Positions 1 through 34,965 of a stretch of 34,965 nt of DNA are shown piece by piece. Numbering within the stretch: the first letter of the stretch is position 1; the number at the start of each line of letters is the position of its first letter. Under the pieces are notes generated by a model that worked only from the letters and a program-made list of their open reading frames with translations, was not told the origin of the DNA and made no database searches. Origin of the DNA: Bacteriovoracaceae bacterium (GTDB taxonomy: Bacteria > Bdellovibrionota > UBA2394); assembly GCA_028287765.1 (NCBI GenBank), contig JAQBPA010000269.1, positions 1 through 34,965 on the forward strand, in the 5' to 3' direction. The translations under genes and the position numbers were made by a program.

Positions 1-1078
1 TGTTCTGGTGGATGTGCAAGAAGCCGCGCGACTTCGATTTGAAATGGGACCGGGATACGGCACTCTCGACGGGCTTCGAGGAGTTTTCAAAGCTACTTGG
101 GCGAATATCAACGGAACCGCTCGCAGACTTACTCTTTATACCAAGGTAAGTCGTCGGTTTGCAAAATCAGTAAAACCTGACGAGACCGTTTTTACGAATC
201 CAAAGACAGTTCCCTTTGTTCAAAGTCGTGTGAGCATAGAATATTTTGAACCAAGCTTTTTAAATTTTCCGGTCGACGGTCGACTCAACTATACTTTTTC
301 GAAAGAAGAGCAAAGTCGATTTGGGGAAGAAAATAGTTTTACGGCTTCGCTCGATTACCGTTGGACTCGGCACTGGATTTTTACGACGAGTTACCAGCTC
401 GCTTTCTCAGATCCGTTTAATATTCGAACGGCGAATTTGCAACCGGGTGATGCCGATCCTAAGCGTCTTACGAATGTCGGAGAAGTCGTATTGATTGATT
501 ATTTAAATGATTCCTTTAATCCGACACGTGGATCCCGAACAAGGCTTGAGGCGGACCTTTATGACGCACGTCTTGGTGGCGAAGAAAACTTTTGGTCAAC
601 CAATGGGCGACAGGAATTATTTGTGCCGATCTGGGTTTTTAGAAAGGGGCGACAGATTGGGCTCGGGCTCAATTTAGGAGCAGGTTTTTCTGAAAGTTAC
701 CGACCGTCAATGGAGGTTCCGCTCGAAAAACGCTCCGAAATTGGAGGGGAGACGACCGTTCGTGGGTTTGGACAGAGTGCCATTAATCCCTTTACGAAAA
801 ATGGGTTGCCACAAATTGGCGGAAATTCTTATTTTTTCTTTCAAACCGAGCTCAACATTCCCATTGCGGGCGGCGTGGATCTTCTTGGTTTCTTTGACGG
901 CGGAAATGCCTATCTGAAAAACAAAGACTTTAAACCCTGGGATCTCCGCTACGGTGCAGGCCCAGGAATTCGGTGGAATACTCCTGTTGGTCCTCTAAAG
1001 ATTGGCTATGGATTTGTTCTGGGTCCACGCGATGACGAACCTGCCGGGCACCTATTTATCGGCGTTGGCGCAATCTAA
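1..1078 (+). CDS. Outer-membrane beta-barrel assembly protein, BamA/TamA (Omp85/bacterial surface antigen) C-terminal part, 5' truncated by window edge
   Basis: Reading frame is open to the window start. Barrel motifs include 'IDYLNDSFNPTRGSRTRLEADLY', 'GGETTVRGFG', 'FFDGGNAY' and 'RYGAGPGIRWNTPVGPLKIGYGF', typical of the Omp85 C-terminus. Confidence 0.9.
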   Translation, partial: VLVDVQEAARLRFEMGPGYGTLDGLRGVFKATWANINGTARRLTLYTKVSRRFAKSVKPDETVFTNPKTVPFVQSRVSIEYFEPSFLNFPVDGRLNYTFSKEEQSRFGEENSFTASLDYRWTRHWIFTTSYQLAFSDPFNIRTANLQPGDADPKRLTNVGEVVLIDYLNDSFNPTRGSRTRLEADLYDARLGGEENFWSTNGRQELFVPIWVFRKGRQIGLGLNLGAGFSESYRPSMEVPLEKRSEIGGETTVRGFGQSAINPFTKNGLPQIGGNSYFFFQTELNIPIAGGVDLLGFFDGGNAYLKNKDFKPWDLRYGAGPGIRWNTPVGPLKIGYGFVLGPRDDEPAGHLFIGVGAI

Positions 1079-1261
1079 AATTACAAAAACGTTATATTGG
1101 AAATATTACAAACAATTAATGTCCAATTTAAGTCTTCATTTCTACTGGGGATTTAAGGAAACTTAAGGGATGAGTTCAGCGCGAGCACTTCTCTGATTTA
1201 GGGTAGCTGCTAAACTGAGCTCATAGGAAAAACAATAACTTTATAAACAAGGAAAAAATTT

Positions 1262-1603
1262 ATGAAAAAAAATCTAACTCTCGCAATTTTAAGTGCCGCG
1301 CTTCTCTTGAGTGCTGCTTCAGTAAAAGCCCAAGGTAATGCTCCTGCAGTTCCGGGACAAGCCGACGTGGTCAAAGATCAAAAAGAAAAAATGAAACTCA
1401 CCAAGGATCAACTCAAGGACGAAAGAGCTAAAGTTCAAGCGGCCCGCACAAAGCTCAAGACTGATAAAGCCAACAATGCCGACGCCGCTACGATCGCTGC
1501 CGACAAAAAGGCACTTAAAGCAGATATTGCTGAAAAACATGAAATTAGAAAAGAACTCAGAGAAGAACGAAAAGATTTAAAAAAAGATCGTAAAGACAAA
1601 TAG
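1262..1603 (+). CDS. Small secreted Lys/Glu/Asp-rich helical protein (113 aa)
   Basis: ATG after an AAGGAAAAAA purine tract, signal peptide 'MKKNLTLAILSAALLLSAASVKAQ', charged helical remainder, strong downstream terminator. Confidence 0.75.
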   Translation: MKKNLTLAILSAALLLSAASVKAQGNAPAVPGQADVVKDQKEKMKLTKDQLKDERAKVQAARTKLKTDKANNADAATIAADKKALKADIAEKHEIRKELREERKDLKKDRKDK

Positions 1604-1627
1604 TCAATCGATTCAATTTGTTTGCAG

Positions 1628-1661
1628 AAAGCCCCACTCGAAAGAGCTGGGGCTTTTTTTT
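1628..1661 (+). terminator. Rho-independent terminator of the 1262..1603 gene
   Basis: AGCCCCA-CTC-GAAA-GAG-C-TGGGGCT stem-loop followed by eight T residues. Confidence 0.88.
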
Positions 1662-1697
1662 GTACCAAAGGCAACTCGGACTTGTTAGCCTTACGAT

Positions 1698-2390
1698 ATG
1701 AAAAAACTGGCTCTCCTTTTCTCTTTTATTTTTCCGGCAATAACAACCGCTTCTGCGATTCCTGATCTTTCACAACTCAAATGGAAAGAAATCGAAGATC
1801 AAGATGGAATAAAAACTTTTGAGGCGGATGTTCCAGGATTTTCTCGTCCCGCTTTTAGAGCAGAGGCAATCATTGAGAGTGAGATCTCAAAGGTGGTTTC
1901 GGCCATCACCGATACGAATAGAAGGCAAGAATGGACACCCAATTTGAAGGTGTCGAAAATCATTCAGCCCATTTCAAAAGTAGAATGGGTTGAATATTGG
2001 CAAATGACTGCGCCCCTTGTTGACGATCGAGACCTCGTTTTTTCAACGGGCTTTGATTTCGACTGGAGTAAAAAAAGACTCATCGTGCCTTTCCATTCGG
2101 TAGACTCTCCTTCGTCACCCAAAACAAAAAATGTACTCGCTATCGTGAATGCGGGTTCTTATGTTCTTTGGCCAACAGAAAATAAATCTGGAACAAATAT
2201 CATCTACGAATGTCTATTTGATTTTGGTGGCAGTGTTCCCGGCTGGTTTGCTTCGAGTTTTCAACGAAGTAACCCGAGAAAAGTTTTACAGGGATTAAGA
2301 AAACAGGTGAACAAATCGGATATCGTTTCGAGTCCGAAGATCCATTTGCTATTCGAAGATAAGGTTAAAAAGTTGGCGGATATTTTCTGA
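1698..2390 (+). CDS. START-domain-like lipid-binding protein with signal peptide
   Basis: N-terminal signal peptide; 'WKEIEDQDGIKTFEADVPG', 'RRQEWTPNLKVSKII', 'VEYWQMTAPLVDDRDLVF' resemble bacterial START/SRPBCC proteins. Confidence 0.75.
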   Translation: MKKLALLFSFIFPAITTASAIPDLSQLKWKEIEDQDGIKTFEADVPGFSRPAFRAEAIIESEISKVVSAITDTNRRQEWTPNLKVSKIIQPISKVEWVEYWQMTAPLVDDRDLVFSTGFDFDWSKKRLIVPFHSVDSPSSPKTKNVLAIVNAGSYVLWPTENKSGTNIIYECLFDFGGSVPGWFASSFQRSNPRKVLQGLRKQVNKSDIVSSPKIHLLFEDKVKKLADIF

Positions 2391-2394
2391 TCGG

Positions 2395-3306
2395 TTAAAA
2401 ATTCACGATCAAATTGCCGGCATAGATATTTCCGGCGGATGATCCAAAGTCTCTTTCATAGCTCGCTCCGAAACTAATCGCCTTGGCTACATCATAGGTT
2501 GAACTAAAGCGAAGAGTTTTTGACCAAGATTTATCGCTCGCTAATCTTAAAAGTTCTCCGTCGAGTTCAATTTCTAACGCGTCGAGCGGATGAAAAGTGA
2601 TTTCTGTATCAACAGAGTTGTCAGGCAGGCTGGAGAGAGTATCCGAAAATTGAGAGGTCTTTTTCTTTAGAGCGGCTGCAGAATCGAGCTGAGTGAGGAA
2701 GTGATTTACATTTCTCGAATACCAGTAGTGTTTTACTCCTGCAGAAATATCCAGCCATTCCAAAACTGTAGAATCCAATGAAAAGCCAGGCGCAAATTGA
2801 TAGAGGGAGTTCACACCGCCGGCCACTTTTCTAAGAGAGCTCTTCTTCCGAGTCACCCCCGCAGCGTATTTTTGATAATATCTTTCTAATGCAAAAGAAA
2901 ATCTGGGCATAAGTGTGGGAACGAAGGCTTCCGGAGAGGCGGGCTTTCTAAGATCAAAATCTTTTGAAGCATAAAACGACGGTCCAAAGCTCTGTAATTT
3001 TTCTGCCGGACTTAACGAATAATTTCCAGATATTCCTATTTTCCAAATTTTTTTTACGCCCAAGCCTCCTGTAAAAGTATAAGTATTATCTTTAAGCTTC
3101 ACACCAGAAGTGATTGTAGAACTCTTGGTGTAGTCAAACCCACCATTCCAATTGAACTTTTCGCCGGAATCGAGTTTCTTTTTCCCAGAATAAGTGACTT
3201 CTTCTCCGAATTGATTCTTGCCGATAGAAGTTTCAGATTCAATCGAATGAGCTGAAAGCATCTGGGAAGACATTATTAAACTAAAAACCAGAAAGTGAAA
3301 TTTCAC
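2395..3306 (-). CDS. Predicted outer-membrane beta-barrel protein (DUF481-like architecture)
   Basis: Signal peptide, alternating amphipathic strands, C-terminal aromatic residue (...NLIVNF). Confidence 0.55.
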   Translation of the reverse strand: MKFHFLVFSLIMSSQMLSAHSIESETSIGKNQFGEEVTYSGKKKLDSGEKFNWNGGFDYTKSSTITSGVKLKDNTYTFTGGLGVKKIWKIGISGNYSLSPAEKLQSFGPSFYASKDFDLRKPASPEAFVPTLMPRFSFALERYYQKYAAGVTRKKSSLRKVAGGVNSLYQFAPGFSLDSTVLEWLDISAGVKHYWYSRNVNHFLTQLDSAAALKKKTSQFSDTLSSLPDNSVDTEITFHPLDALEIELDGELLRLASDKSWSKTLRFSSTYDVAKAISFGASYERDFGSSAGNIYAGNLIVNF

Positions 3307-3307
3307 T

Positions 3308-4213
3308 TTATAATCCTAACATTTCATAGATGAGTCCAAACCGAACGCCGGAATCCATGCAAATAACTTCGTTCCATTTAAAGTAGTCCATAAGAACAGA
3401 AATAATCGTAACGCCGCCGCCAAAGACATCGGCACGATCGAAAGGAAGGCCGGGAAGATCTCTCCGCTCATCGAGATTTCGAGAAAGAATCTCTTTTCGC
3501 CAAAACTCGATTCGATCTCGTGATATCGATTGGCCATGAACTTTTGACCGCTGGTACTGAGTCATTTTCATCTCGACAGCGAGTGCGGTCGTTATGGTGC
3601 CTGCTACGCCAAAGCCAAGGCAAGGTTCTGTTTTCCAGTTGAGCGGCTTCAGAAGTTCCCAAACATATTTAGAAGCTTCAGATCCGTCAGATTTATTTTT
3701 CAAACCAAACTTTTCGCTTAGCAGAACGCTTCCCACTTTGAGTGAGATGCGATGCTCAATTCCTCGATCGGAGCCATAGCAGAGCTCAGTACTTGCACCA
3801 CCGATATCAAAAACTAATTTCTTCGCCTTACGGTCAGCAAAATCCTTTTGCACACTCCAAAACGAAAGCTCTGCTTCGCGATCCCCAGGAATCAAATCGA
3901 CAGGAAGTTTTAGAACTTGCTCAATCTGCTTCCGCACCTCTTCACCATTCTTAGCTTTTCTTAAAGCTTCTGTAGCAGCGACTTTGACTTCTTTCACATC
4001 GTGCTCATCAAGGAGCGCGCGATATTTTGAAAGAGTATCGAGAGATTTTTTTAGACGGTCAGGTTGAATGAGGCCTTCTTTTGAAAGTCCTTTCGAAAGA
4101 CCAGTCACCGTAGCCTCATCAACTAATATATGAAGCGGAGTTCTCGCCTCAACAATCGTCAGCAAAATGGAGTTTGAACCAATATCTATTGCCGCCACTC
4201 GCCGATTTGACAT
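3308..4213 (-). CDS. Ppx/GppA family exopolyphosphatase/phosphatase
   Basis: 'RVAAIDIGSNSILLTIVEA', 'AATEALRKAKNGEE', 'LVFDIGGASTELCYG', 'FGVAGTITTALAVE' are Ppx/GppA actin-like ATPase motifs. Internal start at 4213 (MSNRRVAAIDIGSNS) preferred over the ORF start at 4315. Confidence 0.88.
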   Translation of the reverse strand: MSNRRVAAIDIGSNSILLTIVEARTPLHILVDEATVTGLSKGLSKEGLIQPDRLKKSLDTLSKYRALLDEHDVKEVKVAATEALRKAKNGEEVRKQIEQVLKLPVDLIPGDREAELSFWSVQKDFADRKAKKLVFDIGGASTELCYGSDRGIEHRISLKVGSVLLSEKFGLKNKSDGSEASKYVWELLKPLNWKTEPCLGFGVAGTITTALAVEMKMTQYQRSKVHGQSISRDRIEFWRKEILSRNLDERRDLPGLPFDRADVFGGGVTIISVLMDYFKWNEVICMDSGVRFGLIYEMLGL

Positions 4214-4292
4214 TCGGAGAGCGTAACGAAGAGCTTGGGCTTTGTCATCTTTGGGCGTAACGGGGATCTGCGGAACAAGAGTTTCATCAGTT

Positions 4293-4342
4293 GGGGAAAA
4301 TCGGGGCCGACACACTGACGAATGTCAGCTCCGATTTTCCCC
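4293..4342. repeat. 50-nt two-tier inverted repeat in the ppx leader
   Basis: GGGGAAAATCGG (4293-4304) / CCGATTTTCCCC (4331-4342), with inner CTGAC-GAAT-GTCAG hairpin (4315-4328). Confidence 0.85.
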
Positions 4343-4460
4343 CACATCTGAAACGCCTCTTCCCCAGACCCCTTATTAAATCGATATCACACGGGAAGAA
4401 AAGTCAGCTTGCTAATCCAAGCATGCACTGAATATCCTGAGCGCCATGGAGGAAATGGGA

Positions 4461-4862
4461 ATGAAAAAATTATTCTGGATCGGAAGTCTTATGGGGTCTC
4501 TTTTCTCAGTCGCAGTTCATGCGTCGAGTTTTAAGATCGAAATGTTCACGGAATATGAGAATCGATTTGGAAGAGTAAATATTTCTTCCCTCGACAGTGG
4601 GCAAATTCAGGTAAAAATTATTCCTTCTGGCTGCGGTTACGATAAACAAGGAAATGAGCGGTTGTGTTTGACACCCCAAATCGTTCTTCCCACTTATACC
4701 GTGAGCGTAACGAAGACAGATTTTGGTGGAGACTTCGAAGTTCCAGGATATAAATTTCGCATTGTCACTCACAGCGATTCGCCGAAGTTGTTGAGTTTAA
4801 ATAACGAAGGCGCAGTCGAAGCTGTTCATTCGCTTAACTACCGATACGTCTTGCAGAATTAA
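4461..4862 (+). CDS. Small secreted protein of unknown function
   Basis: Signal peptide 'MKKLFWIGSLMGSLFSVAVHA'; GGAGG upstream of the ATG at 4461. Confidence 0.6.
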   Translation: MKKLFWIGSLMGSLFSVAVHASSFKIEMFTEYENRFGRVNISSLDSGQIQVKIIPSGCGYDKQGNERLCLTPQIVLPTYTVSVTKTDFGGDFEVPGYKFRIVTHSDSPKLLSLNNEGAVEAVHSLNYRYVLQN

Positions 4863-6160
4863 TACCCAAGTCGTGGCGACCAAACCGGCTGGGAAGCATC
4901 GCCAGGAATTTGAATTTGCGTGGACTGAGTTCCATCGGCTTTTATGATATAAATTTGATTTCGACCTGTTCGCTTGGAACTAAAGACAACGAGCTTTCCG
5001 TCAGGACTAAAGGAAGGGCTTTCGTTTGTTTTTGCATCATAAGTGAGTCGCTCCATTTGCTCGCCTTTATGATTCATCGAAAAAATATCGAACGCACGAT
5101 CGGTATCCATTCCTGAAAACAAAATATCGTTGTTCGGTCCCCAAACGCAGGAGTCGTTTAATGTTCCTACACGAGTGAGTCTCTCCACTTCGAGCGTTTC
5201 GATATCGAGAGAAAACACATGAAGGTTTCCAAGTCGATCTGAACTAAAGCAGATTTTTTTTCCGTCCGGGCTCGGATAGGGCGATACGTTAATTCCACGA
5301 CGGGTTGTGAGTCGCTTTTTTTCTTTTCCGTCTAAGCCGAGCAGATAAATATCTGAATTTCCATCTTTAGAAAGTGAGACAACAAAATCTCTTCCGTTTG
5401 GCATCGTTGCAGGGCCGAGCGCGGAGCCTTTAAAGTGAGTGACCTGAGTGGCTTTTCCGTTCAAGTCGGTCTTCCAAATATGCCAATCGATTGTGGAAGA
5501 CGATGAATATAAAATATAATGACCGTCTCTTGTAAATTCAGGACTCATATTCGTTCTACCGTTTTGAACGAGTGGAACAGCATTCCTTCCGTTAAAATCC
5601 ATCACCCAGATTTCTTTTCCGTGCGCTCCTGGAGGAACATAAGAAAAAGCGATCTTTGTAGAGAAGAGTCCTTTTTTTCCTGTGACAAGTTCGACAATGT
5701 CATCACCAAATTCATGAGCGAGAAGGGGAATGTCTGACCTTCTTGTATGGTAAGTCTTTTGAATGACGAGCTTTCCGCTTGAAACGTCAAAAACATATCC
5801 TTGGAGAGAAGTTTGCCCCCCTTCTGAAAGAATTTTTCCTCGAACGACATATTGCGCTCCCAGCTGGCGCCAAGCATCGACTTTAATGAAATCGAGAGCT
5901 GTAATTTTACTATCTAAAAAACTTTCCGCCGGAATAACTTTAAAAATTCTCGAAAAAATTAAATCTGCCGTCAGCATCGCCTCTAAATCGGTAGCTGCTT
6001 TTGTAAGCTCTGGGACTTCAGATCCTTTTAAAAATCCTTGAATCGCAATCGGTGTCGGCGCATCTCGAGCATCTTTTATAATAACCGTTTGTGCATACGA
6101 CTTCGTAAGACAAAGCGAGATCAAAAAAAGGAGACGGCTAAAGTTTTTTAGGGTTGGCAT
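4859..6160 (-). CDS. tolB: Tol-Pal system beta-propeller protein TolB
   Basis: WD40-like/PD40 repeats such as 'SPEFTRDGHYILYSSS', 'SPYPSPDGKKICFSSDRLGN', 'SPSFSPDGKLVVFSSKRTGRNQIYII'; position after tolQRA-like genes. Confidence 0.92.
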   Translation of the reverse strand: MPTLKNFSRLLFLISLCLTKSYAQTVIIKDARDAPTPIAIQGFLKGSEVPELTKAATDLEAMLTADLIFSRIFKVIPAESFLDSKITALDFIKVDAWRQLGAQYVVRGKILSEGGQTSLQGYVFDVSSGKLVIQKTYHTRRSDIPLLAHEFGDDIVELVTGKKGLFSTKIAFSYVPPGAHGKEIWVMDFNGRNAVPLVQNGRTNMSPEFTRDGHYILYSSSSTIDWHIWKTDLNGKATQVTHFKGSALGPATMPNGRDFVVSLSKDGNSDIYLLGLDGKEKKRLTTRRGINVSPYPSPDGKKICFSSDRLGNLHVFSLDIETLEVERLTRVGTLNDSCVWGPNNDILFSGMDTDRAFDIFSMNHKGEQMERLTYDAKTNESPSFSPDGKLVVFSSKRTGRNQIYIIKADGTQSTQIQIPGDASQPVWSPRLGY

Positions 6161-6882
6161 ATAATTTGTGTTTCTTTCCCGGTGAGTTCAGTGATCACGT
6201 CTTTTGCAAATGTTTCTTGATCAATCGCTTGCCTCACCGCTACTTCGCACTTTCGATCTACAATATTAAATCCTGTGGACTCCGATAAGACAAGAGAGAC
6301 GATTTGAAACTGATTTCCAACTCCCACTAACTTAAGCGCAAGATAGCCTTTTGCGTCAGGAAACTTTTTTTTGATCGCATCGGCACCTTCGACTTCATAA
6401 TATTTTCGCATCGCTGCCTGAAGGGCCTGCTCGGCCGGACTCAGAGTTCGCTCTGCCCAGCCTCCCGTACCATGGGCATTTTTTTCACCCTTTTCATGCG
6501 TCGGGAAGTTTTTCTCTTTGGGCGGCGGCCGTTTTTCTTCCGCAGAGTCTTTACGAATTTTATTTAAAATATCTTTGAGAGCTTTTTTTCCATCAGGCTT
6601 TTTCTCTTGAGTCTTTGATTTTTTAAGCTTCTTGCTCACTTCAGGAAGATCTTCTTTTTTTGGAGGTTCGATTTTGGGCGGAGGGAGGTTTTTATCGTTC
6701 GTCCCTTTTTTCATGGCTGTATCCGTCGGTTTATAAGATTTATCCATGAGAAGTGTGGCACTAACGATCTGGCGCTCGCGATGAGAAGCTTTTATAAACT
6801 GAAGATAAATTTTATCGGACCAGATGAGTCCTGCAATCAGAATCGCGTGGAGTAAAATCGAGTAAAGAAAGGCCTTACCCAT
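6148..6882 (-). CDS. TolA/TonB-like energy transducer
   Basis: Single N-terminal TM, Pro/Lys-rich linker, small C-terminal domain; located between TolR-like and TolB genes. Confidence 0.8.
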   Translation of the reverse strand: MGKAFLYSILLHAILIAGLIWSDKIYLQFIKASHRERQIVSATLLMDKSYKPTDTAMKKGTNDKNLPPPKIEPPKKEDLPEVSKKLKKSKTQEKKPDGKKALKDILNKIRKDSAEEKRPPPKEKNFPTHEKGEKNAHGTGGWAERTLSPAEQALQAAMRKYYEVEGADAIKKKFPDAKGYLALKLVGVGNQFQIVSLVLSESTGFNIVDRKCEVAVRQAIDQETFAKDVITELTGKETQIICQP

Positions 6883-6883
6883 C

Positions 6884-7297
6884 TCACTTGGTCGGATCCG
6901 TTAGAAACGAAATACGAAAGATTCCGGCGTTTTGAATGGCGGCCATGACTTTAATAATGAAGCCGTGAAGAACTCTCTCATCCGCGCGAATGATCACTTC
7001 CTTTTTTTCGCGATTGGCAAAGACGCTATCGAGTTTTTTCGGAAGTTCATCGAAGGTAACCTTCGTTTTTCCGATCATAATCGTATTGTCTTTTTGGATA
7101 TCGATCGTGACGTTCTTTTCTTGAACGTCGGCTTCTTTTGTTTTGGCTTTTGGCAGCTTAATATCGACCGCATTATTCATCAACGGAGCTGCGACCATAA
7201 AAATGATCAGAAGCACGAGCATAATATCCACCATGGGAATGATATTAATCTCGGCGTTTAGATCTCCATTATCAGAATTTTTGGCGTTAAAGGCCAT
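6884..7297 (-). CDS. ExbD/TolR family biopolymer transport protein
   Basis: 'AEINIIPMVDIMLVLLIIFMVAAPLM' is a characteristic TolR/ExbD TM with the conserved Asp. Confidence 0.92.
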   Translation of the reverse strand: MAFNAKNSDNGDLNAEINIIPMVDIMLVLLIIFMVAAPLMNNAVDIKLPKAKTKEADVQEKNVTIDIQKDNTIMIGKTKVTFDELPKKLDSVFANREKKEVIIRADERVLHGFIIKVMAAIQNAGIFRISFLTDPTK

Positions 7298-7306
7298 AAT
7301 GTAACC

Positions 7307-8014
7307 TCAAATATTTCTTTTGGCGGTGTTCAAAAAATCCGAAGAAAAATTATCCATGGCCGATCGAAGACCACGAATTCGATTAATAAAAAAATTGTAA
7401 AAGAGAACAGCAGGAATCGCTGCAAAGAGACCCATGGCTGTTGCAATGAGAGCTTCTGCAATACCTGGAGCGACTACGGCCAGATTACTTGCACCTGAAA
7501 CTCCGATATTAATAAAAGAAGTCATAATTCCCCAAACTGTTCCAAAGAGTCCGATGAAAGGAGCTGTACTCGCCGTACTCGCAAGAAAAGCCAAATAGCT
7601 ATTCAGACCTTCAGCTTCCACTGCCGCCGCTTTATTGAGCGTGCGTACAATATTTGTTTCCATCAGTTCGATCGTATGATCGCGATCGAGCTTCAGAGCT
7701 TTGATCTGATTAAATTCCTGAAGTCCCGATTCAAAAACGCGGGTGAGCGGTGCCTTTGGAAAGCTTTTACTAGCTTTCTGAGCTCCTTCAAGCGTGCCAG
7801 CCGACCAAAATGTGTCGGCAAACTTACGATTGTCGTCTGACGCATCGCGCAAATTCCACCACTTCCAAAAAATAATTACCCAGCTGATGATCGATGCTGA
7901 AAAGAGAAGGATCATCACGCCCTTTACGACCCAACCTGCTTGCGAGATTAGGTCAAGAGGATTCAGAGAGGCAGACGTATCGCCAACTAAGAACATCAAA
8001 AATATATTCTTCAT
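7307..8014 (-). CDS. MotA/TolQ/ExbB proton channel family protein
   Basis: 'STASTAPFIGLFGTVWGIMTSFINIG' and 'IAEALIATAMGLFAAIPAVLFYNFFINR' are TolQ/ExbB signatures. Start placed at 8014 (MKNIFLMFLVGD). Confidence 0.92.
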   Translation of the reverse strand: MKNIFLMFLVGDTSASLNPLDLISQAGWVVKGVMILLFSASIISWVIIFWKWWNLRDASDDNRKFADTFWSAGTLEGAQKASKSFPKAPLTRVFESGLQEFNQIKALKLDRDHTIELMETNIVRTLNKAAAVEAEGLNSYLAFLASTASTAPFIGLFGTVWGIMTSFINIGVSGASNLAVVAPGIAEALIATAMGLFAAIPAVLFYNFFINRIRGLRSAMDNFSSDFLNTAKRNI

Positions 8015-8083
8015 AATGACTAAAATGATTACATTAGAAGAAGAGGTTTGCAACGAGAACAACGAACCAAAAAAGGAGAACCT

Positions 8084-8827
8084 TTGCTCTTTGAATTTAA
8101 GCGAGTAAATAAGACTTTTGGTGGTCATCGAATCTTTAAAGATCTGAATTTCTCGCTGGAGCGAGGAACTTTTTCGATTCTGACGGGGCCGAGTGGCTCG
8201 GGTAAGACGACACTCTTTAGAATGCTCTGCGGAATTGAACAGCCAAGCGATGGCCAGATTGTTTTTTTAGGTCGGAAGATGTTTCAGCATAGTCCGCAAC
8301 ATTTAAAGCAGATCGGATTTGTATTTCAACATCCTCGCGGGCTGATGGATAAAACCGTTTTTGAAAATGTGGCTCTCCCCTTGGTGATCGATGGCGTGCA
8401 AAAAGCAGAAATCGCCAAGCGAGTAAATTTTTGGCTCGATAGTCTTGGTCTTCGTCCACGAGCACAATCCCTTTACCGCGAGCTCTCTGGCGGCGAGCGA
8501 CAAAAGGCCGAATTCGCTCGAGCGCTCATTCGAAAACCGCGACTTATTTTGGCTGATGAGCCGACGGCTCACCTCGACAGCGTTCAGGCCGATCTTCTGT
8601 TAGATATTCTTTGGGATCAGTATCAAGACGGAGCGACAGTCTTTATTTCCACACATTATCCTCCTACTTTTCATCATCCAAAAATCTTGCGATATCGAAT
8701 TGCTGATTTTTCGGTTGCGAATTTGGAGTCTGAGCTCGCCAAAGTGAATGAGCCGGTCGCTTCTGAGCCCTCTGTTCAAAGTATTTCGGATCAGGCGATC
8801 AACGCCTTTGTTGAAGGAGGTTTCTAG
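8084..8827 (+). CDS. ftsE: FtsE-like cell-division ABC transporter ATP-binding protein
   Basis: Walker A 'GPSGSGKTTLF', signature 'LSGGERQKAEFARAL', Walker B 'LILADEPT'; followed by an FtsX-like gene. TTG start at 8084 preceded by AAGGAG. Confidence 0.85.
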   Translation: MLFEFKRVNKTFGGHRIFKDLNFSLERGTFSILTGPSGSGKTTLFRMLCGIEQPSDGQIVFLGRKMFQHSPQHLKQIGFVFQHPRGLMDKTVFENVALPLVIDGVQKAEIAKRVNFWLDSLGLRPRAQSLYRELSGGERQKAEFARALIRKPRLILADEPTAHLDSVQADLLLDILWDQYQDGATVFISTHYPPTFHHPKILRYRIADFSVANLESELAKVNEPVASEPSVQSISDQAINAFVEGGF

Positions 8828-8829
8828 AC

Positions 8830-9624
8830 GTGCTGCGATTTATTTTAAAAGAGGCAGGGATGTTAGTGGCGTTCGTAGTTCTTGGCGGCCTTCTTCTTCT
8901 TTGCATCTGGTTAACCCACCATATGAACGAAAGTGTTCTTCGAGAATTTAAGGACACTCAGATTTCTGTGATTCTCAAGAGCGAAGCCGAAAATTCGTTT
9001 AGAGAGTGGGTTGAAAAAGCTCCCGACGTCATCCGATTTCAAATTCTAAATCCGTATGAGAATAAAGGCCGCCTGGGTGAATATTATCCAGAGCTAAAAA
9101 ATCTAATCTCGCCTCTCGAGCAGAAATTTTTTCCGGCATCGGCTTTGGTGACTGTCGCTAAGCCAGATGCTTTTTTAAAGGCGCTTTCGCAGGTGAACGG
9201 AATTGTTGAAACCCAAGTTTTACATCAACCGCCCACTCAGTTGAGACAATTTTTAGAATTTCTCACAGGTATTTTTTCGTGTTTGTGGCTCCTCACGCTG
9301 ACACTTGTGCTCTACTTTCATTTGGAGCGACTGGCGATCGTTGAAAATCAAAAGTGGTCACTTCTGAAAATGCTTGGATCTAAGACCGGATCGATTTTCT
9401 TACCACTTTGGTATGGGCAGGTGGTTCGGGTGGGGATTGCCTCTCTTTTTGCCATTTTGTTTGCGGTCATTGCTACTCGGCAGATCCAAAACTTTTTTAC
9501 GTGGGACTGGGTAAAACTTCCTACGTCTATTTGGATTGGATTTTTTCTTGCTTCCATCGGACTTACGTCGGCTATCTCGTTTTCTCTTTTTTACTACCGA
9601 TATAAGCAGGTTCCGCTCGGATGA
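8830..9624 (+). CDS. ftsX: FtsX-like permease
   Basis: N-terminal TM, extracytoplasmic domain, three C-terminal TMs; 'ENQKWSLLKMLGSKTGSIFLPLWYGQ' typical of FtsX; 3 nt after ftsE. Confidence 0.85.
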   Translation: MLRFILKEAGMLVAFVVLGGLLLLCIWLTHHMNESVLREFKDTQISVILKSEAENSFREWVEKAPDVIRFQILNPYENKGRLGEYYPELKNLISPLEQKFFPASALVTVAKPDAFLKALSQVNGIVETQVLHQPPTQLRQFLEFLTGIFSCLWLLTLTLVLYFHLERLAIVENQKWSLLKMLGSKTGSIFLPLWYGQVVRVGIASLFAILFAVIATRQIQNFFTWDWVKLPTSIWIGFFLASIGLTSAISFSLFYYRYKQVPLG

Positions 9625-10175
9625 AACTTTTTTTATCTTTTTTAGTTGCGGTGCTTTTGGCGGCGAGTTCGATGCCTATCTTTGCGGCAAAATCAAACGA
9701 TCCGCTTGATCTCCACAATCTAAAGCAAAAAATTAAATCTCTTCGTAGCGAAATTTCTGATATGCATAAGTCTATCGACGATCTCGAACGGCAGAATAAA
9801 AATTTTGTCATGGACATTTCTGACTTTGAAAGTCGATTTCAAAATCGGTTTTCTAAAATTTTGGTTCCGCTTTTGAGTTGGCCCAATTTGAGTCCTTCGT
9901 TTAATAAAGGATCTTGGATTGAAAGAGAAGAAATGAAGGCTGTCCTTCTGAGCTTGCGATCGCGATTGATTCATGAACCTCTAGAACTTATTTCAGCACG
10001 AGAGCTTATGATTTCTGGGGCTCAAAATAAAAAGGTAGAGCTTTCTGGAATTGTGAAGCAACTCGAATCAAAGAAAGATCTTCTTTCGCTGCAACTTGAG
10101 GAGCTACAGTTTTTACAAAATAAAATGGATCAAAACAAATTGGATCGAAAAATAAGTCGAGCAAAAAAAGGATGA
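9621..10175 (+). CDS. Secreted coiled-coil protein (EnvC-like coiled-coil region without LytM/M23 domain)
   Basis: Signal peptide plus coiled coil 'LHNLKQKIKSLRSEISDMHKSIDDLERQNKNF'; overlaps both ftsX (9621-9624) and ctpA (10172-10175). Confidence 0.75.
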   Translation: MKLFLSFLVAVLLAASSMPIFAAKSNDPLDLHNLKQKIKSLRSEISDMHKSIDDLERQNKNFVMDISDFESRFQNRFSKILVPLLSWPNLSPSFNKGSWIEREEMKAVLLSLRSRLIHEPLELISARELMISGAQNKKVELSGIVKQLESKKDLLSLQLEELQFLQNKMDQNKLDRKISRAKKG

Positions 10176-11500
10176 TGACTGTGAAAATGAAACGAACGTT
10201 CTCTGTAGTGGCCACGCTATCAATATGTGCTTTTCTTTTAGGAGGAGCGTGGACGTTCTTACTTTCAGAAAATACGGTGAAGGATGTTTATAAAAACCTT
10301 CAGCTGTTTGCGAAGGTTTACGATTTGGTAAAACGCCAATACGTCGAAGAACCTAAAGATGAAGTGCTCGTTCAAGGAGCGATTCGTGGAATGCTCGAGG
10401 GACTTGATCCTCACTCTGCTTTTATGAATAAAGAAGAGTTTACGGAGATGCAGTCGGATTCTAAAGGAGAATTCGGAGGTCTGGGTATCGAGATTGCAAA
10501 AAAGAATGGAATGCTGACCGTTATTTCTCCCATCGAAGATACTCCAGCATTTGAAGCGGGAATTAAAAGCGGTGATGTGATCGTAAAAATTGGCGATCAA
10601 CTGACGGATAAGATTTCTATTTTTGATGCCGTGAAAATTATGCGCGGAAAACCAGGAAGCCCAATCGAAATCTGGGTGCGACGCGAAGGTAAAGAAAATT
10701 TAATGCAATTTAAGATGAAGCGTGCGCGCATCAATGTGAAGAGTGTCACGGCAAAAGAAGTCGAAGGTTACCCCGTCATTAAAATTAAGCAGTTCTTAGA
10801 GAGAACGTCGGATGAAATGCATAAGAGCTTAAAAGAATATGCAAGTAAGGCGCCGATTAAAGGAGTCGTCCTTGACCTCCGAAATAATCCTGGCGGCTTA
10901 CTTCAGCAAGCTGTCGAAGTTGCCGACACCTTTATCGAAAAGGGTTTGATCGTTTATACGCAAGGTCGAGATAAAGCTCAGGTCGACAAAAAATTTGCAG
11001 TGGCCAAAGGAACTGAGCCCAATTATCCGCTCGTCGTTTTAATTAATGGCGGAAGTGCATCTGCAAGTGAAATCGTTGCCGGAGCTCTACAAGATCAAAC
11101 ACCTCCGAGAGCTCATATCATGGGAACTCAAAGCTTCGGAAAGGGTTCCGTTCAAAACGTGATTCCTCTTGAAGACGGAAGTGGGATTAAACTAACTGTC
11201 GCACTTTATTATACGCCGAAGAGTCGGATGATTCAGGGACTTGGAATAACACCTGATGAAATCGTAAAACCGCTTGATGACGCTGTGGCACTTCTTCGAG
11301 AGAAAGATCTTCCCGGCCATATTATTGGTAAAAATGAAACCAAGGATGAAAAGGGCGCAGAGAAGTTGATTGAGAAGGCAGCAGCTAAAAAGGCTGCCGA
11401 TACGAGTAAGTTGACTGCGCTTGAAAAAGAGGATTTTCAGTTATCGAAAGCAATCGCTTACTTAAAAAGTAAACAGCCAAATATAGCGGTTAAGAAGTAA
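10172..11500 (+). CDS. ctpA: Carboxyl-terminal processing protease (S41 family, PDZ domain)
   Basis: 'GGLGIEIAKKNGMLTVISPIEDTPAFEAGIKSGDVIVKI' (PDZ), 'VVLDLRNNPGGLLQQAVEVAD', 'VVLINGGSASASEIVAGALQD', 'GTQSFGKGSVQ' (Ser/Lys catalytic). Confidence 0.95.
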   Translation: MMTVKMKRTFSVVATLSICAFLLGGAWTFLLSENTVKDVYKNLQLFAKVYDLVKRQYVEEPKDEVLVQGAIRGMLEGLDPHSAFMNKEEFTEMQSDSKGEFGGLGIEIAKKNGMLTVISPIEDTPAFEAGIKSGDVIVKIGDQLTDKISIFDAVKIMRGKPGSPIEIWVRREGKENLMQFKMKRARINVKSVTAKEVEGYPVIKIKQFLERTSDEMHKSLKEYASKAPIKGVVLDLRNNPGGLLQQAVEVADTFIEKGLIVYTQGRDKAQVDKKFAVAKGTEPNYPLVVLINGGSASASEIVAGALQDQTPPRAHIMGTQSFGKGSVQNVIPLEDGSGIKLTVALYYTPKSRMIQGLGITPDEIVKPLDDAVALLREKDLPGHIIGKNETKDEKGAEKLIEKAAAKKAADTSKLTALEKEDFQLSKAIAYLKSKQPNIAVKK

Positions 11501-11515
11501 TCGAGAGTTTTAGCA

Positions 11516-11806
11516 GTGGATCGTTTTCAATTTGTAAAAAAACATCGCGAAGACATTCTAAAGTTAGCTGCTTTACATGGTGCTAATCATATTCGCGTTT
11601 TTGGTTCGGTAGCACGTGGAACCGCTGGACCGAACAGCGATATTGATTTTTTAATTCGTTTGGATCCTGGCCGCAGTCTACTGGATCACGCTGGCTTTCT
11701 GAGCGACCTTGAGGATCTGCTAAAATGTCGCGTAGATGTTGTTACAGAAAAAGGCCTTCGATCGATCTATAGAGAGCAGGTCCTTAGGGAAGCGAAGCCC
11801 TTGTGA
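11516..11806 (+). CDS. MntA-like minimal nucleotidyltransferase (antitoxin of a MNT-HEPN pair)
   Basis: 'IRVFGSVARGTAGPNSDIDFLIRLDPGRSLLD' matches GSxxRG...SDxD; GTG start; overlaps the downstream HEPN gene by 4 nt. Confidence 0.88.
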   Translation: MDRFQFVKKHREDILKLAALHGANHIRVFGSVARGTAGPNSDIDFLIRLDPGRSLLDHAGFLSDLEDLLKCRVDVVTEKGLRSIYREQVLREAKPL

Positions 11807-12129
11807 GAGATGACAAGCAGCGCCTTCTCGATATTTTAGAAGCCATCCATAAAATTGAAGAAAAAGCTAAACTTGGAAGAGAACGTTTTGATTTGGATGA
11901 AACGATTCAGGTTTGGTTTGTTTTTCATCTTCAAATTATCGGTGAAGCTTCTGCGAAAATGTCCGAGGCTTTCAAAAACGCGAATGCAGAAATTCCGTGG
12001 AATAAAATGAAAGCCATGAGAAATATACTCGTTCATGATTACTTTGCTATTGACCAAGATGAAGTGTGGGCAGTTATTGAAAAGGACTTGAAGACTTTGA
12101 AGAAGCTGGTTCAGGATCTTTTACGATAA
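11803..12129 (+). CDS. HepT-like HEPN (DUF86) ribonuclease toxin
   Basis: 'MRNILVHDYFAID' contains the RX4HXY motif (R-NILV-H-D-Y); DUF86 layout 'IQVWFVFHLQIIGEASAKMSE'. Confidence 0.88.
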   Translation: MRDDKQRLLDILEAIHKIEEKAKLGRERFDLDETIQVWFVFHLQIIGEASAKMSEAFKNANAEIPWNKMKAMRNILVHDYFAIDQDEVWAVIEKDLKTLKKLVQDLLR

Positions 12130-12198
12130 TCACAGGATCCATAACGCGAGTTCTTCACGCTAAAACGGATCAATTACGCAAGCTTTGCGAAATGGAAA

Positions 12199-12843
12199 TC
12201 AACAGTTTCCATCGAATAGACAAACTGGAGAGCCACTTAATAATTTTTGATTTGGAGTATTTGCATTAAAAATACTGTTTGCTCCAGATTCAGCGCTTGC
12301 TTGAGGTGCTAGCTTTTCTAGCTTCTTTTCTAAGGCTTTTACTCGATTTTCGAGATCTTCCATTTTTTTGTTCTGCTCTTCAGTTAGCTTCTTAGATAGA
12401 CGTTGGATCTGTGCGTCATTGTATTGTCTCAGCAGGAAAAAGGCATCATCATGTCGGTCGCGTTCAAGTTGGGCGAGGCGCTGCATTGCTGTAAGAGCTT
12501 CCATGTTGTCTTTCAAAGCCAAGTAAGAATCAAGATAGGTTGCTTCTATAACGGGCCCCCAAACATCATCAATAGAGCTTTTTTTTCCATCGAGTTTGAG
12601 GGGAAAATCCCGATTAGCCTTCGGATTGTACTCGGTCCTTTTTATCAAATCTCTAATTCGGCTCTCTAAGGCATCGACACTTGTAAGGTCGAGTTCAGGA
12701 TCTAATTGAGAAATAATTTTTCCCATATCTGTCCTCGTTCCATCAGCTTTCAAAATGGCGGGCAAGGTCGTTAGCACGACAATCGCCACAGTCAGTATTC
12801 GATTCATTTGAACTTTTATTGTGAATTTTTTTAAATCTTTCAT
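12199..12843 (-). CDS. Secreted coiled-coil protein of unknown function
   Basis: Signal-peptide-like N-terminus and C-terminal coiled coil 'EEQNKKMEDLENRVKALEKKLEKL'. Confidence 0.6.
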   Translation of the reverse strand: MKDLKKFTIKVQMNRILTVAIVVLTTLPAILKADGTRTDMGKIISQLDPELDLTSVDALESRIRDLIKRTEYNPKANRDFPLKLDGKKSSIDDVWGPVIEATYLDSYLALKDNMEALTAMQRLAQLERDRHDDAFFLLRQYNDAQIQRLSKKLTEEQNKKMEDLENRVKALEKKLEKLAPQASAESGANSIFNANTPNQKLLSGSPVCLFDGNC

Positions 12844-13090
12844 TAACTAATTCCTTTCAATTTTAATGCGCGATTACAAATCGCTATAGCTGGTCTGAAT
12901 ATGAGTTTGCAAAAATCGTGCCAGGCACGCAGAAGGCTTAAGACATTAATAAATCGGTTTTACCGTTCAAAATGGACACCCATGTCTCAACAAAGCTGGG
13001 TAGCGGTTGCCCCATAGACCAGTTCCGTCAACGCGATTAAACGCTGACAAAGCGCCCCATTTTCCTCAATAATAGAGATAGTGGGGTATC

Positions 13091-16000
13091 GTGGACATTG
13101 AAGCTGAACTCATTCGTGCGGAGAATTGGCCGGAGCTGAAGCGTTATTATGCTTCGAAGACGGGGCATTCGTGGGAACTCGGCTGGGTGAATTTTCTTCA
13201 AAAGGATCTCGAAAAATCGGTCGAACATTTCTCTAAGGCGCTGAACGATCCGAGGTACGAAGAAGCCGCTCATATTCTTCTTTGGAAATTGGGTCGACGA
13301 CCTTATATGCGACCTCTCGAGGGGCCTCCGAGTCTTCGACTCTACGACGCTTTTACTGCGGGACGAGCGGGACCTCTTCTCGCCTTTTTGCAGGAGTCGC
13401 ATTCGAATCGAGTTTATCTTCCGTTTATTTTTCAATCTATCGTCGAAAAAATGACTTTAACCGAGCTGGCGACTCTTGAAACTTTTGAGAGACCGGCTGC
13501 ATTCTCGCTACTTCTCGCAGAAGTTTTTGATCGAAAGTGGAAAAATTACGAAAAAGCTAAATTTTTCTACGACGAATTTTTTTCAGATCCTTGGACCAAA
13601 AAAGTTCTCGAAGAAAATCGAAGACAGATCTTTGATAACGAAACTTCACGGCGCATTCGAATGGCTTATGCTCAAAAAGACGGAGCTCATTTGAAAATTG
13701 CACTTGCTGCCGCTCTCGCAAGGAGTTCAAAACTTTCTTCAAACTGGATGAAGGCGATGGAAGCGGCGATCGCTTGGGATACAACGCATCTCACGCAAAA
13801 TATTCTTGGTTATGCATTTTGGAGAGAGTCGGAGTTGAGTCCTCGCGCTCTTCAAATCATGCGAGAAGTTTTATTTTCAAAGGAAGAGATTCCCGTTCCT
13901 CCTTTTGTAAAATTTTGGGCCGAATTTTTTGCTTCGCCTCATTTGATTCCGATTCCAAATGATTTAGATCCGAATTCACTCAGCCTTTGGCAGCTTCGGG
14001 TTGAAATGAATAAGGACTTACTTTCTGAAGCGCTTCTTCGATTTCCACAAGAAGAAAGATTTTTATTTTTATGGTCGCTTCGTCAAAGAGAAAAATCTTC
14101 CGAAGATCCTCGCAAGTGGCCGGCTGAAGAAAAAGAATCGAATGTTGTTCGTAAAAGCTTAGAGAAAGCTTTTGAGCGGAGTTCGAATAAGATTCTTTGG
14201 TTTGATCGGTTGAGAGCTTCGGGCTGCTCGCAAGACTTTTATGAATATGCAGTTCAGCGAGCTGCCGTTCCCATTTTGTGGGTGCTCGAAGATTTGGATA
14301 AAAACTTTTTATCCAATAGTCAGACCATCCGTTCTTATTTGCGCGATCAATTATCGCTCACGGCTCCGAGTGATTCAGATAGTCACCTTTTAAAGCCAAA
14401 AGAATTTTTAAAGACGATTTCTTTTTTAACGCCGTCTGAAAAACAACAAGTTCTTCTTTCGCGCTTTGTTCTCGCTGAAATTCCTGAAGAGATTTTAAAC
14501 GAAGAGTTTATGGATCTTTTTTATGAAGCGAGATCTCGCGTAAGCGCTGAGGCGTTTGAGAAATGGCAAAATGTTGTTCTCGATCATTTGAGCATGAAAA
14601 GCCAGCGAACGCTTTCTCCAAAAGACTGGCGATGGATAGAACTCGGTTGGGAAAAAAACTCGTTTGAGCTTGAGAGATTTGCGCCGGAGCTCGGTTTAGG
14701 ACTCGAGTTTCCTTGGGAGCCGTATTTAGAGAAGCTTCGGGCTCACGGTTTTTCTGATCTTTTAATGATGGCTCTTTCGCAGATTCCGGATGAAAGACTA
14801 AAAGAATCGTGGATCGTCACTCTGCTCGCCGAGTCGACGGACTACCGAATTTATAAAGCGATCACGACTCTTAAAACCGAGCATATTCGTTTTGGTCTTC
14901 TTGCCCATTGGCACGAACGTAAAAATGAAATCGAAAAAGCTCTCGAGCAAAGAGAGCTTGAACTTTCGGCGTCTCCGATTTTGAACGATCAGATTCGAAT
15001 TTCAAAACAAATGATTGAGCTATTAAAAAAACTTTCACCGGAAGTGCTTAAATCCGAAAGCTCTTTGAACGAGTCCTATCGCGTCTTGGAAGCGACTGGT
15101 GGATTAGATGAATTTACGTGTCGAGACCTGGCGGAGCTTTTTTCGAAGACGGGCCAATTTGATAAAGCTTTTAATGTGACCGTTAATCAGTGGAGCAGAA
15201 GCTCGCTCGTTCTAAAAGAAAGCCTACTTCCCACGCTTCTTGAGAGAGCTTTCCAAGCGAGAACGGTCGATGCGACTCAAAGACTTCTCGTCGATTTTGT
15301 TTTTGAGCAGGGAACGTCTGGACCACTTACTTACGAAATTTTACACGTTCTCTTGGACGGTGCGTCGGTATTTAAAATTCGACATTTAAGACGCGAATTT
15401 ATTGATCGTGCGAGTCAGCTCTTTCCACTTCACTGTGAAGTGCTGAAGGCGAGAGCGGCGTATGACTACCGCGCTCTTCTTCTTTGGAAGAGTTTTTATG
15501 GCGATCCGATTGAACAACAAGCAAATCCCACCTCTCACGAGCGAAAGCGTAAATATGAGCTTTGGGAGTTAACAGAATCGGTAAGCCATGTGGAAGCGGC
15601 GGCCGTGTTTTCAAAGTATTTAATTACGCTCAGTCGAGTTTCGCAAAAGAAAACAGAAGATAAGTCGCATGAATTTTTTGAGAAAGCGAAACGGCTTTCT
15701 CAAAGACTTTCAAAACTTTACGGGATTCGAAAGCCCTTCGAAATTTCACTTTCAGAAAATCTTACCAACCCGTTAGAAATTTCTTTTAAACCCAAGGGAA
15801 TAGAACTCAAAAAATCTTTCTTTGATGAGCTTGATGAAGAAATGTGGGCAGGGATTACGGTTGGACTGCTTCAGATTTTTGACGATTACGATAAGGGCTT
15901 ATTTGACGAGAGACATCTCATGGAAAGATTTTTCCAAGGAATGCTTCTTTCGGGAACGCCGATTGCTAAGCTGATTCGTCTTTGGGTTTGGCTTGCGATG

Positions 16001-16147
16001 AGCGAAGGGCTCATTGAGCCGACACTTCTTCAGTCGGATCCCGAAACTTTGATTGAAAAACTTCCGCTCATCAATTCGTTACTGATCTTTTATTTGGGTT
16101 CTGATTTTTCAGAAAAAATGGACGCTTGCGCGTTATCGATTTCTTAA
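13091..16147 (+). CDS. Large (1018 aa) all-alpha, TPR/HEAT-like protein of unknown function
   Basis: Long uninterrupted ORF; helical repeats such as 'GWVNFLQKDLEKSVEHFSKALNDPRYEEAAHILL'; GTG start. Confidence 0.75.
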   Translation: MDIEAELIRAENWPELKRYYASKTGHSWELGWVNFLQKDLEKSVEHFSKALNDPRYEEAAHILLWKLGRRPYMRPLEGPPSLRLYDAFTAGRAGPLLAFLQESHSNRVYLPFIFQSIVEKMTLTELATLETFERPAAFSLLLAEVFDRKWKNYEKAKFFYDEFFSDPWTKKVLEENRRQIFDNETSRRIRMAYAQKDGAHLKIALAAALARSSKLSSNWMKAMEAAIAWDTTHLTQNILGYAFWRESELSPRALQIMREVLFSKEEIPVPPFVKFWAEFFASPHLIPIPNDLDPNSLSLWQLRVEMNKDLLSEALLRFPQEERFLFLWSLRQREKSSEDPRKWPAEEKESNVVRKSLEKAFERSSNKILWFDRLRASGCSQDFYEYAVQRAAVPILWVLEDLDKNFLSNSQTIRSYLRDQLSLTAPSDSDSHLLKPKEFLKTISFLTPSEKQQVLLSRFVLAEIPEEILNEEFMDLFYEARSRVSAEAFEKWQNVVLDHLSMKSQRTLSPKDWRWIELGWEKNSFELERFAPELGLGLEFPWEPYLEKLRAHGFSDLLMMALSQIPDERLKESWIVTLLAESTDYRIYKAITTLKTEHIRFGLLAHWHERKNEIEKALEQRELELSASPILNDQIRISKQMIELLKKLSPEVLKSESSLNESYRVLEATGGLDEFTCRDLAELFSKTGQFDKAFNVTVNQWSRSSLVLKESLLPTLLERAFQARTVDATQRLLVDFVFEQGTSGPLTYEILHVLLDGASVFKIRHLRREFIDRASQLFPLHCEVLKARAAYDYRALLLWKSFYGDPIEQQANPTSHERKRKYELWELTESVSHVEAAAVFSKYLITLSRVSQKKTEDKSHEFFEKAKRLSQRLSKLYGIRKPFEISLSENLTNPLEISFKPKGIELKKSFFDELDEEMWAGITVGLLQIFDDYDKGLFDERHLMERFFQGMLLSGTPIAKLIRLWVWLAMSEGLIEPTLLQSDPETLIEKLPLINSLLIFYLGSDFSEKMDACALSIS

Positions 16148-16160
16148 ATTGGCAGTAAAA

Positions 16161-16580
16161 TTAATTGTTAGTCGTTTGAGCCGCATCGCCCACTCGGCTT
16201 TGGCTTCGACTATGGATGACTCTGTTGAGGGCCGATTGTAATCCTTTGATTTCTTTCAGTGGCGCGATAACGCCCGTTTTGAGATCCGTGTCGATTTCTC
16301 TTTTTCGAGAGATAAGAAATTGAGTGATATCGTCGCCTTCGACTTCGGCCAAACTTACCAACGCGCGAATTTTCTCTTTAAGCGAGATAGCCTTTGAATG
16401 ATTGAGCAAAATTTCTTTCCACTGGCTGACTTCGGCATCGTTTTTTCGATGATTTCTGGCAATGAGTTCTGCATTTGCCGTTGTGTCTATTTTAGCGACT
16501 TCTGATAAATGAGTCGTCTCCGCGTAAAGTCCAAAAGTAATTGTGAAGCCAACAAATGCTAAAGTAAGGAGTAGTTTCAT
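16161..16580 (-). CDS. Small secreted protein of unknown function
   Basis: Internal Met at 16580 gives signal peptide 'MKLLLTLAFVGFTITFGLYA' with AAGGAG-like sequence upstream. Confidence 0.6.
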   Translation of the reverse strand: MKLLLTLAFVGFTITFGLYAETTHLSEVAKIDTTANAELIARNHRKNDAEVSQWKEILLNHSKAISLKEKIRALVSLAEVEGDDITQFLISRKREIDTDLKTGVIAPLKEIKGLQSALNRVIHSRSQSRVGDAAQTTNN

Positions 16581-16774
16581 GCTTTTTATTAATGCAAAAT
16601 CCATACCGGAGGCGGGTTCCAAAATTCCAAAGTAATTTGCGGCTCTTATAGGAAGCGTCACTTTTTGACCGGGTATTTGTGCCCGAAAATTATGTAAAAA
16701 CTTCGATGGAAATGCCCTCCAACGCGAGAGAAAAAGCCTTGTGAGCCCATCTCCAAAAATGCGATACATTTGAT

Positions 16775-18079
16775 ATGCCATCGTTTCAAGAGCCTACCAC
16801 CTACGAAACAGCGACAAAGCTTACCGGCAGTCGAGAAGTGCCGCTCAGTATTTCTGAACTTACCGATCTCATTAAATCGAAGCTTGAGCGCACTTTTAGT
16901 GATGTCGTGATTGTGGGTGAGGTGAGTAATTTCAAGGCTCATCCGTCTGGGCATTGTTATTTCTCTCTTAAAGATGAGCGGGCAATGCTTTCGGCTGTCA
17001 TGTTTAGACATGATCATTCGAAAATAAAATTTAAGATGCAGGACGGCCAAAAGGTCATCGCCTTTGGAAAGATCACTGTCTATCCACCACGCGGAAATTA
17101 TCAGATTGTCCTTTCTCGAGTGGAGCCGGATGGTCTCGGAGCCCTTCAGCTTGCTTACGAGCAACTGAAGAAAAAGCTCGAAGCGGAAGGTTTATTTTCG
17201 CAGGATCGAAAACGTGCGATTCCTCTTTACCCGAAAAAAGTGGGCCTCGTCACTTCGTCATCAGGTGCGGCTGTTCGCGATATTTTGCAAATTTTAGATC
17301 GAAGATTTTCCGGTCTTCATATTGTTCTCTATCCGGTGAAAGTGCAGGGCGATGGTTCTGCTGAAGAAGTAACGAAGGGAATTGAAGACTTCAATTCGTT
17401 TTTTCCTGAGGTGGATGTGCTGATCGTTGGCCGTGGTGGCGGAAGCATTGAAGATCTTTGGGCGTTTAACGAAGAAATCGTCGCTCGCGCGATTTTTAAT
17501 TCGAAGATTCCGATCATCTCCGCTGTCGGACACGAAATCGATTTTACAATCGCCGACTTTGTCGCCGACTTAAGAGCGCCTACGCCGTCGGCGGCCGCTG
17601 AACTGGTGATTGCAAACAAAGTCGAAATTATTCACCGCGTGGATCAGTGGGTGAGAAGACTTCTGCAAATACGAAGTAAACTTGAAATGGTTCAGATGCG
17701 AGTGGACGATCTGATTCAAAAACTTCAAGGTCTTCTTGACGGAAAAATATCCAATTTGTTTTTAACCATTCAAACGCTCAAAGGAAAACTTTGGCAGCAT
17801 TCGCCGAAAGCGATACTCACAGGTTATCGACATCGTTTGGATGCACAGATGCAGAGACTTCTTGCTTCGCCTGAAACCTTTTTAGAAAAGAAAACGTGGA
17901 AGGTTGAACATCTAAACACCAAACTTAAACTTCTCAATCCTCGAGCGATCATGGAGCGCGGCTATAGTATCGTGAGAATTCTAGAGACCAAAAAAGTGGT
18001 GAAGAAGGTTTCGGATGTTCAAATGGGCGAGAAGCTTCTAATCGAACTCTCCAAAGGTAAAATTACCGCACGAGTATAA
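16775..18079 (+). CDS. xseA: Exodeoxyribonuclease VII large subunit
   Basis: 'VVIVGEVSNFKAHPSGHCYFSLKDERA', 'VGLVTSSSGAAVRDILQILDRRF', 'DVLIVGRGGGSIEDLWAFNEE', 'SAVGHEIDFTIADFVADLRAPTPSAAAEL'. Confidence 0.97.
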   Translation: MPSFQEPTTYETATKLTGSREVPLSISELTDLIKSKLERTFSDVVIVGEVSNFKAHPSGHCYFSLKDERAMLSAVMFRHDHSKIKFKMQDGQKVIAFGKITVYPPRGNYQIVLSRVEPDGLGALQLAYEQLKKKLEAEGLFSQDRKRAIPLYPKKVGLVTSSSGAAVRDILQILDRRFSGLHIVLYPVKVQGDGSAEEVTKGIEDFNSFFPEVDVLIVGRGGGSIEDLWAFNEEIVARAIFNSKIPIISAVGHEIDFTIADFVADLRAPTPSAAAELVIANKVEIIHRVDQWVRRLLQIRSKLEMVQMRVDDLIQKLQGLLDGKISNLFLTIQTLKGKLWQHSPKAILTGYRHRLDAQMQRLLASPETFLEKKTWKVEHLNTKLKLLNPRAIMERGYSIVRILETKKVVKKVSDVQMGEKLLIELSKGKITARV

Positions 18080-18211
18080 TATAAGGACGGGTTTTAACTC
18101 TCCCGGAGCCCTTCTTTGACCAGATCAGAAAGATCTTAGCGAGCCCTGTTGCTGGGTAACTGCGGCTGTGTTAATTAAGCTTTTTTAACCGTGTTTTAAG
18201 GAGCTTCTATC

Positions 18212-19474
18212 ATGACAAAAATGACCAAAATACTTTTATCTGTGGCTTTCGTTTTAAGCTGTTCTCACCTCTGCTCTGCCGCTGAATCGACTGTGAATGC
18301 CAAACTGACTGCCGAACAAATAGAGTTTGTGAAAAAGCACGCTCCGAATTTGATTCAGCCTAAATGCAATTTTAGCGTCGATGGCGCGGTGCCACTTGAT
18401 TATCGTAATCCAGGCGATTTTCGCGTTTGCGAAAATGATCCTTCAAAAAGTGGCAATGAAGACAAATTAAATGCTCTGAAAAAAAAGACAGTCGTTTATT
18501 TTATTTACCAAGAGCTGAATGGATTCGTGCTGGTTAATTATATGTTTTATCGCACTTGGAGCGCTGGATTCGGATGGACTCGCGGAGTGGGTTCGCATGT
18601 TAATGACACTGAGTCTGTGTATGAACTGTTCAAGAAAAAGAATCTTGGCTCGTCATATGAAAAACCTTTGGCAACCATGGAACCCGAACTCGTCGCCATT
18701 GTCACAAATTGGCATGGAGATTCGGTGAAGGCTGTCGCAAGTCGAAACTACATTCCGAATATTGGGGCACCGACAGACGAAGTCATTGCAGGACTTAATT
18801 CGATGACAAAATATATCGGCGAGTGGGGTTCGACCGTATTTAGTTTTTCTCCCGGAGATTCAGAGCGCCCGCTTATTTTTTCTGAATTTAGTCGGCATGA
18901 TCTCTATCCTGTCTATGATGTTTCGGTAGCTTCTGAAGCTCTCAACAAACCTGAAACTTATATTTTTTCTGAGGCTTCAAGTCTTACGACCACGAACGCT
19001 GCGTCGCCAGAGTTTATGTTTCAAAAAGCCACGCATGTTCCTTACGACCTTGTGGACCTTTCGGACATCGTTCTTGATCCTGCGAAAGATCAGAATGAAG
19101 GCACGAGCCGCAATGTTTTAACTAAGGCTGACGTCATGTTAGCTCCGAACACTGGCCTCAATTATACGAATGGCAAATCGGATTGGGATGGAAAAGATAT
19201 TCTCGGAAATGTGATTGTTCCACGCTCGGATGTGAATGGGGATTTGTTGGCTGGAAAAGGTGAAAGCAATGAAGCTAATCTTTCTTACAATTGGGGAGTG
19301 ACGAATGCAAAAATCAAATCTCCCAAAAATAAGAAGAGCGGCGATGCGATTGGCCTTCCAAGAACCGACGGAGCTTTTCCACATAAATGGGTAGAGAACG
19401 GCACGACAGGTCTCGTGAAGAATGCCGATGAACTCGATATCGTTCGAGCTCCATTTATGAAAGTACGACAGTAA
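18212..19474 (+). CDS. Secreted protein of unknown function (420 aa)
   Basis: ATG after AAGGAG; signal peptide 'MTKMTKILLSVAFVLSCSHLCSAA'; no family recognised. Confidence 0.7.
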   Translation: MTKMTKILLSVAFVLSCSHLCSAAESTVNAKLTAEQIEFVKKHAPNLIQPKCNFSVDGAVPLDYRNPGDFRVCENDPSKSGNEDKLNALKKKTVVYFIYQELNGFVLVNYMFYRTWSAGFGWTRGVGSHVNDTESVYELFKKKNLGSSYEKPLATMEPELVAIVTNWHGDSVKAVASRNYIPNIGAPTDEVIAGLNSMTKYIGEWGSTVFSFSPGDSERPLIFSEFSRHDLYPVYDVSVASEALNKPETYIFSEASSLTTTNAASPEFMFQKATHVPYDLVDLSDIVLDPAKDQNEGTSRNVLTKADVMLAPNTGLNYTNGKSDWDGKDILGNVIVPRSDVNGDLLAGKGESNEANLSYNWGVTNAKIKSPKNKKSGDAIGLPRTDGAFPHKWVENGTTGLVKNADELDIVRAPFMKVRQ

Positions 19475-19487
19475 AAGAATAAGAGAC

Positions 19488-20744
19488 TTGAAAAGAATAC
19501 TTTCGAAAGCGGTCGTGATGGCGACCGCACTTAATTTATGTGGTCAGTTTAAACTTTCTGAATGTTCGGCATCCGAGCTATGTGCTGAGGATCTTGCTCT
19601 CTTGATGCAAGATATCGGCTCTTCTCACAATACTTTTGGTTCGAATGTATTGAAAGAGTTCGTGAGTTCTGCTCCCGGAGAAAATATTCTCTTCTCACCG
19701 ATAAGTGCAGCACTTTCTCTGTCAATTCTTCAAAATGGAGCCCGGACACGTACACTTCGGCAAATCATAGAAGCTACTCAGACTCTATGGCGTCTTGATG
19801 ATCTCAATCTAGTCAACGCAAAGCTGATCGCAGAGCTTACTGAAAATAAGGGAGATGAAAAACTTTTCATTGCAAACTCGCTGTGGAGTGACATCGAACG
19901 ATTTGAATATGCTCCGCGATTCTTGGATTCTGTGCGGACCGCTTACTCAGCTCAGCTTGAACTCAGAAATTTTGCTGATCCAACAACCCTCATGGCGATC
20001 AACAGATGGGTGGATGACAACACAAATCAGATAATACCATTTATATTAGCCGAGTTAAATCCGGCGACGGTTGCCATTCTTTTGAATGCTCTTTCTTTTG
20101 AGGGGAAGTGGCGTGCTCCATTTTTACAATATGGAACTAAGGAAGAAGATTTTACACTTCAGTCCGGCGAAAAAACAAAAGCTAAAATGATGCGAAAAAT
20201 CGATACTGTTTCGTATGCCGAATTGAAAGGCGCTCAGTTCATTAGCCTTTCGTTTGCGGCTGACGACTTTACTGCAGGACGGTTTGTTTTGGATATTGCA
20301 CTACCTGCGACCAGAGTTACACTTCAAGATTTCATCAATGATCAAGTTGAGATCAGTCGTCTTCGAACTTCGGCGAAGCCTGAGGTCGTCAATCTCCTCG
20401 TACCAAAATTTAAATTTGATTTTCAGAAGTCTTTAAAACCCATTTTAATAAAATGGGGTATGGAAGATACATTTTCAGATCGAGCAGATCTAAGTGATTT
20501 GGGTCGATCAATTCATTATGGAGGCAATCTTTTTATTCAAGATGTCCTCCAAAAAACAGCGATCGAAATGGATGAAAACGGATTCAAGGCAGCAGCGGCA
20601 ACAACGGTTCTTACAGGGTTGAAGTCCATTCGTATGCCCACTAAAACTTTTGTCGCCAACAGACCTTTCGTCATTTCTTTAAGAGATACCAAAACAGACG
20701 TCGTTATATTTCTGGGAGTTGTTTCAAACCCTGAATGGAAATAA
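19488..20744 (+). CDS. Secreted serpin-family protein (serine protease inhibitor fold)
   Basis: 'NILFSPISAALSLSILQNGARTRTLRQI', 'FIANSLWSD', 'VAILLNALSFEGKWRAPF', hinge/RCL 'KTAIEMDENGFKAAAATTVLTGLKSIRMP', 'VANRPFVISLRDTKTDVVIFLGVVSNP'. Confidence 0.92.
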   Translation: MKRILSKAVVMATALNLCGQFKLSECSASELCAEDLALLMQDIGSSHNTFGSNVLKEFVSSAPGENILFSPISAALSLSILQNGARTRTLRQIIEATQTLWRLDDLNLVNAKLIAELTENKGDEKLFIANSLWSDIERFEYAPRFLDSVRTAYSAQLELRNFADPTTLMAINRWVDDNTNQIIPFILAELNPATVAILLNALSFEGKWRAPFLQYGTKEEDFTLQSGEKTKAKMMRKIDTVSYAELKGAQFISLSFAADDFTAGRFVLDIALPATRVTLQDFINDQVEISRLRTSAKPEVVNLLVPKFKFDFQKSLKPILIKWGMEDTFSDRADLSDLGRSIHYGGNLFIQDVLQKTAIEMDENGFKAAAATTVLTGLKSIRMPTKTFVANRPFVISLRDTKTDVVIFLGVVSNPEWK

Positions 20745-20801
20745 TTTTAAACGTCATGGCTGTTAATCAGCAATCGCCAAAGAAAATTTCTCAAAATAAG
20801 A

Positions 20802-21608
20802 TCAGGGTAGGTAGTTAATAGCTTCGCTTTTTGGGAAGTAAGATTTGCCCAAGTAATCACGCGCATTCCAGTCGGGATGATAGTCGGGAATTTCTGTTCC
20901 TGGAGAGATCTGGCTTAAAACCGTTTTAATGAAATCGTGAAATAGAAGTCCAGAGAGATCAGAAGTCAGTACTTCGGTTTCGCTTCGAGAAAAAATATCT
21001 TTGATCGATAACTTATCCTTAAAAAAAATTATCCGGCGTCTCGATTCAAATATCTCAATAATTTTTTCGAGAAGCTCTTGAGAGGGCGGACTATCGAGCC
21101 ATGCTTGAACCGCCTTCTCAATCTCTGCTTCGTGCAGTGAATGCGCAGCTCTCGATCGGATCCATCTGATAAGTGTTCCGCTCGAAGGTAAGAGCATGAC
21201 GTTAAGATCATAATTCTCATTATGAATTTGTTGAAGATGCGTTTCAAGAGGCTCGTTCGAAAGTGATTTCTTAAAATCAAATGCAGCACCATGCACCGCT
21301 CCAACCAATACAAAGCTACTAAGATAAATGGTGATACTATGGATATAAGTGTGGATAGAAGTGTATTGAAGATTTTTGCCGAGGATTGTGCCTCCAACTA
21401 AGGTACTGAGTGCCACTGTACAGAGGGCGATTTGTTTTCCTCTCCTGCTTCTTGTCTCGGCTAAATTTAAATGATCTGAATTATAAACAACCGTTGCTTT
21501 AATGAGCCCACGCCGAGTTGGAAACAGTACGTCCGCGGCAAAGGTATGAGACAAACCAGAACTGAGAGAAATAAAAAATAGAATTGCGCCGACCTGTCCC
21601 TTAAGCAT
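20802..21608 (-). CDS. Predicted membrane protein of unknown function
   Basis: Signal/TM N-terminus (MLKGQVGAILFFISLSSG) and two further hydrophobic segments. Confidence 0.55.
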   Translation of the reverse strand: MLKGQVGAILFFISLSSGLSHTFAADVLFPTRRGLIKATVVYNSDHLNLAETRSRRGKQIALCTVALSTLVGGTILGKNLQYTSIHTYIHSITIYLSSFVLVGAVHGAAFDFKKSLSNEPLETHLQQIHNENYDLNVMLLPSSGTLIRWIRSRAAHSLHEAEIEKAVQAWLDSPPSQELLEKIIEIFESRRRIIFFKDKLSIKDIFSRSETEVLTSDLSGLLFHDFIKTVLSQISPGTEIPDYHPDWNARDYLGKSYFPKSEAINYLP

Positions 21609-21675
21609 GCCACTACTTGGATACTCTAGAGAGAAATTAAACGACAAGTATTTAATGAATGGATGCCGATTTCAT

Positions 21676-22542
21676 CTAAATTTGAACGACAGGGCCTCGT
21701 TCGAAATGTTTTTTGCCCTTCAATACCCCGGTTGCAGGACTTACGGGGTCGTGCTCGTAAATAAAAATCCATTGATCCCGAACAGCTTCTTCTAAAAGCG
21801 CTTCTTTTTCTTCGAGAAGTTTAATGACGTGAATATCGTAGCCCATCACCCAGGGCACTGGAATATGAGACGCAGTCGGAATCATATCCGATGGATAAAA
21901 GAATTTTCGATTTCCTAAACTGATGAGCGGACATTGAAGTCCGATCGTGTGTCCGTAAGAAAGTCTTACGGTAATGCCTGGCCAGTGGATGGCTTTTTCA
22001 AATTCTTGAACGCCATTGCAAATGACGAGCTGTTTTGAATCCACAAGCGGCATGAAATTTTGCGGAAGATAACTCGCCGCTTCACGTGAGTTCGGTGCCG
22101 TAGCCCAATCAAAATTATCTTTTTGCACATAATATTTTGCATTCGGAAAAGTGGGAACAAACTTTCCTTCCGAGATTTCTTTAGTAGAGCCGCCGGTATG
22201 ATCAAAGTGAAGGTGAGTAAGAATCACATCTGTAATATCTTCAGGTTTGAGACCATGCTTTGCTAAATTTTTTTCGAGAGAATCTTGGGAGTGATCGATC
22301 GCATAAATACCGACCATCTTCTCCGTCCATTTTTCACCAATGCCGGTATCGACAATCAAATTTCTTTTTTGTTTAGAATCCTTCAATAAAATAACTCGCA
22401 GCGCCATCGGGATACGGTTTTGCCCATCCGGGGGAATGGCTTTCTCCCAAATCGGTTTTGGAACTGTTCCAAACATCGCTCCACCGTCGAGTTTAAATGT
22501 TCCCGTCTCTAAGGCATAAATTTCTGAGGAGTCGAATTTCAT
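21676..22542 (-). CDS. MBL-fold metallo-hydrolase (lactonase-like)
   Basis: 'NLIVDTGIG', 'VILTHLHFDHTGG' (HxHxDH), 'GHTIGLQCPLISLGNRKFFYPSDMIP'. Confidence 0.9.
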   Translation of the reverse strand: MKFDSSEIYALETGTFKLDGGAMFGTVPKPIWEKAIPPDGQNRIPMALRVILLKDSKQKRNLIVDTGIGEKWTEKMVGIYAIDHSQDSLEKNLAKHGLKPEDITDVILTHLHFDHTGGSTKEISEGKFVPTFPNAKYYVQKDNFDWATAPNSREAASYLPQNFMPLVDSKQLVICNGVQEFEKAIHWPGITVRLSYGHTIGLQCPLISLGNRKFFYPSDMIPTASHIPVPWVMGYDIHVIKLLEEKEALLEEAVRDQWIFIYEHDPVSPATGVLKGKKHFERGPVVQI

Positions 22543-22626
22543 AAGTTAAGCGCAGAATAATCCAAGCTATTTGAAAATGAAATTTATAATTCGATGACGC
22601 GTGAGATCGCATAGCTGGACCCGTTT

Positions 22627-23019
22627 TCAGCCGAGTTTAGGGATCTGAGGGATCAGATCGAAATGGGCATCTCTAGTGAATAAGACGAGTTCGTGTTGAA
22701 GAACAAGGGCTCCGATCCATAGATCATTTGTGGGAATGGGTGTTCCTTTTTTTCTGAGATCATAGAAAATAGAAGCATAGAAAAAGGAAGTTTGGTCATC
22801 GGGGTGAAGCGGTCGAATCCCTGGCAAGTTTAAAAACTTGACCAAGTTCCTCTCATTCTTTTCTGAAGACTTTCCCAGTTTAAATCCCGCGCGAAGCTCT
22901 CCTAAGACGACAAATGGAATAAATATTTCATGCGCGCTCTGAAAAAGTTCGACAGTCGCCGGATCGTTTCTGCAAAAATCAGTATAGCGATTCGTGTCGA
23001 CGGCGAATCTCATTTCCAA
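22627..23019 (-). CDS. PIN-domain ribonuclease toxin, VapC/FitB-like
   Basis: 'FAVDTNRYTDFCRND', 'IFIPFVVLGELRAGF', 'PTNDLWIGALVLQHELVLFTRDAHFDLIP' carry the PIN acidic residues. Confidence 0.92.
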   Translation of the reverse strand: MEMRFAVDTNRYTDFCRNDPATVELFQSAHEIFIPFVVLGELRAGFKLGKSSEKNERNLVKFLNLPGIRPLHPDDQTSFFYASIFYDLRKKGTPIPTNDLWIGALVLQHELVLFTRDAHFDLIPQIPKLG

Positions 23020-23261
23020 AGTTTCCCGTCAATCGTTCGTTGAGCAAGAATAGTTGCTTCGAGTTGCCGAGCTTCTGCACTGCTTAGACTGTCCCGCAAA
23101 AAATCCATATCCGCCCGTCTAGTAGGACGATCGCCAGATCCTTCGGAAAGCGCCTCTAATGCGATATCGTTGAGGCTCCTGCCTTCTCGCTTGGCTTTCC
23201 TCTTGAGAATTAGATCAACTCTCTCGGGCACATTTCGAATCGTATACTGTTTAGTATTCAT
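23010..23261 (-). CDS. RHH antitoxin, FitA/VapB-like
   Basis: 'KQYTIRNVPERVDLILKRKAKREGRSLNDIALEAL' is a ribbon-helix-helix domain; overlaps the PIN toxin gene. Start at 23261 (MNTKQYTIRNVP). Confidence 0.9.
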   Translation of the reverse strand: MNTKQYTIRNVPERVDLILKRKAKREGRSLNDIALEALSEGSGDRPTRRADMDFLRDSLSSAEARQLEATILAQRTIDGKLWK

Positions 23262-23265
23262 ATTA

Positions 23266-23294
23266 TGCCTACATTGAAACATAAAATGTAGGCA
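23266..23294. promoter_or_regulatory. Operator-like inverted repeat of the vapBC/fitAB-like operon
   Basis: TGCCTACATT-(9 nt)-AATGTAGGCA, perfect 10-bp arms, directly upstream of the antitoxin start. Confidence 0.8.
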
Positions 23295-23307
23295 TTGTCA
23301 AGAGCCC

Positions 23308-23697
23308 CTATTTCAGGCCGCAAAAAATAGAAGTTTTACGTTTTGGCAGGTAAGGCCGGCTTCTCGAGAAAATAAAGTAGCCAATTTTCGCGAAAGGATA
23401 GACAAGCGGAAAGCCGAGCAGCTTTGAAAGCCATTGAAATCTTGGAAGTAAATGATAAATTTCTATTAACGCAGGAATTCCGTGAAGAATTTTCCCGTTC
23501 GGACAAATAATGTGCATTTCGGTGTCGACGGCTTTTTTTGAAAGCCCGTAAGACTCAGCTGAAAAGTTTGAATCCGCAATATCGATGAATTCCAATGTGT
23601 GGTTTGTATCGTATTTTTTTAACCAAAGGGCTTCGAGTGAGCAGAGATGACAAATGCCATCGAGAAAGACCCGATATTTTTCGGATGTAGCGACCAT
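23308..23697 (-). CDS. DCC family thiol-disulfide oxidoreductase-like protein (DUF393)
   Basis: 'YRVFLDGICHLCSLEALWLKKYD' (DGxCxxC), 'LEFIDIADSNF', 'MHIICPNGKILHGIPALIEI'. Confidence 0.8.
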   Translation of the reverse strand: MVATSEKYRVFLDGICHLCSLEALWLKKYDTNHTLEFIDIADSNFSAESYGLSKKAVDTEMHIICPNGKILHGIPALIEIYHLLPRFQWLSKLLGFPLVYPFAKIGYFIFSRSRPYLPKRKTSIFCGLK

Positions 23698-23747
23698 AGA
23701 TGAATCACTCTATCAGAAGCTTAATCGAGCGTTGCTGTAAAAAGGTC

Positions 23748-24257
23748 TTATGCGGACTTCGTAATTTTCTTCGGCTCGTGAAAGACCGAAATATTTTTGC
23801 CTTGAAGCGACGGTCGATTCATTAAGAAATCGATTCCCACTACAAAATTTCTCTCGGCTAATTCGGCCATTTCATAATCTCGGCCCATACGAACCGCATC
23901 GACCGGGCAGGCGTCTTCGCAGTAGCCGCAGAATACACATCTGAGTAAATCGATCTCATAAATAGCTGGATATTTTTCGACTTGAGGATTCGGAGATTCG
24001 GCCGCCACGATATGTATACATTCAGCCGGACAAGCGGTCGCGCAGAGCATGCAGGAGGTACAGGCAATTTCACCATTATGCTTTTTAGTGAGTACATGCG
24101 TTCCCATAAACTTTTGCGAATATTTTCGCTTTTGCTCTGGGTACATAATCGTCGGACGTTTGGTGATACCGAGTAAGTTTTTAATAAAGTGCCCGCCGGT
24201 GATCATTAGGCCTTTAAAAATTCCGATGACGTAAGATTTACTCTCGAGTGTTGCCAT
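23748..24257 (-). CDS. nuoI: NADH-quinone oxidoreductase subunit I
   Basis: Two 4Fe-4S motifs 'CTSCMLCATACP' and 'CVFCGYCEDACP'. Start set at 24257 (MATLESK). Confidence 0.93.
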   Translation of the reverse strand: MATLESKSYVIGIFKGLMITGGHFIKNLLGITKRPTIMYPEQKRKYSQKFMGTHVLTKKHNGEIACTSCMLCATACPAECIHIVAAESPNPQVEKYPAIYEIDLLRCVFCGYCEDACPVDAVRMGRDYEMAELAERNFVVGIDFLMNRPSLQGKNISVFHEPKKITKSA

Positions 24258-24258
24258 T

Positions 24259-25776
24259 TTAATTCGCCATCCTTTCGCGACTCTCAGCACGTTTTGCTTG
24301 GGCCTCGAGAAGATCTTTCATTGTCTGTTGAATGGATCTCGATTCTTTAAACATTTGAAATCCCGCCTCTAGCGATTGCGAGATCTCGGCGTGGTTGATC
24401 ATAGTTCCCGCCTTTTCGTAATGGCTAAGTGTCGGGAGACTCAAAGCTGATGGGAACATTTCGATCGCCGCATTTTGGGGAGTGAGAATCACCACAAACT
24501 GAGACGGCTTCACCATTTGGGATATGCGGCTCATATGTGGAAATTGTCTTTCACCTTCGGGGCAAATGATGACGAGATGAGAAATGGTTTCTTTTTCGAG
24601 CGCTTTAATTAGATCTTCAATCGATTGAAGTTTAATTTTCTTTTCTTTGGACGTTTTTAAAAAGCCTCGGCTATTGGGATAAGGATCCGATCGGAGTAAA
24701 AACCCGTCGACCGCTTCGTCTTTTTGAACGAGCGTTTCTACCGATTCGCTATAAAATTTATTAGTCTTTAATTGCGTCGCGAAGGTTTCAAATATCGAGA
24801 CGAGCTCTTCATTCGTTTGATGCGGAGTAATCCAAACGCCGATTTCTTCGGTTCTTTCAGTGGCGATTAAAACTTTTAAATCTGCAGCCCAAGCAGCGAT
24901 GGCTTCAGCATGGGGGAGATCCACTCCGCCCAGTTTTGCATTTGAGAGTCTGCGATCAAAATTGGAATCTTTATAAGTGACGCGGCCCTTGTCGCACATC
25001 CAATACGAATTCACTTGCTCGTTATAGCGAGGTTTTAAACGATAGATGTGTTTTCCTTTTTTATGGTGCACATCCACATTGCAACCCTTGCTGCAACCGG
25101 AGCAAATCGATTGGGTTTCATCTAAGAACCAAACTCTTTGCTCAAATCTAAAATCTTTGGAAGTAAGCGCACCGACAGGACAAATATCGACGACGTTCGT
25201 TTGGTAATTTCCGGTGAGTGGAGAGTCGTTTACAGTTCCGATCACCGAGCGATCGCCGCGGCTAAAAATTCCGAGCTCACTTGTTTTTGAAATTTCTTGA
25301 GTGAAGCGAACGCAGCGACTGCAAAGAATACAGCGCTCTTTATCGAGCACCACTTGATCGCCAATATCGACGACTTTAGGCTTTAATTCTTTTTCTTCGT
25401 GCATCTCACTCTTATATTTGCCGTGCTTCATATAATATTCTTGAAGCCCGCATTCACCCGCTTGGTCGCAGATGGGGCAGTCGATCGGGTGGTTGATGAG
25501 ATGAAATTCTAAACTCCACTTCACAGCGTCGGTGACTTTGGGAGTATCGGTCTTCACTTTGAGTCCGTCGGAGCACTTCATATTGCAAGCAACTTGAAGT
25601 TTTGGATTTCCTTCTTGCTCGACGTAGCACATGCGGCACTGACCTGCGATCGAAAGCCCAGGATGGTAGCAATAGTGCGGAATTTCGAAGCCGTTTTCTT
25701 CTGCGGCATCGACGAGATTCTTGCCGGCCTCAACTTCAAGTTCTTTTCCGTTAACGGTGATTTTAACCTTAGCCAT
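24259..25776 (-). CDS. nuoG: NADH-quinone oxidoreductase subunit G (short form)
   Basis: 'CYHPGLSIAGQCRMCYVE', 'HPIDCPICDQAGECGLQEYYMKHG', 'CILCSRCVRFTQE', 'CSGCSKGCNVDVHHKKGK'; 505 aa. Confidence 0.92.
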   Translation of the reverse strand: MAKVKITVNGKELEVEAGKNLVDAAEENGFEIPHYCYHPGLSIAGQCRMCYVEQEGNPKLQVACNMKCSDGLKVKTDTPKVTDAVKWSLEFHLINHPIDCPICDQAGECGLQEYYMKHGKYKSEMHEEKELKPKVVDIGDQVVLDKERCILCSRCVRFTQEISKTSELGIFSRGDRSVIGTVNDSPLTGNYQTNVVDICPVGALTSKDFRFEQRVWFLDETQSICSGCSKGCNVDVHHKKGKHIYRLKPRYNEQVNSYWMCDKGRVTYKDSNFDRRLSNAKLGGVDLPHAEAIAAWAADLKVLIATERTEEIGVWITPHQTNEELVSIFETFATQLKTNKFYSESVETLVQKDEAVDGFLLRSDPYPNSRGFLKTSKEKKIKLQSIEDLIKALEKETISHLVIICPEGERQFPHMSRISQMVKPSQFVVILTPQNAAIEMFPSALSLPTLSHYEKAGTMINHAEISQSLEAGFQMFKESRSIQQTMKDLLEAQAKRAESRERMAN

Positions 25777-25800
25777 GTTTAGCCATCCTTTGACTCTGGT

Positions 25801-27153
25801 TCATAGTGCACGCCTCTGACGGGACGTATTAGAAGATGTTTCTAAATATTTTTGAAACTCTTGTGGAAACTTTTTCAGATAACTTTGAACAGGCATCGCA
25901 ATCGAATCGGCAAGAACACAAATCGTTCGCCCGAGCATATTCGATGAAATGCGATCAAGAAGTTCGATATCGGTTTTTAGAGCCTGCTTTTCAGTAAAGC
26001 TGTGAAGAATTTTTTCTAACCAGCCCGTACCTTCTCGGCACGGTGTGCACTGACCGCACGATTCATCGGCATAAAATTCAGACAAGTTTTTTAAAACTTG
26101 AACGAGATCTCGCGACTCATCGAGAATGATCATTCCGCCCGATCCAAGCATACTTCCTTTGCTCGCAATCGATTCATAATCGAGCGTCATCGCAAACGCT
26201 TCTTCGGCGGTCACAATCGGAGCCGAGGATCCGCCAGGAATAACGGCTTTTAATTTTTTTCCACCGCGAATTCCACCGCAGCAGTCATTTAACAGGACCG
26301 AAAACGGAGCTCCGAGTTCCACTTCGTAAACACCGGGTTGAGCCACATCACCGCTCACCGACCACATTTTAGTTCCCTTACTTTTTTCGGTTCCCATTTT
26401 GGCGTAAGCTTCGGGTCCGTTATTAATAATCCATGGAACACAGGCGAGCGTTTCGACATTGTTCACAACCGTGGGGCATTTTAAATAACCTTCGACTGCA
26501 GGAAAGGGCGGCTTTAATTTGGGCCAGCCTTTTTTTCCTTCGAGAGAAGAGATGAGTCCGGTTTCTTCTCCGCAAATATAAGCGCCCGCGCCACGATGCA
26601 CATACATATCGTGATCAAAGCCAGAGCCTAAAATGTTTTTTCCGAGATAGCCGACTTGGTAAGCCTCTTGAATGGCTTTCTCCACCATCATCGCTGCGTA
26701 AGTGTATTCGCCACGAATATAAACGTAAGATTTTCGTGCACCAAAAGAATAAGCGCCAATAATCATTCCCTCGATCATGAGGTGCGGAAGTTTTTCGAGA
26801 AGCACGCGGTCTTTAAAGGTTCCCGGCTCCGATTCATCCGCATTGCAAAGAAGATATTTGGGTTTGTCATTTCCCTTCGGAACAAATGACCATTTGGAGC
26901 CGGTAGGAAATCCTGCACCCCCGCGACCGCGAAGCCCTGAGGCTTTCATCAAATCGATAACAGAATCAGGAGTCATTTTATTTTGAAAAACTTTTTTGAG
27001 AGCGGAGTAGCCGCCTTTTGACGTATAGACGTCGATCTTATTAATTTCGGGAACATGCTCGTGCTCGAGTAAAATTCTTTTTTCAGATTTCAAAGGCGTT
27101 TGCTGAATCGCCATCGCACGCATATTTTTAAAATGATGGGTTTTTTTGATCAT
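25801..27153 (-). CDS. nuoF: NADH-quinone oxidoreductase subunit F
   Basis: 'LRGRGGAGFPTGSKWSFVP' FMN/NADH site, 'ADESCGQCTPCREGTGWLEKIL' 4Fe-4S site. Confidence 0.96.
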   Translation of the reverse strand: MIKKTHHFKNMRAMAIQQTPLKSEKRILLEHEHVPEINKIDVYTSKGGYSALKKVFQNKMTPDSVIDLMKASGLRGRGGAGFPTGSKWSFVPKGNDKPKYLLCNADESEPGTFKDRVLLEKLPHLMIEGMIIGAYSFGARKSYVYIRGEYTYAAMMVEKAIQEAYQVGYLGKNILGSGFDHDMYVHRGAGAYICGEETGLISSLEGKKGWPKLKPPFPAVEGYLKCPTVVNNVETLACVPWIINNGPEAYAKMGTEKSKGTKMWSVSGDVAQPGVYEVELGAPFSVLLNDCCGGIRGGKKLKAVIPGGSSAPIVTAEEAFAMTLDYESIASKGSMLGSGGMIILDESRDLVQVLKNLSEFYADESCGQCTPCREGTGWLEKILHSFTEKQALKTDIELLDRISSNMLGRTICVLADSIAMPVQSYLKKFPQEFQKYLETSSNTSRQRRAL

Positions 27154-27665
27154 GGGATTAATGGCTCCCCTTCTTTGCAGGACGTAATCAGCCGATTGAG
27201 TTTTTCTGGATTTAAATTTTCGTAGTAAGTTTCGTTAATCTGAACAACAGGAGCAGAGCCACAACTTCCGAGACATTCCATTTTTGAGACGGTAAATTGG
27301 CCATCAGCCGTCGTTTCGCCTTCGCGAATACCCAGACGAGAGCACGCACTCTTCATCAGCTGATGCGAGCCGAACATCCAGCAGCTGAGAGTGACGCAAA
27401 ATTGAAAATGATTTTTTCCAACCGGCTTTTTATTATACATGGTGTAGAAGGTCACCACTTCTAAAACTTGAGCGGGACTCAAATCCATTATTCGCGCTAC
27501 GTATTCAATCACTTCATCGGAAACATAACCGAATTCATCTTGCGCCAAATGAAGGACGGGAAGGAGCGCCGATCTTTTAGAATCGTATCTCGATAAAATA
27601 TCTTTCATCTGAAGCATTGCTTTTTCAGAAAACGAAAAGGGCTTTAGTTGGGGATTTGCACTCAT
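27150..27665 (-). CDS. nuoE: NADH-quinone oxidoreductase subunit E
   Basis: 'ALLPVLHLAQDEFGYVS', 'VVTFYTMYNKKPVGKNHFQFCVTLSCW', 'ECLGSCGSAPVVQIN' (2Fe-2S). Confidence 0.95.
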   Translation of the reverse strand: MSANPQLKPFSFSEKAMLQMKDILSRYDSKRSALLPVLHLAQDEFGYVSDEVIEYVARIMDLSPAQVLEVVTFYTMYNKKPVGKNHFQFCVTLSCWMFGSHQLMKSACSRLGIREGETTADGQFTVSKMECLGSCGSAPVVQINETYYENLNPEKLNRLITSCKEGEPLIP

Positions 27666-29359
27666 CGATCAAGCTCTCCTGCGACGACATTAAATTGTCC
27701 GAGAGTGGCCACAGCGTCTGCGATCTGACCACCGGTAATCGTTTCTTCAAACGAAGAATAAATCGGAAAACACGGAGGACGCACTTTCACTCGGTAGGGA
27801 TATCCTGTGCCGTCCGATACGATATAAAATCCAAGCTCTCCATTTGCCGCCTCGGTATAAGAATAAATTTCGCCTTTTGGTGGCTGAATGCCGTTGATCA
27901 CCAGCATGAAGTGATTCATGAGCGCTTCGATATTGGTATAAACTTCAGCCTTTGGTGGAAGCACGATCTTTGGATCGTTCACTTGAATCGGACCGTCTGG
28001 AATTTTTGCAATCGCTTGCTCGACCAGTCGGCAGCTCTGTCTCATTTCTTCCATCCGAACCATATAGCGAGCAAAATTATCACTGTCGGTAAAAACGGGA
28101 ACATCAAATTCAAGTCGGTCGTAGTCGTAGTAAGGCTCTGCCTTTCGGAGATCGTGATCGACTCCCGCCGCTCTCAAGCACGGACCTGTAAATCCGTAAT
28201 CAATCGCGTTGGCTTGTGAGACGTAGCCCGTGCCCTTCATTCGATTGAGCCAAATTTTATTATTGGTGAGAAGACGATCCACTTCATCAATGGTTTCACG
28301 AAGGGTTTTAATGACTCCCGTGCAACGTCTCTTCCATTCATCATCGATATCGCCGTAGACTCCACCCACTCGAGTGATCGTCGTCAGCATTCGATTTCCG
28401 CAAAGGGCTTCGAAGAGTTCGTAAACATTTTCTCGTTGTCGAAAACAAAACCAAAAAGTCGTGAGCGCACCCATATCGACGGATGTTGTTCCAATGCAAA
28501 CAAGGTGATCGATGATACGAGAAAGCTCGTTCAAGATGACTCGAATATATTGTGCGCGTGCAGGAATTTCGATTCCGATGAGTTTTTCGACCGCGCGGCA
28601 ATAGCCTGCATTATTCATGGGAGCAGAAAGATAATTGAGTCGATCGGTGTAGGGGATGACTTGTTGATATTTATGGGTCTCCGCCATTTTTTCGAAACAG
28701 CGATGGAGATAACCGATCTCAGCTTTTGCTCGCATGATTCGTTCGCCTTGGAGCTCGGCGTAAATTCGAAATGTTCCGTGAGTAGCGGGATGGCTCGGGC
28801 CGATATTCACGAGCGTTCGCTGGTTAGTGAGAACGTCTTCATCTTCGTTCAGTGGAAGCGGCGGAAATGAAAAAACTTCCGGAGCATCACAGACTTGATT
28901 TTGAGTCGCGGGATAATCTTTTCGAAGTGCGTGACCTACAAATTGGTGATGGCAAAGAATTCGAGTGAGATCAGGATGGCCTTCAAATTTGAGACCCATC
29001 ATATCAAACGCTTCTCGTTCAAACCAATTCGCAGCTTTATAAACAGGTGTTAAACTCGGAACAGATTCGCCTTCTTTATGGGGAACTTTTAAACGAACTC
29101 TTTGCTTTTGATCACGATTATAAAAATGATAAACGGCTTCAAGAGTTTGTTCGCGGTTGGGATAGTGGACACCGCAGATATCCATCAGGTACTGAAAATT
29201 TCGCTGACCTTTTAGATATTCCGCGATCTTTCGAACATCTTCTCTTCGAACAACGAGAACACATTCAAAAGGATTTCCGATGCCCGTTTCGACGGATGTA
29301 ATCGCCTTGTCGCCTAGGCTTTCTTTAATTTGATGGACCAGTTGAAAGTGATATTCCAT
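27662..29359 (-). CDS. nuoCD: NADH-quinone oxidoreductase subunit C/D fusion
   Basis: NuoC part 'VYHFYNRDQKQRVRLKV..WFEREAFDMMGLKFEGHPDLTRIL' fused to NuoD part 'VNIGPSHPATHGTFRI...GYLHRCFEKMAETHKY'. Confidence 0.95.
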   Translation of the reverse strand: MEYHFQLVHQIKESLGDKAITSVETGIGNPFECVLVVRREDVRKIAEYLKGQRNFQYLMDICGVHYPNREQTLEAVYHFYNRDQKQRVRLKVPHKEGESVPSLTPVYKAANWFEREAFDMMGLKFEGHPDLTRILCHHQFVGHALRKDYPATQNQVCDAPEVFSFPPLPLNEDEDVLTNQRTLVNIGPSHPATHGTFRIYAELQGERIMRAKAEIGYLHRCFEKMAETHKYQQVIPYTDRLNYLSAPMNNAGYCRAVEKLIGIEIPARAQYIRVILNELSRIIDHLVCIGTTSVDMGALTTFWFCFRQRENVYELFEALCGNRMLTTITRVGGVYGDIDDEWKRRCTGVIKTLRETIDEVDRLLTNNKIWLNRMKGTGYVSQANAIDYGFTGPCLRAAGVDHDLRKAEPYYDYDRLEFDVPVFTDSDNFARYMVRMEEMRQSCRLVEQAIAKIPDGPIQVNDPKIVLPPKAEVYTNIEALMNHFMLVINGIQPPKGEIYSYTEAANGELGFYIVSDGTGYPYRVKVRPPCFPIYSSFEETITGGQIADAVATLGQFNVVAGELDR

Positions 29360-29377
29360 CTCTCTCCTTCTAATTTT

Positions 29378-29920
29378 TTAGCTTCCGGTATTTTCTAAAT
29401 TGCCGGATGTAAGTTCTGCCATTTTCTTTTTAGCAACAAGACGCTGAGAAGGCGTGTCGCCTTTCGAAATTTTTTCTTGAAGCTTAATGACCGCCTGAAA
29501 CACAGCTTCGGGTGTTGGGGGGCAGCCGGGAACATAAGCATCGACCGGTACAATTGACTGAATTCCTTGAACGGTATGATAAGCGCGATAAAATCCGCCC
29601 GAAGAAGCACAAACTCCCATGCTGATGACCCATTTGGGTTCCGGCATTTGTTCATAAATTTGTCTGAGCACCGGCGCCATCTTTTCAGTGATGGTTCCCG
29701 CAACAATCAAAAGGTCGGCTTGTCGTGGCGAAAAACGAACTACTTCAGCACCCAGACGACTGATATCGTAGTGAGAGCCGACGACCGCCATATATTCAAT
29801 TCCACAACAGGCCGTTCCAAAAGGAAGCGGCCAAAGCGCATTTTTTCGAGTCCAATTAATAAATGCCTTAATTTGGGTAGTGAAAAGGGGGAGCTGTTCA
29901 ATCGGTGTCAGAGTTTTCAT
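29378..29920 (-). CDS. nuoB: NADH-quinone oxidoreductase subunit B
   Basis: '[13 protein letters not shown]', '[48 protein letters not shown]', '[14 protein letters not shown]'. Confidence 0.96.
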
Positions 29921-30164
29921 CTATATATATGCCTCCAAATTTTACGCCTGCACACATCCTAAAGCCTTAGCCGCCTGCTTATCAACGATGGTTTCATGAT
30001 TTTAGGGGGTCGGAAGGGAGTAACCTTCGCATCAAAAGACTGGAAAGAATCCAAAATTTAGGGGAAGAGGTAATGAGCCAAACGTATCGAGCAAATAGAG
30101 CTCAGGCCCGAAAACAATAAAGAGAGGCATAAGAATAGAGTAGAAAAAAAGGTAGAAATAGCTC

Positions 30165-30197
30165 GGGCCCTAAGGGCCCATTCTGCCAAAGGCAGAA
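30165..30197. repeat. Tandem hairpins upstream of tRNA-His
   Basis: GGGCCC-TAA-GGGCCC (30165-30179) then TTCTGCC-AAA-GGCAGAA (30181-30197), both perfect. Confidence 0.7.
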
Positions 30198-30276
30198 ATA
30201 AAAACAAGTTAGAGCCCGCTCTACCAGCAAACGGTAAAAGTAATCGAAGTACCAGCACCCAAGTTTTCTCAAAGAT

Positions 30277-30350
30277 GGTGGATATAGCTCAGCTGGTAGA
30301 GCATCCGATTGTGATTCGGATGGTCACGGGTTCAAATCCCGTTATCCACC
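30277..30350 (+). tRNA. tRNA-His (anticodon GTG)
   Basis: G-1 plus GTGGATA/TATCCAC acceptor stem, D-arm AGCTCAGCTGGTAGAGC, anticodon arm CCGATTGTGATTCGG, T-arm CGGGTTCAAATCCCG. Confidence 0.97.
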
Positions 30351-30502
30351 CGTCTTCCGCTTTGGACATTTTTCCCTGTGGACGGTTTGCTCCGCAAACC
30401 TCTTCGTTTTCTCCTCCTACTCGCTCGGTCAACGTGGATCTGACCACGTCTCTCTCGCTCGGGTGTCGTCGGCCTCGCCACAGGAAAAAATCGGAAGACG
30501 GG
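30349..30502. ncRNA. Candidate structured element/RNA directly abutting tRNA-His
   Basis: CCCGTCTTCCG (30349-30359) / CGGAAGACGGG (30492-30502) outer stem; TTTTTCCCTGTGG (30369-30381) / CCACAGGAAAAA (30478-30489) second stem; inner hairpins GGTTTGC-TCC-GCAAACC and ACGTGG-ATCTGA-CCACGT. Confidence 0.5.
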
Positions 30503-30509
30503 TTCCCCG

Positions 30510-30586
30510 TTTTTTTCGGCTACGACGAGGAGCCTGTGCTTCATGAAAATTTTTTGCGACTCCATTTCATCTATTTTATTTATTTG
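30510..30586. repeat. Dispersed repeat B, copy 1
   Basis: TTTTTTTCGGCTACGACGAGGAGCCTGTGCTTCATGAA...TTGCGACTCCATTTCATCTATTT, near-identical to 32503-32577. Confidence 0.85.
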
Positions 30587-30590
30587 CTCC

Positions 30591-30720
30591 GGAGGGGGTC
30601 AAGTTTGTTAGGAGCCAGGTCAATCGGACGCCTTATTGTTTCAATTTCCGTAATCCGCACAGCCCAAACATTTATTGGATAAATTTACGAGACCTGGCTC
30701 CTGACAAACTTGACCCCTCC
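30591..30720. repeat. Long inverted-repeat element 1 (GGGGTCA-type ends)
   Basis: GGAGGGGGTCAAGTTTGTTAGGAGCCAGGTC (30591-30621) pairs with GACCTGGCTCCTGACAAACTTGACCCCTCC (30691-30720), with one indel and one T/G pair. Confidence 0.85.
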
Positions 30721-30730
30721 TCCTCCATAC

Positions 30731-30820
30731 ACAAACTCGTCCTGTCATCGCTAACGAAGTCCGCATTTAAGCGCATACGCGAGGCAAGCAGTTCCAAAAC
30801 TGTCTAACCATCCACCCATT
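30731..30820. repeat. Dispersed repeat A, copy 1
   Basis: ACAAACTCGTCCTGTCATCGCTAACGAAGTCCGCATTTAAGCGCATACGCGAGGCAAGCAGTTCCAAAACTGTCTAACCATCCACCC. Confidence 0.85.
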
Positions 30821-31011
30821 TTGATTCATCATGCGAGTACTCCCGACACTCATCAGGGATGGGCCGCGAGCGCCGGATAACGCTAAATTTGATAGACAGC
30901 ATGGCGACCGTTTACTACCCCTATTTGAAAAGTCTTTGAAAGAAAGTTTTGAAACTGTCAAAGCTGCTTGAAAAAATTCACGATTAATCGCTAACGATTA
31001 GGAGAAATCAT

Positions 31012-31212
31012 ATGGCATGTATTATTCATAAATCGAATAAAAACGCTAAACAAAGGGATTCTCGAAAACACGTTGATCATAATCTAAAAAAAACTCCTCA
31101 GTATCTCGGTGTTCCGGCCACTGTGACCAAACAACAATTTGGAATCCATTCTCAAGCTGAAGCTAAAAAGGTTTTTTCTGAAAAAAAAGAACTTTTGGAG
31201 CAAAAAAAATAA
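31012..31212 (+). CDS. Small Lys/Gln-rich protein of unknown function (66 aa)
   Basis: Good ribosome-binding site (TAGGAGAAATCATATG) and plausible codon use; no family recognised. Confidence 0.5.
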   Translation: MACIIHKSNKNAKQRDSRKHVDHNLKKTPQYLGVPATVTKQQFGIHSQAEAKKVFSEKKELLEQKK

Positions 31213-31331
31213 ATTGCCATTTCAAGAAGGTAACTGTTTGCAGAAAGAATTAGAAAAAGAATTCCGCCCAGAATGATACGTATGAGGATCGATACTTGGT
31301 AAACTCAAACCCGTCAATATCCACCAGAAAT

Positions 31332-31378
31332 CCCAAACTCGTCCCGTCATCTCTAACTGAGCCGCCTTTAAGCCGCAG
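31332..31378. repeat. Dispersed repeat A, copy 2 (partial/degenerate)
   Basis: CCCAAACTCGTCCCGTCATCTCTAACTGAGCCGCCTTTAAGCCGCAG aligns with the first half of the other copies. Confidence 0.75.
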
Positions 31379-31424
31379 TTGTTCAGATATTGTCGGGCCG
31401 ATCAAATCATGTTATCCCAGCTAA

Positions 31425-32438
31425 ATGCTCAGGGTTCTGGCCATTTTTCTTTTTTTATCGGTTCCTGTTTATGCTTCTCTACTGGATGGAGAACCGAGCA
31501 TTGACGACGACTTTGAGAAGATAGAACAGCTTCTCGATCTCGGATATCCTACGTTAGATCCGAGCGATAAGTTTCTTCATAAATTACTAGAAGAGAAAAG
31601 ATTTGATTTTTTTTATACTAAGTCCCCCGTTTTTGACAGATTAGTCCAAGATGTTTCTGAGCGATTTCGTCGAATACGTTTAAAAATCCTTAAGCAAGAA
31701 AATAACAAACTAGACACGGCTCGCTTCAATAATTTTTTAATCGTCGCAACCGAGAGAATGATTTACTGCCTCGATCGTCCTGAAACTTGGCCAATTGGAA
31801 GACGTCCTTTGCTATTTGCTGAAGATGCTTTGGAGTTGGCGATTCGGCCAAACGCTTCTTTCGTAAGCGCTCTCGTATCTCATGCTTGGGTGAGTGCATT
31901 TCGAAAGAAGCCTGATCCTGGTCTTGCGGAATATTTTCGATTGGCTGACCACGCTGTCTTTCAATTTTATGTGCAAATGCGCATGGACGATGATGCACCT
32001 CTTGCAAATCAAATTGCTTTTCTTAAAAAAATTAATGGTGCAGATCCACTTTGGAGAAAGTGGGCAATATCTATTTATAACGGCGCTGGTCCCTATGAAG
32101 AAGGGATGGAGATGTTAATGAGCGAAAAGATTCCAGATGATGTGATAAAAGTACTCACCCGAAATTGGAAACCCATCAGTGTGATTCAATCAAAGGAAAA
32201 GGCTCGCGCGAAAATTTGGGCAGGGAACGATGATTTTGATGAAAAGCTAGAAAAAATGCGCCGATTTATGATTACATTTAGAGAGCGAGCATTGTTACAA
32301 CTTGCGATGCATTTTGGGAAAGGTGTGATTTATTCAAAAGCATATGCCAATCCATTGAGGACTTGGGCAGCAGGCGTTTCACGAAGATGTAGCCTTTTTT
32401 TAAAAGGTTTAGTTCCAAGCTCGTCCCGTCATCCCTAA
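31425..32438 (+). CDS. Secreted protein of unknown function; last codons lie in repeat A
   Basis: Signal peptide 'MLRVLAIFLFLSVPVYAS'; C-terminus '...LVPSSSRHP*' encoded by repeat A. Confidence 0.6.
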   Translation: MLRVLAIFLFLSVPVYASLLDGEPSIDDDFEKIEQLLDLGYPTLDPSDKFLHKLLEEKRFDFFYTKSPVFDRLVQDVSERFRRIRLKILKQENNKLDTARFNNFLIVATERMIYCLDRPETWPIGRRPLLFAEDALELAIRPNASFVSALVSHAWVSAFRKKPDPGLAEYFRLADHAVFQFYVQMRMDDDAPLANQIAFLKKINGADPLWRKWAISIYNGAGPYEEGMEMLMSEKIPDDVIKVLTRNWKPISVIQSKEKARAKIWAGNDDFDEKLEKMRRFMITFRERALLQLAMHFGKGVIYSKAYANPLRTWAAGVSRRCSLFLKGLVPSSSRHP

Positions 32439-32508
32439 CGAAGTCCGCGTTTAAGCCGCATACGCGACGCAAGTGGTTCTAAAATCGTCTAACCATCCAC
32501 CCATTTTT
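32412..32508. repeat. Dispersed repeat A, copy 3
   Basis: GTTCCAAGCTCGTCCCGTCATCCCTAACGAAGTCCGCGTTTAAGCCGCATACGCGACGCAAGTGGTTCTAAAATCGTCTAACCATCCACCC. Confidence 0.88.
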
Positions 32509-32577
32509 TTTGGCTCCGACGAGGAGCCTGTGCTTGATGAACATTTCGCGCGACTCCATTTCATCTATTTCAATTTG
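32503..32577. repeat. Dispersed repeat B, copy 2
   Basis: TTTTTTTTGGCTCCGACGAGGAGCCTGTGCTTGATGAACATTTCGCGCGACTCCATTTCATCTATTTCAATTTG; contains perfect GGCTCC-GACGA-GGAGCC hairpin. Confidence 0.85.
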
Positions 32578-32617
32578 AACCCTGACGAGATTGAACTCAT
32601 GATATAAGTTTGGATTA

Positions 32618-33586
32618 GTGTCGCTCTACCCGCCAATAGAACCATACAATTCCGGTCACTTGAAAGTGTCTGATCTTCATCAAATTTACTTTGAAGAGTG
32701 CGGCAATCCTAACGGAGTTCCAGTCGTTCATCTTCATGGCGGACCGGGGGCTTCCTCTCTTCCCGATCATCGAAGATTTTTTGATCCGAAATTTTATCGC
32801 ATTATTTTATTTGATCAAAGAGGATCTGGAAAAAGTATGCCTCTTGGTGAAATAAAAGAAAATACGACCTGGGATTTAGTCGAAGATCTTGAAAAGATTA
32901 GAATTCATTTAAATATTAATAAGTGGATAGTCTTCGGCGGATCTTGGGGGAGTTCTTTAGGACTGGCTTATGCTCAAACCCATCCACAATCTATTTCGGG
33001 AATTATTCTTCGAGGTATTTGGCTTCAGCAGAAATGGGAACTCGACTGGCTTTTTAAAAAAGAGGGCGCGGGCCAGCATCTTCCTGAGGCCTGGGATCGA
33101 TTTTCCAATTTTATTCCTCTTCAAGAACGTGATGACTTACTGAAAGCCTATCACTCTCGCATTCAAGCAGATGAAGGATCGATTCGAACCGAGGCAGTTT
33201 TGCGTTGGTATGAATGGGAAGCAGCTCGATATTCTTTGAAGCCAGAACCAGTGGAATCCTCGAAAGGAAATTCTCCGGCGCTCGTGGCGTTCGCAAAAAT
33301 TGAGTCACATTTCATGTTCAATAGAGGCTTTTTGAAGACAGAAGATCAGCTATTGAGAGGTGTTGATAAAATTCTCTCTATTCCAGCAAAAATTATTCAC
33401 GGACGCTTGGATATGACTTGCCCCGTAAGAGCAGCTGAATTACTTCATGCTAAGTGGCCAGAAGCAAGTTTGCAGATAGTCGAGAATGCAGCTCATTCAC
33501 CTTGGGATGCTGAGATGATCGAGGCATTGATAACGGCAACGGAAGAATTTAAAAAGAAAGTTCCAAACTCGTCCCATCATCCCTAA
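32618..33586 (+). CDS. pip: Proline iminopeptidase (alpha/beta hydrolase, S33); last codons lie in repeat A
   Basis: 'HLHGGPGASSLPDHRRFFDP', 'ILFDQRGSGKSMPLGEIKENTTWDLVEDLEKIR', 'VFGGSWGSSLGLAYAQTHP', 'HGRLDMTCPV'; GTG start. Confidence 0.92.
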   Translation: MSLYPPIEPYNSGHLKVSDLHQIYFEECGNPNGVPVVHLHGGPGASSLPDHRRFFDPKFYRIILFDQRGSGKSMPLGEIKENTTWDLVEDLEKIRIHLNINKWIVFGGSWGSSLGLAYAQTHPQSISGIILRGIWLQQKWELDWLFKKEGAGQHLPEAWDRFSNFIPLQERDDLLKAYHSRIQADEGSIRTEAVLRWYEWEAARYSLKPEPVESSKGNSPALVAFAKIESHFMFNRGFLKTEDQLLRGVDKILSIPAKIIHGRLDMTCPVRAAELLHAKWPEASLQIVENAAHSPWDAEMIEALITATEEFKKKVPNSSHHP

Positions 33587-33640
33587 CAAGGTCGCGGTTT
33601 AAGCAGCATACCCGACGCAAGCTGTTCCAAAATCGTCTAA
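33561..33640. repeat. Dispersed repeat A, copy 4
   Basis: TTCCAAACTCGTCCCATCATCCCTAACAAGGTCGCGGTTTAAGCAGCATACCCGACGCAAGCTGTTCCAAAATCGTCTAA. Confidence 0.87.
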
Positions 33641-33676
33641 GTACGCACTCGTTTTTCTTCCCACTACCGCATATGA

Positions 33677-33761
33677 GGGGTCAGGTCTGGTGGTTGCGAG
33701 AATTTAGGAGCTAGCAATTTCTGCAAGAGGGCGGTTTTTCGCAACCACCAGACCTGACCCC
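33677..33761. repeat. Long inverted-repeat element 2 (GGGGTCA-type ends)
   Basis: GGGGTCAGGTCTGGTGGTTGCGA (33677-33699) perfectly complementary to TCGCAACCACCAGACCTGACCCC (33739-33761). Confidence 0.9.
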
Positions 33762-33776
33762 CTTCCTTTGAATGGT

Positions 33777-34736
33777 TTATTTGCCCTGAACGTCTACGAC
33801 TTTGATATCATTGAAAGATTCGGAATAGTTTCGCCATGTATTTGGAATATTACTCCAAGTATAAACAAAATTTCCCATACCCATTACGAAGGCCGCTCCA
33901 AGGGCAGTTTTGCGAATCAAATTTAGCTGGGGAATTTCCGGGATAGTGTCTATATCGCGAGTAGCAGTAATCACTCGAACTTCCCCATCGGAGAACGCGC
34001 GAGCCAGTTCCTTTTGAAAGGACTGATCCTTTTCGTTGAATGGAGAACCACAAGAGACAGAACATGAGATAACTCGAATATCTAAATGAGATCCGCCGAA
34101 TTTTAAATTCGCTTTTTGGAGCACTTTTAGGTCTAGAAAATTATGATCTGCAGTCTTCAATTTGTTGAAATCTCCGTGCATGCTAGTTTCAATTCGATCG
34201 AACTTGGCAGTCGCAGGCAGACTTTTAAGCTTCTCAACAAGATCTTCGGTGCTTTGAAACGAAATGAAAATATTTTTAGGATTTGCTTTGGTGCTTTTTA
34301 GAAATTTGTTGCTGATAAACGATCCTGCATTATCAGGAGAAGAATATGAGATCAGATATAAGACGCGGTCAGGATCAGGTGCCATTACTTTTTCGCTCAC
34401 TTCATCAAATTTTTTGAAGTCTATCGTGTAAAAGTGGGAGTCGAACGAGTTTAGACCTGCGAAGATGAGGCCATAAAGTGCTAAATATTTTCGATATTCT
34501 TTAAAGGATTTTCCAAAAGCTTCTTTGGGCGAATCGCCGCTTGATTTGTGGCGAAGTGTGGTAAACAAAAACATCAATGGTGCAAACATGCTCTTTGCAG
34601 AGATCTCTGCGGATTTGCTCATAATGGCGGCTAAAGTTCGTTTGCAATTTTGAAGAGCACCAGCATCTGCCGGGGAACTTAAACTGAGGCTCAAACTGCA
34701 GATCGAAAGCAAAATGATTTTGCGGAGTGTTTTCAT
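33777..34736 (-). CDS. Secreted/membrane protein of unknown function; possible DUF4347/caspase-like-fold region
   Basis: Signal peptide 'MKTLRKIILLSICSLSLSLSSPADA'; 'IETSMHGDFN...LDIRVISCSVSCGSPF...FQKELARAFSDGEVRVITATRDI'. Confidence 0.6.
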   Translation of the reverse strand: MKTLRKIILLSICSLSLSLSSPADAGALQNCKRTLAAIMSKSAEISAKSMFAPLMFLFTTLRHKSSGDSPKEAFGKSFKEYRKYLALYGLIFAGLNSFDSHFYTIDFKKFDEVSEKVMAPDPDRVLYLISYSSPDNAGSFISNKFLKSTKANPKNIFISFQSTEDLVEKLKSLPATAKFDRIETSMHGDFNKLKTADHNFLDLKVLQKANLKFGGSHLDIRVISCSVSCGSPFNEKDQSFQKELARAFSDGEVRVITATRDIDTIPEIPQLNLIRKTALGAAFVMGMGNFVYTWSNIPNTWRNYSESFNDIKVVDVQGK

Positions 34737-34965
34737 AAAAACTATTATCTATCAGTTCTCATCATCAGAAGTAAGAACGCTGTGCATGATAGAATCCATG
34801 CAATTTTCGTGCCATCCTCCACGCCCAAAAAATTTATACGAGCCGGCTCAAATTAAAGGTAACCGAGACCCCAAAGGACCTTTCATAATCACCTTACTGA
34901 AAACTTAATTTTAGAACCCACCAAGGGGAGGTGTTAGGAAATGAGCTTTGGGGCAAGACGAGAGT

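Follow-up and report, generated by a model that had tools for sequence, protein, structure and literature searches.

Putative attachment-site repeats downstream of tRNA-His: a probable additive island of small gene cassettes in a Bacteriovoracaceae genome

Two unrelated genes in a Bacteriovoracaceae genome end inside copies of the same repeat and encode similar C-terminal tails. This raises the question of what the repeat is and how it came to supply the ends of genes. The window referred to below is the whole stretch of DNA analysed, 34,965 nt long. An initial annotation of this DNA proposed a cassette-like layout, made no claim of an integron, and offered a repeat inserting at stop codons as a possible reading; the first two points hold and the last is not the best reading. 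The copies of the repeat (repeat A) are probably scars of attachment sites, left in an additive island that is anchored at tRNA-His and consists of small cassettes moved by a putative recombinase.

Repeat A in the window and its genome

Repeat A is real and has a consensus of approximately 92 nt, GTTCCAAACTCGTCCCATCATCCCTAACGAAGTCGGCGTTTAAGCAGCATACGCGACGCAAGCGGTTCCAAAACTGTCTAACCATCCACC, built from the four window copies and three on two other contigs. The four copies annotated at 30731, 31332, 32412 and 33561 are all present and all lie on the same strand. A sequence model search of the window genome (G000, an assembly of 2.84 Mb in 270 contigs that is 76% complete) found seven copies, namely four in the window, one on contig C37 and two on contig C240. 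E-values range from 1e-14 to 5e-27 and chance is therefore excluded. A weak match in G000:C179 (13 bits), located in a coding-like region, was dropped. The features concerned are as follows, in window positions unless a contig is named.

30278..30351, + strand: tRNA-His (GTG), the proposed anchor, found by ARAGORN and Rfam; 3' end ...TTATCCACCC
30488..30503, - strand: inverted copy of the tRNA-His end and flank (ACCCGTCTTCCGATTT); 15/16 match, score 27 against a shuffled maximum of 26
30506..30581, + strand: cassette-head repeat of 76 nt, copy 1, downstream of tRNA-His; 87% match to 32500-32575
30726..30820, + strand: site copy A1; 3' box 30790-30816, core ATCCACCC at 30810-30817
31012..31212, + strand: 66-aa ORF between A1 and A2, candidate cassette body; no Pfam or family match
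31328..31417, + strand: site copy A2; diverged in its 3' half, with tRNA-His-like TCAAATCATGTTATCC at the end
31425..32438, + strand: 337-aa ORF with a signal-like N-terminus; last ~9 codons and stop from A3
32411..32505, + strand: site copy A3; 3' box 32475-32501, core ATCCACCC at 32495-32502
32500..32575, + strand: cassette-head repeat copy 2, directly after A3
32618..33586, + strand: proline iminopeptidase (PIP), TIGR01249 E 1.5e-112; last ~8 codons and stop from A4
33559..33653, + strand: site copy A4; 5' box from 33559 and 3' box from 33623 are direct repeats, core diverged (ACGCACTC)
C37 1184-1273, C240 9460-9549 and C240 10088-10182: further copies in the same genome, from the model search

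Only the first ~50 nt of A2 are well kept. Two inverted-repeat elements, REP/MITE-like in appearance, lie just outside A1 and A4 (30595-30717 and 33677-33761); their arms (GGGGTCA(A/G)GT...) are 26-27 nt long and 96% complementary.

A shared protein tail

The two annotated ORFs do end inside the repeat with similar tails. The 337-aa secreted protein finishes ...LVPSSSRHP-stop inside A3, and PIP finishes ...KVPNSSHHP-stop, its own protein end reading ...EEFKKKVPNSSHHP. The 337-aa protein has no family match and no relative among 57 phylum genomes. For PIP, the alignment with orthologues bears out the annotated origin of the tail: the G014 protein ends ...ALIAATDKF and those of G004 and G018 run a few residues further. 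Since the orthologues stop at or just after ...ATDKF, the last ~8 residues of the window protein come from the repeat. Tail codons can also be read in frame at A1 (TNSSCHR-stop) and A2 (IPNSSRHL-stop), as annotated, but no plausible gene is ended by either: A1 comes after an inverted-repeat element, and the 66-aa ORF stops 115 nt before A2.

Judged by sequence comparison, the shared tail is a by-product of site placement, because sites in related genomes start at or after the stop codon. Where a site begins at a gene end, a gene without its own stop would read a few codons into the site and stop at CCC-TAA. If correct, this would explain a common C-terminal tail on unrelated proteins, which would otherwise be an annotation trap.

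Sites in relatives and at toxin-antitoxin modules

The profile search proposed in the initial annotation was extended to 288 phylum genomes. Diverged relatives of the site occur only in G003 and G004, which belong to the same family; neither G001 nor G002 has a site. A second G003 copy, on contig C13, was found once the model included the relatives' sites, and the matches together define a family of sites at the sequence level. A pattern from the repeat middle had no match in the genome contig collection, and a 3'-box pattern had matches in G003, in G004 and, beyond these, solely in a near-identical contig from the Bdellovibrio sp. CG10_47_8 bin. The nearly identical contigs L051 and L052 fall in two MAG bins (Bdellovibrio sp. 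CG10_47_8 and Deltaproteobacteria CG11_45_16), reflecting either a mis-binned contig or a very recent transfer. The site had no match in 50,697 phage records or 72,556 plasmid records.

In the relatives, each of the three sites marks the 3' end of a toxin-antitoxin module. The G003 C54 site starts a few nucleotides past the ParE stop, the G004 site (C5) overlaps the BrnA stop, and in G003 C13 the site sits at the stop codon of an XRE antitoxin gene. The BrnTA modules of G003 C13 and G004 C5, from different genera, match at 94.8% identity over 542 nt, and the identity stops exactly at the BrnA stop, where the G004 site starts. Both the stop-codon placement and this module, common to the two genera up to the site start, strengthen the cassette-like layout first annotated. 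In addition, in both the window genome (C37) and G003 (C54), a toxin-antitoxin promoter TTGAC begins 0-6 nt after the site's CACC. Upstream of BrnTA in G003:C13 (L112, 40-80) there is a stray tRNA 3'-end-like stretch (GGTTCAAATCCTGGTGGGCACGC), possibly another tRNA scar.

Placement at gene ends, which the initial annotation described, is neither uniform nor random. It holds for the two window ORFs and for the sites of G003 and G004, but not for A1, A2 or the copies on C37 and C240. None of these last three is at a gene 3' end; their positions are between divergent genes or 5' to genes on the minus strand. Overall, a co-oriented stop falls inside or just before the site in 5 of 10 copies (p 0.0025, a rough estimate with a deliberately generous assumed chance of 11% per copy). 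Insertion at stop codons is not the best reading: the C37 and C240 copies are off stops, and sites end in the tRNA-His 3' end, which points to tRNA-anchored site-specific integration.

A composite site with direct boxes

The ends of a unit are direct, not inverted, repeats of one box of ~27 nt. End-to-end alignment of the single copy A4 gave a direct similarity between GTTCCAAACTCGTC and GTTCCAAAATCGTC with p 0.004; the corresponding value was 0.006 for B240a and 0/500 shuffles for G003, and other copies in the window genome were weaker. In G004 this alignment picked a different, non-box match. A matrix built from the 3' boxes alone scored the 5' boxes at 21.2 bits in G003 C54, 19.7 in G004, 17.7 in G003 C13 and 16.1 in A4, against a best of 14.9 bits in 160 kb of masked background. 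In the window genome's copies other than A4, the 5' box has drifted below noise. A box-like match upstream of BrnT in G004 (14.8 bits) was not used, given the background maximum.

The site would accordingly read, in order, a box of ~27 nt, a variable stretch, the box again in direct orientation, and a core matching the 3' end of tRNA-His. That this architecture of box and core is conserved suggests selection as a recombination site.

The link to tRNA-His

The window array begins 375 nt downstream of tRNA-His on the same strand, the first site starting at 30726. The motif ATCCACCC is the 3' end of this tRNA and is carried by two window sites, A1 and A3. The 35-kb window contains it four times, where 0.41 occurrences are expected; the tRNA end, A1 and A3 account for three of the four. 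The match to the tRNA in this genome is only 8 nt long and its alignment score is not specific to tRNA-His; two tRNA-like stretches that flank A2 are near noise level.

In G003 the correspondence is much longer. Its tRNA-His has the ending ...CAGACACCCCATCTTGCGTCC..., the C54 site the sequence ...CCAGGCACCCCATCTTGCGTCC..., and from CACC onwards the two show no difference over 60 nt; the site continues into CACCCCATCTTG and a further 48 nt that are the same as sequence starting in the genome's own tRNA-His. This site scores 37 against tRNA-His and at most 14 against the other sampled tRNAs. A third copy of the 60-nt block lies at L077 (G003:C64) 5811. At L077 2905-2965 and 5951-6012 there are direct copies of the tRNA end CATCAGACACCCCATCTTG and inverted copies of the T-arm, and the G003 array has several tRNA-His 3'-end copies of 12-19 nt at unit boundaries. 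Furthermore, contig C64, with tRNA-His, ends in the same 55 nt with which C54, the contig of the site, begins. This has the appearance of an assembly-graph overlap, which makes it most likely that the tRNA-His array extends into the cassettes of C54. Going by these sequence matches, the tRNA-His core is shown decisively in G003 and weakly in the window genome. No tRNA-His was found in the G004 assembly; its predicted ending there is ...GGCACCCGTTTTG.

The order nuoB-tRNA-His is common to G000, G001, G002 and G003. Downstream of the tRNA, gene content differs between G000 and G003, and G001 and G002 share a first unit and then diverge. Island-like variability is thus seen in all four genomes examined, in a comparison that is between species or genera. 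Two toxin-antitoxin modules near these tRNAs were recognised by eye. In G003, downstream of tRNA-His, a macro-domain protein lies beside a DarT-like protein as a DarTG-like pair (L077, G003:C64, 4066-5241). In G001 and G002 (L076 1223-1300 and L078), a different, RelE-like module begins immediately at the 3' end of tRNA-His, and TTGA(C/T) occupies the same position in both genomes.

Proposed mechanism

We propose that the tRNA-His 3' end serves as the anchor, an attB in the role of attI, and that the small gene cassettes accumulated downstream each bear repeat A, as attachment site, at one end. Each cassette would comprise a short body, often one gene or toxin-antitoxin pair, followed by the ~92-nt site. 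A recombination event in the core would insert a cassette while keeping the tRNA intact, and the sites would all end up in one orientation. The layout fits stepwise addition at the tRNA 3' end, with each addition leaving a site.

The initial annotation also raised the matter of a tyrosine recombinase elsewhere in the genome. There are seven matches: one XerD-like and one XerC-like protein, another Xer-like protein, two integrases of the phage type and two fragments. No site lies next to any of them, and no recombinase gene adjoins any site. We infer that the cassettes are still mobile and that their movement depends on a trans-acting site-specific recombinase, probably a tyrosine recombinase. 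As no tRNA lies near the C37 and C240 copies within their contigs, and the C240 pair is inside a conjugation gene cluster, the proposal needs secondary sites or transport by a conjugative element. The cluster spans 554-13205 of C240 (L021, G000:C240) and includes a VirB4/TraC family match and, by eye, T4SS-like ORFs; the two site copies interrupt it and flank a reversed gene for a 142-aa membrane-like protein.

Alternative explanations

Repeat A could instead be a dispersed non-coding repeat, MITE-like or another intergenic element, that spread in the family and lies near genes by chance, its likeness to tRNA-His being incidental in the window genome. We regard this as unlikely. Seven copies in one genome, three of them away from gene 3' ends, would suit such an element, as would the two inverted-repeat elements outside A1 and A4 and the lack of an adjacent recombinase. 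Against this, its ends are direct and terminal inverted repeats are absent. Nor would it account for the 60-nt identity of the G003 site to sequence starting in tRNA-His, the junction with toxin-antitoxin promoters conserved in two genera, or the module common to genera exactly up to the site.

Less probable still is that homologous recombination between repeats swaps cassettes at tRNA-His with no dedicated recombinase, the sites being old integration scars. While this agrees with the lack of recombinases near sites and the variability after tRNA-His in all four genomes, homologous recombination is expected to be inefficient at 90 nt with 75-88% identity, which counts against it. The suggested selection on box and core does so too.

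It is very improbable, and largely refuted already, that the array is a degenerate chromosomal integron or CALIN with repeats as attC and an integrase lost or unassembled: despite an array of co-oriented single-gene units, an abundance of toxin-antitoxin modules, genes that terminate at the site and GTCTAAC or GTCCAAC, which fit RYYYAAC, in 6 of 9 copies, no GTTRRRY partner lies near any of the nine. The halves are not complementary in eight of them (inverted p>0.15), the degenerate A2 alone giving p=0.018, and the consensus folds on either strand are unsupported (-0.8 and -3.9 kcal/mol, one compensatory pair each). No IntI scored above the TIGR02249 cut-off in the window genome (76% complete) or 18 relatives; CALINs lack IntI in any case. 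On these grounds the attC reading was rejected, and the initial annotation was right not to claim a canonical integron. A structured RNA was likewise rejected, with no Rfam family besides tRNA and no supported fold.

Comparison with known systems

The array resembles integron cassettes in its units of one gene, all oriented alike and with the gene terminating at the site, its cargo of toxin-antitoxin modules and its anchor at one end. It differs in having direct rather than inverted boxes and a tRNA anchor, with neither GTTRRRY, a folding stem nor IntI. A broader possibility, which we consider doubtful, is a cassette-capture system distinct from integrons, with a tRNA-His platform, a composite site (two direct boxes and a tRNA-derived core) and a trans-acting recombinase that moves cassettes within and between Bdellovibrio-like genera and onto conjugative elements. 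If the main reading, an additive island at tRNA-His, is right, a tRNA can support integron-like single-gene arrays rich in toxin-antitoxin modules with none of the components of an integron, and the site would provide a concrete model for searching other lineages.

Tycheposons are likewise tRNA-anchored cargo islands, but are described as 4-200 kb with a recombinase, in contrast to the kilobase cassettes without one found here. In our analysis, the closest known kinds appear to be the ssrA islands that Dehalococcoides carries in tandem, together with additive islands whose repeats are tRNA ends. In Dehalococcoides, a single RNA gene is followed by many islands in tandem. Their boundaries carry 20-bp copies of the ssrA 3' end, around which sequence is additionally conserved over ~84 bp; about half of the islands have no integration genes and are read as cis-mobilizable, and an ORF, dsiB, whose product is a likely serine recombinase, runs through the att site (PMC3146451). 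Tandem units at an RNA 3' end and an ORF through the att site are common to both. The Dehalococcoides islands, however, are large, use tmRNA and carry dehalogenase genes and DsiB, whereas here there is tRNA-His, cassettes of 0.6-1.1 kb, a doubled box and no recombinase found.

In additive flexible genomic islands, cassettes are added and removed by site-directed recombination (Methylophilaceae, PMC10872708; Alteromonas, PMC5217437). Those of Methylophilaceae have direct repeats of the tRNA-Lys 3' end and include islands down to 330 bp with one gene (PMC10872708). Their features are present here: an array directly 3' of a tRNA in the same orientation, tRNA-end copies at boundaries (long in G003, 8 nt in the window genome), and differing content at the same tRNA. 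The Methylophilaceae repeats are plain 20-bp tRNA ends, in contrast to the ~92-nt composite site described here. What seems particular to this locus is that composite site with its doubled box, the stop-codon placement and the single-gene cassettes.
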